Source: Microlunatus sagamiharensis (lineage in GTDB: Bacteria; Actinomycetota; Actinomycetes; Propionibacteriales; Propionibacteriaceae). From it: 64,000 nucleotides of DNA. The DNA lies in NCBI RefSeq assembly GCF_900105785.1, contig NZ_LT629799.1, forward strand, positions 124,001 to 188,000. The letters are read 5' to 3'. Under the pieces are notes generated by a model that saw only the letters and a program-made list of their open reading frames with translations, did not search any database and was not told the DNA's origin. Positions 1 through 64,000 of the stretch are shown here, piece after piece. Position numbers and translations under genes: made by a program. Position 1 is the stretch's first letter; every line of letters starts with the position of its first letter.

Positions 1-782
1 TCACCCGCGAGCTCAGCCCGCTGGAGACCTCGCAGGCCGAGGACGAGCTGGGCGACTGGCTCGACGACCACGACGTGCAGGGCAGCTGGGACGTGGCACC
101 GGTCTTCGTCGCCGCCGGCGCCGACGTCGAGTGGCTCGAGGAGCTCGCCGACAACGTCTCGGCCGAGGTCCTCTCCGACGCCGTGCACTGGATCGCGTAC
201 GCGCTCGACACCGAGCAGCTGATGAACGAGATCGAGGACGCGACCACGCGCATCTCGACGCTGGTCGGGGCGGCGAAGCAGTACTCCCAGCTCGACCGCG
301 CGGCGCACGCCGACATCGACGTGCACGAGGGCCTCAAGAGCACGATCATGATGCTCAAGCACAAGATCATGGCGAGCGGCAAGATCACGCTGGTCAAGGA
401 CCTCGCCGACGACCTGCCGCGCGTCCCCGCCTTCCCCGCCGAGCTCAACCAGGTGTGGACCAACCTCATCGACAACGCCGTCCAGGCGATGCCGGACGGC
501 GGCACGCTGACCGTCCGGACGCGGCTCGAGCGCGACGCCGTCCTCGTCGAGGTCGGCGACACCGGCACCGGGATCCCGCCGGAGATCCAGGAGCGCATCT
601 TCGAGCCGTTCTTCACCACCAAGCCGGTGGGCGAGGGGACCGGGCTCGGGCTCGACATCTCCTACCGGGTCATCGCCCAGCGTCACGGCGGTGACCTGCG
701 CGTGCAGTCGGTGCCCGGCGACACCCGTTTCCAGGTCCGCCTCCCGCTCGTGACGCCCGAGCGGCTGCGCACGAGCGAGTGA
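1..782 (+). CDS. Sensor histidine kinase, C-terminal part (5' truncated by window edge)
   Basis: The reading frame is open from base 3 to a TGA at 780-782, so the start lies outside the window. The visible ~259 residues hold a GHKL ATPase domain: an N-box (NQVWTNLIDNAVQAM), a G1 box (DTGTGIPPE) and a G2 box (GEGTGLGLDI). An upstream helical stretch contains no obvious phospho-acceptor His box. In Actinobacteria kinases of this type often carry a cyclic-nucleotide-binding or other sensory domain at the missing N-terminus; that is family knowledge, not seen here. No response regulator is adjacent on the visible side. The role is autophosphorylation and signal transfer in the cytoplasm; the signal is unknown. 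Confidence 0.85.
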   Translation, partial: TRELSPLETSQAEDELGDWLDDHDVQGSWDVAPVFVAAGADVEWLEELADNVSAEVLSDAVHWIAYALDTEQLMNEIEDATTRISTLVGAAKQYSQLDRAAHADIDVHEGLKSTIMMLKHKIMASGKITLVKDLADDLPRVPAFPAELNQVWTNLIDNAVQAMPDGGTLTVRTRLERDAVLVEVGDTGTGIPPEIQERIFEPFFTTKPVGEGTGLGLDISYRVIAQRHGGDLRVQSVPGDTRFQVRLPLVTPERLRTSE

Positions 783-850
783 GCGAGCCGCCCGTGCGGC
801 GCGAGCGGCACGGGTGTGGACCGATCAACGCTGTAAACGACGAGAGCGGT

Positions 851-863
851 TAGCCTGCGGGAC
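851..863 (+). promoter_or_regulatory. -10 box of leaderless OhrR-type gene
   Basis: TAGCCT at 851-856 ends 7 nt before the ATG at 864, so transcription probably starts at or within a base or two of the start codon and no Shine-Dalgarno is needed. No convincing -35 is visible. Confidence 0.6.
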
Positions 864-1376
864 ATGGATGCGGCGACGGGAGACGGTGGGCGCCCCGACC
901 CAGCCCCCCTCGTGACGGCCGAGGAGGCCGACGCGCTGAGCCTGGACGACCGGCTCTGCCTCGCCCTCTACACCGCGTCGCGCTCGATGACCGCCCGCTA
1001 CCGCGTCGCTCTCGAGGACCTCGGCCTGACCTACCCGCAGTACCTCGTCATGGTGCTGCTGTGGGAGGAGGGCTCCGTCCCGGTCGGACGGCTCGGCGAG
1101 CGCCTGTCGCTCGAGTCGAGCACGCTGTCGCCGCTGCTCAAGCGCCTCGAGTCGATGGGCCTGATCAGCCGTACGCGCGACCGCGCCGACGAGCGCCTCG
1201 TGATCATCAGCCTGACCAAGGCCGGGCTCCGCATGCAGGAGCAGGCCGGCGCGGTGACCCTCGAGGTCTGCCGCGCCTCGGGCCTGACCATGGGCGACGC
1301 CGCCGAGCTCGTCGGCGAGCTCCGCGCCCTCGACGGGCGGCTGCGGGAGTCGACGCGCCAGGCGCGCTCCGCGTGA
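864..1376 (+). CDS. MarR family regulator, OhrR-type peroxide sensor
   Basis: A 170-aa winged-helix regulator. The N-terminal part (DDRLCLALYTASR) places a Cys at residue 32 where OhrR proteins keep the reactive cysteine oxidised by organic hydroperoxides. The YPQYLVMVLLWEEG helix, the recognition region SLESSTLSPLLKRLESMGLI and the wing with RDRADERL follow in MarR order. By family knowledge it would repress ohr-type peroxidase genes and itself until oxidised, but no ohr gene is adjacent. The start ATG is chosen because a -10 box lies 7 nt upstream. MarR family is certain; the OhrR subtype is an inference from the cysteine and the local sequence. Confidence 0.85.
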   Translation: MDAATGDGGRPDPAPLVTAEEADALSLDDRLCLALYTASRSMTARYRVALEDLGLTYPQYLVMVLLWEEGSVPVGRLGERLSLESSTLSPLLKRLESMGLISRTRDRADERLVIISLTKAGLRMQEQAGAVTLEVCRASGLTMGDAAELVGELRALDGRLRESTRQARSA

Positions 1377-1377
1377 T

Positions 1378-1452
1378 CTGAGTCTTCTGTCCTCGCTCGG
1401 ACGCGGACCGGGCTGAGTCGTCTGTCCTCGCTCCGCTCGGACGCGGATCAGG
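1378..1452 (+). repeat. Two-unit tandem repeat after the OhrR-type gene
   Basis: Two imperfect units, 1378-1412 (35 bp) and 1413-1452 (40 bp), both begin CTGAGTC, share TCTGTCCTCGCT and CTCGGACGCGGA, and differ mainly by a 5-bp CTCCG insertion in the second. They fill the first part of the 193-bp gap before helR and lead directly into the nested-stem element. Confidence 0.7.
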
Positions 1453-1460
1453 CTCTGGTC

Positions 1461-1525
1461 CGACGTCTTCCTCCCTGCCGAGCAGGACGAAGAGCGTGTC
1501 CTGCTCCTCCGGTCGTCCAGGCACC
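1461..1525. repeat. Nested-stem intergenic element, copy 1
   Basis: An inner perfect 9-bp inverted repeat, GAGCAGGAC (1480-1488) and GTCCTGCTC (1498-1506), with loop GAAGAGCGT. It is flanked by TTCCTCC (1468-1474) on the left and CGGTCGTCCAGGC (1510-1522) on the right. The same flanks recur at 17345-17440 and 22368-22457 around stems of different sequence. The outer stem seen in the other two copies is poorly preserved here. The element lies between convergent genes, so it may also serve as a terminator. Confidence 0.65.
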
Positions 1526-1569
1526 GGCGCCCGGTCCGGCGTCGGTCGGGTCTGGGCTGGCTCCCGCGT

Positions 1570-3642
1570 CTAGTCGAGGGCTCCCGGCAGGTCGTGGGTG
1601 TGGACGACGACCAGGCTCGTGACCGCCCTGGTGAGGCAGACGTAGAGGCGCCTGAGGCCGGTGACCTCGTCGGCCTCGGCGGCGACGAGCTCGGCGGGCT
1701 CGAGGAGGACGACGTGGTCGAACTCCAGGCCCTTGACCAGGGTCGCCGGGACCAGGTCGACCCGGGGCGCCGCGTCGGTGCCGAAGTCGCCGGCCTCGCC
1801 GAGCAGGTCGTACGCCACCCCTGACGTCCCGAGGGCCGCGGCGACCTCAGCGATGCGGGCGTCGGGGACGACGACGCCGACCGTCCCCTCCTGCGCCAGG
1901 TCGGCCTGCACGGCCGCCAGGAGCCCGGCGAGGGGGTCGTCGGTGCGGCGCAGGTCGAGCTCGCCGGCCGAGTGGCGCACCGAGCGCGGTGGCGTCAGCG
2001 TCGGGGCGATGACCGGCAGCAGCCGGGCGGCGTAGTCGATGACCAGCCCCGGCACCCGGAACCCCTCCACGAGCTCGGTGACGACCGCCTCCGGCTGGCC
2101 GAGGTGGGCGAGGGCGTCGTCCCACGCACCCACCGCCCAGGGCGTGGTCGCCTGCGCGAGGTCGCCCAGGACGGTCATCGAGCCGGTGCTCGCGCGCCGG
2201 CCGACGGCCCGCAGCATCATCGGCGAGAGGTCCTGCGCCTCGTCGAGGACGACGTGGCCGAGGCTCGGCGTCCGGCTCAGCACGTCGGTCACCTCGTCGA
2301 CCAGCGCGAGGTCCGCCAGCGTCCAGCGGGCGGTCCGCGGCGTCTTCCCCGGGCGGCTCGCCAGCAGCTCCGCCTGCTCCTCGGCGCTCAGCAGGCCGTC
2401 GGCGGCCGCGGCCAGGAGGTCCGCGTCGGTCAGCAGCCGCAGCACCAGCTTCGCGGGGTCCAGCGCGGGCCAGAGGGAGGAGACGTACGCCTTCACCTCC
2501 CGGCTGCGGGCCACGGCGCCCTGGACGCGGTCGTCGGGGGAGTCGCCGGCGGCCTCCATGCGCAGCAGGACCTGGTGGGCGAGGCGCTGGGCGAGCATGG
2601 CGCGGCCGGCCTCGTAGCGCACCCCGCGGGCGCGCAGCTCGGCCACGACCTCGTCGGCGAGGTACGCCGGCACCCGCCACTGGTGGATGCCCCGGGGCAG
2701 GACGAGGGTCCCGCTCGCGGGCGCGAGGTGGCCCCAGGCCGCGCGGCGGACGACCTCGGCCAGCCGGGCGTCGCCCTTGAGCCGGGCGCGCGCCGCGGAT
2801 TCGGTCGCCCGGACAACCAGCCCGGTCGCGTCGGCGAGCATGGACTCGACGGTGGCCTGGGCGGCGTCGATCTCGCCGAGGGCTGGCAGGACGTCGCCGA
2901 TGTAGGACAGGAAGCTCGCGTTGGGCCCGACGACGAGCACTCCCGAGCGACCCAGCTGCTCGCGGTAGGCGTAGAGGAGGAAGGCCGCGCGGTGCAGCCC
3001 CACCGCCGTCTTGCCGGTGCCGGGCGCTCCCTGCACGCAGACCGAGGAGTCCAGCCCGGCGCGCACGATGACGTCCTGCTCGGGCTGGATGGTGGCGACG
3101 ATGTCGCGCATGGGTCCGGTGCGCGGCCGCTCGATCTCGGCCTGGAGGATCGCCGAACCGGTGCCGCTCGCGCCGGCGCCGCCGGCGAGGTCCTCGTCCT
3201 CGTACGCGGTCAGCGCGCCGGTCGAGAAGCCGAAGCGCCGCCGGCGGCGCACGTGCATCGGGTCGGCCGGACGGGCGCGGTAGAAGGGCAGCGCCATGCC
3301 CGCGCGCCAGTCGATGACCAGTGGTTCGCCGCCGGCCTCGCCGGTGATGTGGCGCCGGCCGACGTAGAGCGTCTCGTCGTGCTCCGCACCGAGGTCGGCG
3401 GCGTAGTCGAGCCGGCCGAAGAACAGCGGCACCGCGGGGTCGTCCTGCAGCGAGAGCATCCGGCGGTGCAGGACCTGCTTGAGGTGCTCGGTGGCCAGCC
3501 GGTCGGCGCCCTGGGCGGTCAGCCCCGCGGTCGTCGTCCGCATCCGGCCGAGCGCGGCGCGCGACTCGAGGAGGTGGTCCTGCTCGGCGCGGAGCACCGG
3601 ATCAGGAGGGTGGTCGGTGGGGGCGGTCTGGCCTGCGGGCAT
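1570..3642 (-). CDS. helR: HelR/HelD-like RNA polymerase-recycling motor ATPase
   Basis: A 690-aa superfamily 1 (UvrD/HelD-like) ATPase. Walker A (QGAPGTGKTAVGLH) lies near residue 204, the B motif is VVLDEAQDLSP, and the C-terminal helicase-like motif is LVKGLEFDHVVLLEP. The N-terminus is a charged coiled segment and there are GRRHITGE and VIDWRAG motifs as in HelR. By family knowledge these proteins bind stalled RNA polymerase, clear nucleic acid and rifamycin, and recycle the enzyme. I chose ATG 3642 because CGGAG lies 7 nt upstream; the longer GTG start at 3711 falls inside a repeat shared with 54.9-55.1 kb. No rifamycin-associated element is visible upstream. The gene stands alone, convergent with the MarR gene. 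Confidence 0.85.
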   Translation of the reverse strand: MPAGQTAPTDHPPDPVLRAEQDHLLESRAALGRMRTTTAGLTAQGADRLATEHLKQVLHRRMLSLQDDPAVPLFFGRLDYAADLGAEHDETLYVGRRHITGEAGGEPLVIDWRAGMALPFYRARPADPMHVRRRRRFGFSTGALTAYEDEDLAGGAGASGTGSAILQAEIERPRTGPMRDIVATIQPEQDVIVRAGLDSSVCVQGAPGTGKTAVGLHRAAFLLYAYREQLGRSGVLVVGPNASFLSYIGDVLPALGEIDAAQATVESMLADATGLVVRATESAARARLKGDARLAEVVRRAAWGHLAPASGTLVLPRGIHQWRVPAYLADEVVAELRARGVRYEAGRAMLAQRLAHQVLLRMEAAGDSPDDRVQGAVARSREVKAYVSSLWPALDPAKLVLRLLTDADLLAAAADGLLSAEEQAELLASRPGKTPRTARWTLADLALVDEVTDVLSRTPSLGHVVLDEAQDLSPMMLRAVGRRASTGSMTVLGDLAQATTPWAVGAWDDALAHLGQPEAVVTELVEGFRVPGLVIDYAARLLPVIAPTLTPPRSVRHSAGELDLRRTDDPLAGLLAAVQADLAQEGTVGVVVPDARIAEVAAALGTSGVAYDLLGEAGDFGTDAAPRVDLVPATLVKGLEFDHVVLLEPAELVAAEADEVTGLRRLYVCLTRAVTSLVVVHTHDLPGALD

Positions 3643-3693
3643 GCGTGGGCTCCGATCCTCGATCGGTGGGCGTGGAAGGGCCTGCCTCCCGAT

Positions 3694-3807
3694 GTCGACG
3701 GGTGCTGACACGGCCCCGCATCCCGACCGGCGGCGTTGGAGTCGCTCGGCGCAGCCCGCTGCGCTCTCGCTCCTCCGCCTTGCCGGACCAGGCGCGGATG
3801 CCGCGCC
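3694..3807 (+). repeat. Dispersed palindromic repeat, second copy (inverse orientation to 54920-55085)
   Basis: About 100 bp here match, on the opposite strand, the element at 54955-55075. Shared blocks are GGCCCCGCATCCCGACCGGC, CTCGGCGCAGCCCGCTGCGC, TCTCGCTCCTCCG, CCGGACC and GGCGCGGATGCC. The centre GCGCAG CCCG CTGCGC is a perfect hairpin. The outer arms of the 55-kb copy, which contain TTGATCAAG, are missing. The repeat occupies much of the 302-bp gap between helR and the Nudix gene. The rest of the gap (3808-3931) shows nothing I can name before the Nudix promoter. Confidence 0.75.
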
Positions 3808-3944
3808 ATCACCGGCCGAGCACCGGGAGGCACGCCCTGGGGCGAGAGGACACCGTAGGCCCCGGCACCGCGCCCGTCCAGCGTTCTGCCTGCGGACCCG
3901 CCCCCGGCGACACCGGGCTGGGAGGCCTTCCTAGGGTGGGTCGC

Positions 3945-4520
3945 GTGACCGACGCAGCCCAGCCGCCCGCCCGGACCCGTTCCTACACGGTCGTCGAGAA
4001 CCCGGCCGCACGCCCGCGCGTCTCGCGGAAGACCGTCCGCGTCCTGCTGCTCAACCCCGAGGGCGCGACGCTGCTGTTCGAGGACAGCGACCCCGGGCTG
4101 GTCGACGCCCGCTGGTGGGTCACCCCCGGCGGTGGCATCGACCCCGGCGAGTCCGAGACCGAGGCCGCCGTGCGCGAGGTGCGCGAGGAGACCGGCTTCG
4201 ACCTCGACCCGTCGGCGCTCCTCGGTCCCGTCGCCCGGCGCCACGTGGTGCACGGCTACTCCGACCAGGTCATCGAGCAGGACGAGACCTTCTACGCGGC
4301 GCGGGTCGACACCTTCGACGTCGACGTCTCCGGCCACACGCTCGAGGAGCAGACGACCTTCAAGGGCCACCGCTGGTGGTCCACCGAGGACCTGCGCGCC
4401 AGCGACGACTGGGTCTGGCCGCGCGAGCTCGAGGAGATCCTGCTGCTCGTCGACCAGGCCGACCGCTGGCCCGTCGAGCTGGGGTTCCAGGAGGAGTCGA
4501 CGGTCCCCGACGTGGGGTGA
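3945..4520 (+). CDS. Nudix hydrolase
   Basis: A 191-aa protein with a complete Nudix box near residues 62-85 (GGIDPGESETEAAVREVREETGF fits Gx5Ex7REUxEExGU), so it should hydrolyse a nucleoside diphosphate linked to another moiety using divalent metal in the cytoplasm. The substrate cannot be told from sequence. I chose GTG 3945 because TAGGGT (3932-3937) lies 7 nt upstream, giving a leaderless start, and because homology-like sequence begins shortly after. A longer open frame runs upstream through the dispersed repeat and is unlikely to be coding. The acyltransferase pair follows on the same strand after 58 bp. Confidence 0.88.
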   Translation: MTDAAQPPARTRSYTVVENPAARPRVSRKTVRVLLLNPEGATLLFEDSDPGLVDARWWVTPGGGIDPGESETEAAVREVREETGFDLDPSALLGPVARRHVVHGYSDQVIEQDETFYAARVDTFDVDVSGHTLEEQTTFKGHRWWSTEDLRASDDWVWPRELEEILLLVDQADRWPVELGFQEESTVPDVG

Positions 4521-4534
4521 CCATCGGAGCCGCG

Positions 4535-4582
4535 ATGCTCACCAGACCCGGCGCCGTCCGGCACCGAGGCGGGAGGGCGTGA
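4535..4582 (+). CDS. Possible 15-aa leader peptide upstream of the acyltransferase
   Basis: ATG 4535 has GGAG at 4526-4529 as a plausible ribosome binding site and encodes MLTRPGAVRHRGGRA. Its TGA (4580-4582) overlaps the GTG start of the next gene (4579), as GTGA. That arrangement would allow translational coupling. There is no other support; the frame could be open by chance. Confidence 0.35.
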   Translation: MLTRPGAVRHRGGRA

Positions 4583-5976
4583 CGCGCCGGACCTGGGTGC
4601 GGCTCGACAACACCTCGAACATCTTCCTCGCGGCCCGGACCGACACCGACCCCAAGGTGTTCCGGGTCGGGGCCGAGCTCGACCACGTGGTCGACCCGGC
4701 CACCCTGCAGCGTGCCCTCGACGCGACGTACGACCGCTACCCGCTCTACCACGCGGTGCTGCGCAGCGGCGTCTTCTGGTACTACCTCCAGGACAGCGAC
4801 CTGCGTCCCCTCGTGAGCGCGGAGGACCAGCACACCTGCGCCCCGCTCTACGTCGCGGACCGGCGCACGCTGCTCTTCCGCGTGGTGCACCACGGCCCGC
4901 GGGTCTCGCTGGAGGTGTTCCACGCCCTCACCGACGGCACCGGAGCCCTGTGGTTCCTCGTCGACCTGCTGGCCGCGTACGTCGGCCTGCGGGCCGAGGG
5001 GCGCGTGGCCGGGCAGGACGCCGGCGAGGCGCCGGACGCCGCCCGCGGGCTGACCGGCGACAGCTTCGCGCACTACTTCCGCGGCCGGGACCCCGAGGAC
5101 GGGGCCACCGAGGCGGACCCGGCCGGCGCCGCCTTCGTGCGCGCGGCCTCGACCGCCCCGGTCGCCGAGGCACCGCCGGTCCCGCGGGCGGAGAGGCACC
5201 GGGAGCGCCCCTCGCGGGTGCACCGCGTCCGCGGCACCCGGACGCCCGACCACCGCACCCGGGTCGTCGAGCTCACCGTCCCCGCCCCGGAGGTCATCGC
5301 CCTGGCCAAGGCCGAGGGGGTCGCGGTCACCGTCTACCTGACGGCGCTCCTCTTCGAGGCGGTCCGGCGCTCGGCGCCGCGGCTCGCCCCGACCCGCACC
5401 CTCGGGGCGTCCCTGCCCGTGAACCTGCGCCAGTTCTTCCCCTCGACCTCGGCCCGGAACTTCTTCGCCACCGTGCGCCTCGAGCACACGTACGGGAACG
5501 ACGACCAGGAGGTCCTCGGCGAGGTCTGCCGCGACCTCGACGCGCAGTTCCGGCGGGCGGCCACCCCCGAGGCGCTGGAGGACAAGCTGCGGGGGTTCAT
5601 CCGCCTCGAGCGGGCGCCGCTGCTGCGGGTCGTGCCGCGGCCGCTGAAGGACGTGCTGCTCGGCCTCGTCAACGCCTCCAGCAACCGCGGGCTGACCGTG
5701 GCCGTGTCGAACCTCGGCCGGGTGGCCCTGCCCGAGGAGGTGGCCGCGCACGTCGGGCGGATGCAGTTCCACGTCTCGGCCGCGCGCCCGCAGCTCAGCG
5801 TCCTCTCCCACGCCGGCCTGCTGACGCTGAGCTTCACCTCGCCCTTCGTCGAGACCGCGCACGTCGAGGAGGTGGCCCGCTTCCTCACCGCCCGCGGCGT
5901 CGAGGTCCGGGTCGCCGCGGGCCGGGTCACCGAGGCGGAGCTGGCCGAGGGCGAGCCGGTGGAGGTGGGGCGGTGA
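4579..5976 (+). CDS. Condensation-fold acyltransferase (alcohol acetyltransferase / WS-DGAT-like)
   Basis: A 465-aa protein starting VTRRTWVRLDNTSNIFLAA, the usual opening of this family. The catalytic HxxxDG motif is HALTDG at residues 115-120. A C-terminal half with LPVNLRQFFPSTSARNFF and AVSNLGRV motifs matches the chloramphenicol-acetyltransferase/condensation fold. Residues ~150-230 are a low-complexity, charged linker. Expected role: transfer of an acyl group from a CoA thioester to an alcohol or amine acceptor; the acceptor is unknown. GTG 4579 was chosen because it gives the family's N-terminus; GGGAGG is only 2 nt upstream. It overlaps the DUF6320 gene by 4 bp (GTGA), so both should be co-translated. 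Confidence 0.8.
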   Translation: MTRRTWVRLDNTSNIFLAARTDTDPKVFRVGAELDHVVDPATLQRALDATYDRYPLYHAVLRSGVFWYYLQDSDLRPLVSAEDQHTCAPLYVADRRTLLFRVVHHGPRVSLEVFHALTDGTGALWFLVDLLAAYVGLRAEGRVAGQDAGEAPDAARGLTGDSFAHYFRGRDPEDGATEADPAGAAFVRAASTAPVAEAPPVPRAERHRERPSRVHRVRGTRTPDHRTRVVELTVPAPEVIALAKAEGVAVTVYLTALLFEAVRRSAPRLAPTRTLGASLPVNLRQFFPSTSARNFFATVRLEHTYGNDDQEVLGEVCRDLDAQFRRAATPEALEDKLRGFIRLERAPLLRVVPRPLKDVLLGLVNASSNRGLTVAVSNLGRVALPEEVAAHVGRMQFHVSAARPQLSVLSHAGLLTLSFTSPFVETAHVEEVARFLTARGVEVRVAAGRVTEAELAEGEPVEVGR

Positions 5977-6638
5977 CGCGCTGCCCGGCCTGCCGGGTGG
6001 AGGTCGAGGGCGCCTGGTCGCGGTGCCCGCTGTGCGGGACCCCCGTGTCGGGGACACCGGGCCCGAGCCCGCTGCCCGCCGTGCCGCTGCGCTTCTCGCG
6101 CCGACGCCTGCTGCGGGTCGTGTTCCTGGCCTCGCTGGCGGTGATCGCCGCGTCCTTCGGCGTGCAGCTGCTGCTCGGGGCCGGGCAGGCCGGGATCGGC
6201 GCCCTCCGCTCGGTGTGGCTGGGGCTCGTCACGATGTGGCTCGTCGTCCTGATGGCGGTCCGCAAGCGGCGCAACGTCGCCAAGGGCGCGCTCTACCTCG
6301 TCGTCGTGGTCGGCGGGGCCAGCGTCTACTGGGACTACCTCACCGGTTACCGCGGCTGGGCCCTCACCTACGCGGTCCCGCTCGTCGACGCCTGCTCGGT
6401 CGTCGCGCTGCTCATCTCCGTGCACGTGATGCGCACCGAGGTGGGGGACCACATCCTCTACAGCGCGGTCACCGTGGTGCTCGGGCTGGCGCCGCTCGTC
6501 TTCCTCGGCCTGGGCTGGGTCGGCAACCCGGTGCCCTCGACCGTCTGCGGCGCGCTGAGCCTCGCCGTGCTCCTCGTGCTGCAGGGGGAGCGGCGGGCCG
6601 ACGTGCGCCACGAGCTGGCCAAGCGGCTCAACCTCTGA
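5973..6638 (+). CDS. DUF6320-type membrane protein with zinc ribbon
   Basis: A 221-aa protein. A short zinc ribbon at the N-terminus has cysteines at residues 4, 7, 18 and 21 (CPAC and CPLC). It is followed by a basic stretch (FSRRRLL) and about six hydrophobic segments up to residue ~210. A polar C-terminal tail ends AKRLNL. DUF6320 proteins are known as neighbours of condensation-fold acyltransferases, and here the start codon overlaps the stop of that gene. The pairing suggests the membrane protein anchors or serves the acyltransferase, but no reaction has been shown that I know of. It converges on the XPB helicase gene, 12 bp away. Confidence 0.75.
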   Translation: MTRCPACRVEVEGAWSRCPLCGTPVSGTPGPSPLPAVPLRFSRRRLLRVVFLASLAVIAASFGVQLLLGAGQAGIGALRSVWLGLVTMWLVVLMAVRKRRNVAKGALYLVVVVGGASVYWDYLTGYRGWALTYAVPLVDACSVVALLISVHVMRTEVGDHILYSAVTVVLGLAPLVFLGLGWVGNPVPSTVCGALSLAVLLVLQGERRADVRHELAKRLNL

Positions 6639-6650
6639 GGCGCGCCCGGC

Positions 6651-8306
6651 TCACTCGCCCGCGAGCGCGTCCTCGGCGTCCATGATCGTGTACGCGTAGC
6701 CCTGCTCGGCGAGGAAGCGCTGCCGGTGCGCGGCGAACTCCGCGTCGACGGTGTCGCGGCTGACGACGGCGTAGAAGCGCGCGGTGAGCCCGTCCGCCTT
6801 CGGCCGCAGCAGCCGGCCGAGGCGCTGGGCCTCCTCCTGCCGCGAGCCGAAGGCCCCCGAGACCTGGATCGCCACCTGGGCGCTCGGCAGGTCGATGGAG
6901 AAGTTCGCGACCTTGCTGACCACGAGCAGGTCGATCTCGCCGGACCGGAACGCCTCGTACAGGCGCTCGCGCTGGCGCACGGTCGTGTCGCCGGTGATCA
7001 GGTCGGCGCCGAGGCGGGAGGCGAGGTCCTCGAGCTGGTCGACGTACTGCCCGATCACCAGCGTCGGCTGCCCGGCGTGCTTGCGCACGAGGTCGACGAC
7101 GACGTCGGTCTTGGAGTCGGCGGTCGAGGCGAGGCGGTAGCGCACGTCGGGCTCGGCGACGGCGTACGTCATCCGCTCGGGCTCGCTGAGGGTCACCCGG
7201 ACCTCGACGCAGTCGGCCGGCGCGATGTAGCCCTGCGCCTCGATGTCCTTCCACGGCGCGTCGTAGCGCTTGGGCCCGATGAGGGAGAACACGTCGCCCT
7301 CGCGGCCGTCCTCGCGGACCAGCGTGGCGGTGAGCCCGAGGCGGCGCCGGGCCTGCAGGTCGGCGGTCATCCGGAAGACCGGTGCGGGCAGCAGGTGCAC
7401 CTCGTCGTACATGACCAGGCCCCAGTCGCGGGCGCCGAAGAGCTCGAGGTGCGGGTGCACGCCGCCGCGCTTGGTGGTGATCACCTGGTACGTCGCGATG
7501 GTGACCGGCCGGATCTCCTTCTTGGAGCCCGAGTACTCGCCGATCTCCTCCGGCGTGAGGCTCGTCCGGCGCACGAGCTCGTCGCGCCACTGCCGCGCGG
7601 AGACGGTGTTGGTCACGAGGATCAGCGTGGTCGTCTTGGCCGTGGCCATGGCGGCCGCGCCGACGATGGTCTTGCCCGCGCCGCAGGGGAGCACGACGAC
7701 GCCGGAGCCGCCGTGGAAGAACGACTCGGCGGCCTGCGCCTGGTAGGGCCGTAACTCCCACCCGTCCTGGTCGAGCTCGATCGCGTGCGCCTCGCCGTTC
7801 ACGTAGCCGGCGAGGTCCTCGGCGGGCCAGCCGAGCTTGAGCAGCACCTGCTTGAGGTGGCCGCGCTCGGACGCGTGGACGACGACCGTGTCGTCGTCCA
7901 CGCGGTTGCCCACGAGGCCCTTGACCTTGGCGCTCTTGAGCACCTCGGCCAGCACCGGGCGGTCGGTGGTGACGAGCACCAGGCCGTGCGTCGGGTGCTT
8001 CTCGATGCGCAGCCGGCCGTAGCGGTCCATGGTGTCGGCGACGTCGACCAGCAGGCCGTTCGGGACGGGGTAGCGGCTGTAGGTGAGCAGGGTGTCGACC
8101 ACCTGCTCGGCGTCGTGGCCCGCCGCGCGCGCGTTCCACAGGCCCAGCGGCGTCAGCCGGTAGGTGTGGATGTGCTCGGGCGCGCGCTCGAGCTCGGCGA
8201 AGGGCGCGATCGCGATCCGGCAGGCCTCGGCCTGGGGATGGTCGACCTCGAGGAGGAGGGTCTTGTCGGACTGGACGACGAGGGGTCCAGGAGCGTCAGC
8301 AGACAT
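6651..8306 (-). CDS. DNA repair helicase XPB
   Basis: A 551-aa superfamily 2 helicase. An N-terminal XPB damage-recognition-like region precedes Walker A (LPCGAGKT, near residue 205). The DEVH box is near residue 300 and motif III is LTATLVREDG. The C-terminal helicase domain contains FSIDLPSAQVAIQ and QRLGRLLRPK. Bacterial XPB unwinds DNA 3'-5' and is linked to nucleotide excision repair or transcription. TACGCT lies 7 nt before the ATG, so the transcript is probably leaderless. The next gene upstream on this strand (8367-10556) is the usual XPB partner. They are separated by 60 bp, so XPB may have its own promoter as well as read-through. Confidence 0.93.
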   Translation of the reverse strand: MSADAPGPLVVQSDKTLLLEVDHPQAEACRIAIAPFAELERAPEHIHTYRLTPLGLWNARAAGHDAEQVVDTLLTYSRYPVPNGLLVDVADTMDRYGRLRIEKHPTHGLVLVTTDRPVLAEVLKSAKVKGLVGNRVDDDTVVVHASERGHLKQVLLKLGWPAEDLAGYVNGEAHAIELDQDGWELRPYQAQAAESFFHGGSGVVVLPCGAGKTIVGAAAMATAKTTTLILVTNTVSARQWRDELVRRTSLTPEEIGEYSGSKKEIRPVTIATYQVITTKRGGVHPHLELFGARDWGLVMYDEVHLLPAPVFRMTADLQARRRLGLTATLVREDGREGDVFSLIGPKRYDAPWKDIEAQGYIAPADCVEVRVTLSEPERMTYAVAEPDVRYRLASTADSKTDVVVDLVRKHAGQPTLVIGQYVDQLEDLASRLGADLITGDTTVRQRERLYEAFRSGEIDLLVVSKVANFSIDLPSAQVAIQVSGAFGSRQEEAQRLGRLLRPKADGLTARFYAVVSRDTVDAEFAAHRQRFLAEQGYAYTIMDAEDALAGE

Positions 8307-8366
8307 CCCGGCAAGCGTAGGCGCGGGGGTGGAAGGGCGCGGGCGCCTCGGGGTGGAGGGAGACCG

Positions 8367-10556
8367 TCAGCTCAGCTCGACGGCGGCGATCCGGCTCAGG
8401 GCGATCGTGACGATCTCGGCGTTCGTCCGGTCGACGGCGCGGACGAGACCGGCGGAGAGGTCGAGCGGGGCGAGGTCGCGCGAGGTGGAGCGGCCGTCGT
8501 CCTTCACCCAGGTGACGCGGACCGGGAGGCCGTCGCGCGTCGCGGCGCGGAGGTCGTCGAGGGCCGCCGCGGCGGTGGAGGCGGTCGCGGCGCGCTGGTC
8601 GGCCGCGACGATCGCGGACGCCACGTCCGTGGTGCGCGGGGCGGCGGACGTGGGGGCCAGGCGTACGGCCGGCGCGCGGGGGACCGGCGGGGCGGGCAGC
8701 CCCCGCCCGTGGACGTCCTCGGCCACCGGGCTCAGGCCGACCTCGCGCAGCGCCTCGAGCAGCTCGTCCGGCTCGGCCGCGGCGATGACGACGCCGGCGC
8801 CCAGGCGGCGCAGCCCGAGGGCGGCGGCCTGCGGGTGGCGCAGCAGCACGCTGAGCTGGGCGTCGTCCTCGCTCGTCACGAAGCTGAGCGCCGGGCCGAC
8901 GCGGACGGCGCCGTGGCGTCGCGCGACGTCGCCGAGCAGGTACTCCAGCGGCTGCGGGACCGGCGTGGTCGCGTGCGCGCGCAGCCACTCCAGCGACTGC
9001 TCGGTGGTCCACCCGGCGTCGAACGCCCGGCGTACGGAGTCGGCGCTGAAGCGGAAGACCGCGCCCGCGCCGCGCGACTCCTGCGCGGCGAGGAGCCGGA
9101 GGTCGGCGGCGACGTCGTGACGGAGCGGTCCCGGGGCCACCGCGGTCAGGTCGGCCTGGAGGACGAGGTGCGTGACCGGGTCGGGGAACAGCGCGGCGAG
9201 GTCGGCGGGCAGGCCCTCACCGGCCAGGAGCCCGGGGGCGAACCCCGACACCGCGTCCAGCGCGACGAACCCCAGCCAGGACGCCTCGCGCCACAGGTCG
9301 CGGCTCAGCTCGACCGCCGCCTCGGGGGTGCGGGCCAGGCGCGGGCGCTCCCAGGCGAGCGCGTCCCCCAGCGCGGCCGGGTCGAGCACGGTCCCCGGAC
9401 CGGCGGCGACGGCCAGCCCCAGCGCGGTGCGGCGCAGCGCCGGCGCGGAGGGCGACTCGGCCTCGGGCCCGAGCGCGTGTCCGCCGTTGACCGCTGAGCG
9501 CGCGAACCAGCGCGTCGCCCCGAGCCAGGCCTGCGCGACGACCGTCCAGCGCTCGGCCGCCGGCCGGGGGACCCAGCGGTCGTACGCGGGCGTGGGCAGG
9601 ACCCCGTGGCTGCTGCCCGGGGCGACGAGCCCCGCGGCGGCGGCCAGCTCCACGAGGAAGGTCGCGTGACCGACGTCGGTGCCCAGCGCCCGCACCAGGC
9701 CGGCCAGGTCGCGGGTGGCGAGCCCGCCCGTGCGCAGCGGTCGGAACGGCTGGTCCTCCAGCGCCCGGGCCACCAGGTCCAGGTCGTCGAGCAGGGCGAG
9801 GACGGCGCCGGCCGCGGCGCGGTCGACGAGGGTGGCCGAGCGGCTGCGGCCGGTCAGCTCCGGCCCCCGGGCGGGGACCGGGTCCGGGGTCAGGCGACCT
9901 CCGCGGAGGCGCAGCGCGACCTCGCGGGGCAGCACGACGGTGTCCCCGTCGAGCGTGCGCAGCAGGCGCAGGGCGAGCAGGGCGCCGACCGGCGAGCGGG
10001 CGGGGTCGGCCCCGGCCCGGTCGGCCTGGCGCGAGACGCCGGTCGGCGACCAGAGGAGACGCTCCAGCAGCGCGGTCATCGCCGGGGTGCAGGCGGCGAG
10101 GCCCGCCTCGACCTCGGCGTCGGCCAGGGGCTGGCGCGAGGGCGCGGCCAGCCCGAGCGGGTGCGGCTCGAACGCCTCGCGGACCGTGCGCACGAGGTGC
10201 AGGGCGTCGTCGTCGCCCCAGGCGAGGGCCCGGTGGCGCAGCACCTCGATCGTGGCCCGGACCTCGGCGTCGGCGCCGTCCGTCCCGTCGCCACGGACGA
10301 GCGCCTCGAGGTCGGTCATCGTCGTGGGGTCGGGCAGCGCGGCCAGGGCCTCGGCGACCAGCCGCTGCCAGGCGTCGAGGTCGTCGAGGGCGCGGGCCGT
10401 GGAGGCGGAGGTCGTCGCGCGGGAGGCGAGCTCGGAGAGGTCGCGCGGCATCGGCACCGTGAGGTCGGGCCGGGAGCGCAGGAGGGCCTCGACCGCGTCG
10501 ACCGGCCAGCGGCGCAGGCTCTCGGTCAGGGTGCGGGGGCGGGCAGGGGCAGCCAC
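8367..10556 (-). CDS. Helicase-associated protein (XPB/Ssl2 N-terminal-like domain)
   Basis: A 729-aa protein, mostly alpha-helical and rich in Ala and Leu, with no ATPase motifs. The C-terminal ~220 residues (VTHLVLQADLTAVAPGPL, FRFSADSVRRAFDAGW, EYLLGDVARRHG) match the helicase_C_3 / XPB N-terminal-like domain. In Actinobacteria such a gene is found next to XPB. It probably modulates or partners the helicase in DNA repair. GTG 10556 lies 4 nt after the stop of the upstream proline-rich membrane protein, so the two are co-transcribed. A glycine-free Pro/Ala linker near residues 620-650 separates the last domain. Confidence 0.8.
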   Translation of the reverse strand: MAAPARPRTLTESLRRWPVDAVEALLRSRPDLTVPMPRDLSELASRATTSASTARALDDLDAWQRLVAEALAALPDPTTMTDLEALVRGDGTDGADAEVRATIEVLRHRALAWGDDDALHLVRTVREAFEPHPLGLAAPSRQPLADAEVEAGLAACTPAMTALLERLLWSPTGVSRQADRAGADPARSPVGALLALRLLRTLDGDTVVLPREVALRLRGGRLTPDPVPARGPELTGRSRSATLVDRAAAGAVLALLDDLDLVARALEDQPFRPLRTGGLATRDLAGLVRALGTDVGHATFLVELAAAAGLVAPGSSHGVLPTPAYDRWVPRPAAERWTVVAQAWLGATRWFARSAVNGGHALGPEAESPSAPALRRTALGLAVAAGPGTVLDPAALGDALAWERPRLARTPEAAVELSRDLWREASWLGFVALDAVSGFAPGLLAGEGLPADLAALFPDPVTHLVLQADLTAVAPGPLRHDVAADLRLLAAQESRGAGAVFRFSADSVRRAFDAGWTTEQSLEWLRAHATTPVPQPLEYLLGDVARRHGAVRVGPALSFVTSEDDAQLSVLLRHPQAAALGLRRLGAGVVIAAAEPDELLEALREVGLSPVAEDVHGRGLPAPPVPRAPAVRLAPTSAAPRTTDVASAIVAADQRAATASTAAAALDDLRAATRDGLPVRVTWVKDDGRSTSRDLAPLDLSAGLVRAVDRTNAEIVTIALSRIAAVELS

Positions 10557-10560
10557 CCGC

Positions 10561-11412
10561 TCAGCCCCAGGGGTTCGCCGGCGGCGGGGCGCTCGGCCGC
10601 TTGAGCGCCTGCCAGACCACGAGCAGCACGACGACGAGCGAGACCCAGCAGATGGCGACCGACCACGACGACACGAACCCCCACCAGGGGTCCCCGGTCG
10701 CGACCGAGCGGACCAGGCCGACCACGGCGAAGAAGGCCACCGCGCCGGCCGCGACCCGCAGGGTCATCCGGACGGCGGCCTGCGCCACCTGGACGCGCAT
10801 CGACAGGAAGACGGCCACGACGACCATCACGGGCGCGAGCGGGTAGATGACCCCGCCGAGGGCGAGGCCGATGCACAGGCCGGGCGTCGCCGCGTCGACC
10901 ACCGCCCGGGCGGAGAGCCGGCCGGGCTGACGCTGGTCGCCGTACGTGGTGGGCGGCGGCGAGAACCAGCCGGGCGTGCCGGGCTCGGGGTAGCCGTGCG
11001 TGCCCTGCTGCAGCGCCTGCGGCGGACCCTGCTGCGCGGCGTGCGGGAACGGCGCGACCTGGCTCTGCGGCGGCGTCTCGAGCAGCGGCCACGGCGCACC
11101 GGGCACGGGTGCGGCGAGGGGGGCGTGGCCGAGCGGCTGGGTGGGCGCGCCCCAGGCCGACTCCGACGTCAGCGTCGCCGTGACGACGTCGAAGGGCCGG
11201 TTCGGGTCGCGCTCGTCGCGCGGCGTGGGGACCAGCGTCGCCAGCGGGGCGACCGGGGCGGAGGGCTCGTCGAACCGCGGCCGTACGGCGGGCAGGCCCT
11301 CCGCGGGCCGCTCGGGCGGCGGCGCCTGCTCCAGCGGGGGCAGGGGCGCGTCGGCGAAGTACTGCGGCCGCTCGCGCGGTGCGTACTCCGGTCCGTCCTC
11401 CCACGTCGCCAC
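10561..11412 (-). CDS. Proline-rich membrane protein, unknown function
   Basis: A 283-aa protein. The first ~170 residues are proline-, glutamine- and acid-rich and predicted to be disordered. The C-terminal ~110 residues hold about four hydrophobic segments (AATPGLCIGLALGGVIYPLA onward). It therefore looks like a membrane protein with a long cytoplasmic tail. TAGACT lies 6 nt before GTG 11412, giving a leaderless start. It is the first gene of the minus-strand run toward XPB and is divergent from the cold-shock gene. I do not recognise a family. Confidence 0.65.
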   Translation of the reverse strand: MATWEDGPEYAPRERPQYFADAPLPPLEQAPPPERPAEGLPAVRPRFDEPSAPVAPLATLVPTPRDERDPNRPFDVVTATLTSESAWGAPTQPLGHAPLAAPVPGAPWPLLETPPQSQVAPFPHAAQQGPPQALQQGTHGYPEPGTPGWFSPPPTTYGDQRQPGRLSARAVVDAATPGLCIGLALGGVIYPLAPVMVVVAVFLSMRVQVAQAAVRMTLRVAAGAVAFFAVVGLVRSVATGDPWWGFVSSWSVAICWVSLVVVLLVVWQALKRPSAPPPANPWG

Positions 11413-11504
11413 CGCTTGAGTCTAGTGAGGGCCGGGAGCGCGGCGGGGCCGTCCGGGCCGCCCGACGCAGGCGTCGACCCGGCCGCTGGGCCCGCCGATC
11501 TCGG

Positions 11505-11743
11505 TTGGGGCGCTCAGGGCGTTCCGGCTAGTCTTGACGGGTTGCCCGGTGCGGCGACCTGCACGCGCCGCTGCGCTGCCCGTGGCGTCCTCGAGGACCT
11601 GCGCGGCCGGTCGCAGCAGCCGACGTGCACGGTCCGGCACCGGACGACGACGAGCCATGCACCACCCGCGGGCCGGGCGCCCGCGAACCCTGATCATCCC
11701 GACACCGTTCTGGCCGACAGAACACGAGCAAGCGAGGTCCGGC
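11505..11743 (+). promoter_or_regulatory. Promoter and ~200-nt 5' UTR of cold-shock gene
   Basis: TTGGGG (11505-11510) and TAGTCT (11529-11534) are 18 bp apart. A transcript from here would carry about 200 nt before GTG 11744. Long leaders are typical of cold-shock mRNAs, where they refold with temperature. I cannot fold this one by hand with confidence. Confidence 0.5.
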
Positions 11744-12127
11744 GTGCCGACTGGCAAGGTCCGTTTCTACGACGCCGACAAGGGCTTCGGCTTCCTGACC
11801 AAGGACGACGGCGGCGACGTCTACGTGCGCTCCAACGCGCTGCCCGCCGGCGTCACCAGCCTCAAGGCCGGGCAGAAGGTCGAGTTCGGCATCGTCGAGG
11901 GCCGCCGCGGGGAGCAGGCGCTCTCGCTGCGCGTCCTCGAGGCGCCGCCGTCGCTGTCCAAGGCCCAGCGCAAGCCCACGGAGCAGATGACCATGATCGT
12001 CGAGGACCTGATCAAGACCCTCGACGGCGTGGGCAACGGCTATCGCCGCGGCCGCTACCCCGACGCCCGCACCTCGCAGAAGCTCGCCTCCGTGCTGCGG
12101 GCCGTCGCCGACGAGCTGGAGCTCTAG
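11744..12127 (+). CDS. Cold-shock domain protein with C-terminal extension
   Basis: A 127-aa protein, about twice the length of CspA. Residues 1-65 form a cold-shock domain with RNP1 KGFGFL (13-18) and RNP2 VYVRS (26-30) for binding single-stranded RNA or DNA. Residues ~70-127 are a helical extension beginning [15 protein letters not shown], as in the longer mycobacterial CspB type. Role: RNA chaperone. The start [10 protein letters not shown] is the standard family start. The following DUF3027 gene begins on the last base of this stop codon (TAGTG), so the two are one transcription unit. Confidence 0.9.
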
Positions 12128-12930
12128 TGCCGACCGCCCAGACCGCGACCCGTACGCCGCGCGCGCCCAAGGCCGACCAGGCCTGCCTCGACGCGGTGGA
12201 CCTCGCCCGCGCCGCGGCCGAGGAGACCGCCGGCGTCGTGGGCGTCGGCGAGCACCTCGCCGCGGTGCCCGAGGCCGAGCGCGTCCTCACCCACGTCTTC
12301 GCCTGCACGCACCCGGGCTACGCGGGCTGGCACTGGTCGGTGACCGTCGTCCGCGCCTCGCGCGCCAAGGTCGTCACGGTCGACGAGGTCGTCCTGCTGC
12401 CGGGTGACGGTTCGCTGCTGGCGCCGCGGTGGATCCCCTGGGCCGAGCGCGTCGGCCCCGGCGACGTGACCGCCGGGCTGCTCCACGCCGCCCCGGCCGA
12501 CGACGCCCGCCTCGAGCCCGGCTACACCGGCGGCGAGCACGCGGCCGACACGGACCCCGCCGAGGCCTCGGCCGCGCGGGTCGTCGTGGCCGAGCTCGGC
12601 CTCGGCCGCGAGCGCGTGCTCACCCGCACGGGACGCGACGAGGCGACGCAGCGCTGGCTCGCCGGCCCGCCCGGGCCCGACAACAACCTGACGCGCCAGG
12701 CGCCCGGCGTGTGCGAGACGTGCGGCTTCTTCACCCGGCTGCAGGGTGGCCTGGGCGTGCTGTTCGGCGCCTGCACCAACGCGTTCTCCGCCTCCGACGG
12801 CCAGGTCGTCAGCGTCGACCACGGCTGCGGCGCGCACTCCGGCGTCGTCGAGGAGGACCACTCCGAGGAGCTGCCCTCCCCGGTCTGGGAGACCATCGAC
12901 TGGGAGCAGTCCGGCTCGCTGTTCGACTAG
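12127..12930 (+). CDS. DUF3027 domain protein
   Basis: A 267-aa actinobacterial protein that follows the cold-shock gene with a 1-bp overlap. Conserved parts include GYAGWHWSVTVVRA, DEVVLLPGDGSLLAPRWIPW and a C-terminal cysteine cluster (CETCGFFTRLQGGLGVLFGAC then DHGCGAH) that could bind zinc. Residues ~130-155 are acidic. Function is unknown. Co-transcription with a cold-shock protein suggests a link to RNA or stress, which is inference only. Confidence 0.85.
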   Translation: MPTAQTATRTPRAPKADQACLDAVDLARAAAEETAGVVGVGEHLAAVPEAERVLTHVFACTHPGYAGWHWSVTVVRASRAKVVTVDEVVLLPGDGSLLAPRWIPWAERVGPGDVTAGLLHAAPADDARLEPGYTGGEHAADTDPAEASAARVVVAELGLGRERVLTRTGRDEATQRWLAGPPGPDNNLTRQAPGVCETCGFFTRLQGGLGVLFGACTNAFSASDGQVVSVDHGCGAHSGVVEEDHSEELPSPVWETIDWEQSGSLFD

Positions 12931-12964
12931 GGCTGCTGCGTCGCGCGCCCGACGCTCGCGCCTT

Positions 12965-13006
12965 CCTCCTCGTACGCGCCTCCTCGTACGCGCCACCTCG
13001 TGCGCG
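12965..13006. repeat. 14-bp tandem repeat, three units
   Basis: CCTCCTCGTACGCG occurs at 12965-12978 and 12979-12992, followed by the variant CCACCTCGTGCGCG at 12993-13006. The first two units each contain the palindrome CGTACG. The array lies in the gap between DUF3027 and the next MarR gene. Confidence 0.85.
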
Positions 13007-13055
13007 GGGAGCACACCCCGCGTCCACGTCGAGCCGGATCGGACAGACTGTGCCC

Positions 13056-13583
13056 ATGACGAACGAGGCGACCGAGGCGGTCCTGAGACCGCAGAGCGAC
13101 GCCGCCGAGCTGCGCCAGGCGGTGGCGACCTTCGTCGAGGCCGGCGCCGACGAGTCGGTCCAGCGCGTGACGACCGCGGTGCACCGGCTGTCGCGTCGGC
13201 TCAACCAGTGGTACGACCGGCAGCTGGTCGACCTCGACATCTCCACCAACGAGTACCTGGTGATCAGCGAGCTCGCGCGGAGCCCCGGCCACGCGCCGCT
13301 GACGCCCTCGCAGCTCGCCGCCGCGACGAACATCGCGCCGTCGTCGATGACGCACCGCCTCGACCGCCTCGTCGAGCGCGGACTCATCACCCGCGAGCAG
13401 GACCCGGACAACCGCACGCGCGTGCTGATCCGTCTGAGCGACGCGGGCTACGCGCTCTTCGTCGAGGTGATCCGGCAGTCGGACACGCTGGAGCAGGACG
13501 TGCTTGGCGGGCTCACCGACGACGAGATCGAGACGATGGCCTCGCTGCTCGAGAAGGTCATCGCCGGCCTCGAGGACATCTAG
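13056..13583 (+). CDS. MarR family transcriptional regulator
   Basis: A 175-aa winged-helix protein. Dimerisation helices flank the recognition region (TNIAPSSMTHRLDRLVERGLITREQD) and the wing DPDNRTRVLIRLS, where MarR proteins keep the DxRxxxxxLT-like motif. CAGACT lies 6 nt before ATG 13056, so a leaderless start is likely. No target gene is obvious: the next gene converges from the other strand, and the upstream gene is DUF3027. Ligand unknown. Confidence 0.9.
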   Translation: MTNEATEAVLRPQSDAAELRQAVATFVEAGADESVQRVTTAVHRLSRRLNQWYDRQLVDLDISTNEYLVISELARSPGHAPLTPSQLAAATNIAPSSMTHRLDRLVERGLITREQDPDNRTRVLIRLSDAGYALFVEVIRQSDTLEQDVLGGLTDDEIETMASLLEKVIAGLEDI

Positions 13584-13601
13584 CCCGCGAGCAGCGCCCG
13601 G

Positions 13602-14084
13602 TCAGAGCGTGGCCGCCGCGACGCTCGCGTGCACCCGGGTGAGGCGGACGACCTGGTCGGCCGCCCGGCGGGCCAGGTCGTCGAGGTCGACCTCGGTAGG
13701 GGGCGTGCGGGCGGCGCGCAGCGCCTCCCACCCGGCGGCCTTCGCGTGCACGGCGTCGAGGCCGGCCTCGACCTCGAGCAGGTCGGACAGCGGGGAGCGG
13801 CGCAGGATGCGGCCGTTCGGCTTCAGCCGCCCGACCCGCTCGCCCAGCCGGACCGCGAGCGTCGTCCACGGGTCGGGCGCGACGTCCCAGTCGTGCATGA
13901 GGCGCCGCAGCGAGCGCAGGTCCTCCAGCACCTCCGCGTCGAGGCTCTCGAGCTCCCGACCCCACGGCCGTCGGCCCTGGGACCGGCGCATGCGCTGGAA
14001 CAGGTCGGCCCCGCCCCGTGCGGCGGCCGCGTGGTCGCGCAGGTAGATCGCGAGCATCCGCGACTCGGTGGCCGAGCCGGTCAT
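13602..14084 (-). CDS. Hypothetical helical protein
   Basis: A 160-aa protein, strongly alpha-helical and Arg/Leu-rich, with no signal peptide or membrane segment. It contains DLFQRMRRSQGRR and a middle section LMHDWDVAPDPWTTLAVRLGERVGRLKPNGR. I do not recognise a family. ATG 14084 has neither a clear ribosome binding site nor a -10 at leaderless distance. It lies 70 bp downstream of the DUF3048 gene on the same strand and could be read with it. Confidence 0.6.
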   Translation of the reverse strand: MTGSATESRMLAIYLRDHAAAARGGADLFQRMRRSQGRRPWGRELESLDAEVLEDLRSLRRLMHDWDVAPDPWTTLAVRLGERVGRLKPNGRILRRSPLSDLLEVEAGLDAVHAKAAGWEALRAARTPPTEVDLDDLARRAADQVVRLTRVHASVAAATL

Positions 14085-14154
14085 GGGCGTGCCCGGTGCG
14101 CTGGGTGCATGCCCGGGGACTACCCGCGGACGGCGGGCCCAGACCAGGGCGGGG

Positions 14155-15288
14155 TCAGCCGACGCGCAGCTTGGCCTTCGTGTCCGGCAGCTCGACGAAC
14201 GTCCGCCCGGCGGCCATCTTCAACGGCTGGCCGTTGGTCAGCGTGAAGGTGAAGGGCTTGGCGATCCCGGCCTTGCGCCAGGTCCCCGTCACGTGCCGGC
14301 CGCCGTGGAAGTAGAGGAACGTCCCCTTCGCGTCGATGATGTCGTGGAAGGGCTCGTGGTGCTCGAAGTGCTGGTGCGCCTTGATCACGAGCACGTTGTC
14401 CGTCCAGACGCGCTGCCCGTCGGCCAGGACGTGCGGCCCCCACGGCATGCTGCGCAGGTAGCGCCCCGTCTTCTTGTCGTAGGTGTAGCCCATCAGGTAG
14501 CCGTTGCCCTTGTAGGGGACCCCGAGCGTGCGGCCCTTCTTGCCCTTGACGGTGCTCACCTCGCCCTTGCTCGAGGCGATCGGGAAGTAGAGCTGCGGCG
14601 GACCGTCGCGGAACCGCTTGGTCTGCTTCGCCAGCACCTTCGGGTGGCAGGTCGTCGCGCGGTCGTAGTAGGTCTGGCCCTGGTAGGTGTACACCCGCGA
14701 CTGGTCGGTGCCGTAGGAGCCGGTGCCCCGGGTGGCGAGGTAGGACAGCATCGCCTCGAGGTGCTCGTCGTGCTTCTCGACGTACTTGATCGTCCACTTC
14801 GCCGCGCCGGTGTTGCCGATGATGGCGTCCATGGGGCTGAGCAGCGGCACGTCGACGGGCCGGATGGAGCGGACCGGCTCCACCGTCTCGGGCATCGTGG
14901 AGTGGAACACGGGGACGAGCCGGGTGGAGCTGTAGCCGTCGGCGTCGAGGTAGCCCTCGAGCTGGACGAAGACGACGTCGGCGTCGTTGATCCCGCGCTG
15001 CGGGTGCTCCTGGCGGTTGTCGGGCACCTTCACCGCGACGGCCGCGTGGCGGGCGTCCTTGCGGTCCTTGAGCAGCTCGCCGGTCAGCGGCCAGCGCGGG
15101 CGCGTGTCGACCGGGACGGTCGGCGTGGGCGACGGGGTCGGCGACGGCGCGGTGGTCGTCGCGGGGCCGGCCGGGGCGGGTGCCGGTGCCGGGTCGTCGG
15201 AGCACGCCGCGAGGGTGGCGGCGAGCGCGCCGACCACCAGCGTGCGGCGGGTGACCTGCGCCGCTCCGTACGCGTCCGTCCGCCCCAT
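14155..15288 (-). CDS. DUF3048 domain lipoprotein (YerB-like)
   Basis: A 377-aa exported protein. The N-terminus has TRRT, a hydrophobic stretch and a lipobox ending LAAC near residue 28, so it should be a membrane-anchored lipoprotein. A short Pro/Thr/Ser-rich spacer follows. The body carries DUF3048 signatures such as RPIRPVDVPLLSPMDA, GNTGA and LPYKGN-like segments. ATG 15288 was chosen because GGGAGGA lies 7 nt upstream; a longer open frame lacks such support. Function of the family is unknown. It is divergent from the MarR-MFS pair at 15.5 kb. Confidence 0.82.
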   Translation of the reverse strand: MGRTDAYGAAQVTRRTLVVGALAATLAACSDDPAPAPAPAGPATTTAPSPTPSPTPTVPVDTRPRWPLTGELLKDRKDARHAAVAVKVPDNRQEHPQRGINDADVVFVQLEGYLDADGYSSTRLVPVFHSTMPETVEPVRSIRPVDVPLLSPMDAIIGNTGAAKWTIKYVEKHDEHLEAMLSYLATRGTGSYGTDQSRVYTYQGQTYYDRATTCHPKVLAKQTKRFRDGPPQLYFPIASSKGEVSTVKGKKGRTLGVPYKGNGYLMGYTYDKKTGRYLRSMPWGPHVLADGQRVWTDNVLVIKAHQHFEHHEPFHDIIDAKGTFLYFHGGRHVTGTWRKAGIAKPFTFTLTNGQPLKMAAGRTFVELPDTKAKLRVG

Positions 15289-15442
15289 GCCCGGGTCCTC
15301 CCCGCTCGACGCCGGGATCCCGGCGCGCACATCGTACGGAGCCCGGGCGGCGCTGCGGTCCATCTCGCCGGCGACACCCGGCGGCGGTGCGGGGTGCATC
15401 GGCCGGTGGAGCGCGCGTCGCAACGCACGACACCCGAGACCC

Positions 15443-15485
15443 TTAGCCATTGTATTTAACAGTGCTAAAGAGTACGGTGGCTTGC
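15443..15485 (+). promoter_or_regulatory. AT-rich operator and leaderless promoter of MarR-MFS operon
   Basis: TTAGC (15443-15447) and GCTAA (15464-15468) are inverted around TGT-ATTTA-ACA, an AT-rich island unlike its surroundings. TACGGT (15473-15478) ends 7 nt before ATG 15486. The inverted repeat would cover the -35 region, fitting autorepression by the MarR protein. Confidence 0.6.
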
Positions 15486-15950
15486 ATGAGTACCCCGACG
15501 ATCGCCCGGAGCGTCCGCAGCGACCTGCGGAGCGTGGCCGGGCTGTCGGACGCGCTGCGTCCGGCGGTCATGCAGCTCGCCCGCCGGCTGCGCCAGGTGC
15601 GCGCCGACGCCGTCGAGCTGACGCCGACCCAGCTGTCGGCGATGGGCGTGCTCGCCCGCAACGACGACCAGCCGATCGGCGCGCTCGCCGCGGCCGAGAA
15701 GGTCGCGGCCCCGTCGATGACGCGGACCGTGAACGCGCTGGAGGAGCGCGGGCTCGTCGTCCGCGCCCCCGACCCGAACGACCGCCGCCAGTCGCGCGTC
15801 TCCCTGACGCCCGCGGGGCGCGAGCTGCTGCTGGCCAACCGTCGCCGGCGCAGCGAGTGGCTCGCCCAGCGCATCGCCGAGCTCGACCCCGAGGACAAGG
15901 AGGTGCTCCGCCGCGCGGTGGGCATCTTCGAGAGGATCACCGACAAGTGA
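15486..15950 (+). CDS. MarR family regulator of adjacent MFS exporter
   Basis: A 154-aa regulator with LTPTQLSAMGVLARND, recognition helix EKVAAPSMTRTVNALEERGLV and wing DPNDRRQSRVSLT. The MFS gene starts within its stop codon (GTGA), a common regulator-exporter pair in which the regulator represses the operon until a small molecule binds. An AT-rich inverted repeat lies over the promoter. The start is set by the -10 box 7 nt upstream. Confidence 0.92.
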   Translation: MSTPTIARSVRSDLRSVAGLSDALRPAVMQLARRLRQVRADAVELTPTQLSAMGVLARNDDQPIGALAAAEKVAAPSMTRTVNALEERGLVVRAPDPNDRRQSRVSLTPAGRELLLANRRRRSEWLAQRIAELDPEDKEVLRRAVGIFERITDK

Positions 15951-17305
15951 GCGCCCCCGTGAAGGCGGACCCCGAGACCCCCCTGCCCGAGACCCCCCTG
16001 CCCGAGACGCCCGTGCGCGAGGCCCACGACCCGGCCGAGGCTGCGAGAGCCAACCGCATGTTCGCCGCGCTGGCCGAGCCGAACTACCGCATCTACTTCG
16101 CCGGCGCCTTCGTCTCCAACATCGGCACGTGGATGCAGCGCGTCGCCCAGGACTGGCTCGTGCTCGAGCTGTCGCACGGCTCGGCGCTCGCGGTCGGCGT
16201 GACGACCGGGCTGCAGTTCCTGCCGATGCTGCTCCTGTCGCCGTACGGCGGCCTGGTCGCCGACCGCTTCGACAAGCGCCGCATCCTGCGCGTCACGCAG
16301 GGCTGGCTGGCCGTCTGCGCCGCCGTCCTCGGCGTGCTCGCCGTCACCGGTGTCGCGCAGACCTGGCACGTCTTCGTGGTCGCGCTCGCCTTCGGCCTCG
16401 GCACCGCCTTCGACAACCCGGCCCGGCAGGCCTTCGTCTCCGAGGTCGCGGGTAAGGCGCACATCGCCAACGCGATCGGGCTCAACTCCGCGAACTTCAA
16501 CGTCGGCCGCATCATCGGCCCGGCCATCGCCGGCCTGGTCATCGCCGCCTTCGGCTCCGGCTGGGCGATCCTGTCCAACGCCGTCACCTACGGCGCGATG
16601 ATCCTCGCGCTCACGCTGATGAACGCCCGGCTGCTCAACCGCGCCGAGCGCCCGCCGCGGGCCAAGCACCAGATCCGCGAGGGCATGTCGTACGTCTGGC
16701 ACCGCACCGACCTGCTGCTGATCCTCTGCGTCGCGTTCTTCGTCGGCACCTTCGGCATGAACTTCCAGATGACGTCCGCGCTGATGGCCCAGCAGGAGTT
16801 CCACAAGGGCGCGGCCGAGTACGGGATCCTCGGCACGTTCATGGCGGTGGGTTCGCTGACCGGCGCGCTGCTCGCCGCGAAGCGCCGCGTGCGGCCGCGG
16901 GGACGGTTCGTGGTGGTGATGGCGCTCGCCTTCGCCGCGGTCGAGATCGTGGCCGGGCTGATGCCGACGTACGCCACGTACGCCGCGATCCTCCCGCTGC
17001 TCGGCCTCGTCGCCCTCTCCACGCTGACCGCCGCGAACGCCTCGGTCCAGCTCGGGGCGGCCCCGCACCTGCGTGGTCGGGTGATGGCGCTCTACATGAT
17101 GGTGCTGATGGGCGGCACCCCGATCGGCGCGCCGCTGCTCGGGTGGGTCGGCGAGGTCCTCGGCCCGCGCTGGACGCTGATCGGCGGTGGCGGCCTCACC
17201 GCCCTCGGCGTGATCGCCACGGTCGCGTTCGTGATGCACCGCGAGCACCTGCGCATCACCCCGCACCTGCAGCCGCGCCCGAACCTCGAGGTCCACGCCC
17301 TGTGA
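15947..17305 (+). CDS. MFS transporter (EntS-like exporter family)
   Basis: A 452-aa membrane protein with about twelve hydrophobic segments and conserved MFS_3 features: MFAALAEPNYRIYFAGAFVSNIGTWMQR opening, then GGLVADRFDKRR after TM2. GTG 15947 overlaps the MarR stop by 4 bp. The ~35-residue cytoplasmic N-terminus holds a repeated ETPLP pentapeptide coded by a 15-bp tandem repeat, which is unusual for the family. It probably exports the ligand sensed by the MarR protein; the substrate is unknown. After the stop, 17306-17486 holds no gene but does hold nested-stem element copy 2 and the next promoter. Confidence 0.9.
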   Translation: MSAPVKADPETPLPETPLPETPVREAHDPAEAARANRMFAALAEPNYRIYFAGAFVSNIGTWMQRVAQDWLVLELSHGSALAVGVTTGLQFLPMLLLSPYGGLVADRFDKRRILRVTQGWLAVCAAVLGVLAVTGVAQTWHVFVVALAFGLGTAFDNPARQAFVSEVAGKAHIANAIGLNSANFNVGRIIGPAIAGLVIAAFGSGWAILSNAVTYGAMILALTLMNARLLNRAERPPRAKHQIREGMSYVWHRTDLLLILCVAFFVGTFGMNFQMTSALMAQQEFHKGAAEYGILGTFMAVGSLTGALLAAKRRVRPRGRFVVVMALAFAAVEIVAGLMPTYATYAAILPLLGLVALSTLTAANASVQLGAAPHLRGRVMALYMMVLMGGTPIGAPLLGWVGEVLGPRWTLIGGGGLTALGVIATVAFVMHREHLRITPHLQPRPNLEVHAL

Positions 17306-17344
17306 TCTGCCTCCGCTCCGCTCCGGCGCTCCGAGCGCTCCGAT

Positions 17345-17440
17345 CCGCTGCCTTCCTCCCTCCCCGCGACGCCGCCAGCTCGCCGTGATCCCTCGAGTGG
17401 TGCGCGGGGCGTCGTCGCGGTCCGGTCGTCCAGGCAGCGG
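17345..17440. repeat. Nested-stem intergenic element, copy 2
   Basis: The outer stem CCGCTGCCT (17345-17353) pairs perfectly with AGGCAGCGG (17432-17440). Inside lie TCCTCC and the conserved CGGTCGTCCAGGC (17423-17435). The inner pairing is CCCCGCG (17362-17368) with CGCGGGG (17403-17409), or alternatively CGACGCC with GGCGTCG. It follows the MFS gene by 40 bp. Confidence 0.75.
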
Positions 17441-17486
17441 CGCGCTCGTCGGCGGGGGTCGAGCGCGTGCTCGCTAGGGTCCGGTC

Positions 17487-18140
17487 ATGAGCAAGAAGCC
17501 GACCGTCACCGTCCGGGGCGAGGGTCAGGTCGAGGGGCCGCCGGAGCTGGCGACCGTCGCGGCCGTCCTCCACACCTCGGGGCGTACGGCGGCTGACGTC
17601 ACCCGTGCGCTCGCGGAGACGTCGAAGCGCGTCGACGCCGCCCTGCCCGACCTGGTCTACGACTCGGTGCGCACGGACCCGCTCTCGGTGACGCCCGTCT
17701 TCGACCGGCGCTCCGGCGTGAGGATCACCGGCTACTCCGGCCGCTACTCCACCCGTCTCACCCTCGCCGACTTCAGCGGCCTGTCCGACCTCGTCGTCGC
17801 CCTCACCGGTCTGCCGGGTGCGCAGGTCGACGGGTCCTGGTGGTCGCTGCGCCCGGGCTCCCCGCTCGAGCGCGACGCCCGCCGCGCCGCCGTGGCGGCC
17901 GCGATCGCCCGCGCCCGCGACTACGCCGACGCCCTGGGCGCCACCCTCGGCGACCTCCTCGAGCTCTCCGACACCGACGGAGGGTTCGGTGGGGCGATGC
18001 CCCGCGTGCTCGCCCTGGCCGCCGCCGGCGGCGAGCCCCCCGAGCTCGACCTGGAGCCGCAGCCCCAGACCGTGTCCGCCTCGGTGACCGCCCGCTTCGC
18101 GCTCGCGGACGTGCCGTCGTCCAGCGCGCTGCCGACGTAG
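17487..18140 (+). CDS. SIMPL domain (DUF541) protein
   Basis: A 217-aa protein matching the SIMPL/DUF541 family: an opening TVTVRGEGQVEGPPELATV, a middle RRSGVRITGYSGRYSTRLTL and a late helical ARDYADALGATLGDLLEL. Unlike many family members it has no signal peptide, so it should be cytoplasmic. Family function is poorly defined. TAGGGT lies 6 nt before ATG 17487, so the start is probably leaderless. The stop TAG is the first base pair region of a 24-bp inverted repeat. Confidence 0.82.
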   Translation: MSKKPTVTVRGEGQVEGPPELATVAAVLHTSGRTAADVTRALAETSKRVDAALPDLVYDSVRTDPLSVTPVFDRRSGVRITGYSGRYSTRLTLADFSGLSDLVVALTGLPGAQVDGSWWSLRPGSPLERDARRAAVAAAIARARDYADALGATLGDLLELSDTDGGFGGAMPRVLALAAAGGEPPELDLEPQPQTVSASVTARFALADVPSSSALPT

Positions 18141-18277
18141 GGAGAGGTGCTCCGCACGAGGCCCCGAACGTGGATGGGTCTGGCGGGAGCCCGGCCGCAG
18201 CCGGCCCAAGCTGACCGCTCGACGGGACGGCGGCCGGGCGGATGGTTGTGAGCGGCCTCGTGCGGAGCACCTCTCCC
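18140..18277. repeat. Long two-tier inverted repeat between DUF541 gene and pyc
   Basis: The outer arms at 18140-18163 and 18254-18277 are perfect 24-bp inverted repeats (GGGAGAGGTGCTCC... and its complement). The inner arms GCCCGGCCGC (18189-18198) and GCGGCCGGGC (18230-18239) are also perfect. The left arm begins on the last base of the DUF541 stop codon. No target-site duplication is visible. It could be a small non-autonomous mobile element or a structured 3' UTR; there is no U-tract. Confidence 0.85.
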
Positions 18278-18347
18278 GGGCGTCGCGCAGAGCCGCGTGC
18301 ACGACCACGCAGCGAACGACGTAGCGGACCGGTAACAGAAGGCCCGG

Positions 18348-18359
18348 TAAGTTGCGGCC
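18348..18359 (+). promoter_or_regulatory. -10 box of leaderless pyc
   Basis: TAAGTT (18348-18353) ends 6 nt before ATG 18360. The 18278-18347 stretch holds nothing else I recognise. Confidence 0.55.
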
Positions 18360-21767
<3,408 letters not shown>

Positions 21768-21783
21768 GCCGGGGGACCTCCTG

Positions 21784-22350
21784 ATGTCGTTCCTCGGCCT
21801 GCTGGCCATCGCCCTCGGGGTGTCCGCGGACGCCTTCGCCGTGGCCCTCGGCAAGGGCCTGCACATGTCGCGCTTCGACCTGCGGCACGCCGTCGCGATC
21901 GCGCTGACCTTCGGCGGGTTCCAGGCGCTGATGCCCCTGGTCGGCTGGGTGCTGGCGAGCCAGTTCGCCCGCTACATCACCGGCGTCGACCACTGGATCG
22001 CCTTCGGCCTGCTGCTGCTCATCGGCCTCAAGATGATCTGGGAGGCCGTCCGCGGGGGCGAGGACACCGACGAGGACAGCGACGCGCTGCCCGTCCGCGA
22101 GCTGCTCGTGCTGGCCGTCGCGACGAGCATCGACGCGCTGGCCGTCGGCATCTCGTTCGCGTTCCTGGACGTCGCCGTCGGCTGGGCCGTGCTGCTGATC
22201 GGGGTGTGCACCGCGGTGCTCAGCTTCGTCGGGGTGCTGCTGGGGCGTCGCGTCGGGCGCAGGTTCGGCGGGCCGGCCGAGATCGCCGGCGGCGTGATCC
22301 TGATCCTCATCGGCACGCGGGTGCTGCTGCAGCACACCGGGGTGCTGTGA
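21784..22350 (+). CDS. mntP: MntP-type manganese efflux pump
   Basis: A 188-aa membrane protein with about six hydrophobic segments. The two internal family repeats each carry the acidic motif: GVSADAFAVALGKGL near residue 12 and ATSIDALAVGISFAF near residue 118. By family knowledge it exports Mn2+ across the cytoplasmic membrane. The loop between repeats is acidic (GGEDTDEDSDALP). No yybP-ykoY riboswitch is seen in the 16 bp after pyc, so it may be read from the pyc promoter. Confidence 0.88.
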   Translation: MSFLGLLAIALGVSADAFAVALGKGLHMSRFDLRHAVAIALTFGGFQALMPLVGWVLASQFARYITGVDHWIAFGLLLLIGLKMIWEAVRGGEDTDEDSDALPVRELLVLAVATSIDALAVGISFAFLDVAVGWAVLLIGVCTAVLSFVGVLLGRRVGRRFGGPAEIAGGVILILIGTRVLLQHTGVL

Positions 22351-22367
22351 CACCGGCCGCTCGCGGC

Positions 22368-22457
22368 GGGCGCCCCTGACGTCCCGCCTTCCTCCTCTCG
22401 GATCACGACGGGAAGGCGTGTCGTGATCCGCTCGTCGTCCAGGCGGGACGGGCGCCC
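22368..22457. repeat. Nested-stem intergenic element, copy 3 (best formed)
   Basis: The outer stem GTCCCGCCT (22381-22389) pairs with AGGCGGGAC (22441-22449), extended by GGGCGCCC on both sides. The inner stem GGATCACGAC (22400-22409) pairs with GTCGTGATCC (22420-22429) around loop GGGAAGGCGT. Between the stems lie TTCCTCC on the left and GTCGTCC on the right, as in copies 1 and 2. It sits in the 242-bp gap between convergent mntP and a small minus-strand gene. The rest of that gap shows no gene. Confidence 0.8.
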
Positions 22458-22592
22458 GGTCTTCGACGCTCGCGGCGATGCGGCCCGGACAGCACGAACC
22501 CGTCCCGCGAGCACGAGGCGAGCGCCTCGTCGAGGGACGGGTGGAAGAACGGGTGGGTCCGGGCGGGGGAGCCTGGCGGCAGCCCGGGTGGG

Positions 22593-22781
22593 TCAGGCCG
22601 TACGCGTGTCGGGCTTGGAGCTGCGCTCCTGCTCCATCTCGCGGCGCACCTTGGCCTCCGCGCGGCGTCGGGCGCGCTCGAAGTACCCCTTGGGGTCGGT
22701 CAGGATCGCCTCGATCCGCCGGTCGTGGTGGTCACCGTCGATCGTCATCGCCACGTGCGTCACCTCCTCGGTCGCCTCCAT
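22593..22781 (-). CDS. Small charged hypothetical protein
   Basis: A 62-aa protein, very rich in Arg, Glu and Asp, with a predicted single long helix (DPKGYFERARRRAEAKVRREMEQERSS). There is no signal or membrane segment. ATG 22781 is used; GTG 22751 with GAGGAG upstream is an alternative start. I recognise no family. The reading frame and amino-acid make-up look like a real small actinobacterial protein rather than a chance frame. Confidence 0.55.
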   Translation of the reverse strand: MEATEEVTHVAMTIDGDHHDRRIEAILTDPKGYFERARRRAEAKVRREMEQERSSKPDTRTA

Positions 22782-22849
22782 TCTCGCACCTGTGTCCAAC
22801 GCCGACCAGCACCCGGCGGCTCGTCGCGCCAGGTGCTGCACCAGGAGGG

Positions 22850-22875
22850 GACCGGCCCTCCCCGGAGGGCCGGTC
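22850..22875 (-). terminator. Hairpin terminator after GAF-like gene
   Basis: GACCGGCCCTCC (22850-22861) and GGAGGGCCGGTC (22864-22875) form a perfect 12-bp stem that overlaps the stop codon region of the minus-strand gene. No U-tract, as is common in high-GC Actinobacteria. Confidence 0.7.
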
Positions 22876-23641
22876 ACCGGATGCTCAACGCCGTGCCGAG
22901 CAGCCCGGCCATCAGCCAGAGCAGGGCCATGTCGTCGTCGTCGAACGCCCCCGGCTCGAGCGCGTCGAGGGTGATGACCCCGAAGGCCACGTTGGCCACG
23001 GTCACGGGGACCACGAGCAGGCTCTGGTAGCCCATCGCCTCGTCCAGGCGCCACAGCCCCTGGTCGGCCTCGGCGAGGTCGTCGAGGCGCAGCGGCACGT
23101 TGGACGTCACCAGCGCGAGGGCCGCGTCGCCCTCCGGGGTGCCCGCCGTGAAGACCGTGGTGACGGGCCCGGCCCGTCCGAGCGACTCCTGCGGCTCGAG
23201 GCGCTGCGGCGGGCCCGGCTCGAGCGCGAACCAGCACGCACGTACGCGGTCCTCGCCCGTCAGCTGCGCGGCCGTGGTGAGCACCAGCGGCACCGCCTGG
23301 GCCCGGAGCTGGTCGCGCGGGCCCCGCTTGGGCTCCTGCGCCACCTCGCCGAGGAGCCGGACGATCGGCTCGAGGGCGTCGTTGAGGGCGAGCTTGACCT
23401 CCACGCGGGTGTCGAACTCGCGCTCCTCGGCCTTGGACTGCCGCTGCTCCGAGCGGATCTGGCGCAGCTGCGGGATGAGGAAGGCCGCCGCGGTGGCCAG
23501 CGCCTGGACGACCGCCCAGCCGACGACGGTGCGTCCGGTGGAGTCGCGGGTGAGCATCGAGGCGACCGGCGAGAGCACGACGAAGACCAGCGCGACGGCC
23601 ACCCACGGCCACGCCCTCACCTCGTCCGTCGTTCTCACCAC
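22874..23641 (-). CDS. Membrane protein with GAF-like domain
   Basis: A 255-aa protein. Two hydrophobic segments occupy residues ~8-27 and ~35-55, followed by a charged coiled region (IRSEQRQSKAEEREFD). The C-terminal ~140 residues resemble a GAF sensory domain (VRACWFALE, GYQSLLVVPVTVANVAFGVITLDA, DDMALLWLMAGLLGTAL). It may sense a ligand near the membrane, but there is no output domain. GTG 23641 is chosen because TAGTGT lies 7 nt upstream, giving a leaderless start. Confidence 0.65.
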   Translation of the reverse strand: MVRTTDEVRAWPWVAVALVFVVLSPVASMLTRDSTGRTVVGWAVVQALATAAAFLIPQLRQIRSEQRQSKAEEREFDTRVEVKLALNDALEPIVRLLGEVAQEPKRGPRDQLRAQAVPLVLTTAAQLTGEDRVRACWFALEPGPPQRLEPQESLGRAGPVTTVFTAGTPEGDAALALVTSNVPLRLDDLAEADQGLWRLDEAMGYQSLLVVPVTVANVAFGVITLDALEPGAFDDDDMALLWLMAGLLGTALSIR

Positions 23642-23705
23642 GTCCTCGACACTAGGGCCCGGCACTGACAGTTCGGCCCCCGCTCCGGGCGCGGGCCGGG
23701 CCCGA

Positions 23706-23745
23706 GTTCACCGGTGGTTCACCCGCCTGGAGGTGACGGTTCACC
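23706..23745 (+). promoter_or_regulatory. PHO box (PhoP-binding direct repeats) before phoX
   Basis: GTTCACC occurs at 23706-23712, 23717-23723 and 23739-23745, spaced 11 and 22 nt, i.e. units of 11 nt with the third degenerate. This is the layout of Streptomyces PhoP boxes. It predicts induction of the next gene at low phosphate. Confidence 0.8.
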
Positions 23746-23793
23746 CTCGCCCTGAACCCTCCCGCGTACGCCCCCCACGACCTCGGAGGACCA

Positions 23794-25830
23794 ATGCCCG
23801 ACCTGCTGCCCATGCTCGGCCGGACCCACGGCAACCGGAGCGCCGTCACCTGCGCGCTCAAGTGCGACAGCGCCTGCGCGCGTCCCGTGCCCAACCTCAG
23901 CACCGAACCGACCTTCGCCGCCGTGGCGAGCCAGGCCCTCGTGAGCCGGCGCGCCGTGCTCGTCGGCGGTGCCGTCGCGGCGGCCGCCGTCGCCGGTCCG
24001 CAGCTCCTCGGGCTGCCCGAGGCCGCCGCCGTCGAGGGCCGCCCGGCCCCGGGCGAGCGCGCCGTCCGCGGCGGCTTCTCCTTCACGCCCATCGCGGCCG
24101 TCTCCGACGACGTCGACGCGATGACGGTCCCGCGGGGCTTCTCCTGGCACCCGATCATCCGCTGGGGCGACCCGCTGTTCCACGACTCGCCGCGCTTCGA
24201 CCCGACCCAGCCCGACGCGGACGCGGCCGAGCGGCAGTTCGGCTACAACAACGACTACACCGACGTCATCGTGACCGACCGTCGCGGCCGCAAGGCCCTG
24301 CTGTGCTGCAACCACGAGTACACCAACCGGCAGATCATGTTCCCGCCCACCACGACCCCCGAGGCCGAGGCCGACGTGCTGCGCGCGCTCATGGCCGCCC
24401 ACGGCTTCAGCGTGGTCGAGCTCGAGCGCCGCGGGACCCGGCGGCCGTGGCGCTACGTCCAGGGCGCCCGGCTCAACCGCCGCATCACCGCCACGACCCC
24501 CTTCCTCCTGGACGGGCCCGCCGCCGGCTCCGCCCTGGTGCAGACCGCCGCCGACCCGACCGGCACCCGCGTCCACGGCACCTTAGGCAACTGCTCGGGC
24601 GGGACGACCCCGTGGGGCACGGTGCTGTCGGGCGAGGAGAACTTCAACGGCTACTTCGTGGCCGACCCGGCCGCACCGGGCAGCGCCCGCTACGGCCTCA
24701 CGGACAAGCCGAGCTCGTACGGCTGGGAGCAGGTCGACGACCGCTTCGACGCCACCAAGGCCGGCTACGCCAACGAGCCGCACCGCTTCGGCTGGATCGT
24801 CGAGATCGATCCGACCGACCCACGCTCCACGCCGCGCAAGCACACGGCGATGGGCCGCTTCAAGCACGAGGGCGCCAACGTCCGCGTGGACGACGAGGGC
24901 ACCGTGGTCGCGTACATGGGCGACGACGAGCGCTTCGACTACCTCTACAAGTTCGTGGCCAGCAAGAAGTTCCGGTCCGGGAAGTCGGCCGCCGCGCGCC
25001 GTCACAACCTCGGCCTGCTGAGCGAGGGCGACCTGTACGTCGCGAGGTTCACCGGCGAGCAGCGCCCCGACAACGCCAACCTCGGCACCGGGCGGTGGCT
25101 GCCGCTGGTGCGCGACGGCCGCTCGCAGGTCGAGGGCATGAGCGTGGAGGAGGTGCTCGTCCTCACCCGGCTCGCCGCCGACAAGGTCGGTGCGACCCCG
25201 ATGGACCGCTGCGAGGACGTCGAGCCGAGCCTGAAGACCGGCAAGGTCTACGTCGTCTGCACCAACAACACCGACCGCGGCGTCAAGGCGGGCAAGCCGG
25301 GCCCCGACGCGGCCAACCCGCGTGCGGCCAACAAGAACGGCCACATCATCGAGCTCACCGAGGCCGGCGGGCGCGGCGACGCCGAGACCTTCGAGTGGGA
25401 CCTCTTCATGGTGTGCGGCGACGAGGGCCAGGCGGGCACCTACTTCGCCGGCTGGGAGGGTCCGGTCGCCCCGATCTCGTGCCCCGACAACATCGCCTTC
25501 GACAGCCGGGACAACCTCTGGATCTCCACCGACGGCCAGCCCGGCTCGATCGCCAAGAACGACGGCCTCTTCCGGGTGCCGCTCGCCGGGCGTGAGCGCG
25601 GCCACCTGGTGCAGTTCCTCGCGGTGCCGGTCGAGGCCGAGACCTGCGGGCCGGTGATCCACGACCAGGACGGCTCGGTCTTCGTCGCGGTGCAGCACCC
25701 CGGCGAGGACGGCACCTGGGCGGAGCAGAACTCGTTCTTCCCCGACTACGTCAGCGCGGGCGAGCGTCCGCGGCGCGGGGAGTGGCGCGGACCGCGGCCG
25801 TCGGTCGTGCAGGTCGTCGCCGACCGCTGA
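23794..25830 (+). CDS. phoX: PhoX family alkaline phosphatase (DUF839)
   Basis: A 678-aa protein with a Tat-type signal near residues 50-75 (SRRAVLVGGAVAAAAVAG), so it should be exported folded. Family features include VPRGFSWHPIIRWGDPLF, the CCNHEYTN metal-site motif, NCSGGTTPWGTVLSGEENFNGYF and EAETCGPV. PhoX enzymes are Ca/Fe-dependent phosphomonoesterases that release phosphate outside the cell. A PHO box 50-90 bp upstream fits PhoP control. GGAGGA lies just before ATG 23794. The ~45 residues before the twin arginine are long; a later start would still keep the signal. Confidence 0.9.
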   Translation: MPDLLPMLGRTHGNRSAVTCALKCDSACARPVPNLSTEPTFAAVASQALVSRRAVLVGGAVAAAAVAGPQLLGLPEAAAVEGRPAPGERAVRGGFSFTPIAAVSDDVDAMTVPRGFSWHPIIRWGDPLFHDSPRFDPTQPDADAAERQFGYNNDYTDVIVTDRRGRKALLCCNHEYTNRQIMFPPTTTPEAEADVLRALMAAHGFSVVELERRGTRRPWRYVQGARLNRRITATTPFLLDGPAAGSALVQTAADPTGTRVHGTLGNCSGGTTPWGTVLSGEENFNGYFVADPAAPGSARYGLTDKPSSYGWEQVDDRFDATKAGYANEPHRFGWIVEIDPTDPRSTPRKHTAMGRFKHEGANVRVDDEGTVVAYMGDDERFDYLYKFVASKKFRSGKSAAARRHNLGLLSEGDLYVARFTGEQRPDNANLGTGRWLPLVRDGRSQVEGMSVEEVLVLTRLAADKVGATPMDRCEDVEPSLKTGKVYVVCTNNTDRGVKAGKPGPDAANPRAANKNGHIIELTEAGGRGDAETFEWDLFMVCGDEGQAGTYFAGWEGPVAPISCPDNIAFDSRDNLWISTDGQPGSIAKNDGLFRVPLAGRERGHLVQFLAVPVEAETCGPVIHDQDGSVFVAVQHPGEDGTWAEQNSFFPDYVSAGERPRRGEWRGPRPSVVQVVADR

Positions 25831-25854
25831 GGTCGCGGGCAGCGGCCCGGCGGC

Positions 25855-26361
25855 TCACCCCGTCGGGCCGCGGCCCTCGTCGGCCGTCCAGAACACGACC
25901 AGCCCGTCCGGGACGGCCTGCTCGGCGATCGCGGCCAGCCCGGGCACGTCCGACGTCCGGGCCGAGGTCCAGGTGCCGGCCGTCACGGCGTCGGTGACGG
26001 GCAGCGGCAGCCCCAGGGGCCGGAGGTCCGTCGGCCGTGCGGAGGGCACCCGGGCTGCCGCCGTCGCGAGCCCGGCCGCCACCGCCTCCACGAGCCGCCA
26101 GGTCGCCGGCAGCCGACCGGCCGGGACCGGCTCACCCCCGAGGAGCCGGTCCAGGTCGGCCGGTGTCGGTTCGTCGTGGGGCACGGGACGGGTGCCGGGC
26201 ACGCGGGCGAAGAGCGGGCCGAGCGGGGCCGGCGCCGAGGCGGGCGGCAGCACGCGGCGCACCAGTCCGAGGACCCGCTCGCGCCGCTCGGTGCCGGTCA
26301 GGAGGTACCGCAGCGTCGCGACGGGCACGACGTACGCGCGCAGCTCGCCCACGGCGTCCAC
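25855..26361 (-). CDS. Hypothetical protein
   Basis: A 168-aa protein beginning MDAVGELRAYVVPVATLRYLLTG, with an N-terminal basic region and an Ala/Pro-rich middle. The C-terminal half (PRPLGLPLPVTD-like, then DVPGLAAIAEQAVPDGLVVFW) could form a small alpha/beta fold. There is no signal peptide or membrane segment. I do not recognise a family. GTG 26361 is the only long start. It is convergent with phoX and divergent from the 31-aa gene. Confidence 0.5.
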   Translation of the reverse strand: MDAVGELRAYVVPVATLRYLLTGTERRERVLGLVRRVLPPASAPAPLGPLFARVPGTRPVPHDEPTPADLDRLLGGEPVPAGRLPATWRLVEAVAAGLATAAARVPSARPTDLRPLGLPLPVTDAVTAGTWTSARTSDVPGLAAIAEQAVPDGLVVFWTADEGRGPTG

Positions 26362-26402
26362 GGTAGGGGGAGGGTGACCGGGCCGCTCCTATCCTTCCCC
26401 TC

Positions 26403-26498
26403 GTGAACCCCCGGACGCGCCGCACGATCGTCTCCGGCGTGCTCGTCGGGCTCCTCGTCCTCGTCCTGGTGGCCGCGCTGCTGCGCACCTACGGCTGA
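26403..26498 (+). CDS. Small single-pass membrane protein, 31 aa
   Basis: GTG 26403 encodes VNPRTRRTIVSGVLVGLL followed by VLVLVAALLRTYG: a short basic N-terminus and one ~20-residue hydrophobic helix. TATCCT (26390-26395) lies exactly 7 nt upstream, a strong leaderless start. Basic residues at the N-terminus suggest an N-in topology. Function unknown. It is too short for standard gene callers but promoter, start and composition agree. Confidence 0.6.
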   Translation: MNPRTRRTIVSGVLVGLLVLVLVAALLRTYG

Positions 26499-26630
26499 CC
26501 AGGGTCTTTCCCGGGTCCCCGCGCGTGGCGTGCGGGGCGAGCACGACTCGTCGCCGGACACTGGTCGGACGTACGCTGCCGCCTGGTCGCATGATCAGGT
26601 GCGGCCCAGACCTCAGAGCGGGAGCACGGG

Positions 26631-27605
26631 ATGCGAAGGCGCGCGGCGCTGCGAGGGACGGCCGCGGCAGCGGTCGCGCTGGGCCTGGCCGTGGTGTTCC
26701 CGGTCACCGCGGGGGCGGCGGGCAAGGTCGCGTTCACGATCAAGGACAGCCGGATCACCGAGAACTCCGGCATGGCCCGCGACACGACGAACAAGGTCTA
26801 CTGGACCGTCAACGACTCGGGCGCGCCCGGTGTCGTCTACGGCGTCGACTCCTCCGGCAAGGTCAAGGGGACGCTGCGGTTCAACGCCTTCCCTGTCGAC
26901 GCCGAGGCGGTCGCCTGGCGCAAGGACCGGCTCTACGTCGGTGACATCGGCGACAACGACGAGAAGCGCAAGACGATCCGCGTCTACTACTTCGACGACC
27001 CCAAGCCGGACAACCAGGTCCGGACCTATCGGGCGTACGACTTCCGCTACCCCGACGGGGCGCACGACGCGGAGACGCTGCTCGTCACCCCGGCCGGCGT
27101 CCTCTACGTCGCGACCAAGGAGGCGCAGGGCGGGCTCTACCGCGCGCCGGAGAAGCCGAGCCGCGACGGCGTCAACAAGCTCACGCGGATCAAGGACGTC
27201 CCCGCCACGCTCACCGACGGCGTGATCCTGCCCGGCGGCAAGGAGATCGCCTACCTCACCTACGGCAAGCTCCTGGTCGTCAACGGGACGTCGGGGCAGG
27301 TCGTGGCGTCGGAGGACATCACCGACGTCGCGCAGGCCGAGGCCCTCACCCTGTCGCTCGACGGCAGGTCGCTGCTCGTCGGGGGCGAGGGCAAGAACAC
27401 CAAGGTCGTCTCCATGGCCGTCCCCGGCGCGGCCGCGTCGCCGAGCCCGTCGGCCTCGTCCGACCCCGGGTCCGACGAGGACCCCGAGGACACCGCCGCG
27501 GTCCCCGTGGCCCGGCAGCGCGGGACCTACCTCGCGGTCGGCCTCGCCGGCGTCGTGGCCGTGGTCGCCGGCGTCGTCGTCGCGGTGGTGCGCCGACCGG
27601 GCTGA
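26631..27605 (+). CDS. Secreted, C-terminally anchored propeller-like protein
   Basis: A 324-aa protein. A Sec-type signal covers residues 1-29 (ending VTAGAAG). The body has beta-rich repeats of the YWTVNDSG / YVGDIGDND / YVATKE type that resemble a beta-propeller. A Ser/Pro/Asp-rich linker near residues 265-288 leads to a transmembrane helix at ~300-318 and a short basic tail. It therefore looks like a surface protein held in the membrane. GGGAG lies 7 nt before ATG 26631. Function unknown. It converges on serC. Confidence 0.7.
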   Translation: MRRRAALRGTAAAAVALGLAVVFPVTAGAAGKVAFTIKDSRITENSGMARDTTNKVYWTVNDSGAPGVVYGVDSSGKVKGTLRFNAFPVDAEAVAWRKDRLYVGDIGDNDEKRKTIRVYYFDDPKPDNQVRTYRAYDFRYPDGAHDAETLLVTPAGVLYVATKEAQGGLYRAPEKPSRDGVNKLTRIKDVPATLTDGVILPGGKEIAYLTYGKLLVVNGTSGQVVASEDITDVAQAEALTLSLDGRSLLVGGEGKNTKVVSMAVPGAAASPSPSASSDPGSDEDPEDTAAVPVARQRGTYLAVGLAGVVAVVAGVVVAVVRRPG

Positions 27606-27618
27606 GCCCGGTTCGTGC

Positions 27619-28746
<1,128 letters not shown>

Positions 28747-28808
28747 TCATCCTCCCACCCGGCCGACCGAGCGGTCCGGACGTCCCGCGTTCCTGCCAGG
28801 ATGGGAAC

Positions 28809-29456
28809 GTGCCCGACCTCGCCTCAGAACGGATGGACTACGACTCCGGGACCCTGCGGGAGGAGTCGGCGCCGACCGAGCCGTACGCCCTCTTCGACGC
28901 CTGGCTCGCCGATGCGTTCGAGGCCAAGGCGCAGGGCCGGCTCCCCGAGCCGACGGCGATGGTCGTCGCCACCTCGCTGGGGGACCGGCCGAGCTCGCGC
29001 ACGGTGCTGCTCAAGGCCGTCGAGGACGGCACGTTCGTGTTCTTCAGCAACTACGACTCGGCCAAGGGCCACGACCTCGTCGTCAACCCGTACGTGGCGC
29101 TGCACTTCGGCTGGTACCCGCTGCAGCGCCAGGTCCGGGTCGAGGGGCTCGTCCGGCGGGTACCGCGCGAGGAGTCGGAGGCGTACTTCGCCACGCGCCC
29201 GCGCGGCTCGCAGCTCGGGGCCTGGGCCTCGGCGCAGTCGAGCGAGGTGAGCGGGGTTGAGGAGCTCGAGGCGGCGTACGCGCGGGTCGAGCGGCGCTTC
29301 GATGGCGTCGAGGTCCCGTGCCCGCCGCACTGGGGCGGGTTCCGGGTGGTGCCCTCGATGATCGAGTTCTGGCAGGGCCAGCCGAGCCGCATGCACGACC
29401 GCCTGCGCTACGACCGCGTCGAGGACGCCTGGAGACGCACGCGCCTCGCTCCCTGA
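28809..29456 (+). CDS. pdxH: Pyridoxamine 5'-phosphate oxidase
   Basis: A 215-aa FMN enzyme that oxidises pyridoxine or pyridoxamine phosphate to PLP. Motifs: PTAMVVATSLGDRPSSRTVLLK (FMN binding), FFSNYDSAKGHDL, ALHFGWYPLQRQVRVEG and the C-terminal FWQGQPSRMHDRLRY. CAGGAT lies 6 nt before GTG 28809, so the start is probably leaderless. Length is normal. It ends a few bases before a hairpin that also terminates the converging gene. Confidence 0.95.
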   Translation: MPDLASERMDYDSGTLREESAPTEPYALFDAWLADAFEAKAQGRLPEPTAMVVATSLGDRPSSRTVLLKAVEDGTFVFFSNYDSAKGHDLVVNPYVALHFGWYPLQRQVRVEGLVRRVPREESEAYFATRPRGSQLGAWASAQSSEVSGVEELEAAYARVERRFDGVEVPCPPHWGGFRVVPSMIEFWQGQPSRMHDRLRYDRVEDAWRRTRLAP

Positions 29457-29463
29457 CGGGAAC

Positions 29464-29502
29464 GGGGATGATTCGACACCTGTCAGGTGCGCGATCATCC
29501 CC
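29464..29502. terminator. Bidirectional hairpin after pdxH
   Basis: GGGGATGAT...CACCTG pairs with CAGGTG...ATCATCCCC (15 of 19 positions, one internal bulge). It contains the stop codon of the converging AbiEi gene. The 22 nt at 29460-29481 are identical to 30519-30540. Confidence 0.7.
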
Positions 29503-30460
29503 AGTGGGTAGCGGGGAGAGAACGGCAGCGGTGGCACCGGGTCGGAAGCCCGCTCCACCCGCGCTGCCTGAGTGCCAGCGCGACCTTCGCGGCCACTGCG
29601 CACGGCCTCCCGTGGAGGTCCGTGGCCCCGAAACGAAGGGTGAGCAAGCCGTCGAGGCTGGCGTCGTTGTCGCGGTCCATGTCGCGGAACCGCCCGAGCT
29701 CGGTGTGCCCGAGCCGCCCGTCCAGCTCGACCACGACCCCGAACTCGACGTAGCAGACGTCGCGGACCGCCTTGTGCAGGCGCGAGGGGACCTGACGGCT
29801 GACCAGCGCGTCCAGCCCGTGCGCGCGCTCGACGTCGCGGAGGTAGGTCATCTCGAGCGGGGAGCGGACGCCCACGGCGACGTCGGCGAGAAGCCCCTCC
29901 AGAAGATCGCGGCGAGGATGTCGACCTCGACCCTCGAGTGCCCTGAGGAGACGGCGCGACGTCGTCCTGCGCCGCTCCACGGCCAGGGTGACCCAGCCGA
30001 CGACGTCCTCCGGCCGAGCCGTGGCTGACAGGTCGAGCACGGTGTCCTCGACGGTCGTCCGCGGCGGAGCCCCCACGGACCGCCCACGGACTCCCGGTCG
30101 CTCCCGGACGAACTCGTAGCCGCTTCGCGCGGCGGGCCGCCGGCCGTGGGGCACCAGGACGGTGATCCGAGGGGGATCCTCGTCGGCCAAGCCGTGGAGC
30201 CGGGCGGCGGCGAGGTCTGCGGCGCGGGCGACGTCACCGCCCAGCAGCGTTCCCGCCCACACCCGCGCCACGAAGGAGGGCTCCACGTCGGCCGTGAGGA
30301 AGACGCCGCGCTCCAAGCGACGCCACAGGCCCTCGTCGATGAGTCGTGAGACGACCCTCGGCGAGACCCCGTGCGCCTGCGCCTGCTCGCGCGTCACGAC
30401 GCCGGCCTGCAGGTTGGCCAGCGGCTTGAGGGCGCGCAGCACCTCGGCCGACCCGGTCAC
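29495..30460 (-). CDS. AbiEi antitoxin-like domain plus DUF559 nuclease-fold protein
   Basis: A 321-aa protein. An N-terminal winged-helix AbiEi-like region (VVTREQAQAHGVSPRVVSRLI, then GLWRRLERGVFL) is followed by a middle helical segment. The C-terminal DUF559/VSR-like fold has VVVELDGRLGH and DNDASLDGLLTLRFGATDL. The tail carries CHRC, a possible metal pair. Such fusions are abundant in Nocardioides-like genomes. No AbiEii toxin lies nearby, so it is not a complete toxin-antitoxin pair. It is bracketed by two hairpins that share 22 nt, which may mark it as an inserted unit. Confidence 0.75.
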   Translation of the reverse strand: MTGSAEVLRALKPLANLQAGVVTREQAQAHGVSPRVVSRLIDEGLWRRLERGVFLTADVEPSFVARVWAGTLLGGDVARAADLAAARLHGLADEDPPRITVLVPHGRRPAARSGYEFVRERPGVRGRSVGAPPRTTVEDTVLDLSATARPEDVVGWVTLAVERRRTTSRRLLRALEGRGRHPRRDLLEGLLADVAVGVRSPLEMTYLRDVERAHGLDALVSRQVPSRLHKAVRDVCYVEFGVVVELDGRLGHTELGRFRDMDRDNDASLDGLLTLRFGATDLHGRPCAVAAKVALALRQRGWSGLPTRCHRCRSLPATHWG

Positions 30461-30518
30461 CCCAAGATCCTGCTGCGCGTCCGGCCCCGCTCACCCCCTC
30501 ATCCACAGGGGAGAAGCA

Positions 30519-30565
30519 GAACGGGGATGATTCGACACCTCCACGGTGTCGAACCATCCCCGTTC
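30519..30565. terminator. Hairpin after superoxide dismutase gene, copy of 29460 repeat
   Basis: The arms 30519-30539 and 30545-30565 pair over 21 bp with one mismatch around a 5-nt loop. It follows the minus-strand sod gene by 13 bp and precedes the AbiEi gene. Its left arm repeats 29460-29481 exactly. Confidence 0.8.
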
Positions 30566-30577
30566 TTCGGACTCAGG

Positions 30578-31192
30578 TCAGATGAGGCCGGGCGTCTGCG
30601 CCTTCGCCTTGAGGAAGCGCTCCTGGGCGTCGGCCCAGTTGACGACGTTCCACCACGCCTTGGCGTAGTCGGCCTTCACGTTGCGGTACTGCAGGTAGAA
30701 CGCGTGCTCCCACATGTCGAGGAGCAGCACGGGGATCTGCGCGAGCGGCAGGTTGCCCTGCTGGTCGTAGAGCTGGACGACGTTCAGCCGCTGGCCGAGC
30801 GCGTCCCAGACCAGCATCGACCAGCCGGAGCCCTGGATCGCGTTGGCGTTGGCCTCGAACTGCGCCCGGAAGCCGTCGAAGCTCCCGAAGAACTCGTCGA
30901 TGGCCGCGGCCAGCTCGCCGGTCGGCTTGTCGCCGCCGTCCGGGGACATGTTCGGCCAGAAGACCGAGTGGTTGATGTGTCCACCGAGGTGGAAGGCGAG
31001 CGTCTTCTCCAGGCCGTTGATGGGGCCGAAGGCGTTCTTGTCACGGGCCTCCGCCAGCTGGTCGATGACCGTGTTGATGCCGGCGACGTAGGTCGCGTGG
31101 TGCTTGTCGTGGTGAAGCTGCATGATCTCGCCCGAGATGTGCGGCTCGAGAGCGCTGTAGTCGTACGGGAGATCAGGGAGTGTGTACGCCAT
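30578..31192 (-). CDS. sodA: Superoxide dismutase, Fe/Mn family
   Basis: A 204-aa cytoplasmic enzyme converting superoxide to peroxide and oxygen. Metal ligands: His27 (QLHHDKHH), a His in [10 protein letters not shown], and Asp/His in [13 protein letters not shown]. The start [20 protein letters not shown] is standard, which fixes ATG 31192; a longer open frame upstream is not coding. Metal preference cannot be settled by eye. A 10-bp hairpin directly before the ATG covers the AAGGTGG that would serve as ribosome binding site. Confidence 0.96.
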
Positions 31193-31221
31193 GCCCACCA
31201 CCTTACGAAGGGGTGGTGGGC
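31193..31221 (-). promoter_or_regulatory. Hairpin adjoining sod start codon
   Basis: GCCCACCACC (31193-31202) and GGTGGTGGGC (31212-31221) pair perfectly with a 9-nt loop. On the sod mRNA the 3' arm holds the likely Shine-Dalgarno and abuts the AUG. It could limit sod translation or terminate the upstream methyltransferase gene. Confidence 0.6.
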
Positions 31222-31245
31222 CGCGGTGGTGGGGGTCGGCCCGGC

Positions 31246-31854
31246 TCAGGCGGCGACGCGAGGCGTCACGACGAGCACCCGGAACCCCTTGCTGCTCGCG
31301 GCGCGCGTGCAGCCGTACCCCTGCTCGACGAGCCAGCGCTGCAGCGTGTCGGCGCCGAGGTTCTTTGACACCACGAGCCGCGCCGTGCCGCCCGGCGCGA
31401 GCCGCGGCAGCCACGTCAGCAGCAGCGCGTGCAGCGCCTCCTTGCCGATGCGGATCGGCGGGTTGGACCAGATCTCGTCGTACGTCCGGCCGGGCTCGAC
31501 CTGCTCGGGGCGCAGGGCCCGGACCCGCTTGCGCACGCCCAGCGCGACCGCGTTGTCACGGCACAGCGCGAGGGCCCGCTCGTTGACGTCGACGGCGTCG
31601 ACCCGCGCGTCCGGGCAGGCCAGCGCGATGCCCAGCGCGACCGGGCCGTAGCCGCACCCGAGGTCGAGCACGGTCGGGTTGCCCGTGGGCGGCGCCGACT
31701 CGCGCAGCAGCACCTCGGTGCCACGGTCGAGCCCGTCGCCGGCGAAGACGCCGTTCGCCGTGGTCAGGGTGAAGGGCCGCCCCCACACCTCCACCTCGAC
31801 CTGCTTGCGGTGCTCCGGGCCGGTCGGGGTCTCGGAGAAGTAGTGCGTCGTCAC
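31246..31854 (-). CDS. Class I SAM methyltransferase, small domain (RsmC-like)
   Basis: A 202-aa protein with the SAM loop [15 protein letters not shown] near residue 65, [10 protein letters not shown], and a catalytic NPPIR motif near residue 132, as in MTS-type RNA guanine-N2 methyltransferases. The RsmC N-terminal half is absent, so the RNA target is unsure. GTG 31854 overlaps the truA stop by 4 bp, so it is translated with truA and trmB. That operon context supports an RNA-modifying role. Confidence 0.87.
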
Positions 31855-32705
31855 GCGAGCACCCGCACGGAGCGCGCCTCGGTGGCCCGGGCCGCGAGCT
31901 CGCTGTCGGCGGGGTAGCCGACCTCCTCCAGCGTCAGCCCGCGCGCCGGCAGCACCGGCACCGACGAGACCCGCGCGGGTGCGTCGAGCAGCCCGACGAG
32001 CCAGCCGGTGTCGCGGCGGCCGTCCATGACGGCCACGAGGGCGCCGACCAGCGAGCGCACCATCGAGTGGCAGAACGCGTCCGCCCGCACCGTCACCTCC
32101 ACCACGCCCTCCAGCGGTCCCGACCCGACCCGTTCGAGCCCGAGGTCCAGCAGCGTACGGATGGTCGTCGCGCCCTCGCGGCGCTTGCAGAAGGCGGCGA
32201 AGTCGTGCAGCCCGAGCAGGGCGGGCAGCGCGGGGGACAGCCGGTCGAGGTCGAGGGTGCCGGGTACGTCCTGCACGAAGCCGCGCAGCAGCGGGTCGCG
32301 CACGGTCCGCTCGTCGGCGAGCCGGTAGACGTAGCGCCGCCACACCGCGGCGAACCGCGCGTCGAAGCCCTCCGGCGCGACGTGAGCCGAGCGGACCACC
32401 AGGTCGGGCGGCAGGACCCGCGCCAGGCGGCGGGCGAGCTCCTCCGGCGTGGAGCCGAGGTCGGCGGGCACGTCGACGTGGACGACCTGGCCGCGCGCGT
32501 GCACGCCGGCGTCGGTGCGGCCGGCGCAGACCAGGGTCGGCGCGGGGTCGAGGCGCAGCACGGTCCCGGTCCAGCGCTCGAGCTCGCCGGCGACGGTGCG
32601 CAGCCCCGGCTGGGTGGCCCAGCCTGCGAACCCGGCCCCGTCGTACGCGACGTCGAGGCGCCAGCGCTCAGTCGCCCCCGCGTCGTCCTCGTGCGGCTCA
32701 GGCAC
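31851..32705 (-). CDS. truA: tRNA pseudouridine synthase A
   Basis: A 284-aa enzyme that makes pseudouridine at tRNA positions 38-40. The opening RLDVAYDGAGFAGWATQPG and the catalytic aspartate in CAGRTDAGVHARGQVVHVD (near residue 68) are diagnostic, as is FCHSMVRSLVGALV. GTG 32705 overlaps the end of trmB by 8 bp, placing both tRNA genes in one operon. Confidence 0.95.
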   Translation of the reverse strand: MPEPHEDDAGATERWRLDVAYDGAGFAGWATQPGLRTVAGELERWTGTVLRLDPAPTLVCAGRTDAGVHARGQVVHVDVPADLGSTPEELARRLARVLPPDLVVRSAHVAPEGFDARFAAVWRRYVYRLADERTVRDPLLRGFVQDVPGTLDLDRLSPALPALLGLHDFAAFCKRREGATTIRTLLDLGLERVGSGPLEGVVEVTVRADAFCHSMVRSLVGALVAVMDGRRDTGWLVGLLDAPARVSSVPVLPARGLTLEEVGYPADSELAARATEARSVRVLA

Positions 32706-33522
32706 GGCGGAACACCAGGTCGGTGATCGCGCGGCCCTCGGCGAGGCCACGGCGCTCGAAGCGGGTGACCGGGCGGTCGCCGCGGTCCTCGGGCTCGGCG
32801 ACGAGGAGGGGCTGCGCGGCGAGCACCTCGCGCATCTGCTCGGCGTAGCCGTCCCAGTCCGTCGCCAGGCGCCACCGCCCGCCCGGAGTGAGCCGCGAGG
32901 CGACGAGGTCGGCGAAGGCCCGGTCGACGAGCCGGCGCTTGTGGTGCTTGGCCTTGGGCCACGGGTCGGGGAAGAAGGTCCAGACCTCGCTGAGCGAACC
33001 CTCGCCCAGCAGCCGGTCGAGGCCGGCGACCGCGTCGACCGGCGCCACCCGGACGTTGCCGACGTCCTCGCGGACGAGCCGGGCGACGAGGGCCGCGACC
33101 GCGGGTTCGTAGACCTCGAAGGCGAGCACGTCGACCTCGGGCCGAGCCGCGGCCATCGGCACCAGGGAGTCGCCGGGCCCGCAGCCGATCTCGACCACGA
33201 CGGGGGCCTCCCGACCGAACAGCGCGGGCAGGTCGAGCGGGGTAGCGTCGGCCGCGACCGAGGTCCGGAGCTCGCCCTGCGGCACGTCCACGACGAGCCC
33301 GCCGAGCTGGGCGTCGTACGTCCGCCGCAGGGACTCGCGCATGCGCGCGGAGCGGCGCACGAACGACGTCACCTCGCGGTGCACGCGCGCTCTCGTGTCG
33401 GTGGGCAAGGTTCGGTCTTCCGGGTCGGTGGTCGGGATCGCCGGAGGAGTCCGGGCCCGGTCCGGCGAACCTGCCCCTCGCCGCGCTGCCTTGGTGCGGT
33501 CGTCGGGGTGGTCAGGACTCAA
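32698..33522 (-). CDS. trmB: tRNA (guanine-N7)-methyltransferase
   Basis: A 274-aa SAM enzyme that makes m7G46 in tRNA. Motifs: VVEIGCGPGDSLVPMA (SAM), DVLAFEVYEPAV and the family's FFPDPWPKAKHHKRRLV. The N-terminal ~45 residues are basic and poorly conserved. The start is uncertain: TTG 33522 has GAACCT 7 nt upstream and so fits a leaderless start; TTG 33408 and GTG 33384 are alternatives. It heads the trmB-truA-methyltransferase operon. Confidence 0.9.
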   Translation of the reverse strand: MSPDHPDDRTKAARRGAGSPDRARTPPAIPTTDPEDRTLPTDTRARVHREVTSFVRRSARMRESLRRTYDAQLGGLVVDVPQGELRTSVAADATPLDLPALFGREAPVVVEIGCGPGDSLVPMAAARPEVDVLAFEVYEPAVAALVARLVREDVGNVRVAPVDAVAGLDRLLGEGSLSEVWTFFPDPWPKAKHHKRRLVDRAFADLVASRLTPGGRWRLATDWDGYAEQMREVLAAQPLLVAEPEDRGDRPVTRFERRGLAEGRAITDLVFRRA

Positions 33523-33630
33523 GCATCTTAGGTTCGCCGAACCGGGCCCGGACCCCTCCGGCTCGTGCCCACCGGACGTCGTCCCTCGCGTTCCCGCTGG
33601 GGAGCGCTCCGCACCGACTCGTCTCTCGCT

Positions 33631-34434
33631 TCAACCGAGGTTGTCGAAGACGGCGCGGAGGTCCTCGGCCTCGGTGTCGGCGCGCCACGGGACGCCCTCC
33701 GCCGGACGGCCGGTCAGCAGGAACGCCTCCAGGGCGGCGAGGGCGGGGCCGAGCGTCGTGGTCGAGCGCGTCGGCAGAAAGGCGTCGATCCCGGCGACCC
33801 GGACGGACACCTCGGCGTCGGGCGGGTGGGCCGCCTCGGAGGCGACGACCGACCAGACGGGGCGCTTCACCGTCGTGTCCTCGCAGAGGGCCACGAGGAG
33901 GGGGCCGCGGGCGTCCCCGCCGACGTCCAGGCGGGCCGGTGGACGCAGGACGCTGACCCCGGTCCTTGACCGGCCGTCCAGCCGCTCGACCAGGCGCCCA
34001 GTCTCCGCGGCGGGAGGGTCGGCCCGTTCGACGAGCTCGCCTGCCTCGTCGTGGAAGGTCCGGAGCCGCGCGGTGTCCGCACCCGGCGGGCGGCGGGCCT
34101 CCTGGCGGCGCCAGAGCACCTCGGTCGCCAGCGTCGCTCCGAGGCCGACCGCGCCGGGCCAGACGAAGACGCCTCGGCCGTCCCCGGCGTTGGCGAGCAG
34201 GATCAGGCCACCGATCCCCACGAGGGCCATCGCGGAGCCGGAGAGGCGCGGCAGCAGCAGGGCGACGAAGGCGAGGACGAGGCCGCCGAGGGCCACCGCG
34301 GCCAGGAGGCCCACCCCGGCGCCCGCCCGGGTGCCCAGGGCAGCGCCACCACCCAGGACCACCAGGGCCCCGAGGTAGCCGAGGACCCCCGGCCTCCTGA
34401 CGACCCGCCCGACCCGCGTCCGCGTTGCACCCAC
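33631..34434 (-). CDS. Hypothetical membrane protein with soluble C-terminal domain
   Basis: A 267-aa protein. Four hydrophobic segments lie in residues ~18-105. A charged linker (EVLWRRQEARRPPGAD) leads to a soluble ~140-residue domain. The final part (LAALEAFLLTGRPAEGVPW) faintly resembles Imm1-type immunity proteins, but I cannot support that assignment. GTG 34434 starts 39 bp after the ABC permease stop, so it may be the last gene of that operon. The 108 bp between its stop and trmB hold nothing I recognise. Confidence 0.55.
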   Translation of the reverse strand: MGATRTRVGRVVRRPGVLGYLGALVVLGGGAALGTRAGAGVGLLAAVALGGLVLAFVALLLPRLSGSAMALVGIGGLILLANAGDGRGVFVWPGAVGLGATLATEVLWRRQEARRPPGADTARLRTFHDEAGELVERADPPAAETGRLVERLDGRSRTGVSVLRPPARLDVGGDARGPLLVALCEDTTVKRPVWSVVASEAAHPPDAEVSVRVAGIDAFLPTRSTTTLGPALAALEAFLLTGRPAEGVPWRADTEAEDLRAVFDNLG

Positions 34435-34473
34435 CCGGCCAGCATGACGGCTGCCCGGGCGGGGCCTCCGGAC

Positions 34474-35373
34474 CTAGCTGGTGATGTCTTTGCTGCCGAA
34501 CCGCGCCCAGGCCGCCGTCATGAACACGGCGGCGTACGCGAGCGCGACGAGCAGGCCCTGCCCGATGGCGTCGGTGGCCATGGGGTCGCGCAGCAGGTCG
34601 CCGAAGGCGGCCCAGTGGTCGACGAGCAGGAACGGGTGCAGCCAGGAGATCTGCGGGATCTGGTCGAGGATGAACATCAGCACGTTCACGCCGATGGTCG
34701 CGACGATCGCCGCGATCGGCTGCTCGGTCAGCGTCGAGACGAACATCCCGATCGCGCCCAGCGCGGCGAAGCACGCGCTCAGGTAGAGCACGCTCAGCGC
34801 CAGCCGACCGACCCCGTCGAGCAGGCTCGTCGTCGTCCCCGACAGCAGGACCACGTCCCCGCCGCCGAAGAGCGCGAGGCCCGCGACGACGCCGGCCAGC
34901 GCGACGAGGGCGGTGGCGACGAGCCCGAAGATCACGACGGCCGCGTACTTGGTCAGCAGCAGCCGCGTACGTCCCGCCGGGATGGTGAGCAGGTAGCGCA
35001 GCGTCCCCTGGTTGGCCTCGCCGGCGATCGCGTCGCCGGACGCGGCCGCGACGGCGAGCGGGAGGAAGAGGGGCAGCTCCGCGGCCAGCGCGGCGAAGGC
35101 GACGAACAGACCGTTGCTGGTGATCGCCTCGAAGAAGCCGGGCCCCCCGCCGCCCTGGTCGCCGTCCGAGGACAGCTTGATCGCGACGGCGAGCAGCACC
35201 GGGATCGCCGCCAGCACGGCGAGCAGCGCTACGTTGCGGCGCCGGCCGAAGATGATCGACAGCTCCGAGCGCAGGAACCGCAGCGGCAGCGCCCGGCCCG
35301 TGCGGGGGACGTCACGGTCGGGCCGACCGCCCACGAGCAGGTCGGTCCCGCCCGTCGTGCTAGCCGCTGACAT
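34474..35373 (-). CDS. ABC transporter permease (ABC-2 type)
   Basis: A 299-aa membrane protein with six hydrophobic segments and the ABC-2 layout: AIAGEANQGTLRYLLTIPAGRTRLLLTKY between TM2 and TM3. It starts 14 bp inside the end of the ATPase gene, so the two form one exporter. Upstream is a LolA-like gene, and the cluster is divergent from a two-component system that may control it. Substrate unknown; envelope lipids, peptides or antibiotics are usual for this class. Confidence 0.87.
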   Translation of the reverse strand: MSAASTTGGTDLLVGGRPDRDVPRTGRALPLRFLRSELSIIFGRRRNVALLAVLAAIPVLLAVAIKLSSDGDQGGGGPGFFEAITSNGLFVAFAALAAELPLFLPLAVAAASGDAIAGEANQGTLRYLLTIPAGRTRLLLTKYAAVVIFGLVATALVALAGVVAGLALFGGGDVVLLSGTTTSLLDGVGRLALSVLYLSACFAALGAIGMFVSTLTEQPIAAIVATIGVNVLMFILDQIPQISWLHPFLLVDHWAAFGDLLRDPMATDAIGQGLLVALAYAAVFMTAAWARFGSKDITS

Positions 35374-36334
35374 CGAAGCCCTCCCCGGTCAGGGACACGA
35401 AGACGTCCTCCAGCGAGGGCCGGACGACGGTGAAGCCGAGCACGGGGACGTACGCGTCGACGAGCGCGGGGACGATCTTGGCCACCTCGACCTCGCCGAG
35501 CCGCGCGGACACGTGGCCGCCCGAGGGCCGCACGTCGGTGAGGCCGAGGCCGCGCAGGGCGGTCGCGGCGTCGTCGACGCGGTCGGTCTCGACGCGCACG
35601 GCCTGGTCGACGCTGCGAGCCTGGTCGTGCATCGCCTCGATGGTGCCCTGTGTGACCAGCCTGCCCTCGAACATCACGCCGATGTGGGTGCACATCTGGT
35701 CGACCTCGCTCAGCAGGTGGCTGGAGACGAGGACGGTGGTGCCGTCGGCCGCCAGCTCCTCGACGAGGTGACGCACCTCGCGGGTGCCCTGCGGGTCGAG
35801 GCCGTTGGTCGGCTCGTCGAGCACGAGCAGGTCGCGCGGCACGAGCAGCGCGTTCGCGATGGCCAGCCGCTGGCGCATGCCGAGGGAGTACGCGCGGAAG
35901 CGCTTCGTCGCCGCGGGCAGCAGGCCCACGCGGTCCAGCGCGGCGTCGATGCGCGCGGGCGCGGTCCGGGCGTCGCTGTGCGGGTCCGCGGCGTCGAGGC
36001 GCGCGAGGTTGGCGCGGCCGGAGAGGTACGGGTGGAAGGCCGGGCCCTCGACCAGCGCACCCACGCGGCGCAGGGTGCGGGAGGCACCGCCCGGCATCGG
36101 CTCGCCAAGCACCTCGATCTCGCCCGACGTGGCGCCGATCAGCCCGAGCAGCATCCGGATGGTCGTGGTCTTGCCGGACCCGTTCGGCCCGAGGAAGCCG
36201 TACACCGCCCCGGCGGGCACCTCGAGGTCGATCGCGTCCACCGCGGTCTGGTGGCGGAAGCGCTTGGTCAGGGCACGGGTCCGGACCGACGCGGGGGAGG
36301 AACCCCGCGCCGGTCCGGTCACGTCCGCGCTCAT
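35360..36334 (-). CDS. ABC transporter ATP-binding protein
   Basis: A 324-aa ATPase with Walker A GPNGSGKTTT (near residue 44), signature LGMRQRLAIANAL, Walker B LLVLDEPTNGLDP and a C-terminal ~90-residue extension typical of DrrA/BcrA-like exporters. AGGA lies 7 nt before ATG 36334. A longer open frame upstream overlaps the LolA-like gene and is not coding. It pairs with the permease that overlaps its end. Confidence 0.93.
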   Translation of the reverse strand: MSADVTGPARGSSPASVRTRALTKRFRHQTAVDAIDLEVPAGAVYGFLGPNGSGKTTTIRMLLGLIGATSGEIEVLGEPMPGGASRTLRRVGALVEGPAFHPYLSGRANLARLDAADPHSDARTAPARIDAALDRVGLLPAATKRFRAYSLGMRQRLAIANALLVPRDLLVLDEPTNGLDPQGTREVRHLVEELAADGTTVLVSSHLLSEVDQMCTHIGVMFEGRLVTQGTIEAMHDQARSVDQAVRVETDRVDDAATALRGLGLTDVRPSGGHVSARLGEVEVAKIVPALVDAYVPVLGFTVVRPSLEDVFVSLTGEGFDVSG

Positions 36335-36375
36335 CCGCGGGTCCTGCTCGCCGTCTGGATGTCGTCGCTGCGCGC

Positions 36376-37478
36376 TCAGCGGGCGAGCGCCTGGGACAGG
36401 GTGTCGCCGTTCACGGCGCCGACCGCGAGGCGGCCGTCGTCGGTGAGGATCGCGGTGACGACCGTGCCGTCGAGCTCGCGCCCGGTGCCCCACGAGCCGG
36501 AGACCGGCTTGAGCTGGGACAGGAAGCCCTTGAGCGTCGGGTCGCTGCTCGAGGTCGCCCCGCTGGGGAGCTTCGTGACGACGACGGTGCTCCAGCCCTC
36601 GCCGACCGTGGTGGTGTCGCGCTCGGCCTGGGCCTTGCGGGACTCGAGCTCCTTCTTCTGCGCGGCGGTCGGCTCCTTGCGCTCGGGGACCGCCTTCTCG
36701 GTGACCTTGGTGCCCTCGGGCGGGTTGAAGGCGAACATCCGCGCGTCCGGCTGGCCGAAGGCGATGTCGGTGTACGACACGTCGAGCGCGGTCTTGTCGT
36801 CCGGCCCGAAGACCTGCACGCGCAGCGGCGTGTAGTTCTCGCCGTCCACGGCGACGCGGACCTGCTTGACCAGCGTGGCGCTGTCGCGCGGGGTCAGCAC
36901 GAGGTCGTACGCGGCCCGCCCGGCCACGGTGACCTCGGGGTCGACGCGGACGTCGGTGGTGGGCGTCAGCTTGGCCAGGACCTCCGTCGCGGCCTCCTGC
37001 GGCGTCTGCGGCGCGCCCTCGGGGCCTTGCGCTCGCCCGCCCCGGCCTCGTCGCGGGCCGGCAGCGTGGTCTTGGTCGCGGTCTTCTTGCGGCTGTCGTA
37101 GGTCCAGACGTCGGTGCCGTTGGTGACGACGTCGGTCTCGGCGTACTGGTCGTTCACCGCGACCCGGGCCTGGTCGGGGGCGCCGTACCAGACGCGCATC
37201 GTGTGGCTGCCCGACAGCAGCGAGGTCAGCTTGCCGCCGGGGCTGTCGCTGCCGCCCGGGATCGCCGGGATGCCGAGGTCGGCGTTCTGCACGACGGTGC
37301 CGGAGAGCCCGTCGACCTTCGACTCCGACACCTTGACCAGCAGGTCCTGCGCGGAGATCTGGGGCAGCGGCGCCTTGGCGTTGGCGCGTGTGGTGGCGAG
37401 GAAGGTCGCGAGGACCACCAGCAGGACGGCGAGGGGGACCAGCCAGCGCAGGGCCGGTCGGGCGGTGAGCGTGCGCAT
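36376..37478 (-). pseudogene. LolA/RseB-like exported protein, disrupted by a frameshift
   Basis: The N-terminal part (MRTLTARPALRWLVPLAVLLVVLA...) carries a signal anchor and a LolA-like beta domain (HTMRVWYGAPDQARVAV, VWTYDSRKKTATKT). It reads in one frame to about 37020. The C-terminal part (EVTVAGRAAYDLVLTPRDS to the stop) continues in another. Adding one base in the GGGG/CCCC run at 37021-37024 joins them into a single ~367-aa protein with no other break. So this is either a recent pseudogene or a sequencing error. CAGACT lies 6 nt before ATG 37478. Role probably in lipoprotein or envelope stress handling, with the downstream ABC exporter. Confidence 0.8.
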
Positions 37479-37574
37479 GCTCAGAGTCTGCAAGCCCTCC
37501 GCTGTCAGGAGGCTGAGAAGTCGGGCGCCGCTCGCTGGGGCGCTCCGGTCGACGGCACCGGTGACACTGGTGCC

Positions 37575-38231
37575 ATGCGGTTGCTGCTCGTCGACGACGA
37601 ACCCGGGCTGCGCTCCGCCCTGCGCAAGGGGCTGGGGGCCGACGGGTTCGCGGTCGACGTGGCCGCCGACGGGGCCGAGGGGCTCGCGCTGGCGAGCAGC
37701 GAGACGTACGACGCCGTCGTGCTCGACGTGATGCTGCCGCGGCTCTCGGGCTACGAGGTCGTGCGGCGGCTGCGGGCGGCGGACAACTGGGTGCCGGTGC
37801 TGATGCTGTCGGCCAAGGACGGCGAGCACGACCAGGCCGACGCGCTCGACGACGGGGCGGACGACTACCTGACCAAGCCCTTCTCGTACGTGGTCCTGCT
37901 GGCCCGGCTGCGGGCGCTGCTGCGCCGCGGGGCGGCCGCGCGGCCGACCGTGCTCGAGGTCGGGCAGGTGCGCCTCGACCCGGCCAGCCACGAGGTGACG
38001 GTGGCCGGGGAGCCGGTCGAGCTGACGAGCCGGGAGTTCGCGCTGCTGGAGTACCTCGCGCGCCACGCGGGGCGCGTGCTGACCAAGACCGAGCTGCTGG
38101 ACCACGTCTGGGAGGCCGCGGCGGAGACCGCGCCGAACGCCGTCGAGGTCTACGTCGGCTACGTCCGGCGCAAGATCGGCGCGGAGCGGCTGGTCACCGT
38201 GCGCGGCGCGGGCTACCGCCTGGTCGGCTGA
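37575..38231 (+). CDS. OmpR/PhoB-type response regulator
   Basis: A 218-aa regulator. The receiver domain has LLLVDDEPG and a phospho-acceptor Asp in VVLDVMLPR (near residue 51), with KPFSY at its end. The winged-helix domain has VELTSREFALLEYLARHAG and VEVYVGYVRRKIG, ending in GAGYRLV. GACACT lies 6 nt before ATG 37575. The cognate kinase follows after 1 bp. The pair is divergent from the LolA/ABC operon, 96 bp apart, and probably controls it. Confidence 0.95.
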   Translation: MRLLLVDDEPGLRSALRKGLGADGFAVDVAADGAEGLALASSETYDAVVLDVMLPRLSGYEVVRRLRAADNWVPVLMLSAKDGEHDQADALDDGADDYLTKPFSYVVLLARLRALLRRGAAARPTVLEVGQVRLDPASHEVTVAGEPVELTSREFALLEYLARHAGRVLTKTELLDHVWEAAAETAPNAVEVYVGYVRRKIGAERLVTVRGAGYRLVG

Positions 38232-38232
38232 G

Positions 38233-39633
38233 GTGGTGCGTCCCCTCGCGCCCGGCCGGCCGCGGCTGGGGCTGCGGACGCGGCTGCTGCTCATCGGCGT
38301 CACCGGCGTCGCCCTGGCGCTGCTGGTCGGGGGCGTCGGCTTCTACCAGGCGCTGCGCGTCTCGACCGACCGCACGCTCGACCGGGAGGCGCTGTCGAGC
38401 GCGCACGAGGTCGCCGCGCTCGTGGACGAGGGCCGGCTGCCCGACGCCCTGCCCAGCTCGGGCGCGCAGCTCGTGCAGGTCGTCGACGCGCGCCAGCGGG
38501 TGCTCGCCGCCTCGCTCGGCGCGGACCGCCTCGTCCCGGTGCTCGACCCGGCCCAGCTGCAGGGCGCGCTCGCCGGGGAGGCGGTGCTGGTCGACGGGGC
38601 GCGGTTCGGCTCGTCCGGGCCGCTCCGGATCAGGGCTGTCGCCGCCGGGGCGGCGGACGACCCCGTGTCGGTGATCGTCGCGGTGCAGGTGGGCGACGTG
38701 CTGGCCGCGCGCCGGGCGCTGCGGGCGGGCCTGCTGGTGGTGTTCCCGGCCGTGCTGCTCGTCATGGCCGCCGTGGCCTGGGTGGCCATGGGGCGGACGC
38801 TGCGCCCGGTCGAGGCCCTGCGGGCGGGTGCGGAGCGGATCGGGACGCCGCCGGTCGAGGCGGGCCCGGGTGCCGACCCCGACGCCCGGCTACCGGTGCC
38901 GCCCGCGGCCGACGAGATCCGGGCGCTGGCGCTGACCCTCAACGGCATGCTCGACCGGCTGGCGGCGGCCCGCGACCGGCAGCGCGCCTTCGTCGCCGAC
39001 GCGGCCCACGAGCTGCGCAGCCCGCTGGCGAGCATGCGGGTGCAGCTCGAGGTCGCGGAGCGGCTGGGGGAGGGCGGCGACCTGCCGGCCGAGCTCGCGC
39101 CCGACCTCGAGCGGCTCTCGGCCCTGGTCGAGGACCTGCTGCTCCTGGCCCGCAGCGGCGCCGACAGCCCGGTGCCCGCGCACCCCGAGCGGGTCGCGGT
39201 GGGCGCCCTCCTCGCCGAGGTCGCGGCCGACGCGCCGGGGCGCGAGGGCGTCCTCGTCGAGCCCGCCGAGGTCACGGCTGACCTCGCGGTCCGCGCCGAC
39301 CCGGCCGAGCTGCGCCGCGTCCTCCTGAACCTCACCACCAACGCCGTGCGCCACGCGAGCTCTCGGGTCCGTCTCGACGCGCTCGCCGGGCCGGAGGGGC
39401 AGGTGCTGCTGCGGGTCACCGACGACGGTCCCGGCATCCCCGCGGGGGAGCGCGAGCGTGTCTTCGAGCGCTTCGCTCGCCTCGACGACGCCCGCGACCG
39501 CGACGCCGGTGGCTCCGGGCTCGGGCTGCCCATCGCCCGCGAGCTCGTCGCCCGGGCGGGGGGCTCGATCGCGCTGACCGGCGCCCCCGGCGGTGGCCTG
39601 CGTGCCGAGGTGCGGCTGCCCGCAGCGCCGTGA
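38233..39633 (+). CDS. Sensor histidine kinase partner of the response regulator
   Basis: A 466-aa membrane kinase. TM1 (residues ~18-40) and TM2 (~170-190) enclose an extracytoplasmic domain of ~130 residues. A HAMP region follows, then the His box FVADAAHELRSPLASM, an N-box (LRRVLLNLTTNAVRHA), DDGPGIP and GGSGLGLPIARELV. GTG 38233 begins 1 bp after the regulator stop. It should sense an envelope signal and phosphorylate the upstream regulator. Confidence 0.95.
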   Translation: MVRPLAPGRPRLGLRTRLLLIGVTGVALALLVGGVGFYQALRVSTDRTLDREALSSAHEVAALVDEGRLPDALPSSGAQLVQVVDARQRVLAASLGADRLVPVLDPAQLQGALAGEAVLVDGARFGSSGPLRIRAVAAGAADDPVSVIVAVQVGDVLAARRALRAGLLVVFPAVLLVMAAVAWVAMGRTLRPVEALRAGAERIGTPPVEAGPGADPDARLPVPPAADEIRALALTLNGMLDRLAAARDRQRAFVADAAHELRSPLASMRVQLEVAERLGEGGDLPAELAPDLERLSALVEDLLLLARSGADSPVPAHPERVAVGALLAEVAADAPGREGVLVEPAEVTADLAVRADPAELRRVLLNLTTNAVRHASSRVRLDALAGPEGQVLLRVTDDGPGIPAGERERVFERFARLDDARDRDAGGSGLGLPIARELVARAGGSIALTGAPGGGLRAEVRLPAAP

Positions 39634-39709
39634 CCGCCGAATCAAGCGCCAGTCGGGCTGGCCAGGCCCTGGACACGAGTAGACGTCGAACTGGCGCTTG
39701 ATTCTGCGG
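39634..39709. terminator. Long inverted repeat after the kinase gene
   Basis: The arms 39634-39653 and 39690-39709 pair at 19 of 20 positions around a 36-nt loop, with an AT-richer core GAATCAAGCGCCAGT. It begins on the base after the kinase TGA. A strong hairpin with no U-tract; a terminator is the simplest reading. Confidence 0.7.
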
Positions 39710-39848
39710 TGCAGCCGACCGTCGGCGGGTCGCGCGACGGGCGGGGCGCTTGTTACAACTCGGTCGTGGTGCGCGCCGCGTCTTGTGGCCGGGTCCGGCG
39801 CGATGCAGTCTGAGGTCTCGCACCACCGCCGCGTGGGAGGAGTCGTCC

Positions 39849-40388
39849 ATGACCAGCTCCGAGGGTTCGCCCCGACCGTCGATCGAGGTCGCCCCGCTGC
39901 AGTCGCGCGGATCGCTCTACGGCTTCCTGCTCATGGGTCGCTGGCCCGACGACACCGTGGAGTGGGCGAAGTTCCTCGTGCTCGCCGTGCGGATGGCCGC
40001 CGTGCCCGGCCTGCTCGGGACGAGCACCGTCTTCCGCGTCCGCGAGGAGCTGCCGGAGGACCCGCAGCCCGGGGCCGTGGGCCTCGTGGTGGCCGAGGGC
40101 TCGCTGATCGGCAGCAACCCGCTGCGCCCCGGTCAGTTCGCCGAGAGCACGCCGCCCGGCCTGCTGGTCCTGCACCCGCCGGGCAGCACGCCGCGGGCGG
40201 TCCCCGAGTACGAGGTCGCCTCCGGCTGCGTCTTCCTCCCCGGCCTGCCGCACCTCGGGCTCGACCACCGCGCGGCCTGGGTGCAGGCCGACGTCGAGGG
40301 CACCGTCACCCGCCTCGACACGCGGACCGGCCTCGACCCCTCGGGCAACGCCGACACCGCGGCGCTGGCCCTGCTGCTCGCGGCCTGA
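39849..40388 (+). CDS. Hypothetical cytoplasmic protein
   Basis: A 179-aa protein with no signal peptide. Segments such as RGSLYGFLLMGRWPDDTVEWAKF and LVVAEGSLIGSNPLRPGQFAES suggest a compact alpha/beta fold. I recognise no family. ATG 39849 has GGGAGGA 7 nt upstream, a strong site that excludes the longer open frame. The 139 bp between the upstream hairpin and this start hold no gene I can support. It converges on the next gene, 4 bp away. Confidence 0.6.
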   Translation: MTSSEGSPRPSIEVAPLQSRGSLYGFLLMGRWPDDTVEWAKFLVLAVRMAAVPGLLGTSTVFRVREELPEDPQPGAVGLVVAEGSLIGSNPLRPGQFAESTPPGLLVLHPPGSTPRAVPEYEVASGCVFLPGLPHLGLDHRAAWVQADVEGTVTRLDTRTGLDPSGNADTAALALLLAA

Positions 40389-40392
40389 CGGC

Positions 40393-41112
40393 TCAGGCGG
40401 TGCCGGTCACCGCTTCCGCAGGCGCCGGCCGGCGCCTGCGTCCGGACAGGATTAGGACCGCGATCCCGGCCAGGGCGGTCGCGACCACCGTGGGTGTCCC
40501 GGTCCACGGCGGGGTGTCCCAGTCCGCCTCGCTGATCGTCACCATGAGTGAGTAGTCGGCCGCGAAGGCGACGAAGCCCACGGCCGCAGGCCCGCACAGG
40601 GCGAGGGCCGCCCGGGCCCGGTCGCGCGCGCTGCCGGCGTCCTGGACGAGGACCAGCACGAGCGTCAGCAGCACGCTGAGGCCGAGGACGAGCTGCACGG
40701 GCGTGAACACCCGGTCCATCGCCCCGCTGCGCGGCTGGAGGCCGAGGACGGCGACGAGGAGCACCAGGCCGAGGGTGAGCGCGCCGGCCGCGCGCGTCGA
40801 GCGCCGCCACGTCCTGCTCAGCAGGACGACGGCCCAGGACGCCGCGACCAGCAGGGCGAGGGCCAGGCCGAACAGCGCCTCCGGCCGGAACGGGCCCTTG
40901 CCGTCGGGGTAGAGGAACGAGAAGCCGTCGTCCATGGCCTGCAGGCAGGCGTCACCGAGGACGGGGCCGGGGTCCTCGGCGTAGACCCAGTCGGCCGTGC
41001 TGACCTGCGGGCCGGTGCACGCGCGCCAGTGCAGCCACACGGCGCCCGAGCTGGCGAGTGCGCCGAGCACCAGGAGGACCCCGACCACGACCCACCGCCA
41101 CTGCCCGCGCAC
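40393..41112 (-). CDS. Hypothetical multi-pass membrane protein
   Basis: A 239-aa protein with about five hydrophobic segments. The first is a signal-anchor-like helix (residues ~7-30), followed by an extracytoplasmic loop of ~50 residues with two cysteines (CTGPQ and DACLQAM) that could form a disulfide. TAGCGT lies 6 nt before GTG 41112, giving a leaderless start. It is divergent from the ABC-F gene. No family recognised. Confidence 0.62.
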   Translation of the reverse strand: MRGQWRWVVVGVLLVLGALASSGAVWLHWRACTGPQVSTADWVYAEDPGPVLGDACLQAMDDGFSFLYPDGKGPFRPEALFGLALALLVAASWAVVLLSRTWRRSTRAAGALTLGLVLLVAVLGLQPRSGAMDRVFTPVQLVLGLSVLLTLVLVLVQDAGSARDRARAALALCGPAAVGFVAFAADYSLMVTISEADWDTPPWTGTPTVVATALAGIAVLILSGRRRRPAPAEAVTGTA

Positions 41113-41195
41113 GCCCGGACGCTAGCCGAGCGCAACCGCGTACGGGCCAGGAACGCGGATGACGTGCGGCCCGGCGACGCCTACGCTTCCCGCCC

Positions 41196-42878
41196 GTGGG
41201 ACACGTCGAGCTGTCGGGGATCGGGTACGACCTGCCGGACGGGCGGCCGTTGCTCCACGACGTGTCCTTCCGGGTCGGCGACGGGGCGGTGGTCGCGCTC
41301 GTCGGACCCAACGGCGCGGGCAAGACCACGCTGCTGCGCATCGTCTCCGGCGACCTCGAGCCCACGGAGGGCACCATCAGCCGCAGCGGCGGGCTCGGCG
41401 TCATGCGGCAGTTCATCGGCTCCCTCCGCGACGGGAGCACGGTCGCCGACCTGCTCTTCTCCGTCGCCCCCGAGCGGCTCCGCGACGCGCACGCGGCCGT
41501 GGAGGCGCTCGAGCTGGAGCTCATGGAGGACGACACCGAACCCGTGCAGATGCGCTACGCCACCGCGCTGTCGGAGTACGCCGACGCCGGCGGCTACGAG
41601 ACCGAGGTGCGCTTCGACGCATGCTGCACGGCCGCGCTCGGGATGCCGTACGACCGGGCGCGCTGGCGCGAGGTCGGCACGCTGTCGGGCGGTGAGCAGA
41701 AGCGGCTGGCGCTGGAGGCGCTGCTGAGCGGGCCCGACCAGGTGCTGCTGCTCGACGAGCCGGACAACTACCTCGACGTGCCGGGCAAGCGCTGGCTCGA
41801 GGCGCAGCTGCGGGCGACGCCCAAGACGGTGCTGCTGGTCAGCCACGACCGCGAGCTGCTCGCCGAGTCCGCCACGGCGATCGCCGCGCTCGAGCTCGGC
41901 GCGGCGGGCAACACGGTCTGGGTGCACGGCGGCGGGTTCGCGACCTTCGCCGACGCGCGGGCCGAGCGCTTCGCCCGGCTCGAGGAGCTGCGCCGGCGCT
42001 GGGACGAGGAGCACCAGAAGATCCTCGACCTGGTGCAGATGTACAAGGTCAAGGCCGAGTTCAACGACGGGCTGGCCAGCCGGCTGCAGGCGGCGCGGAC
42101 CCGGCTGGCCAAGTTCGAGGAGGCCGGTCCGCCCGAGGCGACCCCGCTCGAGCAGAAGGTCACGATGCGGCTGTCGGGCGGGCGTACGGGCAAGCGCGCG
42201 GTCGTCGTCTCCGACCTCGAGCTGACCGGGCTGATGCGGCCCTTCAGCACCGAGATCTGGTTCGGCGACCGGGTCGGCGTGCTCGGCTCGAACGGCTCGG
42301 GCAAGTCGCACTTCCTGCGCCTGCTGGCGCGGGGCGGTTCGCTGCCGGACCGCGAGCACGAGCCGGTCGGCTGGCTCGACATCCCCCCGGTGGCGCACAC
42401 CGGCCAGGCGCGGCTCGGCGCGCGCGTCCGCCCGGGCTGGTTCGCCCAGACCCACGCGCACCCCGAGCTGACCGGCCGCACGCTGCTGGAGATCCTGCAC
42501 CGCGGCGACGAGCACCGGCAGGGGATGGGCCGCGAGCTGGCCTCGCGCAAGCTCGACCGCTACGAGCTCGCGCACGCCGCGGAGCAGCGCTTCGAGTCGC
42601 TCTCGGGCGGCCAGCAGGCGCGGTTCCAGATCCTGCTGCTCGAGCTGTCCGGCGCGACGCTGCTGCTGCTCGACGAGCCGACCGACAACCTCGACCTGGC
42701 CTCGGCCGAGGCGCTGGAACAGGGCCTCGACGCGTTCGAGGGCACGGTGGTCGCGGTGACCCACGACCGGTGGTTCTCCCGCAGCCTGGACCGCTTCCTG
42801 GTCTTCGGCTCCGACGGCGGCGTGTACGCCTCCGACGAGCCGGTGTGGGACGAGGCGCGGGTCGCCCGAGCCCGCTGA
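41196..42878 (+). CDS. ABC-F family ATP-binding protein
   Basis: A 560-aa soluble protein with two ATPase cassettes and no membrane segments. Cassette 1: GPNGAGKTT, LSGGEQKRLALEALL, LLLDEPDNYLDV. Cassette 2: GSNGSGKSH, LSGGQQARFQILLLE, LLLDEPTDNLDL. The linker between them (DEEHQKILDLVQMYKVKAEFND) is the charged P-site tRNA-interaction motif region. ABC-F proteins act on ribosomes, in translation control or antibiotic protection. The second Walker A ends in KSH rather than KST/KTT, which is odd. TACGCT lies 8 nt before GTG 41196. Confidence 0.93.
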   Translation: MGHVELSGIGYDLPDGRPLLHDVSFRVGDGAVVALVGPNGAGKTTLLRIVSGDLEPTEGTISRSGGLGVMRQFIGSLRDGSTVADLLFSVAPERLRDAHAAVEALELELMEDDTEPVQMRYATALSEYADAGGYETEVRFDACCTAALGMPYDRARWREVGTLSGGEQKRLALEALLSGPDQVLLLDEPDNYLDVPGKRWLEAQLRATPKTVLLVSHDRELLAESATAIAALELGAAGNTVWVHGGGFATFADARAERFARLEELRRRWDEEHQKILDLVQMYKVKAEFNDGLASRLQAARTRLAKFEEAGPPEATPLEQKVTMRLSGGRTGKRAVVVSDLELTGLMRPFSTEIWFGDRVGVLGSNGSGKSHFLRLLARGGSLPDREHEPVGWLDIPPVAHTGQARLGARVRPGWFAQTHAHPELTGRTLLEILHRGDEHRQGMGRELASRKLDRYELAHAAEQRFESLSGGQQARFQILLLELSGATLLLLDEPTDNLDLASAEALEQGLDAFEGTVVAVTHDRWFSRSLDRFLVFGSDGGVYASDEPVWDEARVARAR

Positions 42879-42897
42879 ACGTCCGCCCCGCCCTCGG

Positions 42898-44853
42898 TCA
42901 GCGGCCGGCCCGTGGGGCGCCTCCTGCTCCCGGGCCGAAGCCGCCCCCGCCGCCGAGGGCCCGCGCCCCCTGGCCGGCGCTGGTGGTGGGCAGTGCCGCC
43001 GTGGTGTCGGCGACGACGAGCACCTGGCCGGGGGTCAGGCCGTCGGTGACCTGGACGGTGCTCGTCCCGACGACACCGAGGGTGACCTGCGTCCGTGTCA
43101 CGGCGCCGTGCGCGAGGACCTGGACGGTGCCGCTGCTCCCGTCCCGGGTGAGGGCCGAGACCGGCGCGACGGTCGCGTCAGCCGCGCTGGCCACGGTGAC
43201 CACGGCCGTCGCGGTCGCCCCCGTCGGCAGGGTGCGGGCGGCGCGCCCGGAGGCGGTGACGGTGACCGGGTAGGTGGGCGTCGGCGTCGAGCTGTCGGGC
43301 AGCAGCCCGCGCTCGCTCACCCGGCCGGTGGCCGCGCCCCCGCCCGGCGTGGTGAGGGCGACAGCCTGCCCGACCTTCAGCAGTCGGTAGGACGCCTCCG
43401 GCACGGTCATCGCGACGGAGACCGACCCCGACCCGATGACCGTCACCGCGTCGCCGGTCGTCGCGGTGTCGCCCTTCGCGAACGGCACCGCGGCCACGGT
43501 GCCGCTGATGGGCGCGGTCATCGTCGCGCCGTCCCGTGCAGCCTCGGCGCTGTCGAGCGCCAGCTGCGCCTTGGTCACCGCGGCCCCGGCCTCGGCCACG
43601 GTCGTGGCCTGGCCGCCGCGGGCGGACGTCCCGCCCGCGCCGGAGCCTGCGCCCGCGCTGCTGCCGCCGGACGGCTGTCCACCGGACGAGCCGTGCGCCG
43701 CCGTGCTCCCGGCGCCGGCGCCCGAGGTGGAGCCGCCACCCGAGGTCGGGCCCCCCGAGCCGCCGGCCGACGCGCCCGAACCAGAACCCGAGCCGCCGGA
43801 GCCGCCCGCGCTGCTGCCCGTACGGGACGCGGCCGTGACCAAAGCGTTCACGGCGGTGTCGTAGGCCGTGCGCTGCGCGGCGTCCGCCTCCTGCGTCTCC
43901 TGGAGCCGGACCACGGCGGCGATGCACGCGGCGAGGGTGCGGGCGTCGACGGAGGGCACCGAGGACGGCGTGACCGTGCGGCCGGGCGTCGTGCTGGGTG
44001 TCGTGCCGGGTGTCGCCGACGGGCTCGGGGACGGCGTGGCCGTGCCGGTCGGGCTGGCCGATCCGCTCGGGCTGGCCGATGCGCTCGGGGAGGCCGTGGG
44101 GGAGGCGCTCGGCGTCACGGAGAGGGACGCGCAGGCCCGCCGCTCGGCCGCGAGCTGCTCGGCGGCCGTCCGCTCGAGGGCGTCGAGCCGGGCCTGGGCC
44201 TCGACGACCGTCCGGGCCAGGGTCGGCAACGACCCGGCGGGCAGGTCCCCTCCGGACCCGTGACCGGAGCCGGCGTGACCGGAGCCCCCGCCACCGGCGC
44301 CGGACCCGCTGCCACCACCGCTCCCGCCGGTCCCGGTCCCGCCCGCGCTCCGGGTCGGTGCGGGGCTGGGAGCCACGGTCGTGGCTCGGGCGCTGGCGAC
44401 GGGGCTCGCCCGCGTCGCGCTCGCGGAGGGGCCGGCGGAGGCCGACGCGGACGCGGACGCCGACGCGCTGGCCGCGTCCTCGGCGTCGGCGAGCGTCACC
44501 CGGGCGTCCGCGAGGGTCTGCTCGGCCTGGAGCACGGCGGCCTCCAGCGCGGTGTCGTCGATCGAGGCGAGCGGGTCGCCGGCGTCGACCTCGTCGCCGA
44601 CGGCGACGTCGACCTTCGTCACCCGTCCGGAGGCCGGGAAGCGCGCCGTCGCCTCCTTCACCTGCGCGACCGTGCCGCTGCCGTCGACCGTCTGGGTGAC
44701 GGAGCCGGTGCCGACGGTGGTGGTCACGAAGCGGTCGGCCTCGGCGCCGGACGCGGTGCCCGCCCGGACCGCGAACCAGGCGACCACGGCCAGCACGAGG
44801 ACCGCCGGCAGCCCCCAGGTCAGCCCGCGCCGCACGGCGGACCGGTCAGCCAT
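42898..44853 (-). CDS. HlyD/RND-type efflux adaptor with large low-complexity inserts
   Basis: A 651-aa membrane-fusion protein. One N-terminal TM helix (residues ~10-28) is followed by the first half of the lipoyl domain (GRVTKVDVAVGDEVDAGDPLASIDD). The helical hairpin is interrupted by Ser/Ala/Pro/Gly/Thr-rich stretches at about 128-210, 245-300 and 350-420. The second lipoyl half (APISGTVAAVPFAKGDTATTGD) and a barrel domain then follow. Adaptors are usually near 350-450 aa, so the inserts roughly double the hairpin. It is the last gene of the efflux operon, overlapping the lipoprotein gene by 8 bp. It ends 19 bp from the ABC-F stop. Confidence 0.85.
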   Translation of the reverse strand: MADRSAVRRGLTWGLPAVLVLAVVAWFAVRAGTASGAEADRFVTTTVGTGSVTQTVDGSGTVAQVKEATARFPASGRVTKVDVAVGDEVDAGDPLASIDDTALEAAVLQAEQTLADARVTLADAEDAASASASASASASAGPSASATRASPVASARATTVAPSPAPTRSAGGTGTGGSGGGSGSGAGGGGSGHAGSGHGSGGDLPAGSLPTLARTVVEAQARLDALERTAAEQLAAERRACASLSVTPSASPTASPSASASPSGSASPTGTATPSPSPSATPGTTPSTTPGRTVTPSSVPSVDARTLAACIAAVVRLQETQEADAAQRTAYDTAVNALVTAASRTGSSAGGSGGSGSGSGASAGGSGGPTSGGGSTSGAGAGSTAAHGSSGGQPSGGSSAGAGSGAGGTSARGGQATTVAEAGAAVTKAQLALDSAEAARDGATMTAPISGTVAAVPFAKGDTATTGDAVTVIGSGSVSVAMTVPEASYRLLKVGQAVALTTPGGGAATGRVSERGLLPDSSTPTPTYPVTVTASGRAARTLPTGATATAVVTVASAADATVAPVSALTRDGSSGTVQVLAHGAVTRTQVTLGVVGTSTVQVTDGLTPGQVLVVADTTAALPTTSAGQGARALGGGGGFGPGAGGAPRAGR

Positions 44854-45766
44854 GCGCGGTGGCGCCCTGGCCGGGCTGGGCGTCCTGGCCCGGCTGGCCG
44901 GTGCCGCCGCGCCGGCCCCCGAACGCCTGCGTGCAGGTCCCGTCAGACGCCGGCGCGCTCAGCCGGACCGTGGTCGCCGTGAGCGCGCCCGTGCCGCTGG
45001 TCCTCCCGGTCGCGGTGGCGCAGCGACCCACCGTCGCCGCCTTGGCGCTCGTCGTGGTGACCTGGGTCCAGGTGGTGCTCCCCGACGTCGTGACCGTGAC
45101 GTCGGTGGTCGCGGTGCCGCCCGGCTCGCGTGCGGCCACGACGAACGTCGAGCCGTCGACCGAGGTGACCTTGCCGTCGGTGCCGCGGCCCGCGAAGCCG
45201 CTCGCGGTCCGGGCTCCCGAGGGAGCGCCGGACGGAGCCGCGCCGGAGGGCGCGCCGGAGGGACGACCACCGCCGTACGCCCCGCCGAACCCGCCGGTGC
45301 ACGACCCGTCCACGGCGGGGCTGAGGGTGACCGAGGCGGCGGCGAGCGGACCGGTCGCGGGCGTCGCCGGCGCGGCGGGCGAGGCCGAGCCACCACCCGT
45401 GGTCCGTACGGCGGCGCACAGGCCGGTCTTGAGCGCGGACGGGCTCGCCTTCGTGGTCTCGGTGAACGTCGTGCTGCCGGTCCACGTCACCGCGGTCTGC
45501 TCCGAGGCGCTCTGCACCTGCAGGGTCTTGCCCGACACGGCCGCGACGAGCCCGGAGACACCCGGCGGGCGCTGGCCGTCGGCCCGTGACCCGCCCGTGC
45601 GCTGTCCGGCGGCGGCCGAGGGGTCGGACCCGGGCGTGCTGGCGTCCGGACCGCTGCAGCCCGCGAGGGTCAGCGTCAGGCCGGCGGTGGCCAGGGCGAG
45701 CAGCAGCACGGGGCGCCGGGCGCGGCCGGGACGCGGCCGGGTGCGGGACGTGGGGGAGGTGGGCAC
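44846..45766 (-). CDS. DUF5666-like lipoprotein, two repeats
   Basis: A 306-aa exported protein. A basic N-terminus, a hydrophobic core and lipobox LAGC (near residue 37) mark a lipoprotein. Two homologous ~100-residue beta domains follow: each has a VSGKTLQVQS / VDGSTFVVAA strand pair, a T-W-T-x-T-T step and a late cysteine (GLCAAVR, GRCATAT), then DGSCT or DGTCT. The second domain follows a Gly/Ser/Pro-rich linker. This fits DUF5666-type repeats. It lies between permease and second adaptor in the efflux operon. Function unknown. Confidence 0.7.
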   Translation of the reverse strand: MPTSPTSRTRPRPGRARRPVLLLALATAGLTLTLAGCSGPDASTPGSDPSAAAGQRTGGSRADGQRPPGVSGLVAAVSGKTLQVQSASEQTAVTWTGSTTFTETTKASPSALKTGLCAAVRTTGGGSASPAAPATPATGPLAAASVTLSPAVDGSCTGGFGGAYGGGRPSGAPSGAAPSGAPSGARTASGFAGRGTDGKVTSVDGSTFVVAAREPGGTATTDVTVTTSGSTTWTQVTTTSAKAATVGRCATATGRTSGTGALTATTVRLSAPASDGTCTQAFGGRRGGTGQPGQDAQPGQGATAHG

Positions 45767-45815
45767 GGGATCTCCTGGAGAAGGTGGTGCGGAGGCAGCG
45801 GGAGGCGCGGCGACG

Positions 45816-47088
45816 TCAGTCGCTGCGCAGCGCGTCGATGGGGGCGAGCCGGGCTGCGCGCGAGGCGGGGTAGACGCCGGCGACGACGCCGACGACCAGG
45901 GCGACGCCGAGCGCGCCGAAGGACGCGGGCAGCGAGATGGCCACCGGCTGGTCGATCACGGACGGCAGCAGCACCGCGCCCAGGTAGCCGGTCCCGAGCC
46001 CGAGCACGCCGCCGGCGAGGCTGAGCAGGCAGGCCTCGGCGAGGAACTGGCGCCGGATCAGGGCGGGTGGCGCGCCGAGCGCCTTGCGCAGGCCGATCTC
46101 GCGGATCCGCTCCGAGACCGAGACCAGCATGATGTTCATGACGCCGATGCCGCCGACCAGCAGCGAGATCCCGGCGACGCCCGCGAGGAGCACCGTGAGC
46201 GTCCTCGACGTCGCCGTGGCGGCCTGCACGAGCGACTGCTGGCTGGTGATCGAGAAGTCCGCGGCCGCCGACCCGCCCGTGCCGCCGGTGGCCGTGGCCC
46301 CGGTGTCGTGCCGGGTCGCGAGGGCGGCGTACGCCTCCTGGTAGGCGCCGAGAGCCGGTCGCCCGAGGTGCCCTGCAGGTAGATCGACGACACCGAGCCC
46401 GTAGCCGTGGACCCCAGGACCTGGTCGGCGGTGCTCATCGGCAGCACGGCGAGGTCGTCCTCGTCGGTGCTGCCCGTGGAGCCGCTCGCGGCCAGCACGC
46501 CGACGACGGTGAACGCCGTGCCGCCGAGCGTGACCGTGCTGCCGACCCCGGGGCGCAGGCCGAGCTCGGAGACGGTGGTCTCGCCGAGCACGAGGACGTG
46601 GGCGGCGGTCGTCTCGTCCGCGGCGGTGAGGAAGCGCCCGCTGCCGAGCGTGCGGGCGCGGACGTCGAGCCAGTCCGGCGTGGTCGCGGTGACGCTGGTC
46701 GTCCAGGTCGTCGCGCCCTCGGTGAGCACGGCCGAGGTGGTCCGCACCGGTGCCACGTGCGCGACGTCGGGGGCGACGGCGGGGTCGGCGAGCGCCTGCG
46801 CGTCGGCGACCGTGAGCGTCGTCGCCGTGCCCCGCCCGCCGCGCACGCCGCCGGTCGTCGAGCTGCCGGGGGAGACGACGAGCAGGTTGCTGCCCAGGCT
46901 GTCGATCTGCTCGGCCACCTTCTGCTGCGCGCCCTGGCCCAGGCCGACGGTGAGCGTCACCGAGGCGATGCCGATCCAGATGCCGAGCACGGTCAGCAGC
47001 GACCGCGTCCGGTGGGTGCGGACCGACTCGAGCGCGATGCCGAGGGTCTCGCCGGGCCGTACGCGCGGAGCGCGCAGCGTCGTGGTGC

Positions 47089-47092
<4 letters not shown>
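45816..47092 (-). pseudogene. MacB-type ABC permease, disrupted by a frameshift
   Basis: Residues 1-~245 (start to GTSGDRLSA) read in one frame: signal TM ([21 protein letters not shown]) and the MacB extracytoplasmic domain. The rest ([14 protein letters not shown], then TM helices with GGIGVMNIMLVSVSERIREIGLRKALGA) reads in another. Adding one base at the GGCGCC at 46344-46349 restores a ~425-aa FtsX/MacB permease. So it is inactive or a sequencing error. The start overlaps the ATPase stop by 4 bp. Confidence 0.85.
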
Positions 47093-47894
<802 letters not shown>

Positions 47895-47898
<4 letters not shown>

Positions 47899-49235
47899 CG
47901 GGTGCCCCCGTCCGTGCCGGCCCCGGTGCCGCCGGTCCGCCCGCTGGTGCCCGCGCCGCCCCCGCCGAAGCCGCCCCCGCCGAAGCCGCCCCCGCCGAAC
48001 CCGCCGCCGCCGTAGCCCCCGCCCCCGGAGCCGCCGCCGCTCCCGGCGCGCCCCGACGGGTTGGACCCGGCGACGCGGCCGGGGACGGTGACGACGACCT
48101 GGTCGCCGTCGGCGAGGCCCTTCGTCACCTCGGTCGTGGCGCCGTAGCTGGTCCCGAGCGTGACGGGCGTCGCCACCCTCTGGCTGCCGACGAGCTTGGT
48201 GACGACCGTCTGGCCGTCGGCCGTGGAGACCGCGAGGGTCGGCACGGTGAGGACGTCGTCGCGCTGGCTGACGATGATCGAGACCGTCGCGGTCGCGCCG
48301 GCGTAGAGGTCCTTGCGCGTGCCGGTGACGTCGATCGTCACCGGGAAGGTCGCACTGCTGGCCGAGGTGCCGCCCTCTCCGGTGCCCGACCCAGCACCCG
48401 ACCCGGTCGAGCCCGAGGTCCCGCTCGTGCCGGACGAGGCCATCACGGCCACCGAGGCGACCGTGCCGAAGACGGGCGTCGTGGACCCGTCGACCGTGAC
48501 CTGGGCCTGCAGGCCCTTCGTGACCTTGGCCAGGTCCGCGCTGCCGACGCTCGCGTCGACGGTGTAGCGGTCGGTCGAGATGACGGTGACGGCGGTGCCC
48601 GACGCGCCGCTGCCGGACGACCCGCTGCCGCCGGCACCGGTCCCGGACGACCCCGACGAGCCCGAGGACCCGACGGTGTCGCCCTTCGCGACGTCGACCT
48701 CCGCGACCGTGCCCGCGAACGTCGCCCTGAGCTTCGCCGCGTCGACGGCGTCCTCGGCGCTGGAGACCGCGTTCTCGTCGACGGCGACCTCGGCCTTGGC
48801 GGCGTCCAGCTCCGCGGTCGTGGAGCTCGTGTCGTCCTGCGCCGTCGTGAGGGCGTCCTGCGCGGACCCCAGATCGGCGCGGGCGGCGTCGAGGTCGGCC
48901 TGCAGGTCGTCGTCGTCGAGGGTGGCGAGCACGTCGCCCTTCGCGACGTGGTCGCCGACCGCGACCTTCACCGAGGTCACCGTGCCGCCGGCGCCGAAGG
49001 CGAGGTCGGCGCGGCGGGCCGGCTCGACGGTGCCGGTGGCGCCGACCGTCTCCTTCACCGTCTGCCTGCTCACCGTGACGGTCCGCTCGGTCGCCGTCGG
49101 GGTCGAGGCGCCGCGGGTCATGCTCCAGGCCAGCGCGCCCCCGCCGCCGAGCAGGACGACCGCGGCCGCCAGGACCAGCCAGAGCCGACGCCGGCGGGGT
49201 CGGGCGCTCGTCGTTCGGCGTCGGGGCACGGGCAC
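47895..49235 (-). CDS. HlyD/RND-type efflux adaptor with glycine-rich tail
   Basis: A 446-aa membrane-fusion protein. One TM helix lies near residues 18-38, then a first lipoyl half (GGTVTSVKVAVGDHVAKGDVLATLDD), a helical hairpin, a second half (VAEVDVAKGDTVGSSG), barrel and proximal domains. The C-terminal ~50 residues are Gly-rich with GGGGF repeats coded by a 15-bp tandem repeat (about 47955-48010). It is the first gene of the operon. The 218 bp upstream hold the gltA terminator and no gene. Confidence 0.9.
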
Positions 49236-49397
49236 GTCCTCGCGGGCTCGGCGAGACGCGGACGGTCTCGGGGGTCGAGAGGATCGTGCTGAGCCTGGCT
49301 ATGGGTCGACTGGTGCGGGGCTGTGCTGCCGCTGTGACCCGGGTGCCGCCGCCGACGGCACGCTCGCGTGCCGGCGACCGCCGGGCGCAGGCACGGA

Positions 49398-49430
49398 ACC
49401 GCCCGGCAGGCACGAGGCCTGCCGGGCGGT
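49398..49430 (-). terminator. Terminator hairpin of gltA
   Basis: ACCGCCCGGCAGGC (49398-49411) and GCCTGCCGGGCGGT (49417-49430) form a perfect 14-bp stem with loop ACGAG, 24 bp past the gltA stop on its strand. It also shields the efflux operon from read-through. Confidence 0.88.
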
Positions 49431-49453
49431 CCCGGGCGTACGAGGGGTGCGGC

Positions 49454-50809
<1,356 letters not shown>

Positions 50810-50907
50810 GGTGACAATCTAGAAGGACGTCCACATAGTCTTGCGGGGTGGGCGGCGCACCGGCCGGGTGATCCCTGCCACGGCGACCGCCCGCCGGGCT
50901 CGTGGTT

Positions 50908-51071
50908 TTGACCACCCTTGCCGGGCGCGGGTATCTTGGACGGCTGTTGCGTCCGCGCACGTGTGAGTGCCGTGCCCGGCCTGCCGGCCAGGCGGATGCG
51001 CGAGCTCGACCGCACCGCACTGCACGAACGAACTTGATCCACCCACTGATCCGAGAGCTGGTCCACGACCC
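50908..51071 (+). promoter_or_regulatory. rplM-rpsI promoter and leader
   Basis: TTGACC (50908-50913) and TATCTT (50932-50937) are 18 bp apart, a good housekeeping promoter. About 128 nt of leader lie before GTG 51072. Ribosomal leaders can bind their own protein, but I see no motif I can name. Confidence 0.75.
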
Positions 51072-51533
51072 GTGTCCACGTACAGCCCCAAGCCCGGTGA
51101 CCTCTCGAGGGACTGGCACGTCATCGACGCGTCCGACGTCGTCCTCGGACGGCTCGCCGTCCAGATCGCGACCCTCCTGCGCGGCAAGCACAAGCCGACC
51201 TTCGCGCCGCACGTCGACGGCGGCGACTTCGTCGTCGTGGTCAACGCGTCGAAGATCTCCCTCGGCGGCAGCAAGGGCACGGACAAGATCTACCACCGCC
51301 ACTCCGGTCGCCCGGGTGGCCTGAAGTCGGTCCCCGCCGGCGAGCTGCTCGCCCGCGACCCGCGCAAGGTCGTCGAGCTCGCGGTCTGGGGCATGCTCCC
51401 CAAGAACCGCCTCTCGCGGCAGCTCATCAAGAAGCTCAAGGTCTACGCGGGCCCGGAGCACCCCCACACCGCCCAGCAGCCGCAGCCCTTCGCGATCACG
51501 CAGGTCGTGCAGCAGCAGCCCGCCGCGGTCTGA
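51072..51533 (+). CDS. rplM: 50S ribosomal protein L13
   Basis: A 153-aa ribosomal protein starting [20 protein letters not shown], with [33 protein letters not shown] and the C-terminal [13 protein letters not shown] and [12 protein letters not shown] motifs. It is an early-assembly protein of the large subunit. rpsI follows after 41 bp, the usual pairing. Confidence 0.98.
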
Positions 51534-51574
51534 CCAGACTCCCGACACCCAGATCTTCGACAGGAACTCCTGCA

Positions 51575-52072
51575 GTGACCGACACCACCACCGAGATCGC
51601 CCCCATCACCGAGGGTGACCGCGAGATCGCCTACCGCTCCGAGGCCAACCCCGGCGCCACCGCGGGCAACCGCCCGGCCGTCGTGGCCGCGGCCGGCGCC
51701 ACCGGCCGCCGCAAGGAGGCGATCGCCCGCGTGCGCATCGTCCCGGGCAGCGGCCAGTGGACGATCAACGGCCGCGACCTCGAGAACTACTTCCCGAACA
51801 AGGTGCACCAGCAGATCGTCGAGGAGCCCTTCGGCACCGCCGCGGTGTCCGGCTCGTACGACGTCATCGCCCGCATCCACGGCGGCGGTGTCACCGGCCA
51901 GGCCGGTGCGCTGCGCCTCGGGATCGCCCGCTGCCTCAACGCCGTGGACGAGGAGGCGAGCCGCCCCGCGCTGAAGAAGGCCGGGATGCTCACCCGCGAC
52001 GCCCGCATCAAGGAGCGCAAGAAGGCCGGTCTCAAGAAGGCCCGCAAGGCTCCTCAGTACTCCAAGCGCTGA
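51575..52072 (+). CDS. rpsI: 30S ribosomal protein S9
   Basis: A 165-aa small-subunit protein. The conserved core runs from [12 protein letters not shown] (residue ~45) to the C-terminal [17 protein letters not shown], whose basic tail reaches the P-site tRNA. The ~40-residue acidic N-terminal extension ([20 protein letters not shown]) is typical of Actinobacteria. It is co-transcribed with rplM, and glmM starts 45 bp downstream. Confidence 0.98.
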
Positions 52073-52117
52073 TCGCGCCTGCGGCGTCTCGTCCGTTTCG
52101 TCTGGTTGGGTGAGGGC

Positions 52118-53470
52118 GTGGGTCGTCTCTTCGGCACCGACGGGGTGCGCGGTCGTGCGAACGACGCGCTCACCGCCGAGCTCGCGCTCGACCTCGGTGT
52201 CGCGGCGGCCCACGTGCTCGCCGAGGCGGGCGAGTTCCGCGGCCACCGGCCCTTCGCGGTCGTCGGCCGCGACCCGCGCGCCTCGGGGGAGTTCCTCGAG
52301 GCGGCGGTCGTCGCCGGGCTCGCGAGCGCCGGCGTGGACGTCGTCCGGGTCGGCGTGGTGCCGACCCCGGGCGTCGCCTTCCTCACCGGCCGGCAGGGCG
52401 CCGACCTCGGCGTGATGCTGTCGGCGAGCCACAACCCGATGCCCGACAACGGCATCAAGTTCTTCGCCCGCGGCGGCGTCAAGCTCGACGACGCCGTGGA
52501 GGACATGATCGAGGCGCGGCTCCGCGAGCCCTGGGCCCGCCCCACCGGCGGCGGGGTCGGCCGGGTCCGCGACGAGCCGTCGCTCGTCGAGGCGTACGTC
52601 GCCCACCTGGTCTCCAGCGTGGGCACCCCGGTGAGCCTCGAGGGCATCAAGGTCGTCATCGACTGCGCGAACGGGGCCGCATTCGTCGCCGGCCCGGCCG
52701 CCTTCGAGGCCCAGGGCGCCGAGGTCGTCCGGATCCACGCCGAGCCCGACGGTCTGAATATCAACCGTGACTGCGGCTCGACCCACATGGACTCGCTGCG
52801 CGCGGCCGTCGTCGAGCACGGCGCCGACCTCGGCATCGCCCTCGACGGCGACGCCGACCGCTGCCTCGCGGTCGACGCCACGGGCCGCGTGGTCGACGGC
52901 GACCAGATCCTCGCCGTGCTGGCCCTCGCGCTGCGCGAGAGCGGCCGGCTCAAGAACGACACCGTCGTGGCGACGGTGATGAGCAACCTCGGGCTCCTGC
53001 AGGCGATGCGCCGCGCCGACGTCGCGGTCGAGCAGACCGCGGTCGGCGACCGCTACGTCCTCGAGGCGATGAAGGCCTCCGGGCACACCCTCGGCGGCGA
53101 GCAGTCGGGGCACGTGATCATGTCCGAGCACTCGACCACCGGCGACGGCGTCCTCACCGCCCTGCACCTCGCGAGCCGGATGGCGACCTCGGGCCGGAGC
53201 CTCGCCGAGCTAGCGGGCGTCATGCACCGCCTGCCGCAGGTGCTCGTCAACGTCTCCGGCGTCGACAAGGCCCGGGCCGGCACCGACGAGGGCCTCCTGG
53301 CCGCGGTCGCGCAGGCCCAGGCCGAGCTGGGCGACGCGGGCCGCGTGCTGCTGCGCCCGTCGGGCACCGAGGCCCTGGTCCGGGTGATGGTCGAGGCCGA
53401 GAGCTACGACGTCGCCGACTCGGTGGCGCAGGGCCTCTCCGAGGTGGTCCGCGATCGGCTGGCCCTGTGA
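52118..53470 (+). CDS. glmM: Phosphoglucosamine mutase
   Basis: A 450-aa enzyme converting glucosamine-6-phosphate to glucosamine-1-phosphate for UDP-GlcNAc. Motifs: [14 protein letters not shown] start, the phospho-serine loop [15 protein letters not shown] (Ser near residue 104), the metal site DGDADRC and the sugar loop GGEQSGHVI, ending [16 protein letters not shown] 52118 gives the family start. It follows rpsI, a conserved order. Confidence 0.96.
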
Positions 53471-53498
53471 GGCCACAGCCGCGCAGGACGCGGACGCG

Positions 53499-54923
53499 AT
53501 GACCAGACCGGCGACCCCCGACGCCGGTCCTACCAAGTCGGGTCTCAGCCTGGAGCGCCGGGTCGGTCGCTTCACCCTGCTCATCGTCGCCCTGGCGGTC
53601 CTCGTCACCGGTCTCAGCGCTTACGCGGCCACCCGGGCGACCACGGTGAGGGCGATCGACGACGTCCTGGACGCGGCGGCCGCACAGGCGCTCCGCGGGC
53701 TCGGCCCCGATCCGTCGCCGGCGGCGGTCCGGCGCTACCTCTCCCGCAGCGCGGGCCTGGGCGTCGTCGTCACGACCGTCGTCTCGGCCGACGGGACGAC
53801 CGTCGCCGGCCCCGGCGCCGGTGTGGTCCCGGTGGACGCCCAGGGGTTCCAGGTCGCCCGCACGGGGTCGGGCCTGCACCGGACGACGGTCCGGACGACG
53901 GCCGGGACCTTCCGCGTGCTCGTGCTCCCGATGGGGGACAGGCCTGGGCAGGCCCTGCTGGTGGCGCGCTCGCTCTCGACCATCCAGCAGATCCTGCAGG
54001 CGCTGGCCGCGTCCCTCCTCGTCTTCGGCCTCCTCAGCGTCCTCGCGGCGGGCGGGGTGGGCCGTCGGGTGGCCCGGGCCGGCGTGGCCCCGGTCAGGAG
54101 CCTCACGCGCGAGGTCGAGCAGCGGGCGGTGAAGGACGAGCTCTCGCCCGTGCGGGTCGAGCGGGACGACGAGCTCGGTCGCCTCGCGACGGCCTTCAAC
54201 CACCTCCTCGAGACGATCGCCGTCTCCCGCGTGCGCCAGGCCCGCTTCGTCGCCGACGCGGGCCACGAGCTGCGCACGCCGTTGACCAGCATGCGCACCA
54301 ACGTGGAGCTGCTGGTCGCCGACAGCCAGCGCGCGATGCTGCCCCCCGACGACCGGCTGACGATCATGCGTGACGTCCAGGCGCAGCTGGTGGAGTTCTC
54401 CACGCTGGTCAGCGACCTCGTCGGGTTGACCCGGGAGGACCGGACGGCGGCCGAGCTCGGCGACGTCGACCTCACGGCCGTGCTGGAGGAGGCGGTCGAC
54501 CGGACGAGCATGCGGGCCACCGGGCTGCGCTGGCAGGTCGACCTCGACCCCGTGCACGTGAACGGTGACGCCGACCTGCTCGTCCGGGCGCTGGGCAACG
54601 TGCTGGACAACGCCGTGAAGTTCTCCCCGGTCGGGGGGACGATCACGGTCAGCCTGCATGGCGGGGAGATCCGCGTCGCGGACGAGGGCCGCGGGGTGGA
54701 GCCGGCGGAGCGCCCGTTCGTCTTCGACCGCTTCTACCGCGCTGAGGCGTCCCGGGCCACGCCCGGCACCGGGCTCGGCCTCGCGATCACCGAGTCCGTG
54801 GTGCACCAGCACGGCGGGACCGTGCTCGTGACCGACGCCCCGGGCGGCGGCGCGCTGTTCGTCGTGACCCTCCCGACCACGAAGCCGCGCACCGCTCTCG
54901 ACGACGCGATGGGTGCCGTCTAG
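53499..54923 (+). CDS. Orphan sensor histidine kinase
   Basis: A 474-aa membrane kinase. TM1 (~25-45) and TM2 (~165-190) enclose an extracytoplasmic domain of ~115 residues. HAMP follows, then His box FVADAGHELRTPLTSM, N-box LVRALGNVLDNAVKFS, DEGRGV and GTGLGLAITESVV. No response regulator is adjacent. It sits between glmM and coaA, which are close neighbours in many Actinobacteria, so it looks inserted. Its stop codon lies inside the left arm of a 166-bp palindrome. Confidence 0.93.
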   Translation: MTRPATPDAGPTKSGLSLERRVGRFTLLIVALAVLVTGLSAYAATRATTVRAIDDVLDAAAAQALRGLGPDPSPAAVRRYLSRSAGLGVVVTTVVSADGTTVAGPGAGVVPVDAQGFQVARTGSGLHRTTVRTTAGTFRVLVLPMGDRPGQALLVARSLSTIQQILQALAASLLVFGLLSVLAAGGVGRRVARAGVAPVRSLTREVEQRAVKDELSPVRVERDDELGRLATAFNHLLETIAVSRVRQARFVADAGHELRTPLTSMRTNVELLVADSQRAMLPPDDRLTIMRDVQAQLVEFSTLVSDLVGLTREDRTAAELGDVDLTAVLEEAVDRTSMRATGLRWQVDLDPVHVNGDADLLVRALGNVLDNAVKFSPVGGTITVSLHGGEIRVADEGRGVEPAERPFVFDRFYRAEASRATPGTGLGLAITESVVHQHGGTVLVTDAPGGGALFVVTLPTTKPRTALDDAMGAV

Positions 54924-55085
54924 GTCGTGTTGATCAAGTCCCGGCAGGTGCTGACGGGGCATCCGCGCCCGGTCCGGCTAGCCGGAGGAGCGAGAGCGCA
55001 GCGGGCTGCGCCGAGCGAGGCCGGCGCAGCCGGTCGGGATGCGGGGCCTCGTCAGCGCCCGTCGGACTTGATCAACGCGACCTAG
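54920..55085. repeat. 166-bp palindromic element after the orphan kinase
   Basis: The outer arms 54920-54941 and 55064-55085 pair at 21 of 22 positions and contain TTGATCAAG. Imperfect pairing continues inward (GCTGACG..., GCATCC, CGGTCC/GCCGG) to a central GCGCAG CGGG CTGCGC hairpin. About 100 bp of it recur inverted at 3694-3807. Non-autonomous mobile element or large 3' hairpin are the options; both ends read CTAG. Confidence 0.8.
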
Positions 55086-55110
55086 CTCACCTGGGCCCGG
55101 TCGCGTCGGG

Positions 55111-55314
55111 TCAGGGGGCCGTGACTGCCTGGAAGAGCTGGGCCACGCCGGGCAGGACGCCGAGCGCGGCGAGGACCAGGGCGACGACCACGACCACGAG
55201 GGTCAGCAGCAGCGAGAACGCGAGGACGCCGAAGGCGCCGAAGAACCCGGCCTTGAAGGCCGTGCCGGCGCTGAGCCGGGCGGGGGCCGGCTGCGGGACG
55301 TGCTCGTGGGCCAT
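55111..55314 (-). CDS. Small membrane protein, 67 aa
   Basis: A 67-aa protein with a hydrophilic, Pro/Ala-rich N-terminus (~17 residues), then TM-like stretches (FKAGFFGAFGVLAFSLLLTLV and VVVALVLAALGVLPGVAQL) that may be one long or two short helices. ATG 55314. Function unknown. It lies between the palindromic element and coaA; the 114 bp upstream hold no gene I can support. Confidence 0.6.
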   Translation of the reverse strand: MAHEHVPQPAPARLSAGTAFKAGFFGAFGVLAFSLLLTLVVVVVALVLAALGVLPGVAQLFQAVTAP

Positions 55315-55428
55315 GGCCCCACCGTAGCCGCGGGGACCGGCACGGGTGCCCGGCGCGACGGTCCGTCGAGGGATTGTCCCTGAACTCGTACGAAGGCGGC
55401 GCGACCACCGACCCGCGGCCCCGGCGGC

Positions 55429-56403
55429 TCAGACCTTGCGGATCCGCACCCACTCGACGCGGTGGTCGGCGCCCTTGCGCAGGATCGCGGTGGCCCGCCC
55501 GCGCGTCGGCAGGATGTTCTCGTGCAGGTTCGGGCCGTTGATTGTGTCCCACAGGTGCTCGGCGCGCGCCACGGCCTGCTCCGACGTCAGCTCGGCGTAG
55601 CGGGTGAAGTACGAGCGCGGGTCGCGGAAGGCGGTCTCGCGCAGCGACAGGAAGCGCGAGACGTACCAGGAGCGGATCTCCGCCGCGTCGGCGTCGACGT
55701 AGACCGAGAAGTCGAAGAAGTCGCTGACGGCCAGCCCGTTCGTGCCGTCGGAGCGGGCGACGGCCGGCTGCAGCACGTTGAGGCCCTCGACGATGAGGAT
55801 GTCGGGCGAGCTGATCGTCTGCCGCCGCCCGGGGACGATGTCGTAGACGAGGTGGCTGTAGACGGGCACCTCCACCTCGGGACGTCCTGACTTCACGTCC
55901 ACCACGAACTGCAGCAGCGCGCGCCGGTCGTACGACTCCGGGAAGCCCTTGCGCTCCATCAGCCCCCGCCGCGCCAGCTCGGCGTTGGGGTGCAGGAAGC
56001 CGTCGGTCGTCACGAGCGCGACCTTGGGGTGGCCCGGCCAGGCGGCCAGCAGCTCGCGCAGCAGGCGGGCGGTCGTCGACTTGCCCACGGCCACCGAGCC
56101 GGCGATGCCGATCACGAACGGGGTGCGGCCCACCGAGAGGTGCAGGAAGTCGCCGGTGCTGCGGTGCAGCTCGCCGGTGAGGTCGACGTAGCGCGTGAGC
56201 AGCCCCGACAGCGGCAGGTAGACCTCGCGCACGTCCATCAGCGAGGTGGGGTCGTCGAGGCCGCGGAGCCGCTCGAGGGTCGCCGTGTCGAGGCTGAAGG
56301 CGTCGAGCGCGTCGCTCGCGGCGAGCGCCGCCCAGTCGGCCCGGCTGCGCTCCACGTACGGGCTGGAGGGGGCCTCGACGTCGAGCGCCTGCGACTGCGT
56401 CAC
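55429..56403 (-). CDS. coaA: Type I pantothenate kinase
   Basis: A 324-aa P-loop kinase for the first step of CoA synthesis. Motifs: [15 protein letters not shown] start, [17 protein letters not shown] (P-loop near residue 100), [28 protein letters not shown] and [13 protein letters not shown] 56403 has TACTCT 8 nt upstream, fitting a leaderless start; a longer open frame is not supported. It is divergent from glmS with 118 bp between them. Confidence 0.96.
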
Positions 56404-56466
56404 GGTCGGCCAGAGTAGTGGCCGGTCGTGCGCGCGGAACCTCTCGCCACGGGGCGGGCGACGCGG

Positions 56467-56521
56467 CGGAGGATTCCTCCGGTTCCGGGCCGGGCCGCCG
56501 CGCTCCCGTAGGCTGCGCCGC
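56467..56521 (+). promoter_or_regulatory. glmS promoter with upstream palindrome
   Basis: TAGGCT (56509-56514) ends 7 nt before ATG 56522. A perfect 15-nt palindrome, CGGAGGATTCCTCCG, lies at 56467-56481, just upstream of the expected -35, where an activator or repressor could bind. Confidence 0.5.
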
Positions 56522-58414
56522 ATGTGCGGAATCGTCGGCTACGTGGGTCCGAGGCCGGCCCTCGGTGTCGTGGTCGAGGGGCTGCGCCGCCTCGAGTACC
56601 GCGGCTACGACTCTGCCGGCGTGGCCGTGGTCAGCGACGGGCGCGGTGCTGCCGAGGGGGGACGACCCCCCTCCGACCCCCCGACCAGGCGCATCCACGT
56701 GGCCAAGAAGGCCGGCAAGATCGCGAACCTCGACGCCGAGCTCGCGGCGCACGCGCTGCCCGCCGACGGGCTCGGTCTCGGCCACACCCGCTGGGCCACC
56801 CACGGCGGCCCGACCGACGTCAACGCGCACCCGCACGTGTCGGCCGACGGCCGGGTCGCCGTCGTGCACAACGGCATCATCGAGAACTTCGCGGCGCTGC
56901 GCACCGAGCTCGCCGAGGACGGCGTCACCTGCGTCTCCGAGACCGACACCGAGGTCGTCGCGCACCTGCTCGGCCAGCAGGTCTCGGCCGGGGTCGGGCT
57001 GCCCGAGGCGATGCGGCTCGTCTGCCACCGCCTCCAGGGCGCGTTCACCCTCGTCGCGGTCGACGCGCAGGGCCCTCGCCAGGTCGTGGCCGCACGACGG
57101 AACTCACCCCTCGTCGTCGGCGTGGGGGATGGTGAGAACTTCCTCGCCTCCGACGTCGCGGCCTTCATCGAGCACACCCGCGACGCGATCGAGCTGGGCC
57201 AGGACCAGGTCGTGGTGATCACCGACTCCGACGTCACGGTCACCGACTTCGACGGCGTGCCGGCCGACGTGCGCCCCTTCCACGTCGACTGGGACCTCTC
57301 GGCCGCGGAGAAGGGCGGCTTCGACTGGTTCATGCGCAAGGAGATCTACGAGCAGCCCAAGGCCGTCGCCGACACCCTTCTCGGGCGCCACGACGAGAAC
57401 GGGCGCCTGACGCTGGACGAGGTGCGCATCTCCGAGGAGGAGCTGCGCCGCATCGACAAGATCATCATCATCGCCTGCGGCACCGCCTCGTACGCGGGCC
57501 TGGTCGCCAAGTACGCGATCGAGCACTGGACGCGCATCCCCTGCGAGGTCGAGCTCGCGAGCGAGTTCCGCTACCGCGACCCGATCGTGGGCCCGACGAC
57601 CCTCGTCGTCGCCATCAGCCAGTCCGGCGAGACCGCGGACACGCTGATGGCCATCCGGCACGCCCGCGAGCAGCGCGCCCGCGTGCTGGCCGTGTGCAAC
57701 ACCAACGGCGCGACCATCCCGCGCGAGTCCGACGCGGTGATCTACACCCACGCCGGCCCGGAGATCAGCGTCGCCTCGACCAAGGGCTTCCTCACCCAGA
57801 TCGTCGCCTGCTACCTGCTCGGGCTCTACCTCGCGCAGGTGCGCGGCACCAAGTTCGGCGACGAGATCGCCTCCACGATGGCCGAGCTCGCGGCGATGCC
57901 GGACGCGATCGCCTCGGTGCTGGAGGACATGGACCCGGTGCTCAAGCTCGCGGCCGACTTCGCCGAGGAGCGGGTGGTGCTCTTCCTCGGGCGCCACGTC
58001 GGCTACCCGGTGGCGCTCGAGGGCGCGCTCAAGCTCAAGGAGCTGGCCTACATCCACGCCGAGGGCTTCGCCGCCGGCGAGCTCAAGCACGGCCCGATCG
58101 CGCTCATCGAGGACGGGCTGCCGGTCTTCGTGGTGATCCCGCCGCGCGGGCGCGACATGCTGCACGACAAGGTCCTGTCCAACCTGCAGGAGGTCCGGGC
58201 GCGCGGTGCGCGCACGGTCGTGCTCGCCGAGGCCGACGACGACGAGGTGCTGCCGTACGCCGACGTGCTCGTCCCGCTGCCGAAGGTCTCGACCCTGCTG
58301 CAGCCGCTGCTCGCGACCGTGCCGCTGCAGATGTTCGCCTGCGAGCTCGCGACCCTCAAGGGCCACGACGTCGACCAGCCCCGCAACCTGGCCAAGTCCG
58401 TCACCGTCGAGTGA
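56522..58414 (+). CDS. glmS: Glutamine-fructose-6-phosphate aminotransferase
   Basis: A 630-aa enzyme making glucosamine-6-phosphate. The N-terminal glutaminase domain has the nucleophile Cys2 (MCGIVGYVG), [11 protein letters not shown] and [11 protein letters not shown]. Two SIS domains follow ([26 protein letters not shown]) and the tail ends [11 protein letters not shown]. Residues ~43-57 ([14 protein letters not shown]) are an in-frame insert absent from most homologues, coded by a GC hairpin. acpS starts in its stop codon. Confidence 0.96.
56654..56673. repeat. GC hairpin inside glmS coding region
   Basis: GAGGGGGG (56654-56661) and CCCCCCTC (56666-56673) form a perfect 8-bp stem with loop ACGA. 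A further CCCCCC run follows. It codes for the unusual Gly/Arg/Pro insert. Confidence 0.7.
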
Positions 58415-58761
58415 TCGTCGGCGTCGGGATCGACGTCTGCGACGTCGAGCGGTTCGGCCAGACGCTGCAGCGGCGGCCCGGGCTCGTCGCGCGGCTGTTC
58501 ACCCCCGCCGAGGCCGAGCGGCCGGTGGCGTCGCTGGCCGCCCGGTTCGCGGCCAAGGAGGCGCTGGCCAAGGCGCTCGGCGCCCCGCAGGGGATGTCGT
58601 GGCAGGACGCCGAGGTCGTGACCGACCCGACCGGACGGCCGACGTTCGTCGTGCGGGGGACCGTCGCCGCGCAGGCCGAGGCCGCCGGCATCACCTCGAT
58701 CCACGTGAGCCTGTCCCACGACGCCGGCATCGCCTCCGCCGTCGTGGTCTGCGAGGGCTGA
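58411..58761 (+). CDS. acpS: Holo-acyl-carrier-protein synthase
   Basis: A 116-aa enzyme that transfers phosphopantetheine from CoA to ACP. Motifs: [11 protein letters not shown] (metal-binding Asp) and [13 protein letters not shown], with [14 protein letters not shown] near the end. GTG 58411 overlaps the glmS stop (GTGA), so it is co-translated. The nearby coaA supplies CoA, its substrate. Confidence 0.96.
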
Positions 58762-58801
58762 CGTCGCGGAGCCTTCCGGACGACTCGATAGGGTCGCGGA
58801 C

Positions 58802-60229
58802 GTGCAGGCCTTCACCGTCGAGCAGGTCCGTCGGCTGGAACGGGCCGCGATGGGCCCGCAGGACGACGGCACCCTGATGCAGCGCGCCGCGGCGGGGCTG
58901 GCGGCGGTGCTCGCCGACGAGCTGCGGACCCGTGCGGGCCACGTCTACGGCACCCACGTCCTCGTCCTGGTCGGTCCGGGCAACAACGGCGGCGACGCCC
59001 TGTGGGCCGCGGCCCGGCTGGCGCGCCGCGGGGTGCGGGTCGACGCGGTCGGCGTCCTCGGCACGCCGCACGCGGAGGGCCTGGCCGCCCTGCGCGCCGC
59101 GGGCGGCCGGGTGGTCGGGACCGAGGCCCTCGCCGCGCTCGACGCGTACGACCTCGCGGTGGACGGCGTCCTCGGCATCGGCGGCCGTCCGGGCCTGCCC
59201 GACGACGTCGCCGACCTAGTCGGGCGGCTGGCGGACGCCTGCGTCCCGGTCGTCGCGGTCGACCTGCCCTCGGGCGTCGCGGCCGACACCGGCGCCGTCC
59301 CCGGTGCGGCGGTCAGCGCGGCCGTGACCGTGACCTTCGGCGTGGCCAAGCCCTGCCACCTCCTCGAGCCCGCCCGCGCCCGTACGGGTCGGCTCGTGCT
59401 CGTCGACATCGGCCTCGACACCTCCGCCGAGGAGCCCGAGCTCGACGCCTGGGACGCCGCGCGCGTGGCGGACGCCTGGCCCTGGCCCGCCCGCTCGAGC
59501 GACAAGTACGCCAAGGGCGTCGTCGGGGTCGACTGCGGTTCCGAGACCTACCCCGGCGCCGGGATCATGGCCACCTACGGCGCCGTGCACGGCGGGGCCG
59601 GGATGGTGCGGTTCGTCGGGCCGGAGTCCGCCCGGGCGACCATCACCGCGAACCTGCCCGACGTCGTCTTCGCCCCGGGCCGTGTGCAGGCCCACCTGCT
59701 CGGCTCGGGCTGGGGCGAGCGCGCCGACGGAGACCGGGCCGTGGCCGACGCGGTGGCCTCCGAGGTGCCCGGCGTGCTCGACGCCGACGGCATCGGCCAC
59801 CGCCCCGACCGGCTGCCCGACTCGTGGCTGCTGACGCCGCACGCCGGTGAGCTCGCCCGGCTGCTCGGTATCGAGCGCTCGGAGGTCGAGGACGACCCGC
59901 TCGCCGCGGTGCGGGCCGGGGCGGGGCGGACCGGGGCGACCGTGCTGCTCAAGGGGGCGACGCAGCTCGTCGCGCGACCCGGCGTCCGCACGGTCGAGGT
60001 CGCCGTGCCCGGCCCGTCCTGGACCGGACGCGCGGGCTCGGGCGACACGCTCGGCGGGCTGTGCGCCGCGGTGCTCGCCTCCGGCCGTCCCGCGCACGAG
60101 GCCGCGGTGCTCGGGGCCTCGCTCCAGGCGCAGACCGCCGCCGCGCACCCCGGGCCGCTGCCGCCTCACGTCCTCGCCGAGCGGTGCGCCGACCGGCTGG
60201 GCGCCTGGTGGCAGGAGCGGCACCCGTGA
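58802..60229 (+). CDS. nnr: Bifunctional NAD(P)H-hydrate epimerase/dehydratase
   Basis: A 475-aa fusion that repairs hydrated NAD(P)H. The N-terminal epimerase domain has GPGNNGGDAL (near residue 58) and VAVDLPSGV. The C-terminal dehydratase (from ~residue 225) has GIMATYGAVHGGAGMVR, LTPHAGELARLLG, LKGATQLV and the catalytic GRAGSGDTLGGL. TAGGGT lies 7 nt before GTG 58802. alr begins within its stop (GTGA). Confidence 0.95.
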   Translation: MQAFTVEQVRRLERAAMGPQDDGTLMQRAAAGLAAVLADELRTRAGHVYGTHVLVLVGPGNNGGDALWAAARLARRGVRVDAVGVLGTPHAEGLAALRAAGGRVVGTEALAALDAYDLAVDGVLGIGGRPGLPDDVADLVGRLADACVPVVAVDLPSGVAADTGAVPGAAVSAAVTVTFGVAKPCHLLEPARARTGRLVLVDIGLDTSAEEPELDAWDAARVADAWPWPARSSDKYAKGVVGVDCGSETYPGAGIMATYGAVHGGAGMVRFVGPESARATITANLPDVVFAPGRVQAHLLGSGWGERADGDRAVADAVASEVPGVLDADGIGHRPDRLPDSWLLTPHAGELARLLGIERSEVEDDPLAAVRAGAGRTGATVLLKGATQLVARPGVRTVEVAVPGPSWTGRAGSGDTLGGLCAAVLASGRPAHEAAVLGASLQAQTAAAHPGPLPPHVLAERCADRLGAWWQERHP

Positions 60230-61440
60230 GCGGCGCGGCGGGCACCGACCCGCTGCCGGCGTACGGACCCGCGATCGACCCGGCGACCGCGAGCGCCGAC
60301 GTGGACCTCGCCGCGCTCCGCGCCAACGTCGCCGTGCTCGCCGGGCACGTCGGCGCCGCCGCGCTGATGGTCGTGGTCAAGGCCGACGCGTACGGGCACG
60401 GGATGCTCGTGTGCGCCCGCGAGGCCCGGGCCGCCGGGGCCGGCTGGCTCGGTGTCGCGACCCCGGGCGAGGCGCTCGCGCTGCGGACCGCCGGCGACAC
60501 CGGGCTGCTGATGTGCTGGCTCTACGGGCCCTCCGAGGACCTCAGCCCCCTCGTCGCGGCGGACGTCGACGTCTCCGCCTCCAGCGCCGAGGACGTCTCC
60601 CGGCTGGCCGCGGCCGCCGCGGTGGCCGAACGTCCGGCCCGCGTGCACCTCAAGGTGGACACCGGCCTGACCCGCAACGGCGCGCCCGAGGCCGGCTGGG
60701 ACGAGCTCTTCGCCGCGGTCGCCGAGGCCGTCGGCGCTGGTGCGCTCCGCCTGGTCGGGCTCTGGTCGCACCTCGCCGCGGCCGACGAGCCGGGCCACCC
60801 CTCGGTCGCGGTGCAGCTCGCCGCCTTCGACCGCGCGTACCAGCAGGCGCGCCTGGCCGGGCTCGAGCCCGAGCTGCGCCACCTGGCCAACTCCGCCGGG
60901 GCGATGGTCCTGCCCGAGGCGCGCTTCGACCTCGTGCGGGTCGGCATCGCGGCGTACGGGGTCGAGCCCGCCCCCGGGCTCGCCGCGCTCGCCGGCGTGA
61001 CGCTGACCCCCGTGATGCGCCTGCGGGCCCAGCTCGCCCTGGTCAAGCGCATCCCGGCCGGCGCCGGGGTGTCCTACGGCTGGACCTGGACCGCGCCCGA
61101 GGACACCGTCGTCGGGCTGGTCCCGCTGGGCTACGCCGACGGGGTGCCGCGGCACGCGGGCAACGTCGCCGAGGTGACCGTCCGCGGTCGCCGCGCTCCC
61201 GTGCGCGGCCGGATCTGCATGGACCAGCTCGTCGTCGAGCTGGGGTCGGGGAGCCGGGCCGAGCCCGGCGACGAGGTCACGCTGTTCGGCGCGGGGCCGG
61301 ACGTCCCGACCGCCGCCGACTGGGCCGCGGTCTGCGGGACCATCGGCTACGAGGTCGTCACGCGCATCGGGGCACGCGTGCCGCGCCGCTACCTGAACCC
61401 GACCGCGACCCCCTCGGCCACGGTGGCGGAGGTCCGCTGA
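60226..61440 (+). CDS. alr: Alanine racemase
   Basis: A 404-aa PLP enzyme supplying D-alanine for peptidoglycan. The PLP lysine is in VVKADAYGHG (Lys52) and the catalytic tyrosine in GVSYGWTW; RGRICMDQLVV is also family-typical. An N-terminal ~20-residue extension precedes the fold. It overlaps nnr by 4 bp and the next gene by 1 bp (TGATG), so nnr, alr and the hydrolase are translated as one unit. Confidence 0.96.
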   Translation: MSGAAGTDPLPAYGPAIDPATASADVDLAALRANVAVLAGHVGAAALMVVVKADAYGHGMLVCAREARAAGAGWLGVATPGEALALRTAGDTGLLMCWLYGPSEDLSPLVAADVDVSASSAEDVSRLAAAAAVAERPARVHLKVDTGLTRNGAPEAGWDELFAAVAEAVGAGALRLVGLWSHLAAADEPGHPSVAVQLAAFDRAYQQARLAGLEPELRHLANSAGAMVLPEARFDLVRVGIAAYGVEPAPGLAALAGVTLTPVMRLRAQLALVKRIPAGAGVSYGWTWTAPEDTVVGLVPLGYADGVPRHAGNVAEVTVRGRRAPVRGRICMDQLVVELGSGSRAEPGDEVTLFGAGPDVPTAADWAAVCGTIGYEVVTRIGARVPRRYLNPTATPSATVAEVR

Positions 61441-62681
61441 TGGCCTCGCGCGACCTGGTCCGCAGCGGCACCCGCAGCGCCGGCCGGCTGCTCCGGGCGC
61501 GGCCGCGCCGTCCCTCGGCCCGTCCGAACCCCTCCCTGCCCTCGTGGGTGGGCGGCGGCCTGGGCCACCACCTCGGGGCCGGCGTCGGGCTGGTCGCGGG
61601 CGTGCTCGCCCTCGCGGCCGGCGGGGTCGCCGCGGGACTCGAGCTCGAGAAGCGCGTCGTCAGCAAGCGGATCGGCCGGGCGGACGTCGAGGACGCGAAG
61701 ATCGTCCCGCCGCGCTCGAGCGGGCCCGCGCTGCGCACCCCGGACGGGGTGCCGCTCCACGTCGAGGTCGACGAGCGGGCGGAGGACCCGGCGGCCGCGT
61801 ACGGCAACCCCCTGCCGCCGCTGCCCGAGGACGCGCCGACGCTCGTGCTGGTCCACGGCTACGCGCTGAGCATGGACTGCTGGCTCTACCAGCGCGAGCA
61901 CTTCCGCGGCCGGGTGCGCGAGGTGCTCTACGACCAGCGCTCGCACGGCCGTTCGGGGCACTCCTCGGCGGAGTACTGCCGGGTGCCGCAGCTCGCGGAG
62001 GACCTCCGGCAGGTGCTCGCGGAGGTCACCGGCGACGGGCCCGTCGTGCTCGTCGGGCACTCGATGGGCGCGATGACGATCATGCACCTGGCGCTGTCCC
62101 ACCCCGAGCTGTTCGGCCCGCAGGTCAAGGGGGTCGCGCTCTTCTCCACCTCGGCGGGCGAGATGGCCGACTACTCCCCGGTGCGCGCCATCCCGGGCCG
62201 GGTGTTCTCGCGCGTCGCGCCGCCGCTGCTCGCCGGGCTCAACCGCGTCCCGGACCTCGTGGAGCGGAGCCGGCGGGCCGGCACCGACCTCGGCTTCGTG
62301 GTGACGAAGCGGATGGCCTTCGGCTCCGACGTGCCCGCGAACCTCGTCGAGCTCACCAGCGAGATGCTCGGCGAGACCTCGCTGGAGGTCGTGGCCGACT
62401 TCTACCCGACCTTCTCCGAGCTCGACGAGTACGAGGCCTTCACGGTGATGAGCCAGGTGCCGTGCGCGGTGGTCGGCGGCCTCGACGACGTGATCACGCC
62501 CATCGAGCACACCGACAAGATCATCGAGCTGATGCCGCAGGCCACCGCGCTGCGGGTGCCGGACTGCGGGCACCTCGGCCTGATGGAGCACCCCGACGTC
62601 TTCGACGCCGTCCTCGACGACCTGTACGACCGGGTGCTGGAGCGCGCCGCTGGGACTGACCAGGGAGCTGACCGTGCCTGA
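61440..62681 (+). CDS. Alpha/beta hydrolase with N-terminal membrane helix
   Basis: A 413-aa protein. A basic N-terminus leads to a hydrophobic helix near residues 40-62 (GAGVGLVAGVLALAAGGVAAG). The hydrolase fold follows: oxyanion VHGYALSMDCW, nucleophile GHSMGAM (Ser near residue 207), and His in DCGHLGLMEHPD. Substrate unknown. In related genomes a hydrolase commonly follows alr and precedes tsaE; here no tsaE follows. Confidence 0.9.
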   Translation: MASRDLVRSGTRSAGRLLRARPRRPSARPNPSLPSWVGGGLGHHLGAGVGLVAGVLALAAGGVAAGLELEKRVVSKRIGRADVEDAKIVPPRSSGPALRTPDGVPLHVEVDERAEDPAAAYGNPLPPLPEDAPTLVLVHGYALSMDCWLYQREHFRGRVREVLYDQRSHGRSGHSSAEYCRVPQLAEDLRQVLAEVTGDGPVVLVGHSMGAMTIMHLALSHPELFGPQVKGVALFSTSAGEMADYSPVRAIPGRVFSRVAPPLLAGLNRVPDLVERSRRAGTDLGFVVTKRMAFGSDVPANLVELTSEMLGETSLEVVADFYPTFSELDEYEAFTVMSQVPCAVVGGLDDVITPIEHTDKIIELMPQATALRVPDCGHLGLMEHPDVFDAVLDDLYDRVLERAAGTDQGADRA

Positions 62682-63312
62682 GACCCTCCGCGTCGCCACC
62701 ACCGAGCTCGTCGAGCGGGCCGCCGGGCTCGCCGCGTCCGGTCGCCGGGTGCTGCTCGGCATCACGGGTCCGCCCGGTGCGGGCAAGACCACGCTGGCGC
62801 GGACGCTCGTCGGCGCGCTCGGCCCGGAGCTGGCGGTGCTGGTGCCCATGGACGGCTTCCACCTCGCCGACACCACGCTCGTGGCCTGGGGGAGCCGGGC
62901 GCGCAAGGGCGCGCTCGACACCTTCGACGTCGGCGGATACGTGTCGCTGCTCCGGCGGCTGCGCGACCAGCGGGAGCCGTACGTGCACGCGCCCGAGTTC
63001 GACCGGGCGAGCGAGACCTCGCTGGGCTCGGCCCTGCCGGTGCCGCGCGAGGTGCCGCTCGTCGTCACCGAGGGCAACTACCTCCTCAGCACCACGGGGG
63101 AGTGGGCGGAGGTGGCCCGGCTGCTCGACCAGGTGTGGTTCATCGACGTGCCCGACGACGTCCGCGTCGGCCGTCTCGTGCGCCGGCGGGAGTCCTACGG
63201 GTCCGACCACGCGGAGGCGCTCGCCTGGGCGACCGGCAGCGACCAGGTCAACGCCGACGTCGTCGCCGCGACCCGCGGGCGGGCCGACCTCGCGGTGACG
63301 CTCGCGGGCTGA
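62674..63312 (+). CDS. Nucleoside/nucleotide kinase family P-loop protein
   Basis: A 212-aa kinase related to uridine and pantothenate kinases. P-loop GPPGAGKTT lies at residues 32-40, then the acceptor motif PMDGFHLADT, TEGNYLL and lid WFIDVPDDVRVGRLVRR. The substrate cannot be told. GTG 62674 overlaps the hydrolase end by 8 bp, so it belongs to the alr unit. Confidence 0.87.
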   Translation: MPETLRVATTELVERAAGLAASGRRVLLGITGPPGAGKTTLARTLVGALGPELAVLVPMDGFHLADTTLVAWGSRARKGALDTFDVGGYVSLLRRLRDQREPYVHAPEFDRASETSLGSALPVPREVPLVVTEGNYLLSTTGEWAEVARLLDQVWFIDVPDDVRVGRLVRRRESYGSDHAEALAWATGSDQVNADVVAATRGRADLAVTLAG

Positions 63313-63370
63313 GCGGCGGAGGGCCGCTGACCGCCTGGCGGAGGACCGACGTGGGGTCGCAGGCCGCCGT

Positions 63371-63569
63371 TTCGACTCCGCGGGGCCAGGACTGTACACT
63401 GAGAGCAACCCGAGCGGCACATCCACCTTCGGGACGCAGCGCCCTCCACCGAGAGCGGCGCACCTGGGTTCGTCTTCCCTCTCCTGCGCACAGAGTCGTT
63501 GCAGTCGATCACGGTCGTTGACGTACCTGACCGAGATCCCCCGACCCCGGGGAGAGAAACGAGTGACGC
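63371..63569 (+). promoter_or_regulatory. Promoter and long 5' UTR of the DEAD-box-helicase-like gene
   Basis: TTCGAC (63371-63376) and TACACT (63395-63400) are 18 bp apart. The transcript would have about 163 nt before ATG 63570, with GGGGAGAGA near 63548-63556. Between the kinase stop (63312) and this promoter I see nothing else. Confidence 0.65.
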
Positions 63570-64000
63570 ATGTCCCCGAAGTCCAACGGTGCCGACGGCA
63601 TCCCCAAGAAGCGCTGGTCCGCGGCTGAGCGCGCCTCCCGCGGTCACACCCCGCGCCGCAGCGGCGGCAAGCCCCGCGCACCCCTGCGCGGCGGTCCCGC
63701 CCGCGACGCTGGCACCTCCCGCGGCGGCGACACCGGCCGCGTCCGCGGCGAGTGGTCGACGCGCCCGCCGCGCGACGACCGCCCGCAGCGCAACGACCGT
63801 CCGTCGTACTCGCGCGACGACCGCCCCTCGTACAACCGGGACGACCGCCCCGCGTACAACCGGGACGACCGCCCCGCGTACAACCGGGACGACCGCCCCG
63901 CGTACGGGAGTGACGACCGCTCCCGCGGCGACCGTCCGGCCTTCAACCGTGACGACCGTCCCTCGTACAACCGCGACGACCGCTCGCGCGGCGACCGTCC
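63570..64000 (+). CDS. DEAD-box RNA helicase, probable, N-terminal repeat region (3' truncated)
   Basis: The visible ~143 residues start MSPKSNGADGIPKKRWSAAERASRG and then become an Arg/Asp/Gly-rich disordered tail. DDRPxYNR-type octapeptides repeat about eight times, coded by a 24-bp tandem repeat (about 63790-63975). Such tails precede the helicase core in actinobacterial DEAD-box RNA helicases. No Q-motif or Walker A is in the window, so the assignment rests on the N-terminus and the long leader. Confidence 0.6.
   Translation, partial: MSPKSNGADGIPKKRWSAAERASRGHTPRRSGGKPRAPLRGGPARDAGTSRGGDTGRVRGEWSTRPPRDDRPQRNDRPSYSRDDRPSYNRDDRPAYNRDDRPAYNRDDRPAYGSDDRSRGDRPAFNRDDRPSYNRDDRSRGDR

Follow-up and report, generated by a model that had tools for sequence, protein, structure and literature searches.

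The element at positions 22368-22457 of the window (the 64,000-nucleotide stretch of DNA analysed here) consists of nested stems enclosing short conserved strands, and it raises the question of whether it belongs to a family whose structure is kept by selection and, if so, whether this family is a structured RNA, a terminator class or a small mobile hairpin. The double-stem element itself had been drawn correctly in the initial annotation: the stems and the conserved strands are present, and the fold beats 200 of 200 shuffles. Two covariance models were built, R1 from 11 copies and a longer one, R2, from 29 copies (142 positions). In what follows, G000 denotes the own genome (4.4 Mb), and G010, G014, G017 and G018 denote other Microlunatus genomes. 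The copies in the window and the parts of the reported copy, with stems assigned from sequence and predicted fold, are as follows:

1419-1560, plus strand: copy 1 (R2 match G000:C1:125419-125560, E 1.6e-25), 5' hairpin P0 present, TTCCTCC at 1468-1474
17304-17473, plus strand: copy 2 (R2 match G000:C1:141304-141473, E 1.6e-14), with a long inner hairpin
22345-22480, plus strand: copy 3, the reported copy (R2 match G000:C1:146345-146480, E 1.1e-8)
22368-22374, plus strand: 5' arm of stem P1, GGGCGCC, partner GGCGCCC at 22451-22457
22380-22388, plus strand: 5' arm of stem P2, CGTCCCGCC, partner GGCGGGACG at 22442-22450
22389-22395, plus strand: conserved strand TTCCTCC, which is GGAGGAA on the minus strand
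22400-22409, plus strand: 5' arm of stem P3, GGATCACGAC, partner GTCGTGATCC at 22420-22429
22410-22419, plus strand: P3 loop GGGAAGGCGT
22434-22441, plus strand: conserved strand GTCGTCCA, read as TGGACGAC on the minus strand

In copy 3, stem P3 is lengthened by the pair C22399-G22430, hairpin P0, conserved in most other copies, has diverged, and the start falls inside the stop codon of mntP (TGA, 22348-22350). The RNA fold of this copy has a z-score of -3.42, with 0 of 200 dinucleotide shuffles as good. For the other two window copies the z-scores are -2.32 and -3.37, matched or bettered by 6 and 0 of 200 shuffles respectively. The pattern TTCCTCC-N20-50-GTCGTCCAGGC was found twice in the 64-kb window and not once in 100 shuffles; the copy at 17345 was missed because its inner hairpin is longer than the gap range. 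While the core had been delimited correctly, the unit extends about 25 nt further 5', where P0 lies, and 12-15 nt further 3'. It had also been noted that all three copies follow plus-strand genes, which is true of the window (a MarR-type regulator, an MFS transporter and MntP) but not of the whole genome, where some copies are antisense to the neighbour gene. Copy 1 lies between the MarR-type gene (864-1376, plus strand) and a gene whose UvrD-like matches are weak (1570-3597, minus strand), and copy 2 between the MFS gene (15947-17305, plus strand) and a SIMPL/DUF541 gene (17487-18140, plus strand). Directly upstream of copy 1, window positions 1378-1445 contain partial P0 repeats (TCTGTCCTCGCTCGGACGCGGAC, then TCTGTCCTCGCTCCGCTCGGACGCGG), and similar P0 pieces recur upstream of a tandem array in G010.

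The family had been thought to have three members; the three window copies are real, but the genome holds about 42-46. A similarity search with copy 3 returned ten places in the own genome, R1 gave 48 matches at E<=1 (44 of these at E<=0.001), and R2 at E<=0.001 gave 43 matches there, 31 in G010, 20 in G014, 64 in G017 and 45 in G018. One low-scoring own-genome R1 match (2144632) sits within a gene. The own-genome counts are one too high, because the element at 206-346 duplicates that at 4390373-4390514: the contig start, G000:C1:1-3000, is a 98.3% copy with small indels of 4390167-4393209, about 15 kb before the contig end (comparison of the first 3 kb), and is probably an unclosed contig overlap in the assembly. 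The genome search proposed as a test of the family claim thus yielded dozens of further copies, and the claim stands.

The family was matched in 13 of the 20 Microlunatus genomes, seven being without a match, and with R2 at E<=1e-6 and stricter filters in 13 of 198 genomes of the taxonomic family, all from one genus (Microlunatus) of 29. Weak R1 matches outside the genus (G024, G034; loci L081, L082, L094) were judged to be due to chance, as R2 gave none outside the genus in the 198 family genomes, a set that excludes G034, a member of another taxonomic family. Scanning 84,980 species genomes with a pattern that fits short-loop copies only produced 14 stretches, of which ten were in Microlunatus flavus, one in a Friedmanniella MAG and three in unrelated genomes (a Myxococcales MAG, Paraburkholderia and Nitratireductor); the last three were taken for chance matches. 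Phages gave no match to the window copy searched, nor did plasmids to the one own-genome copy searched. Rfam 15 produced no gathering-level match on either strand of the window and, in eight loci, just two sub-threshold matches, both to unrelated families, and for this database, window and loci the earlier remark that no named family matches holds. We did not find the family described in Rfam or in the open-access literature, subscription literature being outside the scope of the search.

The unit of about 140 nt comprises the 5' hairpin P0 and then three nested stems, P1-P3, around the conserved strands. On the plus strand the order is P0 (e.g. GTCC-TCGCTCCGCTC-GGAC), P1, a short internal loop, P2, the TTCCTCC and GTCGTCCA strands, and P3, whose loop has the consensus GAAAAGCGT; a weakly conserved tail ends the unit. 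Inner hairpins are longer in some copies, 17304-17473 among them, and their length varies even at the same locus, being short in G014 (L070) and long in G000 (L064) downstream of a gene of the EPSP-synthase Pfam family, which we take to be murA. Pairing of TTCC with the P3 loop as a pseudoknot was dropped on inspection by eye, since the loop varies and no matching changes accompany it.

Pairing kept with changing sequence had been read as selection on structure, and covariation strongly supports this. When 29 copies were aligned with MAFFT, 90.0% of the 904 cells were paired, compared with 70.7% after shuffling and 33.6-43.0% when the partner was slid, and both sides had changed in 22 of 32 pairs (157 cells); on the measure of further pair types, 110 of 500 shuffles did as well. 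Two larger alignments of 76 and 94 rows were fitted to the model, from 73 and 79 chosen loci at E<=1e-6; they leave out weaker loci of G017, G018, G014 and G010, and the first includes the own-genome duplicate. In these, 93.2% and 91.1% of cells were paired, 35 of 35 and 31 of 35 pairs had changed on both sides, and the covariation score was reached by 0 of 500 shuffles. All stems, P0, P1, P2 and P3, covary, and the family passes this second proposed test as well.

Covariation extends into the internal loop. Across 170 rows, the fourth C of the TTCCTCC strand and the second G of GTCGTCC form CG in 114 rows, GC in 46, TG or GT in 5 and GG in 1, the rest being gapped, while the last C of the former and the first G of the latter form CG in 97 and GC in 54. 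Between these two covarying pairs, TC facing TC is kept in 161 and 159 of the 170 rows. The minus strand therefore has 5'-GA-3' opposite 5'-GA-3', flanked by interchangeable Watson-Crick pairs. Such an arrangement is the pattern of tandem sheared G.A pairs, and the alignment lets the internal loop of the minus strand be read as tandem G.A pairs enclosed by covarying C-G/G-C pairs.

Which strand folds can be judged from the mismatches. If plus-strand RNA were under selection for folding, G.T (G.U in RNA) should exceed A.C; the reverse was found, with 102 A.C and 23 G.T cells in P1-P3 of the 170 rows, a ratio of 4.4. Redealing the letters within columns gave a ratio of 1.00 (range 0.86-1.11, 200 shuffles). 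Composition can shift the ratio, since six slid pairings gave 0.49-2.04, yet none of the six reaches 4.4. The excess persisted when distinct contexts were counted (65 A.C vs 21 G.T, binomial p 2e-6) and when events were inferred by parsimony on trees (60 vs 21, p 2e-5), although both p-values are optimistic because the copies are related. It runs in the same direction in G000, G010, G014, G017, G018 and the pooled others, and in every gene context (G.T vs A.C: tandem-sense 4 vs 28, convergent 11 vs 36, tandem-antisense 1 vs 19, divergent 1 vs 6); by copy, 67 had more A.C, 12 had more G.T and 91 were equal. On the trees, 43 steps led back to a Watson-Crick pair from A.C and 1 from G.T. Mutational bias was rejected as the source of the excess: sense and antisense copies agree, and unpaired positions show no consistent surplus of G-to-A over C-to-T (0.073 vs 0.056 in one alignment, 0.046 vs 0.089 in the other). 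Of 165 copies, 137 folded more stably on the minus strand and 27 on the plus strand. Averaged over a sample of 80, the difference in favour of the minus strand was -4.76 kcal/mol, compared with -1.35 in shuffles. P0 leans opposite to P1-P3, with 17 G.T and 5 A.C cells (12 vs 4 contexts, p 0.08). Because A.C exceeds G.T in every gene context and shuffles give 1:1, the pairing of P1-P3 seems to be kept on the minus strand, which runs opposite to the mRNA of the upstream gene. The suggestion of a structured RNA after plus-strand genes was therefore half right: structure is there, but the P1-P3 mismatches indicate the other strand.

Gene contexts were taken from a codon-usage gene caller made for this analysis rather than from annotation. 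They cover 185 of 208 matches (203 R2 matches at E<=0.001 in G000, G010, G014, G017 and G018, and 5 own-genome matches of R1 only), omitting 17 (2 in G017, 2 in G014, 13 in G010) and 6 more; 3 of the 185 have no called neighbour on at least one side, one being the assembly duplicate G000 206-346. Of the 185 copies, 103 have the 5' end of the element flush with the end of a coding sequence (-10 to +12 nt) and 23 the 3' end. Convergent gaps hold 84 copies (flush at 5' 55, at 3' 15), gaps between tandem genes 61 in sense (36 and 4) and 24 in antisense (6 and 2), and divergent gaps 13 (6 and 1), with three of the 185 undetermined. Some copies (G017:C7:20293-20435, G017:C16:60896-61037, G018:C1:2424682-2424819 and G000:C1:2816964-2817101) have their 5' end directly against the start codon of an opposite-strand gene, and there the end of the element seems to provide a GAGGA- or GGAGG-like ribosome-binding sequence. 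No T-run follows the element, by eye, in the flanks inspected; because of this, the conserved internal-loop motifs and the same asymmetry in antisense copies, a plain terminator, as the proposed terminator class would imply, is not supported.

Comparison of positions between genomes showed considerable turnover. Among the 46 positions of G000, those with a common upstream gene numbered 18 in G017, the closest of the four genomes compared, 5 in G014, 4 in G018 and 2 in G010, the G010 figures resting on 14 of its 31 matches, and G018 and G010 had 5 of 45 in common. As a rough reckoning gives about 0.5 common positions by chance between two 45-copy genomes, some positions are old and many are not. 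None of the upstream genes of the three window copies is shared with any of the four other genome sets. Where the window has the 22345 copy, G014 shows an element-free gap of some tens of bases, and G017 carries about 1.7 kb of other sequence; both genomes also lack the 17304 copy and have another palindrome, CCCTGAGCTTGTCGAAGGG, in its place. The intergenic sequence at these two sites is too diverged for the junctions to be aligned. The other palindrome, sought as CCTGAGCNTGTCGAAG with one mismatch allowed, is absent from the window. A palindrome ACGCTCCCTGAGCTTGTCGAAGGG was seen in L256 and L258 (G014 and G017) at the place orthologous to window 17300-17490, and a similar sequence lies behind some own-genome copies, e.g. 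at 1512455 and 2892637; it is possibly a second repeat family at the same kind of site.

Nearly identical units are lined up head to tail in G010 (five of 135 nt, L255, G010:C1:3298462-3299138) and G019 (three of 132 nt, L087, G019:C1:681755-682136), a sign that units are probably amplified locally in tandem as well as dispersed. Other copies form inverted pairs, e.g. G000 486957-487069 (plus) and 487087-487257 (minus). The copy L106 (G000:C1:3130463-3130610) lies between genes assigned by Pfam to ribosomal proteins L11 and L1, which usually form one operon, and a copy is found at the same place in G018 (G018:C1:1668212-1668351) and G017 (G017:C11:81736-81883), hence in three species of the table, and also in G013 (L075).

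From these results, a hypothesis regarding the nature of the element may be put forward, to which we assign a probability of about one half: a new REP-like family whose units, each of about 140 nt, are scattered through Microlunatus and fold on one strand. Of the options named in the initial annotation, a small mobile hairpin fits best, because positions turn over and the copies are both dispersed and locally arrayed. Copies would spread in single-stranded form, as a hairpin of the upstream gene's antisense strand, which might be recognised through its stems and the tandem G.A internal loop and moved by an enzyme acting in trans that was not detected here or has since been lost. They would persist just after stop codons because insertion is least harmful there, and part of them may have come to act at the 3' ends of mRNAs. 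We prefer to read the folded minus strand as single-stranded DNA, because the asymmetry is independent of gene context, no conserved flank that could hold a promoter is seen, and positions turn over. Several observations count against the hypothesis: neither an enzyme nor a clean filled/empty junction was found, the mismatches of P0 lean the other way, the 4 of 46 positions common with the distant G018 also fit a kept function, and most change bypasses a visible wobble, since the tree count for P1-P3 holds 450 both-sided changes from one Watson-Crick pair to another without a visible intermediate.

Two alternatives assign the element to RNA. It is rather unlikely, in our judgement, that it is a cis-acting sense-strand 3'-UTR RNA of the upstream gene that would end transcription, protect the mRNA or control translation through a hairpin near the stop codon. 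The flush 5' ends (103 of 185), the surplus of sense over antisense copies between same-direction genes (61 vs 24), the lean of P0 mismatches towards the plus strand and positions kept across species, such as L11-L1, all agree with such a role. In E. coli, according to PMC12306157, part of the REPs lie no more than 15 nt from a stop codon, and ribosome stalling is reported for REPs at this distance. Yet the P1-P3 mismatches are A.C and not G.T even with the element in sense (28 vs 4), 28 of the 46 G000 positions are not common to G017, and about 1% of genes at most can have a copy. The mismatch asymmetry itself, together with the covarying pairs around an invariant GA/GA and the more stable minus strand, would suit a minus-strand non-coding or leader RNA whose tandem G.A internal loop binds a protein or ligand, as would the copies lying directly at the start codon of a minus-strand gene, where a GAGGA-like sequence is nearby. 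We regard this as unlikely: the 61 tandem-sense copies, both of whose neighbours are read the other way, show the same asymmetry, and no conservation is visible ahead of the 5' end of the minus strand, so that no shared promoter is seen.

Two further alternatives dispense with a fold-dependent RNA. Template switching during replication, with one arm copied onto the other, might have kept the palindromes perfect after a past duplication without any selection on folding, and the dominance of both-sided changes (157 cells in the MAFFT alignment, 450 tree events) and the rarity of wobble intermediates are what it would produce; it does not predict the conserved loop strands, the pairs that flip around a fixed TC/TC or an A.C:G.T ratio of 4.4, and we hold it to be improbable. 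Recombination sites like integron attC are suggested by analogy alone, namely a hairpin after the stop codon and the use of one strand (the bottom strand of attC, in the part of PMC2117344 that treats it). Since none of 20 genomes has an integron integrase scoring over the curated cut-off, the consensus lacks a conserved AAC/GTT core and the copies are dispersed rather than in cassette arrays, this reading is largely refuted and has hardly any likelihood left. In its most far-reaching form, the preferred REP-like reading would define a class of dispersed elements recognised as one folded strand, ssDNA or RNA, antisense to the preceding gene, via a four-stem structure and a tandem G.A loop, and moved by a non-RAYT enzyme that leaves the flush placement at coding-sequence ends; we propose this tentatively, as a possibility with the odds against it.

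Repeats of the REP type occur widely, and PMC3733652 reports that no dedicated transposase serves one of the two large groups. The present results add a large, strongly covarying repeat family in an actinobacterial genus without a detectable Y1 transposase. Counting mismatch types gives a strand-resolved statement on which strand must fold, and the A.C vs G.T count can be applied to any REP family to distinguish sense RNA, antisense RNA and single-stranded DNA. The flush placement at stop codons also provides natural test cases for control at gene 3' ends.

Enzymes of known systems were sought in the genus. The Y1 transposase (RAYT/IS200, PF01797) was found in 0 of 20 genus genomes, the control being positive in 5 of 14 named genomes, and the integron integrase (TIGR02249) exceeded the curated cut-off in 0 of the 20; its sub-cut-off matches occurred in 20 of 20 genus genomes and also in 14 of 14 control genomes. 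A retroelement was rejected as well: RVT_1 is present in 12 of 20 genus genomes without tracking the family, G017 with 64 matches having none and G008 with 0 matches having four.

The attC core motif is AAC/GTT. Like attC, the Microlunatus element is a hairpin right after a stop codon with one strand used; unlike attC, it has no integrase over the cut-off, no attC core and no cassette arrays. MITEs such as NEMIS and ERIC are described in PMC3733652, where it covers them, as non-coding dispersed elements of 70-300 bp beside genes, and the present element resembles them in being dispersed, non-coding, beside genes and within this size range; it differs in that, on unsystematic inspection, terminal inverted repeats beyond the stems and a target duplication were not seen. 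CGTC REPs, by the account of the same source, lack a dedicated transposase, carry the tag at the end, have 8-9 bp stems nearly always starting with AT pairs and loops of 4-5 nt, and occur in phyla among which its relevant section does not include Actinobacteria. The Microlunatus copies are likewise dispersed, and their strand GTCGTCCA contains the letters CGTC and CCA; here, however, CGTC lies inside the internal loop, and the end tag, AT-start stem and CCA tail of the published description, as far as it is given there, set the CGTC REPs apart. The closest likeness is to GTAG-tagged REPs and BIMEs, which that source, in its description of their location, places near ORF 3' ends, mostly in convergent or unidirectional gaps, either singly, in pairs or in clusters. 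The Microlunatus copies are dispersed, palindromic and extragenic, with dozens in several genomes, and share this placement near ORF 3' ends, the preference for convergent and unidirectional gaps, and the single, paired and clustered arrangement. Unlike GTAG REPs, the family has no GTAG in its consensus and no Y1 transposase in the 20 genus genomes. Its unit measures some 140 nt, with periods of 132 and 135 nt in the tandem arrays, well beyond the 20-40 bp of REPs; it is built of nested stems and P0 and marked by a strand asymmetry in its pairing.
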